Shown in pieces: positions 1-64,000 of a stretch of 64,000 nt of DNA. Every line of letters starts with the position of its first letter. Within the stretch, counting starts at the first letter, position 1. Position numbers and translations under genes: made by a program. Below the pieces are notes generated by a model. That model did no database searches. It had not been told where the DNA came from and saw only the letters and a list, made by a program, of their open reading frames with translations. The DNA is from Medakamo hakoo (lineage: Eukaryota > Chlorophyta > Trebouxiophyceae > Coccomyxaceae), in the NCBI GenBank assembly GCA_026636295.1, contig CP089462.1:806001-870000 (forward strand). The letters run 5' to 3'.

Positions 1-612
1 CTGCGCCGCCTGTTCCGCGACCTGTTCGCGCGCGAGGGCTTTGCCTGGGACTTTGTGTTCGACTGGACGCTGCTCAAGTACCAGCAGGCGCAGGCGGCGC
101 AGGCGGCACAGGCCGCGGCCCAAGCCGCGGTGGCGGCGGACGGCGGCGGCGGCGGCGGTGGGGGCCGGGCGGGCGGCGGGGCGGCGACCGCGCCCGCGGG
201 CGGTGCGGCCGGCCCGTCGGGCGGCGGCCCCTCCGCCGCGGCCGTGGCCGGGACGTCGGCCGCCGCCGGCGGCGGCACGACGCCGGGCGTCGCGTCCCGC
301 GGCGGGACGGGGGCGCCCGGCCCTTCGGGCTTGGGGCGGGACGGCTCGGCGGGGCTGCTGACGCCCGGCGGCGGCGGCGGTGGCGGCCTGCCCGGCCGGT
401 GCGTGGCCGAGGGCGGGGGGCCGTCGCCCTCCCCAGCCGCGGCGGCGGCGGCGGCGGCGGGCGCGGCGGCGGCGGCGGCAGCGGCGGCGGCGGCCGAGCC
501 GTCGGCACGGCGCCGGTTGCTGGGCCTGGGCGGCGGCGGTGGCGGCAGCGGCGGCCTGTCGCCCGCCGCGTCGCCGGCGCCGGCGCTCGCCCGGCCGGGC
601 GGCGCGCCTTGA
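1..612 (+). CDS. CK1: Casein kinase 1 family Ser/Thr kinase, 3' end only
   Basis: Partial gene. The reading frame is open at base 1 and stops with TGA at 610-612, giving the last 203 residues. The first 29 residues match the end of the CK1 catalytic domain (LRRLFRDLF...[10 protein letters not shown]), which in CK1 proteins is followed by a variable C-terminal tail. Here the tail is about 170 residues of low-complexity Gln/Ala, Gly and Ala/Pro/Ser sequence encoded by GCG/GGC-rich repeats. CK1 kinases are monophosphate-transferring Ser/Thr kinases acting in cytosol and nucleus, for example in circadian and DNA-repair signalling; the tail usually sets localisation and autoinhibition. No palmitoylation-type Cys pair is visible at the end. 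The kinase core and start codon lie left of the window. Family assignment is firm; the exact paralogue is not determinable. Confidence 0.85.
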
Positions 613-884
613 CGCACGCGGGATGGATGGACGCGGAGAGAGGGTTGGGAAAAGGAGGTGACGGCTGTTTTTTTTTCAGAGCGTGTCGGCCGCGTGCGCG
701 CTGCCACCTTCCTCCCCGCTTGTGGGCAGGGGGCGCGCGCGTGCGCGCGTGCGAGTGGTCGGGGAGGGAGCGCGGAGCAAAGGAGGAGCCTTTTTTTCCC
801 TGTGGTTTCTGTGTTCGTTTTTTTTTCATTTCCCACCCACCGCCTCGTCCCTCATGTCCCCCCCCCCCGCCCACACCTCATGCA

Positions 885-915
<31 letters not shown>

Positions 916-927
916 CTCCCTCTCTTC
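613..927. other. Intergenic spacer between two convergent 3' ends
   Basis: It separates the CK1 stop codon from the ORC5 stop codon and must hold both 3' UTRs and polyadenylation signals. It contains three T runs of 7-9 nt (about 668-676, 791-797, 818-826) and two long C runs. No reading frame in it resembles a protein. Confidence 0.7.
887..914. repeat. Poly(C) homopolymer of 28 nt
   Basis: 28 uninterrupted C residues lie 14 bp from the ORC5 stop codon, in that gene's 3' flank (G28 on the transcribed ORC5 sense strand). A shorter C-rich run lies at about 857-868. Such a tract can form a G-quadruplex or i-motif and is also a likely sequencing-length error site. Confidence 0.9.
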
Positions 928-3284
928 TCACGTCGGCACGCCAGGCATGTAAGCCTGCAGGTCGACGTGCACGTTGGCGGCCAAGCGGGCGGCGAGCTCA
1001 TCGGGGACGAGCGACGACCACCGCCCGCCGTCGAGGGCGGAGGCGCCAGCGCCACCCCCGCCCTCCCGGGCCAGCAAGCCCAGGGAGGCGAGCGAGGAGA
1101 CCTGGGTCAGGATGTCGCCCGCCTGGGCGGCGGCGCCCAGGCCGCCGCCGCCGCCGCCGCCGGCGCCGGGCGGCCCGCCGCCGCCGCCCCCGCCCTCTGC
1201 CTTGAGCAAGTGCCAGAAAATGGAGAGCAGGCGCTCCAGGGAGAAGGCGACGGGGTCCCGCCCGCCGGCGGCGGCGGCGCGGGCGTCCGCCCGGGCCGCC
1301 GCCACGCGCGCGCCGCCCGCCCGGCGCCGCCCGCCGCGGAAGGCCGGGTCGAACGTGCGGCGGTCGGCCGACGCCGGCGTCGCGCCCGCCACGTGCGCGG
1401 CCAGGACCAAGAATTTGGTCAGGTACGGCAGTTCCAGGTCCAGGCCGAGGGGGGCGGCGACCGGTCCGGCCGCCGGCGGCGCGGCGGACGCCTTCCCGTC
1501 GGGCGGCGGCAGGGTCCGCCCCGCGTCCAGGGCCGCGCGCGCCGCCCGCACCAGCGGGCGGGCCGCCGCGTTGAGGGCGCCCTCGCTCACCCGGCCGCTC
1601 ACCCGCCCGTCGCGGGCCGGCGCCAGCCAGCGCGGCCACAGCCAGGCCGCGGCCGCCCGCAGGGACGCCACGCCGCCGTCGTCCCGGCCCCAGGCCGGCA
1701 GGACGCAGCCGCGCACCATGCCAGCGTACAGGGCCGGCCCGTCCGTTCCATCCGGCAGGCCGGGCACGGCCTCGCCCGCCCGCGGCCCGTCCCGCGCCAG
1801 GATGGCCAGCAGCTCGGACGGGGAGTAGGCCGGGAAGGCGATGGAGGCGAGTGGGGGGGCGGGGCCGGCCGGGCCGGCTGCCGGCGCCCAGCCAGGGCCG
1901 CACCCGCCGGGCGCGCCGCCCCAGGCGGGCGACCCGATGAGAACCAGGCCGACGGGCGCGCCCGCCGCCGCGATGGCGGCCATGAGGGACCCCACCGCGT
2001 CCACGCCCGCCGCCGCGGCCGCGCCCGTGCCGGCGCCGGGCGACGCCGCGGCCAGGGCGTCGACGTCGTCCAGGACGACGAGCGTGGGCGGGATGGGGTG
2101 CGGGTGCGGGTGCTGCAGGCGCCCGCCCCCGCCGCCGCCGCCGCCCGGCGCGGGCGGCAGGAATTCGGCAAGGTCGGCGACGGAGTCGACGCGGACGTCG
2201 GGCGCGTACCCGTTGGACCGGCGGCGCTTGCGGCCCTGGTTAGTGGTGGGTGGCAGTGTTTTTTTTTTTGTGTGTGTGAGGGTTCTCCAGGCGGGACCCG
2301 GCGCGCGCCGCCTGTTTTGCTTTCCATCTCCAATTACCCGCCCCCTCTCCTCCCAACGCACCATCAGCGCGTCCAGCAGTTGGCGGGCCAGGGCTTTGGG
2401 CGGCGTCGTCGCGCAGCACTTGACGTACACGTGGCGGCGGCCGGCCTCGGCCAGGAGGTCGCTGCGTGTGTTTTTTTTGGTTGATAGGGCGGCGGGAGAG
2501 GTGAGGAGGGCCCGCCCACGCCGTTGAAACCAGCGCGCCGCGCGGCGTCCCATCTTGAATGCCTTGCGCTTTCGCGCGCCGGCCGCGCCGTGCCAAAGCG
2601 CGGGTGTTGTGGTCTTCCCTCACAGCAGCGACAGTCTGTGCCGCCCGCACGACCCATCCAGGGCGGGCGTGCCATCCCTGGCGACCGTTCATGCCCTCCC
2701 AAATAGGGCCCCCCTCCCTGAATGGACACGCCTCGCGCGCGCGCCCTGGGCCTCTTCCCTCTCCCCGCCGAAACCACTCTCTCCTCTTACCGCACGACGG
2801 CCGTCTTGCCCACGGATGGCGGGCCGTGGACCAACACATGCCCCGTCCAGTCGGTGCTCAGGCGCAGGGCGTCTCCCAGCGCGCAGACCTGGGCTTCCCG
2901 GCCCGGGTACCGGGCGGACACGGCGGCCACGGCCTCGCCCAGCGCAAGCGCCGGGTCGGGCGGGCGGGCAACACCGGTCGTCGACGGCGAGCGCGAGCGG
3001 CGGTGCACGCCAGCCGCTGCTGAGCCGGGCGGGGAAGGCGAGCCGGCCGTGGACGGGCGTGGAGCTTCATCGTCTTCACCTCCGCGCAAGGAGGGCGAGG
3101 GCGACGTCGCTCCCCGGCCACGACGGCGGGCCGCGGCCGCGGCCGCGGCCGCGCGGTTGGCCGCGTCGATAGCGGCCGCAGCGGCTGCCGTCGCGGCGGC
3201 CGCTGCGTCCGCGCCGGCGGACCGGGTGGACCGACGCGTCGTCGTGGCTGCTGGTGCGTCGGCCGCGCCACGGGCGGCGGGCAT
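928..3284 (-). CDS. ORC5: Origin recognition complex subunit 5
   Basis: Three exons: 3284-2791, 2461-2362 and 2235-928, giving 633 aa. ORC5 is an AAA+ subunit of the six-protein complex that binds replication origins and loads MCM2-7 in the nucleus. After an Ala-rich N-terminal extension of about 110 residues comes the ORC5 start signature (RYPGREAQV), then Walker A GPPSVGKT; the first intron interrupts just after it at VVR|DLL. Exon 2 holds the conserved Cys segment (VYVKCCATTPPKALARQLL). Exon 3 has the Walker B-like VVLDDVDAL and the C-terminal winged-helix part (ILTQVSSLASLGLL, ending VDLQAYMPG). Donors are GTAAGA and GTGCGT. The ATG at 3284 is the only in-frame start after the upstream divergent promoter. 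The N-terminal Ala tract is encoded by palindromic GGCCGC repeats and is longer than in animal ORC5. It shares a 360-bp head-to-head promoter with the ABC transporter. Confidence 0.88.
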
Positions 3285-3644
3285 GGCAGCGGGGGGAAGG
3301 GCGCGCGCGCGCGAGAACAAAAGCAATGGGAGCGCGGAAACGAGTTTTGATGCCTCGCGCCGTGCTCGCAGCCAAAACGCCCGCCACACCTGCAAGAGAA
3401 AGTCCGGGAGCGCACTGTGCTCAGGTCTTGCGCCCGCCCTGTGCTTTCGGACCCTGCGCCACCCACGCCCACCTCTGCCGCGAGGCCTCCACCACGCATA
3501 GTGGCGCTCAGCTAGGCCGAGCGCACGACTGGAGTGTCCCTGCCTCGTCGCGCCACACACACGCCTCGCCCCAATTCCCGTCCTCGCGCTCGCCCGTTCG
3601 TCTTCCCTTCCTCCCTCCCCCCCTCCCTGTGACCCGCATTGGCC
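3285..3644. promoter_or_regulatory. Divergent promoter region, ORC5 / ABCC transporter
   Basis: 360 bp between the two start codons, so both 5' UTRs and promoters must lie here. No TATA box is evident. The right half is a pyrimidine-rich C/T stretch leading into the transporter start codon. Boundaries are inferred from the CDS only. Confidence 0.5.
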
Positions 3645-6600
3645 ATGGCCGGCGGCTGGTTTGGGCGGCGTGGGACTGGGCCACCTGCTGACGCAGGAGA
3701 TGGAGCGCGGGCGGGCGCCGCGACGGGTGGCGGACCGGCCGACGGCGCGCCGGCGGCGGCCACGCCCGTCGTGGCCGCGGCCCCGCCTGCTGCCGCGGCC
3801 GCGCCGGCCGCGGCCGACCACGAGCAGCGCCAGCCCGTCACCCGCGTCGCGACGCCCTGGCCCAACCTGCCCTCCTTCCTCCTGTTTTCCTGGTTCACGC
3901 CCCTGCTCACCACCGGTTGGCGCCGCCCGCTGGGCCTGCCCGACCTGCCGCACCTGCTGCTCCCACTAACGACGGACGCGTCGGCGGACGCCTTCATTGC
4001 CGCGTTCCAGGCCCGGGCGCCGTCGCCCGAAGCCATGAAGGCTGCAGCCGCGGAAGCGGCGTTGAAAGGGACCGGGGAAGAGTCGTGGCCCGGCGGCGGC
4101 GGCGGCAAGAAGAAGAAGAAGAAAAAGGCGGCGCGTCCAGCGGACGAGGCCGGGCGCGCCGCCGCGGCCGCGGCCGCGGCCGCCGCGGGCAAGTCTGGCG
4201 CCCCGCTCATCGGCGCCCTGTGGCAGCTCAACCGTGGCCGCCTGCTCGGCTCCATGGGCCTGCAACTGGCGCAGGCCGGCATCCAGTTTGCGGGGCCCAT
4301 GCTGCTGAAGCTCATTGCCACCGTGCTCAACTCGCCGACCCCGCCGACGCGCGCCGACCTGGCCCGCGCTTACACGGCCGCGGGCTTCATGTTCCTGGCG
4401 CCCCTGCTCGGCGCCCTGGGCTTTGTGCACGCGTCCCGCCTGGCCGCCACTGCCCAGGTCCGCGTCCGCGCCCAGCTGACGGCGGCGGTCTACCGCAAGG
4501 CGCTGCGCCTGTCCCCCCGGTCGCGGCAGCGCGTCGAGGTCGGCCGGGTCGTCAACATGATGTCGTCCGACGTCAACACGCTGGCCACCTTTGTCTTCCC
4601 CTTTTTCAACCAGCTGTTCAGCGCGCCCATCATGCTGGCCGTGGCCCTGGCCCTGCTCTGGGTCCAGATCCGGTGGGGCACGTTCATCGGCCTGGCCATC
4701 TTGCTGCTCTCCTCCCCCGCGTCCGGCCGGTTCGTGCGCAAGATCACCCAGCTGCGCCGGGCCATGCTCACGCACACGGACGCGCGCGTCCGCCTGACCA
4801 ACCAGTTGCTGGCCGGCATCCGCGTGCTGAAGCTGTACGCGTGGGAAGCCGCGCAGGAGGCGGCGGTGCTGGAGGCCCGGCGCCTGGAGCTGGGGCGGCT
4901 GCGGGCGGCCATCCCGTTCCGGGTCGGCATGCAGACGCTGCTCTTCTCCGCGCCCGCCCTGGGCGCGGTCGCCTCGTTCGCGGCGTACGGGAGCGCGGAG
5001 CCGCAACGCTTCATGCCGCCGCGCATCTTTGCCGCGCTCGCCCTGTTCTCGCTGATGCGCCTGCCGCTCATCCTGCTGCCCTTCACGCTCGTGGAGTTGG
5101 GGAATGGCGTCGTGTCCGCGCGCCGCCTGACGCAGTTCCTGACGATGGAGGAGCGGGACGGCGGCGACGGCCGCGGGTTGGAGCCGCCCACCTGGCCTGG
5201 CGGCCTCGGCATCCAGATCCAGGGCGCCGACTTTTACTGGCCCGAGCCCGGACCGCCCGTGGGCGCGGCTGGCCCGGCCAAGGCCGGGCCGCCGCCGTCT
5301 ACTGCCGCGTCCGACAAAAAGAAGAAAAAGGGGAAGGCAGGTGGGACGGCGGCGTCGTCCGACGGCGGGTCGTCGGCCGTCGCGGTCGACGTCTCGAAAG
5401 CCGGGCCACCCCCGCCATCCGAAGGCGGTGGCTCGTCGGCCGCCCCACCCAAAAAAGACGCCCCGGAACCCGGGTCCCTGGCCGCCCTGCGTGCGTCCGT
5501 CGCGTCCACCCGCGGCGGCGGGGGCGCGCCGCCCGACTTTGACCCGCTGGCGGCCGGCGGCCCCGCCACGTACTGGCTGCGCTCCATCGACCTGGCCGTC
5601 AAGCCCGGCGACCTGGTGTGCGTCGTCGGCCGCGTCGGCTCCGGCAAGTCCTCCCTCATTTCCGCCGCCCTGGGCGAGATGTGCGTGGCGGGCGGGTGCG
5701 TCCGCCTGGGCGGCAGCGTCGCGTACGCGGCGCAGCAGGCCTTTATTGCTAACGCGACGCTGCGCGACAACGTCCTCTTCGGCCGGGGCTTTGAGCCGGC
5801 GCGGTGGGAGGCCACGCTGGACGCGTGCTGCCTGCGGCCGGACCTGGCCGTGTTGGCGGCCGGCGACCAGACCGAAATCGGGGAGAAGGGCATCAACCTG
5901 TCCGGCGGCCAAAAGCAGCGCGTCGCGATTGCGAGGGCCCTGTACTCGGGCGCCGACACCTTCTTGCTGGACGACGTCCTGTCCGCCGTCGACGTCCACG
6001 TCGGCGCCACGCTCTGGTCGGAGGCCATTGTCGGCGGCATGGTGCGGGGGCGCAGCAACGGCGGCGCGCCCGGCGCGGTGCTGATTGCGACCAACCAGCT
6101 GCAATACCTGTCCCGCCCCGAGACGAGCGCCGTGGTGTACCTGGAAAACGGCCGCATCGCGGCGTGCGGCAAGTTCGAGGCCGTTCGGGCGTCGTCGCCC
6201 GGGTTCCGGGCGCTGCTGGAAGATTTCGAGGCCCGCCAAGCCGCCGCTGAGAAAGGGGAGGCGGGTCCATCGCCGTCGCCGCCGGCGGCCAAGCGCGGGC
6301 CGTCGCTCGACCTGACCGGCACCGACCTGGCCGCCCTGCGCGCCGCGTCGCGCGGCGCCTCGCTCGACCTGACGGCAGTCAAAAGGGCGGGCGCCGGGGC
6401 CGCGCCCGGCTCGCCACCGCCGCCGGTGCCGCCGCCGTCCCAACGACCAGCCGCCCTCACTTCCTCCGCCGCCGCCCGGGCCGCCCGCTTCCAGCGCGTG
6501 CCCACGGTCGCCATCGAGCGGGAGGCCCGCCTGGAAGCGTTGCACGACGCGGAAGCGGGCGGCCGCGGCGCGGTGGGGGCGCGCGGCGGCACGGCTGTGC

Positions 6601-8825
6601 CCGCGTTGGAATCCGCCTTTGCCCGGACGTATGCCCGGCCTGGCACGGCTGGTGACGGCAGTGGCAGCCGGAGTGGGGCGGCCACGCCCGTGGGAGGAGC
6701 GCCGGCGGGGGCGGGCGGGGGCCTCGTCGCGACGGCCGCCCGGTCGGCGTCGGCCGCGCTGGGCGCGCTGTGGCGGCCCGCGGCCCGCCGCCCGCCGCGC
6801 TCGACCGCGTCCGCGCCGCCGCCGCCGCCGTCATCCGTGCCGTCTGACGACTCCGCGGCTGGGGTGGGTGGCGGCGCCAAAGCCGCGCCCTCCTCCCCGC
6901 CCTCCTCTCCCCCGCCGCCCGGCAAGGCGGGCGCCGAGCGCGACGAGGCCGCCCAAAAGAAAAAGGGCGCCATCACGGTGGCTGAAGACCGGGAGACGGG
7001 CGCCATCGGCGGGGCCGTCTACGCGTACTACGTCTCCAAGTACGGCCTGGTCCGCGCCTGCCTGCTCGTCGCCTTCTGGACGGGCGAGCAGTCGTGCCGC
7101 GTCCTCACCAACTGGTGGCTCGCCCGCTGGACGGCCGCGGAAGCGGCCGCGCTCAAGATCCCGGGCCCGCACGCCTCGCCCCGCGCCAAATACCTGGGCG
7201 GCTACGTGGGCCTGTCGCTGGGCTTCGTCGCCCTGACCTGCATGCGCGCGACCGTCAACCTGCTGTCCGCCGTGCGCGCGTCCAAGGCCATCCACGCCGA
7301 AGCGCTCCACGCGGTCGTCCGCTCGCCCGTGTCCTTTTTCGACGCGACGCCCATCGGCCGCGCCCTCAACCGGTTCTCCAAGGACACGGACGAGCTGGAC
7401 TACTTGCTGCCGCAGTCGCTCGGCGAGTTTTTCAACTGCCTCTTCCAGCTGGCCGCCACCATCATCTTCATTTCCATCATCCAGCCCTGGTTCCTGGCCG
7501 GCGTCTTCCCGCTCATGGGCTTTTACTACCTCGTCCAACGCTTTTACAGGCGGGCGAACATTGAGCTGCAGCGGACGGACGCGACCACGCGCTCGCCGAT
7601 CTACGCCCACTTTTCGGAGACGCTCTCTGGCACGGACACGCTGCGCGCGTACGGCGCGGCGCCCGGCGAAGCCGCCAAGTCGGCCCGCCTGGTCGACACC
7701 AACCACCGCGCCTTCTTCTCCCTGAAGTCGGCCGACCAGTGGCTGTCGCTGAGGCTCGAGCTGGTCGGCGCGGGCCTCGTCGCGCTAACTGCTGTTTTGG
7801 GCATCAGTGGCAGAGGCCGCATACCTCCGGCCCTTGCCGCGCTCGCGCTCTCCGAGTCCCTGGATGTCGTCGGCTTCCTGAAGTACGCTGTCATGTCAGG
7901 GGCCATGTTTGAAGCCCGGTCAAATGCCGTCGAACGGCTGATGACCTACGCGCGCCTGCCGTCCGAGGCGGCCGTCGACACGCCGCCAGGCGCGGCGCCG
8001 CCGCCCGACTGGCCGACCGCGGGCGCGCTCGCCTTCCAGGACGTGTCCCTGCGCTACCGCCCGGAGCTGGACCCCGCCCTCCGGGGCGTCACGTTTTCCC
8101 TGCCGGCGGGGTGCCGGGCCGGCGTGGTCGGGCGCACCGGCTCGGGCAAATCCTCGCTCGTACAGGCGCTCTTCCGCATTGTCGAGCCGTGCGGCGGGCG
8201 CATCACCGTCGACGGCGTCGACCTGGCGACGCTCGGCCTGGCCGACGTCCGCGGCCGCATCTCCGTCATCCCGCAAGACCCGGCCCTGTTCAGCGGGACC
8301 GTGCGCTCCAACCTGGACCCGTACGGCCGCCACGCCGACGGCGAGCTGTGGAACGCGCTGGACGTGGTCGGGTTGCGGGCCATCGTGGCTGAAGCGGGAG
8401 CGGCGGAAGCCGCGTCCGACGCGGGCGTGTCGGCGTCCAAGGGCGCGACAACGCCCGCCACGCCCACCATCCCGCTGCGCTCGGGCTTGGACGCCCGCGT
8501 CACGGAGGGCGGCGACAACTGGTCGGTCGGCCAGCGCCAGCTGCTGTGCGTGGCTCGCGCCGTCCTGCGCCGCCCCCGCCTCCTCGTCGCGGACGAAGCG
8601 ACCGCGTCCGTCGACGGCGAGACGGACGCCGCGATCCAGGCCGCGCTGCGCTCTGCCTTTGCGGGCGCGACCACGCTGACGGTGGCGCACCGCCTCAACA
8701 CGATCCTGGACTCGGATCGTGTGCTGGTCATGGAAAAAGGCGTCGTGGCCGAGGATGGGAGCGTCCCCGAACTGTTGGCAAAGGAGGGCGGCATGTTTCG
8801 GGCGATGGTGGAGGGGGCTGAGTGA
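3645..8825 (+). CDS. ABCC-type (MRP) full ABC transporter
   Basis: Intronless reading frame of 1,726 aa from ATG 3645 (CCATGG context). It is a full-length ABC exporter of the C subfamily: no clear TMD0, two six-helix transmembrane domains and two nucleotide-binding domains (NBDs). ABCC proteins pump glutathione, glucuronide or other organic-anion conjugates out of the cytosol, often into the vacuole in plants and algae. The N-terminal SWFTPLLTTGWRRPL matches the ABCC lead-in. NBD1 has Walker A GRVGSGKSSL (Lys about 668), signature LSGGQKQR and LLDDVLSAVD. NBD2 has GRTGSGKSSL (Lys about 1502), a drifted signature WSVGQRQ, VADEATASVD and the H-loop TVAHRLN. NBD1 has Asp where NBD2 has the catalytic Glu, the usual ABCC asymmetry. 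Lys-rich and Pro/Ala/Ser-rich insertions lie before TMD1 and in the linker. Substrate cannot be read from sequence. Confidence 0.93.
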   Translation: MAGGWFGRRGTGPPADAGDGARAGAATGGGPADGAPAAATPVVAAAPPAAAAAPAAADHEQRQPVTRVATPWPNLPSFLLFSWFTPLLTTGWRRPLGLPDLPHLLLPLTTDASADAFIAAFQARAPSPEAMKAAAAEAALKGTGEESWPGGGGGKKKKKKKAARPADEAGRAAAAAAAAAAGKSGAPLIGALWQLNRGRLLGSMGLQLAQAGIQFAGPMLLKLIATVLNSPTPPTRADLARAYTAAGFMFLAPLLGALGFVHASRLAATAQVRVRAQLTAAVYRKALRLSPRSRQRVEVGRVVNMMSSDVNTLATFVFPFFNQLFSAPIMLAVALALLWVQIRWGTFIGLAILLLSSPASGRFVRKITQLRRAMLTHTDARVRLTNQLLAGIRVLKLYAWEAAQEAAVLEARRLELGRLRAAIPFRVGMQTLLFSAPALGAVASFAAYGSAEPQRFMPPRIFAALALFSLMRLPLILLPFTLVELGNGVVSARRLTQFLTMEERDGGDGRGLEPPTWPGGLGIQIQGADFYWPEPGPPVGAAGPAKAGPPPSTAASDKKKKKGKAGGTAASSDGGSSAVAVDVSKAGPPPPSEGGGSSAAPPKKDAPEPGSLAALRASVASTRGGGGAPPDFDPLAAGGPATYWLRSIDLAVKPGDLVCVVGRVGSGKSSLISAALGEMCVAGGCVRLGGSVAYAAQQAFIANATLRDNVLFGRGFEPARWEATLDACCLRPDLAVLAAGDQTEIGEKGINLSGGQKQRVAIARALYSGADTFLLDDVLSAVDVHVGATLWSEAIVGGMVRGRSNGGAPGAVLIATNQLQYLSRPETSAVVYLENGRIAACGKFEAVRASSPGFRALLEDFEARQAAAEKGEAGPSPSPPAAKRGPSLDLTGTDLAALRAASRGASLDLTAVKRAGAGAAPGSPPPPVPPPSQRPAALTSSAAARAARFQRVPTVAIEREARLEALHDAEAGGRGAVGARGGTAVPALESAFARTYARPGTAGDGSGSRSGAATPVGGAPAGAGGGLVATAARSASAALGALWRPAARRPPRSTASAPPPPPSSVPSDDSAAGVGGGAKAAPSSPPSSPPPPGKAGAERDEAAQKKKGAITVAEDRETGAIGGAVYAYYVSKYGLVRACLLVAFWTGEQSCRVLTNWWLARWTAAEAAALKIPGPHASPRAKYLGGYVGLSLGFVALTCMRATVNLLSAVRASKAIHAEALHAVVRSPVSFFDATPIGRALNRFSKDTDELDYLLPQSLGEFFNCLFQLAATIIFISIIQPWFLAGVFPLMGFYYLVQRFYRRANIELQRTDATTRSPIYAHFSETLSGTDTLRAYGAAPGEAAKSARLVDTNHRAFFSLKSADQWLSLRLELVGAGLVALTAVLGISGRGRIPPALAALALSESLDVVGFLKYAVMSGAMFEARSNAVERLMTYARLPSEAAVDTPPGAAPPPDWPTAGALAFQDVSLRYRPELDPALRGVTFSLPAGCRAGVVGRTGSGKSSLVQALFRIVEPCGGRITVDGVDLATLGLADVRGRISVIPQDPALFSGTVRSNLDPYGRHADGELWNALDVVGLRAIVAEAGAAEAASDAGVSASKGATTPATPTIPLRSGLDARVTEGGDNWSVGQRQLLCVARAVLRRPRLLVADEATASVDGETDAAIQAALRSAFAGATTLTVAHRLNTILDSDRVLVMEKGVVAEDGSVPELLAKEGGMFRAMVEGAE

Positions 8826-8930
8826 GTGGAGGGATGGGATGGGAGGTCGTGCAACTGGGCGCGCAACGCTCCCTCACTCCTTTTTTTCTCACGCGCGTTC
8901 CCCACCAACCCACCCTCACACTCCTCGCCC

Positions 8931-10708
8931 ATGTCGGACGATGAGATGGAAGGTAGATCTCGGTCGTGTGGTTTCTCGCGTGGCGGGAGGGCCGAACCGT
9001 GGCCGCGCGGGCCGTGTCGGGTTCCTCGCATCAAAACCGACCAGCGCTGTTTTTTCACGTCCCGCCCACCCAACCCACCCAACCCCTCAGACTATGGCTT
9101 TGCCTATTCGGACGACGAAGTCGCCGAGGAGGACGCGGACATCGAGAACGCGTACTACAACGCCAAGGGCGCGCTGGAAGACTTGGGCGGCGGCGACGAC
9201 GCGGCGCGCGCCGCGCTGCAGGGCTTCCAAGACGTCCTGGCGACGGACGAGGCCAGCGGGTCCCGCGGCGACTGGAGCTTCAAGGCGCTGAAGCAGGTGT
9301 GAATGGGTGGGTGGAGGGGTGTGCAGGGGTGCGGCCGCGGTGTCCGTTTTTCCGACCTCCCCCTCCCCCCCCCAAACCCATGCCTCACGCACCCTCCCTC
9401 CCACCCATCCCTCCTCAGATCGTCAAGCTGCGCCACCGCCTGAACGAGCCCGACGCCATGATGGCCGCCTACTCCGACATGCTGGCCATGGCCGCGTCGG
9501 GCGCCGTCCCCCGCCACGCCGCGGAGAAAAAGCTGTCGTCGCTGTTGGACCACGTGGCGGCCGCGGCCGCGGCCGCGGCCGCCAAGGAAGGCAGAGCGCT
9601 CGCGTCCGCCGAAGACGACGCGCGCGGCGACGGGTCCGCGGCCGCCGGGGCGCGCGCCCGGGCGGACGCCCTGCTGGAAAAGGTGTACCAGGCCACGCTG
9701 GATGCCCTGGGCCACTCCAATGAACGCCTGGCCTTCCGCACCCGCCTGCGCCTGGCGGGGCTGTGGCTGGCCCGCGGCAACCTGGAGGCGGCGGAAGGGG
9801 CGCTGTCGGCGCTGCGTGCCGGCGTGGGCGGCATCCCGGGCTTGGACCCGCCCGCCGTCATGGCCGGCGCTGGCGCGGCCGACGCCTCGTCCGCCGACGA
9901 CGCCCGGCGCGGCACGCAGGTCCTGGACGTGCTGGCGCTGGAAGTCCAGGTCGCGGCCGCGGTGGGCGACGCGCGCCGCGCGCGCGCCGCCCACCGCGCG
10001 GCGCTCGGCGCCCTGCGCACCGCCATTCCCCACCCTCGCGTCATGGGCGCCATCCGGGAAGCGGGCGGCCGTGCCGCGCTCGCCGACCGGGACTGGGCGG
10101 GCGCGGCGACGTCGTTTTTTGAGGCCTTCCGCGCATACGACGAAGCCGGCGCGCACCCGCAACGCACGGCCTGCCTGCGCGGCGCCGTCGTCGCGTCGCT
10201 GCTCATGGGCACCGGCGTCGACCCGTTTGAAGCCGTGGAAGCCCGGCCCTACCGCAACGACCGCGACGTCGCGGCCGTCGCCGCACTGGCCGACGCGCAC
10301 CAGGCGGGCGACGCGGCCGCGTTTGGGCGGGCGGCCGCCAAGCACGCGGCCGCCCTGGCGGCCGACCCCGTGGTCTCTGCCCACTTGGGCGACCTGACGG
10401 CCGCCGTCCGCGGCGCGGCCGCGCTGCGCGCCGTCGCGCCGTACGCCCGCGTGCGCCTGGACCACGTGGCGCGCGAGCTGGGTGTCTCGCCGGGCGAGGC
10501 GGAAGCTGTGTTGGCGGGCCTGATCCTCGCCGGCCGCCTGGCCGGGCGCATCGACCAGGGCGCCGGGCTGTTTGAAGTCGGCGGTGGTGGGGGTGAGGCG
10601 GCCGCCGCCGCCGCCTCCGGCCCGCCCGACCGGGCGGCGGCGCTGGCCGGGTGGGCCACCGCCGTGCGCGGGCTGCACAAGGGCGTCGCGGCCAAGCTGT
10701 TGGCGTAG
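8931..10708 (+). CDS. CSN2: COP9 signalosome subunit 2
   Basis: Exons 8931-8952, 9091-9296 and 9419-10708, 505 aa. CSN2 is the PCI-domain subunit of the COP9 signalosome that holds the cullin-RBX1 end of CRL ubiquitin ligases for deneddylation by CSN5; it acts mainly in the nucleus. The joined N-terminus (MSDDEMEDYGFAYSDDE) has the acidic start of the family. The next block has IENAYYNAKGAL and WSFKALKQIVKL, both diagnostic of CSN2. TPR-like helices follow, then a winged-helix PCI end (YARVRLDHVARELGVSPGEAE). The first exon is only 22 nt; the second intron falls right after ALKQ. Insertions rich in Ala (about residue 115, coded by GGCCGC repeats) make it about 60 residues longer than the animal protein. 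It lies 105 bp after the transporter stop. Confidence 0.9.
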
Positions 10709-10955
10709 AGGAGAGGAGTGGGCAGTGTGTGGAGGGGTGGGCAGCGTGTGCAACATTGCTTTTGACCGACCAGTCTTTTCAAGCTCGGCCGCGGCGCGGG
10801 AACAGCGAGGCCCGGGGGCGTGAGTGAGGGGAGAGGGCCGGGCGCAGGCGTTAGGCGTCTCGCCATCCCACCTCCCCCCTCTCCCCTCGGCGCCCGTGCA
10901 CACCCCAGTCTCACCCAGAGCAACGCAACCTTCGCTCCTCCCGCTCAAAAAAACC

Positions 10956-12297
10956 ATGGCGACCCGCGTCCGCATGCAGGTACGTGGTGATGCGTGTCTA
11001 GTCGCGCCCGCTGAGCTGGACGGGAGGCTGTGGGACGGCCGTCGCCGCCGAGGCGCGGAGGCCGGAGAATCGCCTTGCCTACACCGGGCGCGCCCGGCTC
11101 CGCCGTCAAAAGGCCGGAAAGCTTCGTCCCTCGCGCGCCCTGCGCGCCCGTCCTCTACGCCCGCCCGCCCCCTCGGCCGGCCAGCCAGGACGTCAAGGCC
11201 CGCCCTTGGATGGGCGGAACCTCAATCCAAGGCTGCCCGCGTCCGCCGTGCGAAGGCCAACGCGACCCCAGCTCCACCCTTTTTTCTCGCGCGGCCCCGA
11301 TGGCTCACCCCCTCCCCCACACCCACGCCACAGGCCCCTGTCAACCAGGCTGCCGCCAAGGCTGCCAAGCCCGTCCTGGCCGCGCCCTCCAAGAAGATGG
11401 GCGCAGCCGCCGCCGCTGCGGTCATTTCTGCTGCGGCGCTGCTGGGCGCGGCTCAGCCCGCCGCCGCGGACGTCTCCGGCCTGACGAAATGCTCCGAGTC
11501 CAAGGCCTTTGCGACCCGCCAGAAGAAGGAGGTCAAGGCCCTGCAGAAGCGCCTGAAGCAGGTGTGTTGGGGGTGAGGGGTGAGGGGGTGGGGAGGCGCC
11601 AAAAAAACAGCGCATGGGCGCGCGGCGGTTGCGATAGGGTGAGGCTGCCTGCGCGTCCCCGCCACCAGCCGCCCAGGGCGCGGCACCCGCCCTCCGCACT
11701 GTCCCCACTGCGGGCTGGATGGGCCTGGCCGGCCAGCCGGGGAGGAAGGCATCCCACTAACGGCCTGCTTGTCCGGCCGCCCGCGCCGAGACGGGGGGAC
11801 ACCGCGGCCGTGTTTCGAGCAGAGGCGCCTCATCCTCTCCCCTCCCCTCCCCTCCCCTCTCCCCTCCCCTCTCCCCTCCTCCACCCTCCCACAGTACGAG
11901 GACGGCTCCGCCCCGGCCCTGGCCCTCCAGGCCACCATCGACCGCACCGAGAAGCGCTTCGCCAACTACGGCAAGGCCGGCCTGCTGTGCGGCACGGACG
12001 GCCTGCCCCACCTGATCGCCGACCCGGGCCTGGCGCTGCGCTACGGCCACGCGGGCGAGACGCTCATCCCGACGGTCGGCTTCCTGTACGTGGCCGGCTG
12101 GATCGGGTACGTCGGCCGCGAGTACCTGAACATCGTCGCCAAGTCTGCCAAGCCGACGGAGAAGGAGATCATCATCGACGTGCCGCTCGCGCTGTCGCTG
12201 GCGTGGAAGGGCGCGGCGTGGCCCGCGCGCGCGGTCGCGGAGCTGCGCAACGGCACCCTGCTGGAGAAGGACGAGAACATCACGGTCTCGCCCCGCT

Positions 12298-12299
<2 letters not shown>
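10956..12299 (+). CDS. PSAF: Photosystem I reaction centre subunit III, plastid precursor
   Basis: Exons 10956-10979, 11334-11561 and 11895-12299, 218 aa. PsaF lies on the lumen side of photosystem I, where it docks plastocyanin or cytochrome c6, and crosses the thylakoid membrane. The precursor has a short basic stroma-targeting part, then a hydrophobic Ala-rich lumen signal ending AAA|DVSGL, so the mature protein should start near Asp54 and be about 165 aa, as in other green algae. The plastocyanin-docking Lys-rich helix ([15 protein letters not shown]) is intact; the second intron lies just after it. The rest ([48 protein letters not shown]) is near-canonical. Intron 1 splits the transit peptide after eight residues. 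A (GT)36 microsatellite starts one base after the stop codon. Confidence 0.97.
10980..11333 (+). other. PSAF intron 1 (354 nt)
   Basis: Donor GTACGT, acceptor CACAG. GC-rich apart from one T6 run near 11280. I see no embedded gene. Confidence 0.75.
11562..11894 (+). other. PSAF intron 2 (333 nt)
   Basis: Donor GTGTGT, acceptor CACAG. It has an A7 run near 11600 and a long pyrimidine repeat before the acceptor. No embedded gene seen. Confidence 0.75.
11835..11880 (+). repeat. CCCCT-type pyrimidine repeat in PSAF intron 2
   Basis: About nine imperfect copies of CCCCT/CCCTCT form the polypyrimidine tract of the acceptor. On the opposite strand it is a G-rich repeat able to form G-quadruplexes. 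Confidence 0.8.

Positions 12300-12300
<1 letters not shown>

Positions 12301-12372
<72 letters not shown>
12301..12372. repeat. (GT)36 dinucleotide microsatellite
   Basis: 36 uninterrupted GT units begin one base after the PSAF stop codon and lie in the 3' flank shared with the convergent CTF18 gene. Reading frames through it only give Cys-Val repeats and are not genes. Such alternating purine-pyrimidine DNA readily adopts Z-DNA. Confidence 0.95.
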
Positions 12373-12375
<3 letters not shown>

Positions 12376-12564
12376 AGTGTTTGGTGTGTGAGCGTGCGTG
12401 CGCGCGTGCGTTTTCCGTGGCCGTGGCGCAAAAAAGAAAAGGGCGCGTGTGGGATGGGATGGCAGAGAACGGCGTGTTGCAAACAGAGGCACCCCAAGCC
12501 CCCCTCCCCCTGTCCTGCATCCATTTTTTTTCCGTCCCACGCGCTCTCACTCTCACGCATCGCT

Positions 12565-15500
12565 TCACAGCAAGTCCCGCCCCCGCACGGGGCGACGCAC
12601 AGCATTCGTGTACCCCTCGTGGAACTTGAACGCCGCGCGCGGGCGTGGGCGGCCGCCGGGCGTCGTGGTGGCGAGCGCAGCCGACCCAGGCGACGCGGCA
12701 GCTGCAGCGGCCGCCGCGGCCGCAGCGGCGCGTGCAGCCGCGGCCTTCGCCCCACCGCCCGCCGCCCGGGCTTGCAGCGCGTCCAGCCAGGTCGCGCCCC
12801 GGCCGGCCTTCTTGGTGGGCGGCGGTTTGACGGCGCCGCCGGCGTCGCCGCCCGCCGCCTCGCGCGCCCGGTCCGCGACGGTGAGGGGCAGCGACGCGCG
12901 GCGGGCCGACTGCACGCGCGGCGCGGGCGCGGGCGTCGTCGCGGGCGGCGCCGTCGTCGGTTGTTGGGGTTGCCTGGCCGCCCGCGCGGCGGCGGCGGCT
13001 TCCCGGCGCCGGATGTGTTCCCGCTCCACTTCCTGGGCGAGCAGGGCGCGGACAGGCTGGGGCGGGCCGGCGGTGGTGGAGGGCGGCGGGTGGCCGGCCG
13101 CGGATGCGGCCGCCCTCTGCCCACCCTGCTGCCGGGACGGCCACGCCGCCAGGTCATCGATGGGCGGCGACAGGGCCAGGCCGCCGTCCTCAGCAGTCCG
13201 AGACCGGTCAAAGGGCGGGTCTGCGCCCGGAGCGGGCCTGCCGGCCCACCGGCCCCCGCCGGACGCCGCCCCAAAACCGGCCGCTTCGGCGGCCGCGCGC
13301 CGCGCGGCCAGGACGGCCGCCGGCGCCTCGCCGCCTCCGCCGCCCACACCCCCGCCGGCCGGCCGGGGCGCGTACGTCAGGCCGTACGCGGCCAAAGACG
13401 ACACGGACGAAGCCAGGGCGTCCCGCTCCGAGGGCGTCAGCAGGTGCGGCGCGACAGGGCGGATGGCCGGGCGCGCGGCGCAGGCCAGCAGCGCGGGCAG
13501 GAGGTCGAGCGCTGCCACGCCGGGCGTGACGCCGGACCGGACGGCTGGCGCCAGCCCGCCCAGCCACGCCCGCAGCGTGGCCGCATTGGCCGCTCCCGCC
13601 CGGGCCGCGTCGGCGGCCAGCGTCGGCCACCCGCCCAGGCGCGGGCGATCGGGGCCGCCGGCCGCGGCGCGGAACGCGAGCGCGGGGCCGGGCGCAAAGC
13701 GCAGCAGCGAGTGGGCGGCGCCGCCGCCGCGCACGGCCCGGCCGACGAGGTGGTCGCCCTCCGACAGGGCGTCGCACGCGTCCGCCAGGCGCCGGGCCCG
13801 GCCTTCGGCCAGGCGCGCCGCGGGCAGGGCTTCGTGCAGCCCGCGGTAGACGAGGTCCGCGTCGCCAAAGTCGGCCACCGCCTCCCACAGCGCCGCGGTG
13901 TCGGAGGGCGGGGGCGCGCCCGTCGTGGCGGCCGGGCCGGCCGGCCGCGCGCCCGCCCGCCCCTTGCGGGAGGACTGGAGCAGGGCGCCCCACACCTCAA
14001 ACGCCGACGCGCGCGCGTCTTTCACACCAGCCCGCGCCGCCGCGGCCGCCGCGTCCGTGATGGTGCCGCCCGGGCCCGCTTTGCGGGCCAGGAGTTGGAG
14101 CGCGTGCAGCGACGACCGGGCGTCGCCGCCGGCGGCGGTGACAATGCGGGACAGGGCCCGGCGCTCGGCCCTCACGCCTTCGGCCGCGCAGACGGCCTGG
14201 AGGCGGGCGATCAGGCGGTCGGGCGGCGGCGGGCGGACGGTGAGGACGAGGGCGGCGGAGCGCAGGGGGCGCAGCGCCGGCGCGTACGCGTCGTTGGCGA
14301 TGGCGATGATGGGCCGGGCCAGGCGTGGCAGGGCGGACGCGGGCGGGAGGGCGGACGACGGGTGCGCGGCGGCCCCACCGCCCGCCCTTGCTTTCGTGCG
14401 CCGCGCGGCCGGGCGGCGGGCGGCGGGCGCGCGCGCCGCGCCCGGCGAGCCGCCCTCGCCCTCGCTGTCGGACGAGGCGGCAGCGGGGCGCCCGCCTCCT
14501 TCAGCGCCGCCACCGCCGGCCTTGTGCCTGCCTCCTCCGCCACCACCGCTGCCACCGCCCGCACCGGCCGCGATCCTCAGCAGCGCCGCGACGGCCGACC
14601 GCCCCTCCGGCCCGCCCGCCGCGCCGTCCACCTCGTCCACGATCACGCACACGGGCCGTGGAGCGGACCGGGCGCTGTGCGGACGACCGGCAGACGAGCA
14701 CGACGGCGGCGTCGGCCCGGGCGCGGCCCGGTCGACGATGCAGCCCATCTCGACGGCGTCGCGCACGCGGGACGCGAGCGCGGCCGCGCTGCGTTCGTCC
14801 GAGGCGTTGATTTCCGCCGCCCGGTACCCGCAGTGCGCGGCGGCGATGTGGGCCAGGGTGGTCTTGCCCAAGCCGGGCGGGCCCGTCAGCAGCAGGATCT
14901 TTTGTGGCGGCCGGGTGTCCGGGCGGCGGGAGGTCGGAGGGTGGGCGGGCGCGGGCGCGCCCAGGCGCGCGCGGGCGGCCGGCGCCGAGCCTCCACCGTT
15001 CCCAAACACCGTCTCCCGCCATCCGCCCAGCCAGCGCAGGACGGCCCGGTTGGTGGCTTCGTCCGACAGCAGGTCCGTGTAGCTCAGGGGCGCGTGGCGG
15101 TCGGCCCACAGGGCGGCCGGGCCGGAGCGGCGGGACGAGGCGACGCCGCCACCAAAGGCCGGCGCGGCGGCGGCGGCGGTGGTGGAGAGCGCGGCGCCGG
15201 CGCCGGCCCCGCCCGCCTCGGCCCTGGCGCGCGCCGCTTCCGCGGCTTCGGACACGGCGATCGCAGTGTCCAAAGCCACCCGGTCCGCTTCCTCTTGCAG
15301 GTCTTCCATGGGCGTCGCGAGGAGCGAGCGCGTGCGGCGGCGGGCCGAGAGCAGCCCTGCCACCGTCAGCACGCCGCCCGAGGCCGCGGGGCCCGTCCCG
15401 GCTTCACCGCCGCGGTTGGGTGGGGGGGCTAGGGCGCAGTACACCCGGTCGCCCGTGCAGGACGTGACGGGTAAGGCGTCGCCGGCGATGTCGCCCGCGG

Positions 15501-16002
15501 CCCGGCGAGGGAGTGGAGGCGGCGGGCGCGGTGGGTCGTCATCGTCGGACGACGAGCCGTCTTCTGTCGGTTCGTCGTCGTCGTCTTCCACTTCCACCGC
15601 GTCCTCGTCTGGCCGAGAGCGCTTCGCAGCGGCGGTAGGGGAGGCGGCACCGCCCGGACGCTTGAGGGCCGGGAGTTGGGAGGACGGGCGTGGAGCTGTG
15701 GGGTGTGTTTTTTTCGTTTTTTCGAGGAGCGCATGCATGTGAGTTTGAGGGAAAGAGGGATGTGGGCACGGCTTTCTTCCAGTCAGGTCACACCATTAGC
15801 TCAAGCCCGAGTCACGAGGGAGGCTTGGCAGGCGTTGCGAGCGCTGGGACGTCGTCCTGGTTGCCGTCGCCTTTCGCATCAAGAAAAACTTGCGCCGCAT
15901 AAGGCGCATACGAAAGAAATAAAACGCACCCTCGTTCTCCACGTCCGCTTCATCCTCCCGCCAGTCGCCCTCCATGTCCAGCAGGCCGTCCAGATCGTCC
16001 AT
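12565..16002 (-). CDS. CTF18: Alternative clamp-loader large subunit CTF18
   Basis: Exons 16002-15930 and 15695-12565, 1,067 aa. CTF18 replaces RFC1 in a clamp loader with RFC2-5 (plus DCC1-CTF8) that loads PCNA on the leading strand and supports sister-chromatid cohesion and checkpoint signalling in the nucleus. Exon 1 encodes an acidic start (MDDLDGLLD...DVENE). The join ENE|APRPS preserves phase. The AAA+ core has LWADRHAPLSYTDLLSDE, Walker A TGPPGLGKTTLA, NASDERS and Walker B VCVIVDEVDGA, followed by the collar. The last residues (KFHEGYTNAVRRPV) are the CTF18-specific tail that contacts CTF8/DCC1. Long Gly/Ser/Pro insertions separate Walker B from the sensor region. Donor G|GTGCGT. The start codon is 195 bp from that of the divergent eIF4B-like gene. 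Confidence 0.92.
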
Positions 16003-16196
16003 GGTTTGTGGGAGAGGGGATTGGGGTGAGGCGTGTGCTGTGTGGGGAAGGAGTGAGCCGCGGCCGCTTCGCGCGGCCCGCGCGTTTTCGAGAAGTGAGG
16101 CAAGCGAGACGGGCCGGGAGTGTTAGACCCACCAAAAAAACGTCCGACAACGACACCACCCGACCCAAACCACCTCCACACCACCCCCCAACAGCA
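16003..16196. promoter_or_regulatory. Divergent promoter, CTF18 / eIF4B-like
   Basis: 194 bp between two start codons on opposite strands, less GC-rich to the right with an A7 run near 16134. A shared core promoter is inferred; no element is recognisable. Confidence 0.45.
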
Positions 16197-17162
16197 ATGG
16201 CCGACGCCGCCGCCGACGCGCCCGCAGCTCCGGCTGGCCGCCCGCGCCTCGTCCTCAAACCCCGCGACGACAGCGCGGCAGCCAAGCTCGCCGCGGAGCG
16301 GGCTGCGACCGCCAAAGCCTCGCCCTTTGGCGCGGCCCGCCCACGGGAAGCCATTCTAGCTGATCGCTTGGGCAAAAGCGAGAAGGATGTCGTCGCTGAG
16401 GAGGCGGCCAAAGACAAGCTGCACGTGCGTATTGTAGGACGTGGTGGCGGGTGGCGGAACGAAGGCATGGAGGAGGCACGGCGGCCCCTCGCATGCCGTC
16501 GAGCGGAGTGTTGCGGGACGGCGCCAGCTCGCCACCGTGGGGTTTTCCGGCCATGCGCACATTTAGATGGAAAGCAAATTGCTCTGAGTACCTGTCGACG
16601 CAGTCTGACGGTGTTTAGAGCGCGTCTGCCCACCCCCGCGCGCTCAGGACCCCAACTCCGCCTCCTACCTGGCCAGCTCGTGACGACTCAGGCATCCCCC
16701 CTCCCCCCCCTAAAAAAACACACACTCCCACCACGACAGCTCCGCCTGGATAAAGACCAACGCATCGCCCTGGAAGAAGCCGACGCGGCTGTGGAAGAAG
16801 CCAAAGCTGATTTAAAAGCGGCAGAGGGCGAGGGCGGCGATGAGGGCGCGCTGGCCGAGGCGAAGGCCAAAGTTGCGGACGCAGAAAAGAAACGTGCGGC
16901 TTTAGATGAAGAGTTTACTGCGGCTGCTTTGGCGCGGGCGAAAGCAGGGGACGCACCCCGTCCGAGCGAGCGGCGGCGGGCGCTGGACGAGGCCGAGTAT
17001 GGTGGGGCGTACGGCGGCGGCGGGGGCGGCGGCCACGGCGGCGGCGGGCACCACCACCAGCACCACGACCGCGAGCGGGGCGGCGAGCCCCGCCGGGACA
17101 GCCTGGAGTACGCGAATTTCGGGGGGCGCGGCGGGGGTGGGGGTGGGGGTGGGGGGTACTGA
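16197..17162 (+). CDS. eIF4B/eIF4H-like RNA-binding accessory protein
   Basis: Exons 16197-16424 and 16740-17162, 216 aa. The N-terminal third has two short motifs typical of eIF4B-type factors, RPRLVLKPR and SPFGAARPREAIL, which in those proteins lie in the RNA- and eIF-binding part. Exon 2 encodes a charged helical segment rich in Ala/Glu/Lys (about residues 80-145, probable coiled coil), then a Gly-rich tail with a His cluster and RGG-like ends ([13 protein letters not shown]). No RRM domain is present, so it is shorter than eIF4B (about 500 aa). A role in translation initiation through eIF4A/eIF4F is inferred from motifs only; another Gly-rich RNA-binding protein carrying the same SPFG-ARPRE motif is possible. 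Intron donor GTGCGT. Head-to-head with CTF18. Confidence 0.6.
   Translation: MADAAADAPAAPAGRPRLVLKPRDDSAAAKLAAERAATAKASPFGAARPREAILADRLGKSEKDVVAEEAAKDKLHVRIVGRGGGWRNEGMEEARRPLACRRAECCGTAPARHRGVFRPCAHLDGKQIALSTCRRSLTVFRARLPTPARSGPQLRLLPGQLVTTQASPLPPLKKHTLPPRQLRLDKDQRIALEEADAAVEEAKADLKAAEGEGGDEGALAEAKAKVADAEKKRAALDEEFTAAALARAKAGDAPRPSERRRALDEAEYGGAYGGGGGGGHGGGGHHHQHHDRERGGEPRRDSLEYANFGGRGGGGGGGGGY
16425..16739 (+). other. Intron of the eIF4B-like gene (315 nt)
   Basis: Donor GTGCGT, acceptor GACAG, with an A7 run near 16713 close to the acceptor. No embedded gene seen. Confidence 0.7.
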
Positions 17163-17439
17163 GCGCGGAGGGGCTTGAAGAAGGAGGGAGGGTGCGTGTG
17201 CGTGTGCGTGTGTGTGCGTGTGTGACGCGCCCCTTGCCGGCCCTTGGCTCGAATGGTTGAGCGATGGAAGGGATGGGAGACAAAACGGCGCACCCGCGCG
17301 CCGCGCGCGTCACAACTCCATTTTCCCGCGCCCGCCCGCCCTCACCACGGGCACCGCACCATCCCTCCCTGCTCGACGACGTGCTGCACAACTCCTACCT
17401 CCCAACCGCGCATTGGGAGGCCAGCTTCAGCTCCAGGAA

Positions 17440-18776
17440 ATGACCGCAGCGATGCCGTCGACCAACGCATCGGCGTCGCCCCTGTCCCCGGCGCTGCGCC
17501 GCACCTTGGCCCTCGCCTACGGTACCGCCGGCATCTACGCCGCCTACCTCACCCAGGGCCTGGTCCAAGAAAAGCTGGCCACGCGGCGGTATGGCGCGCG
17601 CGGCGACCGGTTTCCTGGGTTGGACGCCCTGCACGGCGTCCAGGTAAGGGGTGGGGGTGGGGGTGTGTGTGGGAGGGGAGGGCCGCCTTTCACAGGGGTG
17701 AGGCCGTGTTTTGAGGGGGGGAGGGGACCCTCACCTCCAGCAGCAGCCAAAAAAAAAAAAAAAACACTCACCACCACACCCATCCTCAACTCCAGGCCAT
17801 CGCCTGCTTCTTCTGGGCGGTCGCCTTGTTAGGCGCGGAGGCGGGCGTCCAAAAGCTGAAAGCGTGGTGGAGCGGGCGCCGGGCAGGTGGCGGTCGGCGC
17901 CGGTCCCCCCGGTCCGCATCCGCGCCCGCCCCACCTCCCCGCCCCCCGCCCTCCGCCTACTGGCGCGCCGGCGCCTCCAACGCGCTCGGCCCCGCCCTGG
18001 GCTACCTCGCCCTCGCCAACATCTCGTACCCGGCCCAGGTCCTGGCCAAGAGCGCGAAAGTGCTGCCGGTGATGGCAGTGGGGACGCTCCTGGGCGGCGC
18101 GGCCTACTCGGCCTTTGAGTACGGCTGCGCGGCCGCCATCGGTGGCGGGGTCGGGCTCTTTGCCCTGGCCACCTCCGCCGCTAAAAAGGGGGGGCACGGC
18201 GGCCCGGGCGGCGGACGCGGTGGTTCGCTGGCGTCCCCCAACGCCCCGCTCGGCTACGCGCTGTGCCTGGCCAACCTCGTCCTCGACGGGTACACCAACG
18301 CGGCCCAGGACGCCATCAACCGCCGCTGGCCGGGCGGGGCGACCGCCCTGTGGACCATGGCCTGGATGAACGCGTGGTGTGGGGCGTACAACGCGGCGTA
18401 CCTGGCGCTCACCGGCGCGGGCGGCCGCCTCGCCGCCTTTTGCTCCGCCCACCCGGCCGCCGCCGCGGACGTCGCGCTGTTCTGCGCCTGCGGCGCCGCC
18501 GGCCAGCTCTTCATCTTCTTCTTGATCCGGCGGTTTGGGTCCACGACCAACGCCCTGGTCACCACCACCCGCAAATTCTTCAACATCCTGCTGTCCGTCG
18601 CGTGGCTGGGCCACCCGCTGAACCGGGGGCAGTGGGCGGGCGTCGCGAGCGTGTTTGGCGGCCTGCTGGCCAGCGCGGTGGCGAAAGGGAACAAGCACAA
18701 GGCACACGGGCCTGGTGGCAGCGGTGTGCGCGGCTCGGCGCGGGCGGCGTCCACGCGGAGGGCGAAGGCGGCGTGA
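17440..18776 (+). CDS. UDP-galactose/UDP-glucose transporter-type nucleotide-sugar transporter (SLC35B1 class)
   Basis: Exons 17440-17643 and 17796-18776, 394 aa. It belongs to the drug/metabolite transporter fold (UAA family), which exchanges UDP-sugars for UMP across ER or Golgi membranes. About ten hydrophobic segments are visible. Diagnostic family blocks are YAAYLTQGLVQEKL at the start, ALGYLALANISYPAQVLAKSAKVLPVMA, LVLDGYTNAAQD and LVTTTRKFFNILLSV. After the second helix is a basic/Pro insertion (about residues 88-110) missing from relatives. The C-terminus ends with Lys/Gly/Ser residues and could carry an ER-retrieval signal, but no clean KKxx is present. The intron carries an A16 run just before the acceptor. 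It is followed on the same strand by an unknown membrane protein and a Golgi-type glycosyltransferase. Confidence 0.87.
17749..17764 (+). repeat. A16 run inside intron
   Basis: Sixteen A residues about 30 bp upstream of the acceptor of the UDP-sugar transporter intron. It is the longest A/T homopolymer seen in the window. Confidence 0.9.
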
Positions 18777-18939
18777 GAGAGAGAGAGAGGGGGCGCCGAC
18801 TCCACTTGTGATCCAGGCACGACGCATGAACAGAGGGCGCGGGTTGAGGTTTCCGGTCACAGCGCGGTTGAAAGACAACACAGGAGAGGAAAGGCGCGTT
18901 GCGGCCCGCCGCCAGCGGCCTCTCTTCTGTACCACACAA

Positions 18940-20481
18940 ATGGCCGCCTCACGCGCCATCGCCGCCGGCCTGGCCGCCTCTGGCTCCTTCGCCGCCGCCG
19001 GCCTGGCGCTCCAACTCGCTCGCGACAGCGGGGATGCGCTTTCGCCGCCATCCAAAACCTTGTCGCCGCTCCTGGAATCGGTGGGCCTGGCCCTGGCCCG
19101 GTGCCAGAGCGCGCTGAGTGGGACGTCAACGACGGCGCCCGGCTGGCAGTTGGAGGGCGTGGTGTGTTAATTGAGATGGGCGGTGGTCGCCTTTTTTTCC
19201 GTCGGCGCGAGCGCGCGGGGAGCATTGGGGAGACGGACAGGCGACCGACCCACCTGCGCCATCCCTTCCATCTCCGTCCGGCTCCTCACCCATGCCCGCC
19301 CCAAAACAACGCAACAGTCCCCGGCCGTCCAGGCCCTCCTCGACGCCCGGCCCTGGCCCCTGGCTAAATGGACGCCCGCCTTCATCTGGGCGAAACAGTT
19401 GCGTTTTCTGTGGGTGGTGGCGGGCGGGCGGGGGTGCCGCGCGCGCGGCGCGCTGTCCATCCCCCACCCCCACCCAACACTCACGCCCATCCCCACCACT
19501 CCCCACCGCCTCTCGCCCACGCACAGCACCGGCATCCAGTTTGCCATGCTGGTCAACGAGTACTTCAACCAGGTCCAGGAAGTGGAGGACGCCGCGCACG
19601 CGGCGGGCGCCGGCCGCCCGGAGTGGCCGCCGTTTTGGGAGTGGGCCCGCTTCCGTCCGGGCGTGGCGCTCGCCTCCGTCATCGCCGCCCAGGAGCTGGC
19701 GATCAAGCTGCTGAAGCACGGCGTGGAGGACGTGCTGTCTACGGAGCTGCCCGCACACACGATGGCCCCCATGCTGTCCAACCCGGCGTCCGCGATCGCG
19801 GCGGCCGCGCGGCGGTGGGCGGGCGGCCGGTCGGTGGCCGCGGCCTGGGGCCTCGCCGAAGCCGCCGGGGCCGCGTCCCTGGCGTCCGCCTGGCTGTACG
19901 GCGTGTGCGACTTGGTCGTGTCCGCGGCTGTGGAGGCGGGCAAAGCCCTGTACGCGGCCTGGCAGGCCGGCCGGTTGGGCGGGCCGGGCGTCGGCGGGGA
20001 GGGCGGCGGCCCCGTCGCCCGCTTTTTGACCACCGCCGCGGACGTCGCCGCCCGCGCCGCGCCCGCCGTCCTGCCGCTCCTCACCATCGGCGGGACGGCG
20101 TCTTCCGGCCCCGTCCCGCTCATTGCGCTGGCCGGCGTCGCCGCCGCCGGCGCGGGCGCCACCCTGCACGCCGTCCTCGACCCGGCTGCCTGGGCCGCGC
20201 TCACCCGGTCCGTCCGCGGCCAGGCCCTGCGCTGCGCGACCGCGCTGGCCTGGGGCACGGCCGGCTCCTCCCTCGTCTCCCTGGTCCGCCCCGAATGGGC
20301 GGCCTGGGCGTACACCGTCGCCCAGCTGGCGTCGTGGCACGTGCTGGTCGGGCCCGCGCTGGCGCACCAGGCGGAGCACGGCCGGACGAGCCGGCCCCTG
20401 TGGCTGGCGGCCGGCGTGGCGGCGGCGGCGGTCGGCGTGCTGCACAGCTTTGGGAAGGGTGGGGCGGCCGTGTCGGCGTGA
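18940..20481 (+). CDS. Unrecognised multi-pass membrane protein
   Basis: Exons 18940-19161, 19318-19409 and 19527-20481, 422 aa; donors GTGTGT and GTGGGT. I do not recognise the family. The N-terminus (MAASRAIAAGLAASGSF) is a hydrophobic, Ala-rich segment lacking acidic residues, and could be a signal anchor or organelle-targeting peptide. Exon 2 holds an aromatic block (PWPLAKWTPAFIWAKQ). Exon 3 has an acidic soluble stretch with Trp repeats (PEWPPFWEWARF) and then five or six hydrophobic Ala/Leu/Val segments of 18-25 residues. No catalytic motif is seen. The exon joins are supported by phase and by open frame only, since there is no family alignment to test them. The GC3-rich codon use and length argue that it is a real gene. 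Its neighbours handle UDP-sugars and glycosyl transfer, but a shared role is only suggested by position. Confidence 0.6.
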
Positions 20482-21022
20482 GAGGGCAGGGGTTGTAGGA
20501 GGGGGTGAGGGGAGCCCTTCCTCCCGCCCGCCCGTGCCGGCGGGACGGGCGTGGACGACGGGGAGAGAGAGGGAGGCGGAGGGGGTGTGTTGCACACAAC
20601 CAACACCCCCCCCTATAGTGGGGTGTTAATTCTTCCTCGAGAGAGGCGGAGGTCGTCCGCGCGCGCACTCCCTCGTCCTTCCTGTCTCCTTCCCTCCCTC
20701 GCGCCTGCGTGCGCGTCGGGTGAGAGAGTGCAGCGCACCCCCCTGAGCTCCGTGTGCGGGTGCGTCTGGAACGCGGGGCGAGCGGCTTCACTCGCGTTGC
20801 GCGCGCTCGCGCATTTCTGGCCGCTGCTGCAGCGCTTGCCAACCCGCCGCCTGGACACCCTGGCAGGCCGTCGATTGCCGCCCATTATCTCACTCGCAGC
20901 ATCTACCAGATCCACATCACGCACTGACGTCCTCAACCCCCCCTCAAAACACCGGCTCCCAGGCTCGCCCGCCGAAAGCGCGCCAGCGCTCGTCCGCGCG
21001 CGTTTCTCGCCCAACAACAAAA
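20482..21022. other. Intergenic region upstream of the GT34 gene
   Basis: 541 bp. It starts with G-rich 3' flank of the upstream gene, then an 8-bp inverted repeat (20602-20609 with 20620-20627), pyrimidine-rich DNA, and a TGACGTC palindrome (CRE/bZIP-type core) near 20925, about 100 bp before the GT34 start codon. No gene is supported in it. Confidence 0.55.
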
Positions 21023-23981
21023 ATGAACCCGTCCCCCGGCTCCCGCCGACGCACCACGCCTGTCCGCCCTGCCGGCCTGGAGGTGGGCGGCTACGCATCG
21101 CCCGATGGGTCCCGCCGTCGTGGGCGCCTGCCGGTGTGGGCCAGGTGAGCCGAGCAGCGCGAACGCGAATGCCGCCCCCCCCTCCCGCGCTGCGACCGAC
21201 CCCGCCCGCGCCCTCTCCTCACCTGTTCCATCCATTCCCCATCCATTCCCCCTCCCAAAAAACACCCACAGCGTCGCCGCCGTCACGGTCGCCATCCTGG
21301 TCTTTGCCTCTTGGTCCGTGTCCGGGCCGGGCGTGGGTGGAGCCGGAGGCATTCAAGCGTCGTCGCCGCCGTCGTCGTCGTCGCACTCTTCATCTCATGA
21401 CCCCGACCCGAAAGCCGCGGCCGCGGGCGCGGCCGACATGGGCGAGCCGAAGGGACCGGCCGAAGCCGCTGATTTCGCGCCGCCCGCTGGCAAGGCCGGC
21501 AAGGCTGGTGCGGCCACCGAAGACATCCCGGCCACGGCGGACGACGCGGCGGGGACGGCGTGCGCGCTGCCGGCGACCGGCGCGGACTACCCGGGCCGCG
21601 TCCTGGCGGCCGGCGGGTCCAACCCGAAACCCACGGCCGTCGCGTGCCGGGACGCGTGCCGGGCGACGGCCGGGTGCAATTCGTGGGCCTGGTGTTTTGG
21701 CGAGGACGCGTGCGTCGGGCCGGACGGCGTGGAATTCCCGCGCCTGGGCTGCCTGCTCGCTTCTGAACCGCTCGCGCCCTGGGGCCGGCCGTCGGCGTCG
21801 CTGGAGGCCGCGTACAAGCCGTCCACCTACATCTCCGGGTACGTCAAGGTCCGCCAACCGGACCAGCTGACGTTTGTGCGGCTGCACTCGGCGCCCACGC
21901 CGCGCGTCGTGCTGGCCATGGAACTGCCGCACCGGTCGTCCGGGTGCCCGACCCCGGGGGGCGACACCATCAACCTCCTGTCCCTGCTCAACAAGAAGGA
22001 CTACGCCCGCTGGCATTCGTACGACGTCGCGGTGGCGACGGAGACGCTGGCGCCGGACCTGCACAACGTCGGCGGGGCGCCCGGCGGGCCCATCAACATG
22101 CTGCCGTTCCTGGCGCGCCTGCTCGACGAAACGCCGCCGGCCGAGGCCGACTGGATCCTGTACATGGCGCCCGACCTGACCATCGACGACCTGACGTTCA
22201 CGTTTCCCTTTGAAAGCTACGCGGGCAAGGACCTGGTCCTGGTCGGCGACGCGGCCAAGGTCCGGGCGGGCGACGTGCTGGGCGTGGACCTGGGGTCCGT
22301 CCTGGTGCGCAACTCGCCCTGGTCGAAGAAACTGCTCAAAAAACTCATCGAAAAGGCGGCGGCCACGCCCGCGCCGCCGCCGGAGAAGGCCTACAAAACC
22401 AACCCGGTCTCCCAAGCCATCATCGACGTCGTCGCGGACGAGCCGGCCCTGCTGGACCGCGTCCGCTTCGAGACGGATTTCTGCATGGCGTGCGACTGGC
22501 GCCGCATCGACCTGAAGCGCGCGGGCCAGGTCTTTGACAAGACCAAGGCCTGGGGCGAGGCCAACAAGAATTGGAAGCTGTTCACGACGCGCTTCTTCGA
22601 CTGCCAGACGTGCTGGGGCGGGGGCGGCATGGACGCCGACCTGGCCGGGCAGTGCACGGCCGCGGCGTGGGAGCACTACGAGTTTGCGTACTGCCGCTTC
22701 CACCGCAACGTCCTGGCCGCGGCCGCGGCGGCCAAGCGGGGGCCGCCGCTGCACCACCTGTCGCCGTCCGACCTGCCCATCCCTGAAGGCATGAAGAAGC
22801 GCGGGCTCACGCCGCCGCCGCTGTACGACTTCAAGGGCGCGGAAGCGGCCGCGGGCGGCAAGGTGCCCAACCCCGTCCTCCAGCCCGCCAAGTCCCACGT
22901 CACCAAGACGGGCCAGGCCTGTTACGAGGCGTGCGTGGCCAACCCCAAGTGCTCCTTCTGGGTGTGGTGCGCGGCCGACTCGTCCCGGGGCGGGTGCGAC
23001 GACGGCGGCGAGTGGAGCGGGCGCTTCCCCGCGGGCGGGTGCGAGCTCATGTCGCTGACGCCGGGCCTGAAGCCGACGCAGTGGGACCGCGGCCCGGCCT
23101 TTTCGACGTTCGAGTCCGGCTACGTCACGCCCGCCCACCCGCTGCACGCCCGGCCGGCCGGCGGGCTGCCCACCCCGCCGGCCGACGCGGCCTCCACCCG
23201 CATCGCCGTCCTGACGGGCATCGCCGGCACGCCCTGCTCCACGCCCTGGGGCGACTACTTCCTGGAGCTGGCCCTCAAGAACAAGGCGGACTGGGCGCGC
23301 CTGCACGGGTACGAGCTCCACCAGATGGCGCAGACGCTGGACGCGTCCATCCGCCCCGGCGCCTGGCAAAAGGTCGCCCTCCTCCAGCGCGCGCTCAAGA
23401 CCATCCCGCCCTCCCGCGCCGAGTGGTTGCTATGGCTGGACATGGACGTCGTCATCGGCGACGTCGCGACCACCTTCCCGCTGGACTGGTACACGGGCAA
23501 GGACCTGGTCATGTGGGGCTTCGCCGACAAGATTGCGGCCGGCGACGTCCACGGCATGAACTCGGGCGTCCTGCTGCTGCGCAACTCCGACTGGACGCGC
23601 GCGCTGGTGGACGCGGTCGCCGAGTACGGCCGGTACCCCGTCGACCTGAAGGTGGAAGAAAAGCTGGCGGCCGCCCTGCCATCGTACGATGTCGGCATGT
23701 ACGAACAAAACGTGCTGACGTACCTGTTCAAGACGGACCCGGGTCGCTGGCTGCCCAAAGTCCGGTTCGAGGACGCCCTGTCCATGAATGTGTGGTACAA
23801 AAAGGTGTACGAACCCGACGTTGAACAGCCCGCGTTCATCGTCCACTTCGCCGGCTGCCAGGTGTGCAATGGTTTCCACCCGGAAAAGCTGGGGGAATGC
23901 GATGCGGAGTACGTGCGCAACTATGCTGAATCAGTGGTGCGGTTGGAGCGGGCCGCGAAAAAAGTCGGGGGGTTGAAGTGA
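21023..23981 (+). CDS. Type II membrane glycosyltransferase with two PAN-like and two GT34-like domains
   Basis: Exons 21023-21144 and 21272-23981, 943 aa. Residues 1-40 are basic and cytosolic. The splice join completes one transmembrane anchor (SVAAVTVAILVFASW), giving the type II topology of Golgi transferases. A Ser/Ala/Pro stem follows. Then come a Cys-rich PAN/Apple-like module (about 138-232), a GMA12/MNN10-like GT34 domain (about 245-540), a second PAN-like module (about 575-665) and a second GT34 domain (about 690-940). GT34 enzymes move xylose or galactose from UDP/GDP-sugar to glycans in the Golgi. The second copy has the metal-binding LDMDVVIGD (Asp764, Asp766), MNSGVLLLRNS and a C-terminal HFAGCQ. 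The first has YMAPDLTIDD at that place, so the first Asp of DxD is Ala340; only Asp342 remains. Copy 1 is therefore probably non-catalytic. Acceptor and linkage are unknown. Confidence 0.85.
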
Positions 23982-24305
23982 GGGAGGGCGGATGGAGGGG
24001 GGTGGGACGACTAGCGAGTTGCGTTGCCTTTGGGGTGGAGAGAGGGAGTGTGTGTGCTTTTTCGGCGCGGGCTGTGTTAGGCTTTGAGCTGCGCCTCAAT
24101 TGACCAAACGACGCTCCTGTCTCGTGCGGGCATCGTCGGCGGCGGTGGTATTTTTTTTCCGGACGAGGCGCAAACACAAAACTAAAAAGCACACTGCTAC
24201 ACGCTCTCTGTCCACCCGCCCGCCGAAACAGCCGCGCGCGCGCCCGCCCCTGCGCGCACCGGGACGGCGGGCGTCTCCCCTACCCAGCCGTGCGTGGGTC
24301 GTGGG
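23982..24305. other. Convergent 3' spacer, GT34 gene / SET gene
   Basis: 324 bp between two stop codons on opposite strands. Relatively A/T-rich for the window, with T8 near 24150. No gene or structured RNA is apparent. Confidence 0.6.
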
Positions 24306-25742
24306 CTAGAGCACCCCACGACAGCCCGCCGCCCCACACCCACACACCAGTTCGGGGTCGCCGGGGGCGGGCGGGGACAGCCTGTACTCGAAAAACAGCT
24401 CTTCGCCCGGGGCCAGCGCGCGCACGGCGTACAGGGCGACGCGGGGCAGCGCCGCGGCCACGGCCGCCCCGCCGCGCGCCGACCCGGCTGCGGCCGTCGA
24501 TTCCGACAGCGGACCTCCACCTCCCGCCCACGCGACGGCGGGCGGCTCCACGATGGCCACGCAGTTGGGCGCGCACGAATGGTTGGCGAACCGGGCGGCC
24601 GACCCGGCCTGCGTCGCGTCGACGACAAACGAGGGCGGGGCGCCGCCCGTCCCGGTGCGGCCGGGCGACGGGTCGGACTGCCCGCCGCTGCCGGCCCCCC
24701 ACAGCGCGGGGCCGCAATTGAACATGTACGTGCCCTCGCACCACCCGCCGGCCGCCGCGTCGGTGTACGCGCGCTCGCGCGCGTCCGACACGCCGGCCCC
24801 GCGGACGACCGTGCCGCTGTAATCCAGCAGGTACGCCCCCGCGGGCGCGGGCACCAGGATGTACAGGCCCAGGCCCGACACGCGGGACCGGCGCACCGCA
24901 AAGAGCGGCCCGCCCCAGCCCGGCGGCGGGCGGGGGAGGGGGGCGGGCGACGGCGCGATGGCGTCCTCGGGGCGGGAACACTCGCGGGACGAGGCCAGGG
25001 CCGCCTCGGCGTCGCGCTGCGGCCCCCCCCCGCCGGGCGGGCCGGCCTCGGAGGCGGCGGGCAGGGCGGCCGCCCCACTCCCCCCGCTGGTCAGGCGGGG
25101 GCCGGACGCGGCGCCCGGCCCCAGCTTGCGCGCGCCCGACCCGGGCGGCGGCCACCACAGGGGCTCGGCCCGGCCCGCGCGCCGGCCGTCCGACGCGGGG
25201 AAGGGCGGCAGCGGGCGGGCGGGCAGGGGGACGCGCAGCGCCGGCCAGGGCGTGAGGCGGGCGGAGGAGCCGGGCGGGAGCCTTGGATTCGGCCAGGCCG
25301 CCGGTGCTGGGCCTGGCGGCGGAGCAGCGACCGGCGCCGCCGCGGCCAGGGCGGACCGGCGCCCGGCCACGACCGCGGCCGCGAGCGCGCGGGGCGAGGT
25401 CGGCCAGGCCGGGGGGCGCGCGTCGTCCGCATCGTCCGACACCGCGACGACGGCGGTCAACCCAGCCCCAGCACGCGGCAGCCGCCCAGCGCCGCTCTTC
25501 CTCCCTGGTGGACGGCCCCGCTTGGCGGGCGGCGGCGCGCCGGCCGCGGCGCGGCGGGCGGAGCGCAATGCGTCGGCGCGCGCGTCGGCCGCGGCCGCGG
25601 CCACGCCGCTCCACCGCGAGGAGCGGGACGCGGCGATGGACGCGCGTGCGTCCGCTTCCAGGCGAGCTGCAAGGGCTTTGGCTGAGGCCTGGGCGGTGGC
25701 GAAGCGCAAGGCGGCGAGGGCGTCGTCGGACGAGGAAGACAT
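24306..25742 (-). CDS. SET-domain protein methyltransferase
   Basis: Single exon, 478 aa, start ATG 25742 (MSSSSDDALAALRF). The first 300 residues are low-complexity Ala/Pro/Arg with an AT-hook-like KRGRPPGRKSG near residue 95. The SET domain occupies about residues 310-465: GLGLYILVPAPAGAYLLDYSG (SET-N), ARFANHSCAPNC (387-398, the catalytic knot Asn-His-Ser-Cys) and APGEELFFEY. It ends in a post-SET-like CGCGAAGCRG, which would bind zinc with a Cys of the NHSC segment. SET proteins methylate lysines of histones or other proteins; the AT-hook suggests chromatin. The target lysine cannot be predicted. An insertion in the SET-I region is Gly/Ser-rich. Divergent from HSP101, start codons 151 bp apart. 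Confidence 0.85.
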   Translation of the reverse strand: MSSSSDDALAALRFATAQASAKALAARLEADARASIAASRSSRWSGVAAAAADARADALRSARRAAAGAPPPAKRGRPPGRKSGAGRLPRAGAGLTAVVAVSDDADDARPPAWPTSPRALAAAVVAGRRSALAAAAPVAAPPPGPAPAAWPNPRLPPGSSARLTPWPALRVPLPARPLPPFPASDGRRAGRAEPLWWPPPGSGARKLGPGAASGPRLTSGGSGAAALPAASEAGPPGGGGPQRDAEAALASSRECSRPEDAIAPSPAPLPRPPPGWGGPLFAVRRSRVSGLGLYILVPAPAGAYLLDYSGTVVRGAGVSDARERAYTDAAAGGWCEGTYMFNCGPALWGAGSGGQSDPSPGRTGTGGAPPSFVVDATQAGSAARFANHSCAPNCVAIVEPPAVAWAGGGGPLSESTAAAGSARGGAAVAAALPRVALYAVRALAPGEELFFEYRLSPPAPGDPELVCGCGAAGCRGVL

Positions 25743-25893
25743 GGACGGCGTCTCCCAGGCGGTTAGAGGTGTGGGTTGAGAGATGGTCGACCTGTGCGCG
25801 CTCCCCCCTCTGCTCCACACACTCTTTTTTTTCGCGGGCCCACACACACACACACCGAGCACCACCGAAAGAAACCCTTGTCAACAAGACACC
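25743..25893. promoter_or_regulatory. Divergent promoter, SET protein / HSP101
   Basis: 151 bp between start codons. A CA repeat lies at about 25842-25856, and an A-rich patch with two GAAA units sits just before the HSP101 start. I do not find a clean heat-shock element (three alternating GAA/TTC units). Confidence 0.5.
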
Positions 25894-28800
25894 ATGGACC
25901 CTAACAAGTGGACATCCAAAGTCCACGCCGCCATTGCGGGCGCGCAGGTATGGCTTTGGGCGGAGGCGGCGGCGAGGGCAGGCGAAAGCGTTGCGTGGGT
26001 CGCGAAGGGAATGCACCGCCCGCAGTGCACCTTCTGCCCGCCTCTTCCCACCCCACGCCCGGCAGGCGGACGCGTACGCCTGCCAGCCGCTTTATAGTGG
26101 TCGCGGCGTGCCCGGAAGCCGACCGCTGCCCATCCCCACTCGACGTTTTTTTGGCTCACGCATTCACCGACCCGCTCATCCCCTGCCCCGCAGTCGCTCG
26201 CCCGCGAGGGCGCGCACTCCCAGCTGACGGCCGCCCACATCGCGCTGGCTTTACTGGAAGACCAGGACGGCATCGCGAAGCAGGTGTGTTGTTGTTTCAG
26301 GCTTTGGCACGCCGCCGCACGAGTCGGAGGCGGGCGCATGCCTTCCGCGCGCGCCCGGAAGGGCCCGGCGCGTTCCTTTGCAGCCCGCACCTGCCCCCAC
26401 CCCCTCACGCCCCCCTCACGCCCCCCTCACGCCCCCCTCCCTGACACGCGCCGCCCCAATGCACAGGCCGTCCTGAAATGCGGCACCGACGACACGTACC
26501 GCTCCCTCATTCGCACCCTGAAAAAGCGCCTGGTCCGCCTGCCGTCCGTCTCGCCCGCGCCGCCGGAGCCGGACCTGGCCGCCGACGCGCGCCGGGCCAT
26601 CCTCTCCGCCACGGACGCGTCCAAGAAGGCGGGCGACTCGTACCTGGGCGTCGACCGCCTGCTGACAGCGCTGGTCGAAGAATCCAAGGACCTGGCCGCC
26701 GCGCTGGAGGAGGCGGGCCTGCCGCGCGCGCGGCTGCTCTCTGCGCTGGAGGCGCTGCGCGCGTCGGGCGCGACGGTCGACACGGACGCGGGCGACCAGC
26801 AGTTTGAGGCGCTGCTGAAGTACGGCGACGACTTGACCGCGCGCGCGTCCAAGCTGGACCCGGTCATCGGCCGCGACGAGGAGATCAGGTGAGCGAGGGC
26901 GGGGAGAGAGGGGGGTGTCGTGGGTGGGCCCGCCGCCCGACCCTTTTTGTGTTCCTCCATTTTTTTTTGCTCACGACAACGCCCCCCCCCCCAAAAAAAA
27001 CTACAACAGGCGCGCCATCCGGGTCCTGTGCCGCCGCACGAAGAACAACCCCGTCCTGGTCGGCGAGCCGGGCGTGGGCAAGGTGAGTTTACGCGTGGGT
27101 GATGGGAGAGGGGTGGGAGGGTGGGAACGGGACACACCCCGGGCGGCTCAGGTTGTTTCTCTCTTGTCGCCCGCCTGCCCGCCCGCACTCACACACACCG
27201 CACACCCACACACACACACACCCAGACCGCCATCGTCGAAGGCCTGGCCCAGCGCATCGTCAAGGGCGACGTGCCCGCGCCGCTGCGCTCCACCCGCCTG
27301 ATCGCCCTCGACCTGTCGGCCCTGATCGCGGGCGCCAAGTACAAGGGCGAGTTCGAGGAGCGGCTGAAGGCGGTGCTGAAGGAGGTGCAGGCCGCCAACG
27401 AGAAGGAGACGGGCCGCGTCGTCCTGTTCATCGACGAGATCCACATGGTCGTCGGCGCGGGCGGCGGCGGCGACGGCGCGATGGACGCGGGCAACATTTT
27501 GAAGCCCATGCTCGCCCGCGGCGAGCTGCGCTGCATCGGCGCGACCACGCTGGCCGAGTACCGCAAGTACATCGAGAAGGACAGCGCCCTGGAGCGCCGC
27601 TTCCAGATGGTGACCGTCCCCGAGCCCAGCGTCGCGGACACGATCGCCATCCTGCGCGGCCTGTCCGAGCGGTACGCCGCCTTCCACGGCGTGCGCATCA
27701 CGGACCGGGCCCTGGTCGTCGCCGCCGAGCTGGCGGACCGGTATGTGACCGCCCGCTTCCTGCCGGACAAGGCCATTGACCTGGTGGACGAGGCGGCGGC
27801 CAACGTGCGCGTGGAACTGGACTCGATGCCGGAGAAGCTGGACGGCATGAACCGGGCCCTGTACCGGCTGCAGGTGGAGGAAGCGGCGCTGGCCAAGGAG
27901 ACGGACGACAAGGCGTCGGCCGCCCGCCTGGAAGAGGTCCGGGCGGAAATCGGCAAGCTGAAGGACGACATCGCGCCGCTGCAGGCCAAGTACGCGGCCG
28001 AGAAGGAGCGCAACGACGAGTTGCGCCGCCTGCAAAACAAGAAGTCGGAGCTGGAACAGAAGCTGGCGGCCGCCGAGGCGCGCATGGACCTGGCCGCCGC
28101 CGCCGACATCAAATTCGAGGCCATGCCCGGCGTCGTGGCCGCCATTGAGAGGCTGACGGCCGAAGCGCCGGCGGACGCGATGCTGTCCGAGTCCGTGGGC
28201 GTGGAAGAGATCGCGGCCGTCGTCTCGCGCTGGACGGGGATCCCCGTCTCCAAGCTGCAGTCCACGGAGCGGGAGAAGCTCATGCACTTGAAGGACGAGC
28301 TGCACAAGCGCGTCGTCGGCCAAGACCAGGCCGTGGCGGCCGTGGCGGACGCGGTCCTGCGCTCCCGCGCCGGCCTCGCGTCCCGCCACCGCGGCGCGTC
28401 CTTCCTCTTCCTGGGCCCGACGGGCGTGGGCAAGACGGAGCTGGCCAAGGCCCTGGCGTTCCTGCTGTTCGACTCTGACAAAAACGTCGTCCGCATCGAC
28501 TGCTCCGAGTGCGTTTGTGTTTCATGGTGCTCGCCCTCGGCGGGATGGAGGCGGGGGCGGGGCTGCGACCACCCCTCCTCCGCGGGCTGCCTCTCACTGT
28601 GTCGCCCCTACCACCCCTCACCACACACCCACCCGCCCATATTGCAGGTACATGGAGAAGCACGCCGTCTCCCGCCTGATCGGCGCGCCGCCGGGCTACA
28701 TCGGCCACGACGAGGGCGGCCAGCTGACGGAAAAGGTGAGGGAGTGGTTTTTGGGGCGGGATGGGAAGATGGGATGGGATGGAGCGGGGTGAGACCACCC

Positions 28801-29571
28801 CGCGCGCGCACTGTCAAATTCGTGCTCACCCCCCCCCCCCCTCGCCGCCCACACCCACACACGCCCCCCCCACAGGTCCGCCGCGCCCCGTACTCCGTCG
28901 TCTTGCTGGACGAAGTCGAAAAAGCGCACCCGGACGTCCTCAACGTCTTCCTGCAAGTCCTCGACGACGGCCGCCTGACCGACTCCAAGGGCCGCACCGT
29001 CAACTTCGCCAACACCATCATCATCTTCACGTCCAACATCGGCGCGCACATCATCCTGGAGCGGGGCGCGACGGCCGCGGCGGAGGCGGAAGTCATGGAC
29101 CTGGTCAAGAAGACGTGGCGGCCGGAGTTCATCAACCGCCTGGACCAGGTCTGTTTCTTCAGTGGGCTCAGCGAGGGCGACCTGCGCGGCGTCGCCCGCC
29201 TGTGCGGCGCCGAACTGGCGTCCCGCCTGTTGGGCCGCGGCGTCGGCCTGACCTTCACCGACGCGGCCCTGGACTTTGCCGTCGCCCAGTCGTACCAGCC
29301 CGCGTTCGGCGCCCGCCCGCTGCGCCGGTGGATGGAACAAAACATCATCACCGAACTGTCAAAGATGCTGGTGGCCGGCGACGTGGCCGAAGGCGACGCG
29401 GTCGAAGTCGGCGCGGGCGGCGGCGGCCTGACTTACACGGTGAAGAGGGGTGCGGGTCCAGCCATCGCCGGTGGCACGGGTGAAGGCGCGAACAAACGGT
29501 CGCGTCTCGGCGGGGGTGGCATGGCGGACGCGGACGAGATGGACGACGACGAGGACGACGACATGGAATGA
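25894..29571 (+). CDS. HSP101: Heat-shock protein 101 / ClpB-type disaggregase, cytosolic
   Basis: Seven exons: 25894-25947, 26194-26283, 26467-26888, 27010-27082, 27226-28508, 28648-28735 and 28876-29571; 901 aa. A hexameric AAA+ disaggregase that works with HSP70 to pull proteins out of aggregates. There is no transit peptide: the Clp N-domain begins at [10 protein letters not shown], as in cytosolic HSP101. NBD1 has GEPGVGKT, with an intron exactly between Lys213 and Thr214, and Walker B FIDEIH. The middle-domain coiled coil spans about residues 400-510. NBD2 has [15 protein letters not shown], the pore-loop sequence [13 protein letters not shown] and [12 protein letters not shown]. The acidic tail ([10 protein letters not shown]) matches the eukaryotic cytosolic form. 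Donors include one GTGCGT. It is the most intron-rich gene of the window and, unlike most others here, has introns in its 3' half. Confidence 0.96.
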
Positions 29572-29832
29572 GTGAGAGGGAGAAAGAGCGGGTGGGGGGT
29601 GGAGAGGGTTGCGGAGAAGAAAGCGAGCGAGTGAGCGAGTTTTTTTCCTTTGCTTAGCGGGGGATGAGCGTGTGTGCACACAGGACACGGGCTTGTCTTT
29701 TTTAGAGAATGGATGCAAACAAACAAATCGTTTTTTTTTTTGGTTTCCAAGCAGGGCGGGGGAGGAAAAAAACGCTAGGGCAACAGGCAGGGTTTCGGAA
29801 AACGCACTCTCTTCTCTCTCCCTCTCTCTCTC
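29572..29832. other. Convergent 3' spacer, HSP101 / SHPRH
   Basis: 261 bp, A/T-rich relative to genes, with T runs near 29641 and 29731 and a CT repeat (about 29812-29834) running into the SHPRH stop codon. No gene supported. Confidence 0.6.
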
Positions 29833-32800
29833 TCACTCACCAGGCGGCACCGCCGCCCCATCACCACCACCACCAGCCCCAATCAGCCGCACGCAGTCCT
29901 TCACCGTCAGCGCGGGCTCGCCGTGGCTCTTTTTCCGCGCGGCGGCCGCGGCCGCCGCCGCGGCTTCGCCGCTCCCGCCACCCTCGCCGCCGCCCGCGAC
30001 CAGGGCCGCCCGGCGCGCCGCTGCCAGGCGTGCGACGCCTTCCTCGACCGTGTCGCCCACGACGAAGCGGTGGACGACCGTCGGCCGGGACTGGCCGATG
30101 CGGTGGACCCGGCCGGCCGCCTGGGCTTCGGCCGCCGGGTCGGCCTGTGGCTCCACAAGGAAAACGTGGCCCGCGTCGGTCAGGTTCAGGCCGTTGGCGC
30201 CCTGGCGGACGAGCAGGAGCAGGGCGGAGGGGTCGCGGCGGCCGCGGTCGCCGCGGCGGAAGGCCGCGATGGCGTCGCCCAGGGCTTTGGGCCCGCGTGG
30301 TTGTTCCGCTCGGATGCTGTTGGCGGCGAGCGCGTGGGCGACGACGTCCAGCACGCCGGCCCAGGCGGAGAAGATGAGCATGCGCGCGCCCGGCCCCTCC
30401 GTCGCGAGCAGCCACTTGGCCCGGCGCACGACCGCGCCGACTTTGGTGCCGTACGACCCGATGACGGTCAGGTCGCCCTCGCCCGGGTACAGGCCGTCGG
30501 CGGCGGGCGGCGGGCGCGGCGCAGCAGGCGGCAGGGGGTGAGGAGACGACGGCTGGCTGGCCGGCGCGGCGGGCTCAGCGCGCACGACGCGCACGACCTC
30601 GCCCACGGCCGTCGGCGCGCGGCAAGTCGGGCAGGCGAGGGCGCGGGTCGACCCGCCGTGTGGGGCCGCGCGCGCGACGAGGGCGCGGCCGCACGGCCAG
30701 CACACGGCGTGGCCGCACTGCAGCATGGCCAGTTCCGGCGCGTCCGGGCCCAGGGCGCCTTCCTCGTGGCAGACGGGGCAGAGCGTGGAGGGTTGGGAGG
30801 ACGGGCGTTGTGGATGGGCGGGCGCGGCGGGCGCCCGGCCGCCACCCCCGCCGCCTCCGTCCGCCGCCAGGCCGTGCAGGTAGCGCACCGTGCCCAGCGC
30901 GGCGCGCACGTCGGCTTCGGCGGACGCGCGCTCCGCGTCCAGTTCCGCGACGCGGCGCGGGAGGTCGGACGGCGCGAGCGTGTACAGGGCCGCGGCCGTG
31001 CCGCGGGCGGCCGCGGCCGCGGCGCCGGCCGGGCCGCCGCCGCCGCCGCCGTCCGCCAGTTGCAGCGTCGTTTCGGCCATGGCCAGCTCGTCGGCCGCGT
31101 ACAGGAGCCCGCGCTGGGCGAGGGCGAGCGCGCGGGCCTTCAAAAAGACGCGGCGCAGGCCGTCCAGGCGGTCGAGCGCTTCGGTGGCGCACTCCAGCAG
31201 CGCCGACAGGCGGCCGGCGGGCTCGCGGCCGCGGCCGGTGCGGCCGGCGCCGGCCAGGCGGGACAGCTCAAACTTCAACAGGCGCAGGACGCGTTCGGCT
31301 TCGGACGGGTGGCGGACGACTTCGGCGCCGGCGACCGCGCCCGCGCCGCGGCGACGGGCGGGCAAGACGTCCAGGGCTTCGCCGGCGGCGGCGGCGCCGC
31401 CGCCCTCCGGCCCGCCCTCCTCGCCCAGCCCGCCGCGCCCGACCCGCTGCAACGCGGCGGCGTGGGCGGCGCGCAGCGCGTCTTCCACGGACACGCCCGG
31501 CCCGCCGCCACCGCCGCCGCCGCCGCGGCCGCCGCCCGCGCGCACGTCTAGCGCCCGGGTCGTCAGCGCAAACAGGGTCATCTCCCACTCCAGGAAGGCT
31601 TCATCTAGGCGGCAGTGCGGGCAGACGCGGCCGGCAGAGCCCAGCTCGCCGCCGCGGCACCGCCCGCACGCGCCCGCGGCGGAGACGAGGGACGGGTCGG
31701 GCGCGGCCGCCTGTGACCGCAGGTCGGCCAGGGCGGCCAGGGCCTTGCGCCGCGCTCCCGCCGCCCGGGCCAGCTCGCCGTGGAGGAGGGGTTTCAGGGC
31801 GGGACCGCCGCCGGACGGGCCCAGGCGGACGACCAGCGAGGTCGCGTTGCGGCCGGTGCGGTAGGCGTCAGCGCCCTCCAGCTCGCCGCGGACTTTGTCC
31901 GCCAACGCGTCGCCCGCGGCCGCGGCCGCGATGGCGGAGGAGCCGGTCGCCGTGCGGGCGATGATGGCGTCGATGGCATCCAGGTACCAGCCGCCGCCCT
32001 GTTCCACGTCGGCCTCGTCGTCGGACGCGGCGCCTCCTTCACCGTCCGCCGGCCCGCCGCCCCGTTGTTTTTTCTTCTTCTTCTGGCGCGACCCACCACC
32101 GCCGTCCGACGGCACCATTGCCTTCAGGCCAGCCTCTTCCGCAGCGTGGTCGAACTCGGCTTCCGCGGCGGTCAAGCGCACGCGGAAGGGGACGAGGTAG
32201 GTTTCGCGAATTTCGGCGGCGCGGGCGGCGAGGTCGCCGCGTTCGTCGGGCGTGCCCACGCAGGCCACGGGGCCGGACTCGGACAGCAGGCGCGGGATGC
32301 CCGTCGCTTCACCACCCGCCCGGCCAGCCCGGTCCAGCAGGGCGTTGAGGTTGGCCAGCGTGTGCAGGCGTTGCAGCGGGTCGACGCGAACGTACGGCGA
32401 GTTGGTGGCGGCGGCGGTCAGGGCGGCGCGGTAGGTGGCGGCCGCGCCCGCCAAATCCCCGGTCAGCAGGCGGGCGCCGGCCCCGCCGTTGAGCGCGGCC
32501 AGCAGCAGGCGTTGCGCGTCCTCCGCCTCCGTCCGCGCCTTGGAAATCAGAGCAGATAAGACTTGGTCCATGGTCATCGGCGCGCGCGCGTCCAAAGCGG
32601 GCGCGGCGGGACCGCCGCCGCCTTCACCGCCACCCGCCCCTCGCGCCGCGCGCCCCACGCGCCGGCCAACAGGCCGCAGGCCGTGCGAGCCGACCTGCGG
32701 GTGGCAGGCCGCCTGGCGCAGGGCGAGTAGCGGGGCCAGGATGCGCTTTTCCTCGGTCCGGGTCAGCGTGCGGTCAGGGTCCGGGCTGTCGTCGTCTTCG

Positions 32801-35656
32801 TCGGAGGCGGAGGCGGAGCCGTCTTCTTCGACGACGACGGCCGACGAGTGCGGCGCCGGCTGAGACGCACCGTTTCCACCACCACCACCACCACCATCTC
32901 CAGCCGCTTCGGCCGCGATGGCCGCCACCGCCGCATCCCAGTCGGCACGCGGCAGCGCCGCCCGCACCTTGGCCGCCGCGTCCGCGTGTTGCAGGCCGTA
33001 AAAGTGGGCTTCGACGCGGGACAGGGCCAGCGTGCGCGTGACTTCAGACTGTGGCGGGATGCCCAACTCGGCGGGCGGGACGTCGGCCTTGGCCGTGCGC
33101 CACAGCCAGCCGCCCGCGGCCGGGGAGAGCGTGGAGAGCAAGCGGGCCGTGCCGGCGGGGCCGCCCGTGGAGTACGGGTCGGCCAGGGCGCGCGCCCACC
33201 AGGCGGGCGCGTCGTACGGCGCCGCGCCCAGGAACGAGGCGAGGCCGGCCAGGTCGTCCAGCCCGCCCGCACTGATGGGCGTGCCGGTCACGGCCCAGCG
33301 GTGGACGGCCCGGCGGGACAGGCGCACGGCCAGCCGGGCGGCGGCCGACGCGCCGCCCTCCACTTCCTGAGCCTCGTCCAGCACCAGGCGCCACCAGGTC
33401 AGGCGGAGGAGCGGGGAGGGCAGCGCGGCGTAGCGTTTCGCGTGGCGCAGCGCGCGCGGCGCGCCGGCCGACCGCCCCCGGACGCGGGCGCGCCGCCCAC
33501 CACCGCCGCCGCCGCCGCCGCCGCCGCCTTCTTCCCCATCATCTTCGTCGGACGACGACGACGTCGCTTCGCCGTCGTCCTCCCGCACCCGGTGCACGTC
33601 CCGGCGCAGGACCTCGTACGTGGTCAGCACGACGTCCGCGGCGGCCAGGTCGGCCGCGCCGACGACGGGCGCGGCCCGGGTGGAGCGGGCGCCCGCGGCG
33701 GCGGCCGCGGCGGCGACGGCGTCGTTGGACGGCGGGGGAGCCTCACCGTCCCGCCCGCGCTTGTGGCCGGCGGTGGGCGCGGGCGCGCCCGCCGCCGCCG
33801 TCGCAGCAGCGCCGCCCTGGCCCGCGTAAACAATGACCCGCAGCGCGCCGGGGGCCGTGTGCGTGGCCAGCTCGGACGCCCACTGGCGCAGGATGTGCGG
33901 CGGACACACGATGATCGTGGCGCGGGTGGGCCCGCCGACGACGCGCTCGGCCGCGCGGGCGGCAGTGCAGCCGGCGCAGACGAAGCCGGGGGCGGAGGGC
34001 GGAGGGGGGGGCGGCGTGGCTCCGCCACCGCCGTCGCCTTGGCCGGGCGAGGTGCGGCGGCCCGCACGCGCAGCCGCCGCACCCTGGCGGCGCGCCGCGG
34101 CGGCCGACCACCCGACACACCGGGCGTGGCTCCACCCATCGCACGCGTCGCACTGCACCCAGACGGTCCCCGGCGGGGCGCCGCCCTCCGAGTCGGCGCC
34201 GCACACGCACTCCACGCGATCGGCCCGCGGCCGGGCTTCCCGGCGGACGCGACTGGCGGCCAGCGCACGGGGCGGGGGGCGACCGGCCAACAGCAGGGCC
34301 GCCGTCTCCACCGTCTTGCCCAGCCCCATCTCATCCGCCAGCACGCCGCCGGCCAGGGGGGGCGGCGGTGGGGGGGGCGACCGCGCCAGCCGGCCGTTGA
34401 ACGGGTTGACGAAAAAGGACGGCGGCGGCGGCGGGGGTGGAGGCGGCGGCCGCTCTTCCTTGGCTTTGCCCTTGCGGCCGCGGCGGGGCGGCGGCCCGTC
34501 GTCGGTCTCCGGCGGGGGCGGGCCGGGGACGGGCGCCCACAGCGGGTGCAGCGCGGGCGGCGCGGCCGACGACCCGCCACCGCCACCACCCTCGCCGCGC
34601 TCGCGGGCCAGCATCCACGCCACGGCGCGGGACTGGTACGGCCGCAGCGTGGGCAGCAACCCCGCAGGCGGGGCCGGCAAGCCCGGCGAGTCCGGCGGCG
34701 GGCGGATGGCGGCGAACAGCGCCGCGGCGTCAAAGGCGCAGCGCGGGGGGCGCGCGCCGGCCGCGTCGCCGTCGCCCAAAGGTTCGGCCGCGTCGTCGGC
34801 CGCCGCCGCGCCGGGCGCCAGCCAGGGCAGCAGCGCCCGCACCGCACGGGCCCAGGGCGATGGGCGGCGGTCGAACGCCGCCGGGTCGCCGCCGGCAGGC
34901 AGCTCGTCACCGAAGGCCGTCTCCGTGAGGGCGATGCACAGGGTCGCCCCCCGCCCGTGGAGGGCGAGGTTGGGCAGGGCCGCGCCCGCCGCCCGCCCGC
35001 CGCGGCCGCGTGGCGCAGCCGAGAACGTCGTCAGCGCGGTCGCGGCGGCGTCGCCCGGCACGGCCAGGAAGGCGACGACGGCGGCGTCCGCGTCGTCGGC
35101 GAGGGCGAGGGCGACGAGGCCGGGCTTTTCAGGCGGCGGCGACGACGCGGGCGGGACGACGCGCAGGAACGCGCCGGCCGCGGGCAGGGCGGGCGCGCCT
35201 TTCGCGAGCTGGAGAGGCAGGGGTGACCCAAACGGCCATAGCTTCAGGTCGGTCGGGAGGGCCAGCGGGGGCGGCGGGCCCGTGGGCGCGGCGGCCGTGG
35301 CGGCGGGCGGCGGAGGCGGGTCGAGGTGGCTGGGGATGGAGTGGGCGGGGGGGGAGAGCGTGAGCGCGCGTGCAATGCCTTTTCTCGCCGCCCGCCATCC
35401 GCACCGCCAAACCCTCTTACCGGCGCTTGTGTGGCGGGCCCTCGCTGTCGCTCGCCGGCTCCCCTTCCTGGCTGGCGCCGCCCCGGCCCAGGAGGCCGGC
35501 GAGGAAGCCGCCAAGGCTGGAGCGGGCAGCACCGGCGCTCGCATTCGCGACTGCGTCGGCCCGCCCCGATGGCTCAGGCCGGCCCTCCACTGGCCCACGG
35601 CCACGCGTGGGCGGCGCTTTGCGGCGACGAGGGGCTGGAGGCCCCTGATCAGCCAT
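29833..35656 (-). CDS. SHPRH: SHPRH-type SNF2 helicase / RING E3 ubiquitin ligase
   Basis: Exons 35656-35421 and 35329-29833, 1,910 aa. SHPRH is a Rad5-like enzyme that polyubiquitinates PCNA to steer damage bypass at stalled forks. In order: a basic N-terminus; helicase motif I ADEMGLGKT (Lys about 417); an inserted PHD finger (CVCGADSEGG...CDACDGWSHARC...CAGC); LTTYEVLRRDV; motif II as DEAQ (VLDEAQEVE) with VTGTPIS; a long helical insertion; a RING finger (CPVCHEEG about 1596 ... CGHAVCWPC ... CPTC); and the C-lobe ending LVRQGANGLNLTDAGHV and RVHRIGQSRPT. This PHD-inside-SNF2 plus RING order is specific to SHPRH. A linker-histone domain, present in the human protein, is not obvious. The stop codon lies inside GGTGAGTGA, which looks like a splice donor; the downstream sequence is AT-rich and not protein-like, so I keep the stop. 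Confidence 0.93.
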
Positions 35657-35781
35657 GGCGGCTGAGTGCATGCGTGCGTTTTTCTTCTTGCTTTGCGCGC
35701 GCGGCGAGCGCGCGGTTTGCTCGTGTGTCAGCGGGGCACAGGTTTTCTCCGGGCGACCTCCCCCTCTTTTTTTACTTCTCT

Positions 35782-38700
35782 CTACGCCACGCCCACCCAC
35801 TCCCGCAGCTGGGCCAAGCCTTCGGCCGCCACACCGGGCATCGCGTCCCACGCAGCAGCCACTGCCCCAGGCGCCACCGCACCCCGCAGCGCCGGCAGCC
35901 GATCCTCCCCGCCCACATGCGCGTGGCCACTCAAGTGCGCGAGCGCGAGGCCGAGCGCAGCGTCCAGGTCCACCACCCCTCCAGCCCGCACCGCGCCCGC
36001 CGCCACGCCCGCCCCACGCTCCGGCTCGCCCGCGGCGATGAGAGCGGCCACGACGGTGGGAGGCAGCACGGCCGTCCAGGCGGGAGCGGGAGCAGAGGAC
36101 GGCGGCAGGGGCTCCGGCCACGCGGAGGACGACGACGGCGCCGGGTCTTCGCCCGCGCTCGCCCAGCCGTCCTCTCCCTCCCCGTCGTCGCCGTCCTCGG
36201 CCGCGCCGCCATCCCACACCGGCGGCGCCAGGGCTGAAAGAGCGGCCTCCACAGCGCCCGGTCCACCCCCACCGCCAACGGAGATGTAAGCCGCCAACGC
36301 GCCGGGGCGGGCCGCGAGCGCGGCGAGCGCGTCGACCGCGCCGGGCGCCACCACGCTGCGCACGCTGTGCACGCCGCCGCCGCCATCACCGGCCTCTTCT
36401 TCCACCAGGCCGTGCGGCACGGCGGTGGCAGCGGACGCGATGGCGTCTGGTGCCGCGTCGGTAGGAGCCAACAGCACAGCCAGCGCGGCGGCTAGGCAGG
36501 GCGGGCCCGTGGACGCGGCGGCGGACGCGAGGGCCGCTGCCGCCGCGGGCGTCGCGGCGAGCGACCCGCGACCGCCGCCAAAGGCCACAGTGTCCGCCAC
36601 GCACACAGCGTCCGCCACGTCGCCCGCTTCGATCATGGAGCTCAACAGGGCTTCGAAGCAAGGGATTAACGCAGAAGGACCATCCTCCTCTTCTTCCCAC
36701 GCCCGGCCGCACGCCCAGGCCTCCGTCAGGACGCGGGCGAGCGACCGGCGCCGCGCGTGGTTGGTCGGTCGCCCGCCGCTGTCCAACAGCCGCTGGAACG
36801 CGGCCGCCGCGGCGGCGGGCGTCGCCACGTCCGCGGGAGACACGGATGCACCGCCCTCCAGTGCCGCCGATGTGTCCGCCGCCAGGCGAACAGCGGGGAA
36901 AGCGCCGTCCCGCCCTCCCGGCGGCGCCCACCCACCGCTCTTCCATTGCGAGTCGGGCGGGCCCGCGGCCAAGGCCGCCACGAGGCGCAGGGCTTCCGGT
37001 AGAGGCGGCGCCCCGTCGAGGGCGCCGCCGTGGAAGCAGTGGGCGATGAGCGCGTTCCAGGCTGCGTCACGCATGTCCGCCAGGCCGGGCGGCGGGGCGC
37101 CGGACCCGGGCCCCGTCGCGGCCAGGCACGCCGCCACGCCGGCGAGCAGGGCGGCCGCGTCGTGGGGTGGCAGGCTGCCGCCCAGGGCCGTGTCCAGCGA
37201 CACGGCGACCGCGCCTTCGGCCGAGGGCGAACCTCCTAAAGTCGTGTCCAGCGCCCGGGCGGCCGCGGCCAGTCGCCCAGCAGGGCACCCCGCCGCGATC
37301 AGCGCGGCGAGGCAGGCGGCGGGGCCGCCGCCGTCCGCGCTCAGCGCGGCTTCGGCCGCAGCCGCTTCACCCGCCGTCAGGCGGGCGCCACCGTCGCGCA
37401 GGGCGCACAGGGCGCGGGCGGTGGAGGAGACAGACTGCACGGCTTCTAAGCAGGATCGCACATCGTCGTCGTCGCCACCCGCTGCCAGCGCCCGGGACAG
37501 CGCGGCCTCTGCATCCGCCGCCGCGCGCGCGCGCGCCCGGGGTGGCAGGCCACCAGGCGGCAGCGCCCGCACGTCCCCGCCCAGCCCCGGCGGCGGGTCA
37601 CCACCCAGCAGGGCAAACCGGGCGAAGGCTGCTGATGCTGCTGTACCAGCGCCGGCCAGCGCCCGGGCGGCGGCGTCGTACGCGGTGGACGCGCCTTCAT
37701 CGTCCTGGCCAGCTGCACACGGCCCGCTGCCACACGCGCCTGCGAGGAGAGCCGTGCACGCGGCCGCCAAGCGCACGTCGTCGGGCTTGACGGGCCCCGC
37801 CGCCCGGCCGGGCAAGCCAGCTACCGCGCGCGCTAATTCAGGCGCGGCGTCCGGGCAGGCCGACGCGGCGGCCAGGAGCTCGGTCGCCGGCGGGGCGGGC
37901 GGGCGGGTCGAGTCGGCCCCGCAGGCGGCCGCCATGCCCGGCCGGCCCAGCGCGTCCGCGACGGCGGCCGCGGCCAGGGTCCGTCCGTCCAGGGTGGGCA
38001 GGGCACGCCCTGCTGCCGCGACGGCCTTGCGGATGGCGCCCAGGGAGGCCTGAGCCGAGGGCGGGAGGTCGGCGGCGCTGCTGGTGCCTCCCACCACGCC
38101 GGCGGCGTCTTCCGCGGCTGCCAGCCACAGCCCCAGCTGCGGGCCGTGCGCGTGGCCCAGCGCCCGCCAGGGCCCGTCGATGAGCGTGTTCAACCACTCC
38201 CCAGGCCGGGCGATCAGGCGGCGGCGCAGGGCCCGCAGCTCGTCGCGCACGGCCCGGGCGGGGCCTGGCGCAGCGGTCGCGTCGGCCCCCAACCCAGCCA
38301 GCCGCGCCGCAGCATACGCCGCCGTCGCGGCCCAGCCGTCCACGCCCGCCCGGCGGGCGGCAGCCAGGACGGGAGAGAGCGTGGGAGGCGCGCCACCCGC
38401 GGCAGCCCGGGCCCGGGCGGGCGAGGGCGGGCCGTCCGCGGAAGACGGCGGCGGCGGCGGCGGCGGAGGGGAGGCCGAGCGCGACGACCCGTGCAGGCTC
38501 GCCCCGTCACCGCCCGCCCCACCAGCGCCAGCCGCCGCCGCGGCCGCCGCCGCGGCCGCCGCCGCGGCGACCGCCGCCTCCACCAACACGCTCTCACGGT
38601 ACTCGCCCTCCTCTGGACGGGCAAAGCGGGCCGCGTCGACGGCCGGGCCCAACGCAGCACGCAGGGCGCGGGCGTCGGCTTCGGCCGCCGCGCGGCGCGC

Positions 38701-41700
38701 CCACGCGACACCCGCCGCGAGCGCGCCCGCCGGCGGCGGCGGTGGTGCCGCCGCCCGCTCTGCTGCGGCCGCCCACAGGGCTGGGGCCGGCGTCTGTAAG
38801 CGGGACGTGACGTCGGCAGGGATGGGAGGCGTGGGCGGAGGCGAGCCGGGCGGCGCCACGGGCGGCGCCAGGACCTCCAGCGCGGCGTGGCACATGCCGA
38901 GCAGCGCGGCCGCGCGCGCAGGCCCCGGCGGCAGCGGCGGGTGCGGCGGGCCCAGCCCGCTCGTCACGCCTTCATCCTCGCCTTCTTCTTCTCCCTTCAA
39001 CCCTGCCGCGGCTTCCAGGGCGGGGCCGGCGCCCGCGACGGGCGCCAGCGCCAGTAGCCAGCCGAGCGCGGTGCCCGCGTCGCCCACGCTGGGCAGCGGC
39101 CACGCGGCCGCCGCGCGCTCAACGCCGGGCGCGACGGGCGGGGGCGCGCCCACAGCTTCCAAAGCCGTGCGCAAAGACGCAGTGGCAGTGGAGATCAGGG
39201 TCTCTGCGCATGCAGCAGCCGGCGTGTCCGGCCCCACCACGGGTGCCCGCTCCGGCGCCAGCCCGTCCCACGCGCTCAACAGGCTGCCCACCTCCGCCAC
39301 GGGCGCGTGCGCGAGGGCAAAGGCCAGGGCGGCTTTGGTTTGGGCGGGAGGCAGGCTGGGCGGCGGTGCGCGGGCCAGGCGGGCCGCCGCACGCCAGGCA
39401 GGCGCGTGGCCGGACGAGACCAGCGCGGACGTCAGCGCGGCCGCCGCGTCGTCGTCGCCGGCCACTGCCGCCGCGTCCGCCAGGACGAGGCGGACTTCGT
39501 CGTCACGCTCCGAGCCCAGCCCCAGCTCATGCGCTAAGGCCAGCACAGCATCCGGATGGCGCGGGGCGGCCGGCCAGCCGTCGACGGCGGCCGTGACGGC
39601 AGCCATGCCGGGCTCTGGCGCCGCGAAAAACGCAGACGGCGCGAGGTCGGCTCCATAGTCTTGGAGGCGCCGCAAGGCCGCCAGAGCCGCGCGGTCCGCC
39701 TTGGCAGCGGGTCCTCCCGGGTGTGGGACCAGGGCATGGCACGCCGCCGCGTCTGCGACCGCTTCATCGCCCAGGCTGGCCGCGCGGGACAGGTGAAACC
39801 GGGCGCCCGCGAGCGCGGCCGCCTCGGCGTCGGCCGGGTCGAGCGAGTCGAGCAGCGCCCGCGCCGCCCGCCAGCGGCAGCCGCGCAGGGCGCCCGCCGC
39901 GGCCTGGGCGGCGATGGTCTCGGCCGAGATGGCGTCAGGGGGCTCGTCACCAGCAGCGGACGCGACCGCGCCCGCGATGGCCTGCAGGTCGGCGACCGCG
40001 GCCGTCCAGTCGCCATCAGAGGCGGGTGGTGGGCCCTCCAACCCGCCCAGGACGGCGCCCAGGCGGGCCCACAGGTCGGCAGGGGAGCAGGACCGCAGGT
40101 CAGCCACGGACATGAGGAGCGGAGGAGAGGTGGAGTCGGCCTCGCCGTCCAGGCCCAGGCTGCCCAGCCAGTCATCGAGCGCGCGCGCAGCCTCGACGAG
40201 CGAGGCAGCCGCGGCGAGGCGGTGGGCGGCCGCCGACGCCGGGTCGTCGGCGAGAGCAGGAGGAGGCGCGGTGGCAGCGGACGCGGTGGCACCAGGCGAC
40301 TCGGCCGGCGGCCGGCCGTCGTCGTCGTCCTCGCCGCCGCCGCCCCACCCGTCGCCACTCCACCCGCCGCTGGACGGCGCGCTGTCCCCCTCCCCGCCAT
40401 CGTCTCCGCCGCCGCGCGCCTGCCCTTCCCCTTCCTCAGGCACAGCCACAACCGCCGCCCTGGCTTCGGCGAGCAGTTCAGCCGCGGCGGGCCAGTAGGA
40501 GCCGGCGGGCAACGCGTCTACGGCCGCAATCGCGGCACCGGCCAACTCCGGCCCACTCGTGAAAAGAGACAACGGCCCGGCCGCCTCGGCCGCGACCAGG
40601 CCAATCCCCCACTCCAGCGGCGCGGACGCCAGGATGCCACCCAACGCCGCCACACGGTCGTCTGCATCAAGGCTGGCCAACACGGCTGCCGCCCGGGACC
40701 GGGTGGCGGCGGGCGGCGGCGTGAAGCGGGACGGCGCGGGCGCGGCGCCCCCGTCTTCGCCGCCCCCACCCCCACGCAGCAGCAGGCGGGCCCGGCCTGG
40801 CGGGCCCGCCGCACTGTACTCGGCCAGGCTGACAGCCCAGGCTCCGGGCGAGGCCATGGCGGCGGCCTGGATGTCGGCGGCGGCCGTGGCCAGCGCGGCG
40901 AGGCGGGCAGAGGCGTCCGCGTCGGCGGACACCAGGGGGGCAGCGCCCGCCGCAAGCGCGCCCGCCGCCTGGACCTGGCCCGTGAACGCGTCCACGGCCG
41001 CCGCCCGGTCGGCCACCCAGGCCGCCAGGGCAGCCGGTGTGATGGCGGACCAGGCACCGGACGCGGCCGCCGCGGCTTCCGTGGCGGCCGTCAGGCCGGG
41101 GCCCGCGCCCGCGGCCGTGAGCGCGTCCACGGCCGCGCGCTCCTCCGCCGGGTCGGTCGGCCCGGGCGACGGCGGCGTGGCGGCCGCGGCCTTGAGCAGG
41201 GCCAGGACGTCTTTGACGGGCAGGGTCTCGGGCAAGCGGGCCAAAGCAGCCAGGACGCCCCCACTCCCACCGCCCAGCGCCCGGCCGTGGCGGGTGAGGA
41301 GCGACCGCACGCAGCTTGCCTCGCCCGCGGCGGCGACGTCGCCGACCACCGCCGCCAGATCCGCGTCGCGGAATGCCGCGAAGGCTTGTGGGGTGTACCC
41401 ACCCAGACCCTCGGTCAGCGTGGCCAGGCGGGACCGGTGGCGCAGGGCCACCAGGCGGGCGGCCGGCCACCACAGGCGGTCGGGGAGGGGCGGGGAGGAG
41501 GGTGGCGCACCACCGCCTGGGAGCGGAGGCAGGTCGGCGCCGCCGCCGCCCGCACCCCCGCCGGCGCTCAACTCCGTCAGCACCCAGGCCAGCAGTTCCG
41601 CCTGGGCGGCTGAGGTTGCGGCCGTCGCGCCCAGGGCAGCCACCAAAGCAGCGGGCCGGCGGGCCGGGCGGACGGCGCCCAGGATCTGCGCCGCGTCCGC

Positions 41701-43124
41701 CGCCGTCGCCCGGCCTGGCAGGGCCGCCAGCGCCTCCCACCGCGCAAAGCGGACGCCGTCGCCGTCCAGGCCGTGGCGGGACGCGATGCTCTCCGCGGCC
41801 TCCCAGTCGCCGTCGGCGACGGCGGCGGCCAGAGCGGATGGCGGGGTCAAGCGGTCGAGCGCGGCCAGGCGCGGCCCCGGCTGGAGGAGCAGCAGGCGCG
41901 GGCCGGACGACGGCGACGCCAGGATGGCCGACCCGGGCGGGAGGGGCAGCGGCGCGCCGCCTTCCAGGACGCACGCGGTGCGTGGCGGGGCCAGAGCCGC
42001 CAGCAGGCCGCCGTCGGACGCGGAGACGAGGAGCGGAGGCGCACTGCTGCCCAGCTCACCCCACCAGCCTGCACCGCAGCCAGGCGCGGCCGCCCAGGGC
42101 GGCAGGGACGGCTCGCCGTCCGGACCCGGCGGGCCGGTCAAAGCCAGGCGCGCCAGCGGAGCCGGTGACAGGTCTTCCCCTTCCACCCGCGGCGGGACAG
42201 ACGCCGGCAGGGCGTAGACGGCCAGCGGCGCGGGCGACCCAGGCCCAGGCGTGACGGCCGCGAGGCCGCTGGTGAGGCTCACGCTCCACCCCGGCGGCGA
42301 CTCGACGCGTCCCAGCCCCAGGCTGGACCGCAGGCCGCCCAGCCACCCGGGCTGGAGTGGGGCGCCGGCGGCCGCGGTGAGGCGGAGGGACGCGCCCGCA
42401 GGGGTGGCCGGAGAGGGCGCGGCCGCCCAGACTGTGGCGCGCATGCCGGCGGGGCCGGGCGCGCCGGGCCCCGCCAGGAGGAGGGCGGGCGCCCCGCCGG
42501 CCTCGCCCACGCCCATGGCCGCGGGCGGGATGCCGGCGTCAGGCGGGTCGATCAGGGTGGATGGCGAGTCAAAGGCCGGGCCGGCCGCGGCCAAGACGCG
42601 ACCGTCCGCGAGTAACGCTACCAGCAGCGGCCGGCCTCCGTCTTTTTTCAGCGCCAGCCAGCCCAGCGACCGGACGGCGACGCCAGCCTCCGGCCAGGCC
42701 GTGCGTAAAGGCGGACCCGCCGGCGTGCCGTCCGATGCCAAGCCGTCCAGGATGAACAGGCCGCCGCCGTCATCGTCGTGGACGGCGGCAGCGAACGCGC
42801 CGGGCGCTGCCCAGGCGGCGGCTGGTCCCAGTCTCGGCCCGGCCACTTCAGCGACGCAGCGTGTCGCGGCGGCCGTGGGGCCAACCGCGTACAGGCGAGC
42901 GCCGCCTGATGATGGGAGGACCGCGGCGTGGGCCGCATCGGCCGAGGAGGACGCGAACACTGTGGGTGATGGGATGGAGGTGGTTGAGTGGCGCGGGCAG
43001 GTCGTCGTTCCCATGGAGCAGGGAACGCCGGCACGGTGTGTGTTGCTCCCGTCCCCCACGCACCTGCGCCCTCGTCGGCCGACACAACCAGGTCCTTAAG
43101 GGACCAGTAGACGTCAGAGCTCAT
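35782..43124 (-). CDS. NBAS: NBAS / MAG2-interacting protein 2, Sec39-domain tether subunit
   Basis: Exons 43124-43064 and 42959-35782, 2,412 aa. NBAS (MIP2 in plants) joins ZW10 and RINT1 in the ER tether for Golgi-to-ER COPI vesicles and, in animals, also takes part in nonsense-mediated decay. The N-terminal 450 residues are beta-strand-rich blocks (for example RPLLVALLADGRVLA) suggesting the family's propeller. The Sec39 helical repeat starts near LDRLTPPSALAAAVADGDW, with ASRHGLDGDGVRFARWEAL matching the 'Lx-DxDxVxxxxW' signature. The remaining 1,700 residues are alpha-solenoid, Ala-rich. The join DEGA|VFASSS keeps phase (donor GTGCGT), and MSSDVYWSLKDLV gives a plausible first exon. The 7.2-kb last exon is the longest in the window. 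Family call rests on length, order and the Sec39 segment; sequence is divergent. Confidence 0.78.
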
Positions 43125-43514
43125 TGGCGTGGGCGTGCGTGCACGAACGAACGACTGCTGCGTCGATGCGGTGGAACGGAGAAGAAAAATGAGTGCAGCC
43201 CTTTCCACTGCCGCGCTCACAGGCGCTCGGCCGGGCAGACAATGCCTGTCAGAGGCTGGCGTGTGCCTCGCTGCCGTGGCGTGCGTGTGCGAGCGAAAGC
43301 GAAGCAAAGGGACTCCGCCGCCGTCCCCGCGCACACGCTCTCGCTTCGCGACTTCTTGTTTTTGACGTCGCTCCGTGTTGGGCCGACAGCCCAAACGCTC
43401 GTGTCCGCGAAGAGGGAGAGACTAGCGCGCCGGGCGTGGACGGCCCGTGCGCCCCTGACTCGTGGCACGTATTACACCAGCATCAGCGCCAGCCTTCCAC
43501 CCACCCATAGCGAC
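43125..43514. promoter_or_regulatory. Divergent promoter region, NBAS / DHPS
   Basis: 390 bp between start codons, lower in GC than the neighbouring genes. No TATA box or known element is recognised, and no extra gene is supported. Confidence 0.5.
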
Positions 43515-45105
<1,591 letters not shown>

Positions 45106-45166
45106 AGACGCGTGTGTGTGAAAAAACATTGTTGCCTGGAAAAAAAGCTCGTTACACTTTTTTTGG

Positions 45167-45182
45167 GTGGGCGCACGCCCAC
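45167..45182. repeat. 7-bp inverted repeat with 2-nt loop
   Basis: GTGGGCG at 45167-45173 and its complement CGCCCAC at 45176-45182, about 65 bp after the DHPS stop and preceded by a T7 run. Confidence 0.6.
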
Positions 45183-45202
45183 ACCGCATCGATCTAGTCC
45201 GT

Positions 45203-45263
45203 CCCAACCCTTGAGTAGAGAGACACGGCCCGGCGCATAGCCGGCCGATGTGTCAGGGTTGGG
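45203..45263 (+). other. Predicted bulged RNA hairpin in DHPS 3' flank
   Basis: Reading on the + strand: CCCAACCCT (45203-45211) pairs with AGGGTTGGG (45255-45263). GACAC (45222-45226) pairs with GTGTC (45250-45254), directly next to the outer stem on its 3' side. Then GGC.CGGC (45227-45234, one bulged C) pairs with GCCGGCC (45240-45246), closing a five-base loop GCATA. About 21 base pairs form, with a 10-nt bulge on the 5' arm and a 3-nt bulge on the 3' arm. It begins 98 nt after the DHPS stop, so it is most simply a 3' UTR element; a separate small RNA is possible. Pairing was worked out by eye. Confidence 0.5.
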
Positions 45264-45796
45264 CGGGCGCGGCGTGTTGCGTGGCGTGGCCCGGAGTTTT
45301 AAAAGGGAAGATGGTTCTGACTCTCTCTTTCTCTCTCTTGCTCGCTCACCAGGGGGGTGGCGGCCGCATAAAAGGGGGGATGCATCGCGCGCGCACAACG
45401 GGAAGAAAAACCTGAAAAAGGAAAAATGGGGTGGTGTGTTGCCAAAGCGGGGAGGGACGGGGTAGGCGTCGACGGGGAGGTGGGTGCAGAATGAACACCG
45501 ACCGCCCGCTTCAAATTAACCACCCTCTCTCGCGTCGAAAAACAGCGTTTTTTTGCCGGGGACAACCAATGAAGAAGAAAAAAGGACGGCGCCGTGTCAA
45601 AAACACGCACTTCACTCTCCCGCACATCACGGGCATGGAGCGTGGACGACGCCGTTTTTCTCAAGTCTTTTCTTAGTAAAAAGAAAGAAAAAAAGCAGTT
45701 CGATTTTGTGGTTCCGTTCAGTCGTTCGCCGGAGGGAAGAATGCCCCTGTGACGCGGCTCGCAACGGAAAGAAAAAATGGAACGTTCTTTTTGTTG

Positions 45797-45830
45797 AAGA
45801 CCCGCACAGGCTCGCGCCCGTGCGGGTCTT
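45797..45830. other. Perfect 11-bp hairpin followed by T-rich tract
   Basis: AAGACCCGCAC at 45797-45807 and its exact complement GTGCGGGTCTT at 45820-45830, with a 12-nt loop, followed on the + strand by TTCTTTTTTTT. It lies about 126 bp beyond the MYB stop codon on the other strand. Its form resembles a bacterial intrinsic terminator, but in this nuclear context it more likely marks a 3' end-processing or pausing element, or is chance. Confidence 0.55.
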
Positions 45831-45955
45831 TTCTTTTTTTTTGGGTGTGGCCGTGATTTTTTTTTGGGTGGTGTCTGGGAAAAAGGAAGAAAGGAACAAG
45901 GGTCGCGTGTGCGGCGACACGGAGGCCGGAGGACGGTTGGGATGGACAGCGTCGT

Positions 45956-48477
45956 TCACCCGCTCCCACCACTGCCGTCGCCGCCCATGAGCGCGGGCGG
46001 CGGCCGGGGCGTCGTCGCGTCCTCGTCGTAGTCCGGCCCCGCGTACACGCCGGCGCGGGCGGCGTTGTTGCGCGCGGCGCGCGCGGCGGCGGCGGTCGTC
46101 GCCGTCATGGCGGGTGCGCCTTCGGCGGCGCCTGGTGCAGGCGGGCGGCCAGACGGGCCGCCGGCGGCGTCGGGGCTGCCGCTGCCGCCGCCGCTGCGGC
46201 CGGCGTTGCCGCCCGCGCTGCGACCGGGGCCGCCCGCGCCGCCGGCGTCTTCGACGGGTGACCCGCCGCCCGACACGACACCCACGGACCAGCCGCCGCT
46301 GTAGGTCTGGCCGGGTCCGACGCGCCAGGCCGCCAGGTAGTCGTCCATGGAGTCGCACGCCTCCATGTCGCGGTTGAGGGCGGCGGCCGCGGCTTCGGCG
46401 GCCGTGGCAGCGGATGGGCGGGGCTGCCCGGCGCCGGCCGACGCGGCCTGCCCGGCCGGCCGGGCGCCGTTGGCGCCGAGCGCCGCCCAATCGGACGCGG
46501 CGCCGAGGCGGGCGTAGCCGGCTGCGACGGCGGGCGGCAGGCGAGACGCGATGGCGGCCGGGTCGTCCGGGCGGGAAGCGGATGGCTGGGCGGTGGTCGC
46601 GGCCGCGCCGGGCGGCGCGCGACGCGCGGCACCCGCGCCGCCGCCGCTCGCGGACGGCACCAGGAACGACGCAGGGTCCAGCCCGACGACCGCGGGGTTG
46701 TCCCGGCGTGGGGAAGCCGCAGCGGACGAAGCAGCCCGGTTGCGCGCGCCCCCACCGCCAGCGGCGGCGGCAGCGGCGGGCGGCTTGCCGCCGCTGCCGG
46801 CGGGCGAGCCGCCCGACCCGCCGCCCGACCCGCCGTCGGAGCCGCCGCCGGAGCCGCGGCCCGACCCGTCGCCGTCGGCGTCGTCTTCCTCCGGGTTGCG
46901 CGGAAGCTGGGGCGGCAGGGGCGGGACGCCCACGGACGCCAGGGCGGCGGCCGAACACGGCGGCGCGTCAAACAGTAGGCCGGCGCCGGTGGACCCGCCG
47001 CCGGACGAGGACGTCGTCGCGGCCGCGGCGGCGGTGGCGCCGCGCCGCGCGCGGCCGGCGGGCCCGGCTGTGGCGGCCGACGTGGCAGGCGCGCTGGACG
47101 GCCCGCCGCGCCGCAGGCGAGAGCCGCCCGGCAACGGCGGCTTGGCCGGGCGGGCGCCGGGCGGCGGCGGCGGGAGGGCGCCCGCCCCAGCCGGCGGCGA
47201 CGGCGTTTTGGCGGCGCCGCCGCCGCGGTTCAGCACGGCGGCCGCTTCACGCAGGAGTTTGCCGGCGGCCAGGCCCTGGCCCGGCACCCCGGCCGGGCTG
47301 GACCGCCGGGTCGCGCCCGACCGGGAGGACGGCGACGCGAGGGAGGGGCCGGCCCCGCCGGCGCCCGACCCGGCCAGGGCGGGCGTGCCGACGGGCGAGG
47401 GCCCGGAGCCGGAGCCGCGGCCGGAGCCGGACGCGAGCTGGGCTTGCGTGTCGAGCCGCACGCGCTTCGACGCGCTCGGCGGCGGTGGCAGGCCGTCCGC
47501 GCCCGCGTCGAACGCCGCCCCAAACGCGGCGGCCTCGGCGCCCGCGGCCGCCGACTCTTGCGCCGCCAGGCCGCCCAACAGGTGGTGCGCGTCCGCGCCG
47601 CCGCCGACGGGGACTTTGGGTTCGGGCTTGCGCTTGGGGCGGGCGGGCGGGACCATGGCCCCGCGCCCTTCCTTTTCCAGCTTGAGGAAGTATTTCTGGG
47701 CGTGGGACCGGACCTGGGGGTGGGTGGATGCGAGGAGGGGCAGGAAGGCAGCGAGTGAGGCAAGAGCGCGCGAGAGATTGTGGTGGCGGGCGCGGCTGCC
47801 CCCCGGCCGGCCAGCACAGACCGGGAGATCACCCCCGCGCGCCCGGTCGCGGGTGCGTTCGTGCCCTGCCACCCCCGTCAAAGGATGACGCCCAACAGCC
47901 TGCCGCCGTTTTGGGCGTGGAAGGGGGCCCAGGTCTGTCCGGACGCCGGGCGCGGGGGCGGCAAGGGTGGCAGTCTGCCCGCCACGGCCGCGGACACCGA
48001 CGCGGCCGGACAGGCGAAAGGGCCGCCCACGCCCGATTCGCGGCACCAACCCGGCGCGTCCGACCACGGTGGAGGCTTGGCCTGGTGTCGAGCCACGCTT
48101 TAGGAGAGCGGCGCGGGCGGAAGATCGGCAGCACGCCCGCGGGCGGCTGCCGGACTGGATCCCGCCGCAAACCCGTGCACGCTCGGCGTCGATACGCCCT
48201 TCACAACATCGCCGCCGCGCACCTGCGCCAGGGACCGCGTCGGCCCAATGAGCCGGGAGATAGATCGCCAGTCTCGTCCGTGAGCTGACAAGCCGGTCAG
48301 AAAGGCTTGGTGCTCGGCGGACGACCACGCAATCCGCTGCCCGCTCGGCTTGGAGCCCGACAGGGAGCGAGACGGGCTGGCGGGCTCGCCCGCCGGCCAC
48401 AGCCCGCTCGTCGAGGGGGTGGCGCCCGCATCATATCCGGGAGGCCGCTGCCCGGGGGGCAGGGCGTCCGGATTCAT
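45956..48477 (-). CDS. SHAQKYF-class single-repeat MYB transcription factor
   Basis: Exons 48477-48223 and 47713-45956, 670 aa. The single MYB repeat runs from Trp51 (IAWSSAEHQAFLTGL) through Trp70 (GRDWRSISRLIG) to VRSHAQKYFLKL (86-97). The SHAQKYF box in the third helix replaces the third Trp and defines the 1R-MYB class that includes CCA1/LHY/REVEILLE clock factors. These bind evening-element or I-box DNA in the nucleus. After the repeat is a basic patch (PARPKRKPEPK) and then about 540 residues of low-complexity Ser/Gly/Pro/Ala sequence with no other domain. The only intron (509 nt) splits the recognition helix between LAQ and VRSHAQ; reading through it leads to a stop, so retention would remove the DNA-binding helix. 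Which clock or stress role it has is not visible. Divergent from the TFIIB-family gene (173 bp). Confidence 0.85.
47714..48222 (-). other. MYB intron (509 nt), the longest in the window
   Basis: Donor GTGCGC, acceptor CCCAG. It is as GC-rich as exons and keeps long open frames in several directions, none like a known protein. In the gene's frame it adds about 40 codons before a stop. Confidence 0.75.
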
Positions 48478-48650
48478 TCGGTGTCAGTGCGCGGGGCGCA
48501 TTTTTTTTCGTTGTCGGAGGGAAGTGGAGAGGTTGGAGTGAGTGAGCGAGCGTGAGAGGGGGAGCGGCGGGCCCACAAAACGGCAATTGCTTGCCCCGGC
48601 TTTTTCTTGGGCCCATCTCAGAAAGACGACGCGGGCTCGCGCGGCCACCC
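48478..48650. promoter_or_regulatory. Divergent promoter, MYB / TFIIB-family
   Basis: 173 bp between start codons, with T8 near 48503. No recognised element. Confidence 0.45.
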
Positions 48651-50370
48651 ATGGCCGCCAGCCCGGGCGCGTCGCTGCCCACGGCGACGAGCGAACCCCC
48701 ACCCGCCCGCTGTCCACACTGCGGGTCCGCCCCGGAGGCCGGGCCTAGTACAGGCCGCGGCCCACCCGCGCACCCGCCTTCTTCCCAGCCCGACGACGCC
48801 GCGGCGCCGGGTTTGGACGCCGTCACTGGTGGGACAGACCCATGCACGACCTGCGGCTTTGTCTTGGATGAGGGCGTGTGGGATGAGCGGCCGGCCCTGC
48901 CGCGGGACCGCGGCGAGAATGATGGCGGCGGCGGCGCTGGCAATGGAGGCCGCGCTAGTGGCCCAGGGGAAGGAGTTTTCTTACCGTCGAGCGCGGGCGC
49001 AGAAGAGGCGGCAGGTACGTGGTTGATGTTAGGGGTGTGCCGGTCCGGATGCACGGCGGGCGCGTGCACGGGCCGGTCCCGCATGCGTTGTGGCTGGCCA
49101 CAGGCCTCACCCCCGCCCCCCCCCCTCCCTGTCCCCACCATCATCAAAACAATAGTCGCGGCCGCCGGCCGCACGGGCGCGCCCGCCTTGCGCCTGGCCC
49201 ACCTGGCCCTACCCCGGCTCAAGCACGTGCGTTTGCGTGGGGAAGGGAAGCGGAGAGGGCACCGCAGCCGCGCCCGGACACGCAACAGACTCACCTCCGG
49301 CCTTCCATACACACCGACAACAGTCGTCCGCCTTTGCGTCCCTGGCCGAAATGGCGGGCATTGCCCGCAAGACCGCCTGCCTGGGCGTGGCCAGGCATTA
49401 CCTACGCACCGCGCTGGCCGTGCCCGCCCTGGCCGGCCCGGGCCGGGTGCCGCACCACATGCTGGCGGCGGCCGCGCTGCTGCTGGCTGCGCGCGAAGAC
49501 GGGCCGTCCGGCCGCGCCACGCACGTCGCGGACATCGCGGCCGCCGCGGGCGTGGATCCTTCCGTCTTAGCCAGCGCGTACCGCCACTTCCTCTCCGGCA
49601 TTGGTGCCCTCAACCCGGAGCGCGCGCCGGGCGGCACGGATTTCCTCGTCCGCGCCCTGGCGCGCGCGCGCCCCCTCCCACGCCCGCCGCCCGGCCAAGT
49701 CTTGGCTCCAGGCCTGTGCCTTCCTTCAGCCAGCGAGCACGCGGCGCGCGAGCTGGCGGAACGTGAAGCAGGCGCGCTGATCGGCTGGGCGACCGGGCCG
49801 GCGGGCCCGCGGGCCAACGGCAGGCCGCTGCCCGTGACGGCCGTCGGCGCGGCGGCCGCCGTGCTGGGCGCGGCCGGCGCCGGCCTGACCCTGTCCACGG
49901 CCGACGCGGCGGACGCGTTCCAAGCCCTACCTGCCGCTGTCAATCGCACGCTTGGAACCCTGCGCAAAGCCTTGGCCGCCGCCGCCGCCGCGGCGCCCTG
50001 GCTGGGGAAGGTCAGGCCGGGCGAAGTACACCTGCACATCGCCACGCTCGTCCGGGCGAGTGGGGCCGTGGCGGCGCGGCGGGCGGCGGCGGAGACCACG
50101 GCGCGAGCGGCTGCGCTGCCGGCGGGTGCAGCCGTCTCGGCCCTGCCGGCGCCAGCGGCGCCTGCAACGCCCGCGGGCGGCAAGAAGAAGCGTGGCGGTG
50201 GTGGTGGTGGTGGCGGGCGCGAGCCGCCGCGCACGCGATCGCGGACCGAGGCGAACGTCGTCGAGGCAGAAAGAGACGACGACGAGGACGACATCAACTG
50301 GGCCGAGTACATTCGGACGCCGGAGGAGGTGGCGTTTGTGCGCTCGTTGATGGGCGGCGGCGGCGAATGA
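48651..50370 (+). CDS. TFIIB-family general transcription factor (Brf/PTF2-like)
   Basis: Exons 48651-49014, 49156-49226 and 49324-50370, 493 aa. TFIIB-family proteins join TBP at promoters and recruit RNA polymerase II (TFIIB) or III (Brf). The N-terminus has a zinc ribbon, C21PHC24 and C65TTC68GFVLDEGVWDERP, but with 40 residues between the Cys pairs where the family normally has about 15-20. Two helical blocks fit the cyclin folds: IARKTACLGVARHYL...AAALLLAAREDG and DIAAAAGVDPSVLASAYRHF in the first, and PVTAVGAAAAVLGAAGAGL...ALPAAVNRTLGTLRKAL in the second. A Lys/Gly-rich and acidic tail ends INWAEYIRTPEEVAFVRSL. The tail is unlike TFIIB and more like a Brf or plant-specific TFIIB-related protein. 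The short middle exon rests on phase and splice signals. Polymerase preference is not determined. Confidence 0.66.
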
Positions 50371-50624
50371 ATGAGACAGGGTGTATGCAGTGACGGGCGG
50401 GGTTTAGTTTTTGGCGTGTGTTAGTTTTGCTCGGTTGTGTCGTGGCTTTGTGCGTCGTTCCGCCGTTGGCCCTGGCCGCCGCGGGTTGTCTCACCGAACA
50501 AGAACATCGAAAATTGCCCACACACAAAGCAAGCGCTCTCCATCTTTTCCCTGCACGCCGCCCACGACCCCGCCCGGCTCGCCCGCGCCCCCACCCTGCA
50601 CTCCCATCCATCCCCCCTCGCCCC

Positions 50625-51837
50625 TCACGCCGCCATCTCCTTCTCCAACGCCTCCAGTTCCAGCTCTTCCGCCGTCTTGCCCGCTTTGGCCGCGGGCGCT
50701 TTCGCCTTGGCCTTGCCCGCGGGCGCGGACGGCAAGGCTTCCGCCGGCACCTTGGCCGACGGCGCGGGCGCGGCGGGCGCGAGCAACTCCGCGTCCAGCT
50801 GCTCGGACTCCAGGTTGGCGAGCTCTTCGAGGAGGTGGTCGTCGTCGATTTCGGCGGCCGCGCCGATGGGCTGGGTGTGTGTGGGCGTGGGGTGTGGGAG
50901 GGCGGGTGTAAGGAAGAAGCAGGCCGGCGGGCGTCGCCTGTCCCCACCCACCCCCACCCTCCTCCCTGCTTCCCCACACCCCACTCCACCTCTCTTTTCC
51001 CCCGCACTCCACCTCACCTGGGCCATCGCGTCCTGGATCTGCTGCATCTGGTCCGTCTGCTCGTTGATCTCGTCCAGCACCGTGTCCACGTCGTTGATCT
51101 TCATCTCGGACATGGTCTGCTTGGACGCCTGGGCGGCGTTGCGCAGGGCGGACACCGTCTCCACGGTCGTGCGCTGGTTCTCGAGCATCATCTGCTGTTC
51201 GTTGACGCGCAGGATGTTGTTTTCCACCTGTTCCAGCTGGACCTCGTACATCTTTTTCTTTTTCAGGGCCATGAGGGCGGCTGGGTGGTGGGGTGTGGGG
51301 GGTGGGGTGCGGGCGTGAGCGCGCGTGTGCGGGAGTGAAAGACGTCCGGGCCGAGGGGCGAGGGCGAACAGGTTTCGACAAAAAAACGCACCGCGCTTGT
51401 TCTTCAGCTGCGTCTGCTCCTTGGCTTTCTCCAGCTCCTGGACGATCTTCTTCTCCAGCAGGCCGCGCCGCTTGATGAGCAGCTCTTCCGTCTGTGTGTG
51501 CGGGAGGGGTGGAGGATTGAATGCGGGACCGTGAATGCTTTTGGAGCAGAGCTGCATGGGCGGGCACGCCAGCGCTGGGTCGGCGCAGCAACAGGCACAG
51601 CGACGCGGTGCGGAGAGAGGGCGTGGGCAGCCCACCGCGCCGCGTGTCTGCCAGCAGCGCACGGGTGCGTCAGGCATCCAGCTGGGCGCGTGCACAGTGG
51701 GGAGGCTGCCCACGCTCCGCCGCCTCCCCGCACTTCCCGCTCACCTCGCCCAGTTTCTGGATCGCGTCGACCGTCTTGGTGGTCGAGTTGCCGCCGCCGC
51801 CGCCACCGGAGCCCTGTCCAAAGATGCGCTTGAACAT
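50625..51837 (-). CDS. SNF7: ESCRT-III subunit SNF7/VPS32 (CHMP4)
   Basis: Exons 51837-51745, 51491-51392, 51280-51018 and 50870-50625, 233 aa. SNF7 is the main filament-forming ESCRT-III subunit that drives membrane scission in multivesicular-body sorting, cytokinesis and membrane repair. The start MFKRIFGQG and the basic helix pair (LLIKRRGLLEKKIVQELEKA; KNKRAALMALKKKKMYEVQLEQ) are canonical, including the exact exon 2/3 join. The acidic C-terminal helix (DDDHLLEELANLESEQLDAEL) contains the autoinhibitory and MIM-type part, and an Ala/Pro/Lys segment replaces the usual linker. A donor-like AG|GTGAGT at 52195/52194 and an acceptor at 51923 suggest a 272-nt intron in the 5' UTR; this is inference. 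Donors GTGAGC, GTGCGT and GTGAGG. Confidence 0.95.
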
Positions 51838-52572
51838 GGCCGTCTTGCCGCGCAGGGGTGGAAGGGGTCAGAAGGCGGGAGGGACCAGTGCAGCCGTGAA
51901 AGAGCAACGGCGAGGAGAGAGCCTGTGCCTTGCGGAGTGGGGGGGATGGGGTAGGCGGGGGTGGAGTGAAGGCCGGAGAGGGCTCGCGACAGTTGGCGCC
52001 ACGCGCCGCGCTGGCGCACAGCCAGGCAGGCTGCGCACGCTCCCCCTCGCGTGGGTGGGGCGATCAACTTGGCGAGGGTGTGGGGCGAGGCGGTCGAAAC
52101 GCGAGAGGCATTGCGAGCGACAGCGAGTTTGTTCGGGCGCAGACACAGAAACGCGCGTCGCCCTAGGCCTGCGCGCCCACAGTCACCAACTCACCTCTGT
52201 CTCAGGCCGCGTGCACGGGAAGTGCGTGTGTGCGTGTGGGAGAGAGGATGCGGCTGGCGCTGCGGAGCGCGCGCTTGCCACCCAGTGTTTGCGGAGTGTG
52301 TGTGAGGCGGGGCGCCCCCGTCTTCGTTGCATAGCGAAGAACAAGGGCGCGGGCCGTCGCTAATTGCGTGCCCCCGGCCACCAGGCACACCCCAGCACGG
52401 CCTCCCACGTCCCACGCGCTCTTGGAGGCCGATCCACACACGTGCCTTCTCGCACACCGCATCAAAGCACCGGGCGGCGCAGGCTCCAGGCTCAGCGCGG
52501 CCGCGACAGAAAACTTTCAACCCGGCCGCCGACCGACCAAACCCCTCCTCCCCCCTAGCCGCCCGAGCACCC
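51838..52572. promoter_or_regulatory. Divergent promoter region, SNF7 / BUD23
   Basis: 735 bp, the largest head-to-head spacer. Besides promoters it probably contains a 5' UTR intron of SNF7 (minus strand, 52194-51923). No further gene or structured RNA is recognised. Confidence 0.5.
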
Positions 52573-53487
52573 ATGGGCCGGGGCGACCGCCCGGAACTGG
52601 TCTCCCCGCCGGACATTTACTATGACGAGGCGGAAGCCGCCAAGTACACGGCCAACTCCCGCATGACCGCCATCCAGGCCGCCCTGACGGCCCGGGCGCT
52701 GGAGCTGCTGGCCCTGCCGGCCGACGGGCGCCCGCGCCTCCTCCTCGACCTGGGCTGCGGGTCCGGCCTGTCCGGCGAAGCCCTGACCGACGCGGGCCAC
52801 CACTGGGTCGGCATGGACATTTCGCCGGCCATGCTGGGCGTGGCGGCCGCCCGCGGCGTGGAGGGCGACCTCCTCCACGGCGACCTCGGCCACGGCCTGC
52901 CCTTCCGCCCAGGCACGTTTGACGGCGCCGTCTCCATCTCCGCCGTCCAGTGGCTGTGCCACGCCGACACAGCGGCCGACGACCCGCGCAAACGCCTGCG
53001 CCGGTTCTTTGAGTCGCTGTACGCCAGCCTGGCCCGCGGCGCGCGCGCGGTGCTGCAGGTCTACCCGGCCGGCCCCGACCAGGCGGCCCTGATGGTGGGC
53101 GCGGCCATGCGCGCCGGCTTTGGCGGCGGCCTGGTCGTCGACTACCCGCACTCGACGCGGGCCAAGAAGCACTACCTGGTGCTGATGGTCGGCGGCGGCG
53201 GCGGCGGCGGGCTCACGGTCGAAGAGGGCGCGGTGCCGGCCGCGCTGGAGGGCGGGTCGGACGAGGATGAGGCGGCCGTGCGCGTGGCGGGGCGGGCCCG
53301 CGGGCGGGCGGGCGGTGGCCGGGCGGGCCGCGGCCACCACATCGGCGGCGGGTCGGCCCGCCACCCGGACGCCAAGGGCGGGCGGGCGTGGGTCCTCGCC
53401 AAAAAGGACCGGATGCGCGCGCGCGGGTACTCCGACCTGCCGGGCGACTCCAAGTACAGCGGGCGGAAGCGGCGGGCCCGGTTTTGA
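52573..53487 (+). CDS. BUD23: 18S rRNA (guanine-N7)-methyltransferase
   Basis: Single exon, 304 aa. BUD23/WBSCR22 methylates one guanine (G1575 in yeast numbering) of 18S rRNA with TRMT112 during small-subunit maturation in the nucleus. The start motif RPELVSPPDIYYDEAEAAKYT is family-specific. SAM motif I is LLLDLGCGSGLSGE (59-65 core), then VGMDISPAML and the catalytic-side block GTFDGAVSISAVQWLCHAD. LVVDYPHSTRAKKHYLVL matches the BUD23 segment that ends the Rossmann core. The C-terminus (WVLAKKDRMRARG...KYSGRKRRARF) is the basic RNA-binding tail. A Gly/Glu/Arg-rich insertion of about 60 residues lies between core and tail. The intronless state contrasts with the intron-bearing neighbours. 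Confidence 0.95.
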   Translation: MGRGDRPELVSPPDIYYDEAEAAKYTANSRMTAIQAALTARALELLALPADGRPRLLLDLGCGSGLSGEALTDAGHHWVGMDISPAMLGVAAARGVEGDLLHGDLGHGLPFRPGTFDGAVSISAVQWLCHADTAADDPRKRLRRFFESLYASLARGARAVLQVYPAGPDQAALMVGAAMRAGFGGGLVVDYPHSTRAKKHYLVLMVGGGGGGGLTVEEGAVPAALEGGSDEDEAAVRVAGRARGRAGGGRAGRGHHIGGGSARHPDAKGGRAWVLAKKDRMRARGYSDLPGDSKYSGRKRRARF

Positions 53488-53700
53488 TGTGGGGCTTGAT
53501 GATGTGGGGGGAACACAGCCCCCACGGGACTGTGTGTTTTCTTTGTGGGGGACGCACTGCGTTTTTTTTTTCGTTGGTTTATCTCTCCCGCCCGTCCTTT
53601 TTGCTGGGCGACCCACAGCACACACCGCACCACGCAAGTCATCCGTTGCCGCTCTCTCTCCATGGTGCGTTCGCCATCCCAATCCCCCACCACCCCTCAT

Positions 53701-55317
53701 TCAAGCCACCTTGACGTGGTTTTCATCCACCGTCGAGTACAGGTGGCCCTCCTCCAGCAGGAAGGTCACCGCATCCCGCACGGCCGCCGCGGCGTGCCCC
53801 GCGGGCGCCAGCGCCGCACACACCGCGTCGACCGACGCGCCGTTGGCGGACGATGCGCCCAGGTCGGTGATGGCCGCTTTCGCGGCGCGCTGCAGCCCCG
53901 TCAGGCCGTCGGCGCCGACGCCGCCGTCGTCGGCGGCCATGGCGGCGGGCGCGGGCGCGGCGGCGCCGGCCAGCGCGGGCGCGCCCCCGCCCAGGCCGGC
54001 CTCCACCTTCATGCCGGACCCACCGCCCACGGGCGCGGCCGCGTCCCCGCCCGTCGCCTTCAAGTGCGCGTGCTGGAACACCGCTTGCAGCAGGTGGTAC
54101 GTGACCTCGTTGCCGTCGGTGACGGGGCGGATGGCGTACGCGACCAGCGACCGGGCGCCGTCAAAGGCGCGCAGGTTGCCGTGGACGCGGACGTACGCGC
54201 CGGGGGTCAGGCCGGCGGACCGGCCCGCGGCGCCGGCGTCGTCGCCGTCCGCCCAGTGCTTTACTTTCGCCGTGCCAGACCCGTCGGAGATCTCGATGTC
54301 CGTGCACGCCGCGTGGCTGGCGACGGAGACGACCTTGCCGACGAGGGTCAACTGGAATGTTGGGCGTGTGTGGGGGAGGGGGGGGGGGGCGGGGCAGGGT
54401 GATGAGGGTGGTTGATGGAAGGCAGAGTCGTTGGGAGCCGAGCGCGAGTGCAGCAGCACTGCGCCTGTCCGTGTGCGTGTCGACGGCCCGACCCACCGCA
54501 CTCTCCGCCCTCCTTGCGCCCACGCCCTCGAGACATCGGGCGCGGGTACGTGAAGGGTGCGGTTGAGGCGCGCAGCCGCCCTCTCGCGTTTGGAGAGAGC
54601 GCGCCGCAAAAACACGCATACACTCTGTCTGTCGCCTCCAGTCCCACACACCCTCCCTTCCGCCACACCCCTCTTCCTTACGTTGTGGATGGGCGCGCCG
54701 TCGATGATGAGCTCGTCATCCGCGTTGGGCTGGCGGGAGGTGGCCTGTGGGAGGGCGAGAGACAGAGGGACGTGAGAAGCGCGCGACTCGAAAAAAAAGT
54801 CGTTCGAGCGGCGCGAAAACGAAGCGAAAACTCACGTCATACAGCTGCTTGATGGTGACGGCGCGCAGAGTGTGGGCGCCGCCCTCGCCACGGGCCTGTG
54901 TGTGTGTGAGAGTAGAGAGGAGGGTGCGGGTGAGTGTGGGCGCTGGGCGAGAGCGAGAGAATCTCTTCGCATTGGCTCTCCGCTCGTCACGGGAGTTTCT
55001 CTCTCGCGGACGACGACGACAGAGGCCTGCTGAGGAGACAGGCCCCACGCCACGAGATGGCTCACCTTGTCCGCGCCCGGCGTCGTGGCCGCGCCGCCGG
55101 CAGGGCTGTGTGGTGGGTGTGGGAGGAGAGAGCGTGAGCGCGCATCGACTGTGCCGCGACGGGCACGAAATGGGGCGGCGGCGGCGGCGGAAAAGGCCGC
55201 ACTCGGAGCCACAAGCGCGCGGCCTGGCACCCGCAGACCCGCAGCATGTGCGCTGGGACGTCTGGCACACCTGGGCATGAAGCCGGCGCCCGCGAAATCG
55301 TTGGCTTGGAAGTCCAT
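53701..55317 (-). CDS. RPA2: Replication protein A 32-kDa subunit
   Basis: Five exons: 55317-55271, 55105-55066, 54895-54836, 54744-54682 and 54351-53701; 286 aa. RPA2 is the middle subunit of the single-strand DNA-binding complex RPA used in replication, repair and recombination. The N-terminus (MDFQANDFAGAGFMPSPAGG) is the short flexible region that in other species is phosphorylated; here it has very few Ser. The OB-fold runs from LRAVTIKQLYDATSRQ through LTLVGKVVSVASHAACTDIEISDGSG and VKHWADGDDAG to LRAFDGARSLVAYAIRPVTDGNEVTYHLL. The C-terminal winged helix ends AVRDAVTFLLEEGHLYSTVDENHVKVA, the surface that binds repair proteins. Four introns cut the first 90 codons and none the rest. Only 109 bp separate its start from that of the mTERF-like gene. 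Confidence 0.95.
54352..54681 (-). other. RPA2 intron 4 (330 nt)
   Basis: Donor GTAAGG, acceptor CCAG. It includes a G-rich run near 54379 (+ strand). No embedded gene seen. Confidence 0.7.
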
Positions 55318-55426
55318 GGTTGAGGGGAAGAGAAGAGAGGCGAATGAGCAAGTGAGAGCGCGCACAGGCTGTGCGGCGAGCAGAGCAGTGCGTCACTTTT
55401 TCGTTGGCGGCCAACAAGAAAAAAAC
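55318..55426. promoter_or_regulatory. Very short bidirectional promoter, RPA2 / mTERF-like
   Basis: 109 bp between start codons on opposite strands, so both 5' UTRs and any shared core promoter must fit here or overlap. No TATA box or E2F-type TTTSSCGC site is seen. Confidence 0.55.
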
Positions 55427-56449
55427 ATGCGCCCGCCCACAGTCCTGAGGCCTCCGCTCCCCGCCACGCGCATGCCGTGTAGGTGCATTGTGTCCTTGCC
55501 TAGGGCAGCGCCGGGCGATGAAACCCCCTCCACATCGGGGCGCGGCGACGCTTCTGCCGCACAACCGCCGTGGGCCGCGCAGTCGCCCGACCCGGCACCA
55601 CCCTCTTTCACCTACGTTTCCTCCGACGGCCGGCGCAAGGCGGTCATTGAAGACTCGCCCGAGTTGAGAGAGGTTGTGCGGGCCAGTGGCAGTGTTGCTG
55701 GTGGAGCCTCATCGTCGAGTGCGTTTTTTTTGGTGGGGCGGGAGAGAGGTCTCCTCTCCATCCATCCACCCTCAGCCACGACCAAACTCTCACGTCTCTC
55801 TCTCTCTATCTCTATCTCTCTCTCTCTCTCTCCGCACAACCACCCAACAGCCGCCTCCGCGCCCTGGCAGCTCGGGTTTCAGGTCTCGGAACGCACGGAT
55901 TTCTTGTGGAACGATGGCTTGAAAGCCCGGCTGATCGTGCGAGCGGCCGCGGCGGAGGCCGGGCTGGATGAAGACGCAATGGCCGACCGGTTGCGCCGCC
56001 TGGCTGTGCTGCTGCCCGACCTGGGCCCGCGCATCCCTTCTTTGAAGCCGGCCTTACTCGCGGCGTTGGCGTCCGACTTAGACCGTGTCGCCGAAACGCT
56101 GGTCGGGCTCCGCGCAGCGCTGCCTGGAGCGGACGTGGCAGCGATGGTGGTCGCCGAACCGCGCCTAGCTCTCGAAGCCAAGCCGGCCGCCGTCGCACGT
56201 GCCGCAGATGAGTTGGCGGCCTTACTGCCTCCAGGCACGGATGTCGCAGGCCTGATCACGTCGTTTCCCGCGTACCTCGACGTCGAGGGCGTGAAAGCCG
56301 CGCTCGCCGAAGCTGCGCGCGTCGCGCCGGGCTTCGACCTCGCCGCTCGCATCGCTGCGGGGGAAGCCGCCGCGTTGTTCCGCTTTCAAGCTCGTGGCCT
56401 GCTGATTCCCTATGATCAATTCTCGTCGGACGCGTCGCAGAGGTGGTGA
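55427..56449 (+). CDS. mTERF-like helical-repeat protein, probably organellar
   Basis: Exons 55427-55718 and 55851-56449, 296 aa. The N-terminus (MRPPTVLRPPLPATRMPCRC) is rich in Arg/Pro/Ser/Ala with few acidic residues, as in plastid or mitochondrial transit peptides. After a linker, residues about 125-290 form repeated helical units of about 35 residues with the pattern LP-x-A-DV-x-x-M/L-V-x-x-P-x-L (LPGADVAAMVVAEPRLAL, LPPGTDVAGLITSFPAYLDV). This resembles mTERF repeats, which bind nucleic acid in organelles and influence transcription, splicing or ribosome assembly. Only about four repeats are visible, fewer than in classical mTERFs, and sequence identity cannot be judged by eye; another alpha-solenoid organellar protein is the alternative. 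The intron donor is GTGCGT followed by T8. Head-to-head with RPA2. Confidence 0.55.
   Translation: MRPPTVLRPPLPATRMPCRCIVSLPRAAPGDETPSTSGRGDASAAQPPWAAQSPDPAPPSFTYVSSDGRRKAVIEDSPELREVVRASGSVAGGASSSSAFFLVGRERGLLSIHPPSATTKLSRLSLSISISLSLSPHNHPTAASAPWQLGFQVSERTDFLWNDGLKARLIVRAAAAEAGLDEDAMADRLRRLAVLLPDLGPRIPSLKPALLAALASDLDRVAETLVGLRAALPGADVAAMVVAEPRLALEAKPAAVARAADELAALLPPGTDVAGLITSFPAYLDVEGVKAALAEAARVAPGFDLAARIAAGEAAALFRFQARGLLIPYDQFSSDASQRW
55794..55833 (+). repeat. (CT)n pyrimidine repeat in mTERF-like intron
   Basis: About 40 nt of CT units broken by two TAT interruptions; it forms the polypyrimidine tract of the acceptor at 55850. Confidence 0.8.
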
Positions 56450-56641
56450 CGCGAGGTGGGCGCTGGGGGTTGTGTTGTAAGACGGAAAAAGGAGAGGGCT
56501 GGGTCCGAGTCGAGGTTTTTTTTTCGCCCCATCAATCAACAAACGTGCCATTGTTCACCGGCCCCTCCGCTCCCCTCCCATCGTCCCGCCCCCTTCACGC
56601 CGGACCCGATCCTGGAGTGGGGGCGGCAGACGTCCAGAACC

Positions 56642-58900
56642 ATGCGCACGTGTGTCCAGCCCGCCGCGGGCCGTGGCGTGGCAGGCGTCGGAGCATCGAC
56701 GACAGCGGTCGCGCGGCGCGGCGCGCGCCGCGGCTCCAACCTCCGCCGCCCTTCGGCCGCCGCGGCCTCACGCCCGGCCGCCGTGGGCGGCGGCTGCGCC
56801 CGCCCTGCGGCCTTCCCCCCGCGTCCAGCGGGCACCCGGCCACGCCCATCATCTGTCCCGCCCCTGGCAGCCACGCCACGCCCGGCCGAAGACCGCACTC
56901 TCACCACTTTTAAAATCTCGCCGCCGGACGAGTCGGACGAAGTGCTGGACTGCCCGACGATCCGGTCTTCCCTGACGCCGCGGCCATCACCATTCGTGAT
57001 GCACTCAAACTGGGGCGGGGGGTTTGCCGACGACAACGACCGCGTGGCGTTGAGTTCAATGAAGTTTGCGTCGTCCGAGTCGGCGGGCGCAACCTGTCAG
57101 GGCGCCGACCTGCCCGGCAGCGGGCGCGGGGGCGCGCCCTCTTCTTCCTCCATTTCCTCCCCTGCTGCGTCGCGCATGCTGGACGACGGCACGGAGGACG
57201 TGTGCATCCCGCTGCCGGCGTGGGCTGTGCGTGCCGGCGCCCGGGAGACGATTTATTTCGACCCGGCCTCGGTCACGGCCGCGATTGTGACGTGCGGCGG
57301 CCTGTGCCCAGGCCTCAACGACATCGTCCAGAACATTGTTTTGAAATTGGAGAGCTACGGCGTCAAACCGGGCCGCATTTTGGGCGTGCGCAACGGCCTG
57401 CGCGGCTTCTACGACGCCAAGAAAAAACCGATCCCCCTGTCGAGGGCGGAGGTCGCCCAAATCCAGCTGCAAGGCGGGACCGTCCTCGGCACGTCCCGCG
57501 GCGGTGCCGACATCGAAAAGATCGTGCGCCGGCTGGCCGTGGACGCCATCGACATGTGCTTCGTGGTTGGCGGCAACGGCGGCAACGCGGCGGCGGCCGC
57601 CATCGCGGCGGAATGCCAGGCAAAAAACGTGACGTGCGCCGTCATTGGGGTGCCCAAGTCCATCGGTGAGGAGAGGGCTGGGCGTGTCCACGTGGGCGGG
57701 CGCCGCCTCGACGCTCGTGTCTGCCTCACGCGCGCTGCCCCCCCCCCCCCCCCCCCCATCCCACAACAGACAACGACATCCTGCTGATCGACCGGTGCTT
57801 CGGTTTCGAGACGGCCGTTGAAGAAGCCCAGCGAGCGTTGCTGGCGGCCAAGGTTGAAGCCGCGTCTGCCTACCGTGGCGTCGGCCTGGTCAAGCTCATG
57901 GGCCGGAGCTGCGGCTACCTGGCCATGCAGGCCGCCATGGCGTCGGGCGTCGTGGACGTCTGCCTGATCCCGGAAGTGCCCTTTGCCGTGGAGGGCCGCC
58001 GCGGCCTGGCCGCGTACGTCGGGTCTGTCCTGGACCGCCAAGGCCACGCCGTCGTCTGCGTCGCCGAGGGCGCCGGCCAAGACTTGCTCGCGGCCGCGGG
58101 CCAGGGCGGGTCGGGCACCGACAAGAGCGGCAACCCCCAGCTCGGCGACGTCGGCGGCTGGCTCCGGGGCGAGCTGAAGCGCCTGGTCCCGGGCGAAAAA
58201 GTGGACGTCAAGTACATCGACCCGTCGTACATGATCCGCAGGTCCGCGCGCGTGTTTTTTTGGCGGGGGGCGCCGCCGCCTGCGTTCCATAGCAAAGGCC
58301 GTGCTGCGCACGTGGAGACGAAGCACGGGCGTCCACGTGGAGCCCAGAGCGTTCTGGCGGTCTGGGCGGAGCTGTCCCAGGCGCACACGCGCGACCACCA
58401 CCACCATCCCTCATCATTTTCCCCCCACGCATCACCAGCGTTCCCACCATCGCTTCCGACCGGATCTACTGCCGGACCTTGGCCCATAATGCAGTCCACG
58501 CCGGCTTCGGGGGTGCGTGTTGGGGTTGAATCTCAGGACGGAAGAACAAGAAAAACGCAGGGCCAAACAACGGGTCGGGGGCCGGGGGTGCAGGTTGGCG
58601 GGCGGACGGCCCCCGCCCGCCTGCGCGCCTTTCTCTCTCTGCTCGCCGCCCGCCTGAGCTCGACTTCCTCTCCATGTTCCTCCTCTTCCTCCTCGCACGG
58701 CGCCTCACGGCCTGCCCCCCACACACCAACAACATCCACACACAGGTTACACCGGCGTCACGGTCGGCCTCGTCTCCGGCCACCACGTCCTGCTTCCCAT
58801 CCCCGTCGTCGTCCAGGCGCCGCGCCGGGTCGACCCGCGCGGCAAACAATGGAACAGGTTGCGTGCTGCGATTGGCCAGCCCAACTTCGAGGAGGACTAA
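56642..58900 (+). CDS. PFK: Plant-type ATP-dependent 6-phosphofructokinase, probable plastid form
   Basis: Exons 56642-57665, 57770-58241, 58439-58512 and 58746-58900, 574 aa. It phosphorylates fructose 6-phosphate to the 1,6-bisphosphate, the committed glycolytic step. The first 100 residues are basic, Ser/Ala/Arg/Pro-rich and lack acidic residues, as in a plastid transit peptide. The core has IVTCGGLCPGLNDIV, LGVRNGLRGFYD, GTVLGTSRGG, the catalytic VPKSIDNDI (split by intron 1 at SI|DND), LMGRSCGYLAMQAAMAS, the F6P-binding IPEVPF and VAEGAGQ. Exon 3/4 give ASDRIYCRTLAHNAVHAGFGGYTGVTVG, as in plant PFKs. The nucleotide-site motif reads GGNGGN (about residue 305) where ATP-PFKs usually have GGDGT: the Mg-coordinating Asp is Asn. 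Intron 1 carries a C20 run. Donors GTGAGG, GTCCGC and GTGCGT. Confidence 0.92.
57738..57757 (+). repeat. Poly(C) run of 20 nt in PFK intron 1
   Basis: 20 uninterrupted C residues, about 12 nt before the acceptor of PFK intron 1, acting as its pyrimidine tract. Confidence 0.9.
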
Positions 58901-59022
58901 AAGAGGGGGATGGAGTGAAGGGTGCATCGAGAAGGTTGAAAAAAAAAAAAATCGGAGCGTCGGCCTTGACACTCTCATTTTCTCCCACACGGTGGCCACA
59001 TTCCCACCTACCTGCCGCCACA

Positions 59023-59390
59023 ATGGCCTCCCTCCAGGACCGCCTCAACCTGACGGCTCAAAATGAACACCTCCAGGTGAGAGACGCGTGCGTGTGGCGC
59101 CGTGTTTCGCGGGGGGCCGATGGCTCGAAAACTGTGGCGCTCATCCCTCTCCCATGAAAAACGCTCCCCAGGCCAAGCACGTCGGCACGGGCCACGCGGA
59201 CACCACCCGCTTCGAGTGGGCGGTCAACATGCACCGCGACACGGCCGCCTCCCTGATCGGGCACCACTACCTGACGTCTTACCTGGCCGTCGCCGAAAAC
59301 GAAGCGCCCGCTCGGGTGGCTTTCGAGCTCAAGCAGCGCATGCTCCTGCCGTGCGGCTTGCCGCCGGCGAGCGTGGCGGAAGAGGATTGA
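59023..59390 (+). CDS. SF3B5: Splicing factor 3B subunit 5 (SF3b10)
   Basis: Exons 59023-59076 and 59172-59390, 90 aa, close to the 86 aa of the human protein. SF3B5 is a small core subunit of the SF3b part of U2 snRNP, wedged against SF3B1, needed for branch-site recognition in the nucleus. The joined sequence has all family blocks: LNLTAQNEHLQAKHVGTGHA, DTTRFEWAVNMHRDT, YLAVAENE, ARVAFELKQRML and PCGLPP. The intron falls at LQ|AK after 18 codons (donor GTGAGA). It follows PFK by only 122 bp and converges on the J-protein gene. Confidence 0.97.
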
Positions 59391-59745
59391 GAGACTGTGG
59401 TGGGTGGTGGGTGTGTTTGGAGGCGTGGGGCCGTGCGTGGGGCGACGGCATTCGCGCAGAGCCGCCGCACGCTCCGCGACCATCCCCGCGACCAACCCTC
59501 TCCTTCCCGCCTCTCTTTCTTCCGTGCCCGCACGCCGCAGCGGCCACATTCGCCTGGGAGGTGAGCCGCCCTGGATGCGTGGATCCTCTCCCACGGGCCT
59601 GGTCAGCGAAACGGAGCATTGCGGCCCCTCCCTGACCGCCGCGTCCCTCCCCCGTCTTTCGCGCGTGCCTTTCCCACCCCGTCCCTCTCATGAATAGTTT
59701 TTTTAGTCCGCCGTTTTTTTGTAGCCTAGACTTGCCTTCACGTTT
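59391..59745. other. Convergent 3' spacer, SF3B5 / J-protein
   Basis: 355 bp between two stop codons on opposite strands, ending in T7 runs near 59700 and 59714. No gene supported. Confidence 0.6.
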
Positions 59746-61523
59746 TCAAAATTCCCACGCATCATCCTCGTCCTCACTGGCCGCGCACGCCCCGCACTCT
59801 TCCTCGGCCGGCGGCGTCGAGACCCCACGACCACCCTCCCCACTCAACACCTCCCACACACCAACCCCTTCGTCCGGCAGCTCACCCGCGCACCGCACGG
59901 CCCGGCCGCCACTGCCATCTATGGGATGCCCACGCAGCGTGCCCACGCCACCTGCAGCCACCACCCCACCCGCCAGCGCGGCTTCCAACCCAAACGCGTC
60001 GTCGTCGCACGCGAAAAAGTGCGCGCCCCGCGGCGCGGCGGGCGAGTCCGCCCACCCCGGCCGGAGTGCTGTGCGGTTGTCCTGGCGCACGCCCTTTTTC
60101 CAGGCCAGCTCGTCCGGCGTGGGCGGCGGGCGGGTCAAGACGATGGTCAGCGTACGCGGCGGGCGGGTGGGAGTGGGGGTTGAAGGGACGGCCGCCTCCA
60201 AGCTCCAGGCCGTCTCTTCGGCCACGGCCGCCCGCCCGCCGCCAGCCCAGAACCGACGGGCGATGGCCGCGGCGGCGCCACCCGCGGCCATGATGGTCAG
60301 GGCGTCCGCGTCGCACTGCACCTCCACGTCTTCGACCCGCACCCACCAGGGCAAAGGCAGCTCCACGCTGACGGTGGGCGGCGCGCCGCCCTTGTCATCT
60401 GCCGGCTGGCTCACCCGGTAGGGCTGGACCACACACCGCACGCCGTCCGAGTCGCCGACAAACAGGGACTTCCAGGGCTTGCCCGGCTGGGACTTGGCCA
60501 GCACGATGACAGCCGTGCGACCGTCGGCCGTGACGGCGATGGAGGGTGGCGTGGTTTGACAGACGGCGCCGGCCAGGCGGCGGTCGACGACGGCCGGGCC
60601 GCCCGCCCGCCGCACCGAAAGCCGGCCGCCGCGCCCGTCCAGCTCCACCTCGACGCCGCCCCGCCCGGCCGGGACGTGGACCGCCACGACCACGGCGGCT
60701 GGCGTCTGATCCCACAGGTAGTACCGGGCCAACGAGGGTACGTGGGAAGCGCTGGCAGACGGTCCAGCGTCCTCCAGCGCGGCCGCAAACGCCGCGGCGC
60801 CCGCCCGGGCAGACGGCGACACCCACCCGGGCGCGCTCGCCTCCTCCGCCGCCGCGTCTTCCACGCGTTTGGCTTCTAGCTCCCGCCGAGCTAGACGGGC
60901 CGACAGAGCGTGTGGCGTGTTGATCAGGGGCCAGTGCATGGCGGTCGAGCCCTGCGTCGAGGGGGGGAGGGACGGTGAGATGGAAGGGATGGAGAAAACA
61001 CACACACACACACACACACGCCCTCACCCGTGCCCTCAACCCTCACCTTCCAATGCGGCGTCCGCGTGCAGAACGCGCACAAGTCCATGCCGCAGACCCA
61101 ACACACACACGTGGCAGGTCGGCGGCAGACTTCGCACGTGACGACGAGCTGGCAAGCGGGGCGGACGGCCGGCCCCAGGGAGGAGAGCAGGTCGTGCTCG
61201 CCGCCGCGGGGCGCGCGCGCGGCGGCGCGCGCGGCGTCGGCCCGGGCCACGGCCGCGGGTGGGGCGGCGACTCCACCTGGTGCGGCCGCCGCACATGCAT
61301 CGTACGTCGCTCGGTGTCTGGCGTCCGCCAGGAGCTCGTACGCGGCCCGGACGGCCGCGAAAGCCGCGGCGGTTTCGGCTGTGCTGCGGTCAGGGTGTGT
61401 GCGCTTGGCCGCCGCGCGGAAGGCGGCCTTGATGGTGGGCAGGCTGGCGGTGCGCGGGATGCCCAGGGTGGCGTATGGGCAGCAGGCGGATGGGGCGGGT
61501 GGCGGCGGGTTGGAGGACGGCAT
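59746..61523 (-). CDS. J-domain co-chaperone with zinc-binding and CS (p23-like) domains
   Basis: Exons 61523-61047 and 60951-59746, 560 aa. A J domain lies at about residues 15-75 (PYATLGIPRTASLPTIKAAF; His43-Pro-Asp45 intact; VRAAYELLADARHRATYD), so it can stimulate an HSP70. Next is a compact Cys cluster at about 130-157 (CEVCRRPATCVCWVCGMDLC...C), B-box-like and probably zinc-binding; the intron falls right after it (HWK|GSTAMHWPL). Exon 2 starts with HWPLINTPHALSARLARREL, a helix, then a CS/p23-type beta-sandwich (YYLWDQTPAAVVVAVHVPAG ... LFVGDSDG). A second CS-like segment follows (VSVELPLPWWVRVEDVEVQC). CS domains contact HSP90 or act as holdases, so the protein could bridge HSP70 and HSP90; this is inference. 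The tail is acidic (ASEDEDDAWEF). No named family was recognised. Confidence 0.75.
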
Positions 61524-61700
61524 GGTGCGTCGGAACAGGCGAGCCCCCGCGCCGGTAACTGAAGATGGATGGAATGGAGGGGTTGGGACCATAGACCAAC
61601 ATCCCAGACGCGAGAGCGGCGCGCTCGTCCATCCCCGCCACGAAAAACGCACGCCACCGCACCTCTCTTTCCTCTTCTTTCCACTCCGTCAAGGACACAC
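61524..61700. promoter_or_regulatory. Divergent promoter, J-protein / coiled-coil protein
   Basis: 177 bp between start codons on opposite strands; no recognised element. Confidence 0.45.
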
Positions 61701-64000
61701 ATGGACCCTAAAATGTCCGCAGCTGAGGCCGGGCGGCGCAAGGTGAGTGCTTCCGTGCCAACGCGGGCGTTTTTTGTTCGCGCGCTCGAACGAAATTGCG
61801 CGCCCCATAGAAAACAAACATGCTCCGCCCCGCCGCGCCCAGGCCATCAGAGACGAATGCCTCACCCGTCCTGACGCATCCCAACGCATACACACGCACA
61901 CACACGCACACGTGCAGTTGGAAGAATTCAAGCGAAAGAAAGCCGCTGCCTTAGCCGCTCGTTCCGCGGGGCCGACGCCCGACCACACCCCTGTCAAGGG
62001 CCCGCCTCCCTCGCTGGAAGGCGGCCTGGCGGCGGCGGCGGCCGTCCCGCTCGTCGCGACGCCCGGGTCGGGAGCGGGATTGCGCACGGGCCTGGCCGCT
62101 ACAGCGACGCCCGGGTCGGCCTCCCGCCTGCGCCCGCCCAGCGGGCTGGGCACGCCCAGCTCTGGCGGGCGGCGCCCGTCGACTGGCGGGTCGGGCGGTG
62201 GGGGCGGCGGCTTCCGCGGGCCCAGCGCGACGGCCCGGGCTTTGCCGCTCGGCTCCCGCCCGGCCAGCGGCGAGCCGGCTGGCGGTGGGCTGGGTTCGCC
62301 CGTGCCCAACGGCGCGGCAACCGCAGCTTTGGCTGAAGCGAGAAAAGAAGCCGCCGCCGCCGCGGCCCGCGCCGACGCCCTGGCAGCCGAGGTAGCCGCC
62401 CTGACGTCCCGCCTCGCCAGTCAAGAAGCTGAGGCTGCGGCCAAGATCGCGGCGGCTGAGCAGGCGGCGGCGCAAGCGTCCGAAACCGCGAGCCGGAACC
62501 AGGCGGCCGAGGTTGACGCGCTCGCGTCCCTGGAAGAAAAAATCGCGGCCGCGGAAGCGGAGCGGGATGAGGCTCTGTCAGCCGCGGAGCAGGCGCGCGC
62601 TGATTTAGCTCGGTCTGTCGAGCAGGCGGCCACGGCCGTTGAAGCGGCCCGGGCCGAAGGCGAAGCCGCAGCGGCGGCCGACGCGGCGGCCGCGGTGGAA
62701 GCCGCGCGCGCGGAGGCTGCCGCCGCCACAATCGCCGCCATTGACGCCGCGCGCGCCGAGGGTGCCGCCTCTGCGTCCGCCGACATTGAGGCCGCGCGCG
62801 CCGAGGGCGAAGCCGCCGGCCGCACGGCCGCCGAAGCCGACTTGGCGGAAGCAGTGGCTGCGGCAGAAGCAGCGCGCGCGGAAGCCGACGCCGCCTCCGC
62901 CCGTGTGGCTGCCCTCGAAACACAGCTGGCCGAGTCCAATGCCTGGTCTGAGGAGAAGTCGGCGGCCCAGACGGCGGACGTGCGGGCGGCGGAAGCCCGG
63001 GCGGAAGCGGCGGAAGCGGCGCTGGAGGAGGTGCGGGCTGAGCTGGCTGCTGCAGGTGAACGCCCGGCGGCTGAATTGACGGAGGTCCGGGCCAAATTGG
63101 AGGCTGCCGAAGCCGCCAAAGCCGCCGCGGACGAACGCGTCGCGTCTTTGGAAGCCGCGTCCGGGCGGGTGGCCGAGCTGGAGGGTGTCGCGGGGCGAGT
63201 GGCCGAGCTGGAGACCGCGCTGCAAGCCGCGCAAGCCGAGGCGGTGACCGCTGTGCAAGCCGCCCGGGCCGAAGCTCTGCTGGAACTGGAGTCGGCCCAG
63301 GGCGAGCTGGCGGCCGCGCAGGCCGCGCTTGCCGCGGCGACCGGCGGCAAGGAGGAAGAGGGCGCGGCGCTGCGGGCGGCCGCCGACGCTGCCGCTGCGC
63401 GCGCGGCTGACGCGGAAGCGGCTCTCAACGCCGCAACCTCTGAGCTGGCCGCCGCCCGCCAAGCCGCGGCGGACGCGGACGCCCGGGCGGCGGCCGCGGC
63501 CCGCGACCTGGAGGAGGTGGTGCCCCAGCTGGAGGGCCTGCTGGCCGACAAAGCCCGCCTGGAAGGCGAGCTGGCGGCCGCCACAGCCGCGGCCGCCCCT
63601 CCGCCGCCTGACCAGGACCCGGCCGCCCTGGCCGCCAGCCTGGCGCAGTGGCAGGACGCGTACAACGCACAGGCGGCTCAACTGGAGGCCGCGACGGCGG
63701 CAGCGGCGGCGGCGGACGCGCGTGCGGCCGCGGCCGAAGCCGACGCGGCGCGCGCGCAGGACGCGGCCCGGGACGCCGCGCTCGGCGGCGGTGGGGGCAA
63801 CGCCAGCACCGCCGATGCCGCCGCCGTCGCTCGCCTGCAAGAACGCCTGGCAACGCTGGAAGCCGAAGCCACGTCCCTGCGGGCGCGGGCGGCAGAGGCT
63901 GAAGCTGCCGCCGCGGCCGCGACGGCCGCCCGGGCGGCCGGCAGCACGTCCGGCGCCGTCGGCCTGGCCGCGGCGCTGGGTTCCGGTCCAGCAGTCGCTG
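61701..64000 (+). CDS. Long coiled-coil protein, 3' end beyond the window
   Basis: Exons 61701-61742 and 61918 to at least 64000, at least 708 aa, no stop before the edge. The N-terminus MDPKMSAAEAGRRKLEEFKRKKAAALAA resembles the start motif of plant BLISTER and some golgins (G-R-R/K-L-E-E-F-R-K-K-K). Then come about 110 residues of Gly/Pro/Ser/Thr linker, and from about residue 155 an almost unbroken heptad-rich coiled coil of Ala, Glu, Arg, Asp and Leu (for example AEARKEAAAAAARADALAAEV), with many EAARAEG and AELE units. Function cannot be read: a Golgi tether, a Polycomb-linked BLISTER relative or a cytoskeletal rod are all possible. Ala content is inflated by the GC bias. The donor is GTGAGT. 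Confidence 0.65.

Follow-up and report, generated by a model that had tools for sequence, protein, structure and literature searches.

The locus lies on the forward strand of a 64,000-nucleotide window from the Medakamo hakoo genome, and it contains a two-exon gene for a protein in which a PAN domain is followed by a GT34 domain twice in succession. Exon 1 (21023..21144) starts with an ATG at position 21023 and encodes a basic N-terminal tail and the start of a hydrophobic anchor (approximately residues 1-41). Exon 2 (21272..23981) encodes the remainder of the anchor, a stem, the first PAN domain (PAN1), GT34 copy 1, a linker, the second PAN domain (PAN2) and GT34 copy 2, and ends with the stop codon. 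The two exons are separated by an intron of 127 bases (21145..21271) with GT...AG borders, and splicing via GTGAGC...CACAG joins them in frame to yield a product of 943 aa with no internal stop. The size of the product agrees with the original prediction, in which the gene was placed at 21272..23981; this span corresponds to exon 2, and exon 1 with the start of the anchor lies upstream of it. Inspection of the spliced sequence by eye identified a short basic tail at the N-terminus, followed by a single hydrophobic, anchor-like stretch.

We compared the GC content at third codon positions (GC3) across the locus. GC3 was 0.82 in exon 1 and 0.85-0.98 in each block of 60 codons from 21633 to 23792, with the linker within this range, and it went down to 0.75 in the final coding block. 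The intron and the two measured flanks had values of only 0.61-0.72 at third positions in any phase. Because GC3 is high across both halves and the linker as compared to the intron and the flanks, the two halves can be considered to form one coding exon, as had been proposed. An antisense ORF of 659 aa was also observed at 21390-23369, and long antisense ORFs are expected at the GC content of this genome. The genome is described as consisting of 16 non-organellar contigs with a GC content of 72.7% (PMC9871001).

Profile searches placed both halves of the protein in the GT34 family, in line with the original prediction. With PF05637, for which the cut-off is 23 bits, copy 1 alone (21906..22610, residues ~253-487), which is predicted to be catalytically dead, scored 33.1 bits (E 6.1e-8), and copy 2 alone (23193..23876), which is predicted to be catalytic, scored 91.6 bits (E 8.7e-26). 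The two halves could be aligned with 79 identities over 269 positions (29%, 107 bits). The best match among PDB sequences was XXT1 for copy 1 (E 1.2e-9) and XXT5 for copy 2 (E 5.2e-29). The PAN_4 profile (PF14295, cut-off 27 bits) matched the whole protein with 43.7 bits in two stretches. The core match of PAN1 (21582..21698) scored 29.5 bits in its own half of the protein and 33.6 bits in a six-frame search of the genome, whereas that of PAN2 (22899..22994) scored 23.7 and 27.3 bits, respectively. The suggestion that each copy carries a PAN module is thus upheld for PAN1 and borderline for PAN2. PAN1 gave no match to PDB sequences.

The six-frame search identified one GT34 locus in the genome besides the tandem gene, a single-domain paralog on the minus strand of contig C3 (C3:246539-247405) with an intact DSD. 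In a scan of genome contigs, one bacterial GT34 locus was recovered (positions 2857-3588 of locus L018) from a MAG of the Chthonomonadales (Armatimonadota), the only one of the 291 Armatimonadota genomes searched that contains a match to PF05637. This distant bacterial homolog keeps W-x-K, DxD (as DSD) and N-x-G. No relatives were found in the scanned viral contigs or phage records.

The order of the domains had been attributed to an internal duplication. In a pairwise comparison of 11 PAN segments from the genome, of which one was chosen by eye and not with Pfam, PAN1 and PAN2 were reciprocal best hits (36% over 96 aa with an E-value of 7e-9, compared to 2e-5 for the next hit), as they were in a set of nine segments. 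Furthermore, two extra residues are inserted ahead of the DxD strand in both GT copies. Taken together, these similarities appear to favor a duplication of the entire module, and they argue against a fusion with a different GT34 lineage, by which copy 1 would have descended from an ancestor of the single-domain paralog. The paralog locus itself has no nearby match among the PAN matches listed in the genome search, which also speaks against a fusion. The case for duplication draws on the pairwise PAN hits and not on the PAN tree, which was based on nine segments (two matches on contig C8 were left out) and had weak supports. The GT sequences provide arguments for a fusion. The score of copy 1 was nearly the same with copy 2 (107 bits) as with the paralog (105 bits), and some stretches are common to copy 1 and the paralog but absent from copy 2. 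In a tree of five or six GT sequences, copy 2 clustered with the XXTs, and copy 1 was left on the side of the paralog. The SH-aLRT values were 65-73 and the bootstrap values 50-58, and with such weak grouping, the tree neither supports nor firmly rejects an internal duplication. We therefore retain the fusion as a possible, if somewhat unlikely, account of the origin of the protein, as distinct from its function.

To compare the catalytic positions, copy 1 and copy 2 were aligned to the single-domain paralog, XXT1 and XXT5 (n=5). Positions are given in XXT1 numbering, with the offset set by D227, which we take as the anchor residue. This offset agrees with Phe203 in a published study (PMC9201394) but not with its Ile391, which is Pro by our count. 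Copy 2 contains an intact DxD, D764-M-D766 (23439..23447), and its counterpart in copy 1 is A340-P-D342 (22167..22175), in which the first Asp of the motif is lost; the residues are those named in the original prediction. In a leave-one-out analysis, each sequence was scored at the columns that are invariant in the other four. Of 41 such columns, copy 1 retains 25 and changes 16, of which two are gaps in a deleted loop. Copy 2 keeps 25 of 30 columns (5 changes), the paralog 25 of 33 (8 changes), and XXT1 and XXT5, which are near one another, 25 of 27 each. Each column belongs to a single set, such that copy 2 and the paralog retain the columns changed in copy 1 by construction, and the informative comparison is therefore that of 16 changes to 5 and 8.

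The degeneracy of copy 1 extends beyond the DxD and is hence stronger than first proposed. In addition to D227 (Ala), the changes include W204 (Ile), K206 (Met), N268 (Asp), H377 (Arg) and G380 (Asp), by which W-x-K has become I-x-M, N-x-G has become D-x-G, and H-F-x-G has become R-F-x-D. The other changed columns are T155, P161, D197, W225, L304, Y324, L325 and E361, none of which could be named as catalytic. D229 and Q319 are retained, and the residue preceding Q319 is Ser in copy 1 and Asp or Glu in the other aligned sequences. The DxD, xED, G-loop and C-His are listed as active-site features of GT-A enzymes in a published study (PMC7185993). The enrichment of active-site positions among the losses in copy 1 was modest, with a Fisher p-value of 0.089 for seven columns and 0.040 for eight columns that were picked post hoc with the alignment in view. 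Copy 1 also keeps the four cysteines that are invariant in the five aligned sequences as well as an N-K-x-D-x-x-R-x-H motif, which fits with a fold that has been maintained. Thus, most of the conserved catalytic positions are changed in copy 1 while many other conserved positions are kept, a pattern, seen here in one species, that would suggest that the domain is catalytically inactive.

In copy 2, D764-M-D766 and H899 align to D227/D229 and H377 in XXT1. In place of D317 and K382 of XXT1, copy 2 has Tyr and Gln, and the paralog has Arg and Gln. H377, D317 and K382 are presumably active-site residues of XXT1, and catalytic activity of copy 2 is likely but not assured because of the departures from the XXTs at D317 and K382.

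In structure predictions, XXT1 was the best fold match for the models of both copies. Copy 1 is modeled with a GT-A fold like that of XXT1, and A340-P-D342 is placed directly after a predicted strand at residues 335-339. The models are weak, with mean pLDDT values of 48.0 and 45.1 and a pTM of 0.33 for the tandem, and because of the latter value we make no claim about the packing of the domains.

The main functional rival to a dead copy 1 is that it is still an enzyme that functions without a metal, with Arg481 at the C-His position perhaps neutralizing the diphosphate, in which case the protein would have two active transferase domains, as LARGE1 does. Metal-independent catalysis is known from some members of GT6 and GT14. 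Other GT6 structures, which use a metal, matched the copy 1 model with a Z-score of 10.2, less than 1 Z unit apart, and this speaks against a metal-free copy 1. Some GT-A enzymes without the DxD or the C-His are reported to be active (PMC7185993). In copy 1, however, W-x-K, the Asn of N-x-G, the Gly of H-F-x-G and the loop are also changed, so that the donor pocket would seem to have diverged as a whole, and we consider metal-independent activity unlikely. It is similarly improbable that copy 1 is in neutral decay and merely carried along in frame with a useful copy 2. The low identity between the copies and the number of otherwise invariant columns that are changed, including the two in the deleted loop, are what such decay might produce, but the frame of copy 1 is open throughout, with a GC3 of 0.88-0.97, and 21 shared columns are retained in addition to the four cysteines. 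Finally, each half contains a full PAN-GT module and could in principle be a gene with its own transcript, or their union an artefact, but this is very improbable given a linker that is in frame, has a GC3 of 0.95 and contains no stop, in an assembly with a reported coverage of 246.8x to which 98.6% of the RNA reads were mapped genome-wide (PMC9871001).

The explanation that we favor, with reasonable though not high confidence, is that the tandem protein is a type II transferase of the Golgi in which copy 2 is catalytic, copy 1 is a non-catalytic GT-A partner and the PAN modules steer the enzyme to its acceptor. Our confidence was slightly lowered by the departures of copy 2 at D317 and K382. 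According to this model, copy 2 would carry out a metal-dependent, retaining transfer from a nucleotide sugar. The GT-A fold of copy 1 would have been retained for a structural role. Most likely, copy 1 would be permanently tethered to copy 2 and pack onto it in the manner of XXT subunits, or else it would be a platform that holds the acceptor. Copy 1 would thus probably now help copy 2 rather than being an enzyme itself. The PAN modules would most likely direct the enzyme to a wall glycoprotein or glycan.

The closest known systems are XXT1, XXT2 and XXT5 (GT34; PDB 6bsu, 9p3j), which belong to the same Pfam family and provided the best sequence and fold matches to both halves. To our knowledge, the XXTs have a single GT34 domain and no PAN domain. 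XXT1 was crystallized as a homodimer and XXT heterodimers have been reported (PMC9201394), which resembles the pairing suggested here for copy 1 and copy 2, and the structure 9p3j contains chains of both XXT2 and XXT5. Unlike XXT1 and XXT5, which both keep the DSD, the tandem protein has two GT34 domains on one chain, one of which is changed at catalytic positions. In the COSMC/T-synthase system (GT31), a pseudo-transferase paralog without the motifs is described as supporting its active homolog (PMC7185993), but COSMC is a separate polypeptide and from another GT family. LH3/PLOD3 also has two GT-A-like domains per chain, of which the accessory (AC) domain was judged to be non-catalytic (PMC6082870); it differs in that the active domain comes first, a hydroxylase is present on the chain and the domains are not GT34. 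ExAD (GT47) is described as a type II Golgi transferase with Cys-rich EGF-like modules proposed to recognize the acceptor or partners (PMC5371791), but with a single GT domain, another GT family and another module. LARGE1 has two GT domains per protein, which belong to other GT families. It is reported to be a bifunctional glycosyltransferase (PMC9746966), and differs in this respect from the model proposed here.

The protein may represent a GT34 enzyme and pseudoenzyme paired on one chain and alternating with PAN domains as acceptor readers, the dead copy being a permanent activator or acceptor-holder of the live one. It would then do within a single chain what COSMC/T-synthase or the XXT heterodimers do with two, in an alga in which PAN is also fused to a hydroxyproline arabinosyltransferase; we put this reading as a whole at about even. 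Neither a GT34 protein with a PAN domain nor a tandem GT34 protein with one degenerate copy was found in the open-access papers searched, as judged by titles and the starts of abstracts, and this counts as weak evidence for the novelty of the PAN-GT34-PAN-GT34 order. If confirmed, a GT34 protein would carry its own pseudoenzyme domain, and the mutual help of paired GT34 subunits, debated for the plant XXTs, would become testable. For an ultrasmall trebouxiophyte, it suggests that PAN modules target glycosylation in the secretory pathway.

Xyloglucan synthesis was considered as a function but not adopted, since xyloglucan has been found only in Streptophyta (PMC3797821) and copy 2 has an Ala at the position of Phe203, a residue that is linked to C5 of the xylose in XXT1 (PMC9201394).

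We also surveyed PAN domains and glycosylation genes elsewhere in the genome. In total, 11 PAN_4 matches were identified, of which two are PAN1 and PAN2. At C13:574984-575178, two PAN_4 stretches, which are parts of one domain, share a reading frame with the first part of an HPAT domain (80.8 bits), and the remainder of this domain (196.1 bits) is located in the next exon frame (L026, C13:571000-580000). This locus is another PAN-glycosyltransferase fusion in M. hakoo, in this case with a hydroxyproline O-arabinosyltransferase. The genome contains one further HPAT locus as well as two loci matching PF03407 (GT77-type), and the machinery for hydroxyproline O-arabinosylation is therefore probably present. 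We searched for partner domains in 20 exon frames near L020, L021, L022, L024 and L025 and after L026, and five of the 20 frames had a Pfam match; apart from the HPAT domain at L026 and a GH5 frame at L020 (see below), no catalytic partner was found in the frames scanned.

A few additional observations were made. A gene for a UAA-family nucleotide-sugar transporter (PF08449, 135.6 bits) is located at 17826-18773, on the plus strand like the tandem gene, whose exon 1 begins ~2.2 kb downstream of it, although gene adjacency is weak evidence in a eukaryote. A PAN_4 match at C13:310079 (25.9 bits, below the cut-off) is found in a frame just downstream of a GH5 exon frame (Cellulase, 40.9 bits) with overlapping coordinates. 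These frames (2541-4013 and 3478-5403 in L020, C13:305000-314000), with a second PAN-like segment recognized by eye, may possibly encode a secreted GH5-PAN-PAN fusion protein. The PAN segments in L007 (865-1935), L008 (in a minus frame) and L011 (1501-1629; the first segment in this locus is the one chosen by eye) are close kin, with the L011 segment being 36% identical to that of L008 over 67 aa and 37% identical to that of L007 over 97 aa. In L007, the PAN domain is preceded by a hydrophobic stretch that resembles an anchor, and no catalytic domain was found in the frames tried; the frame in L008 runs on into a long Ala-rich region.
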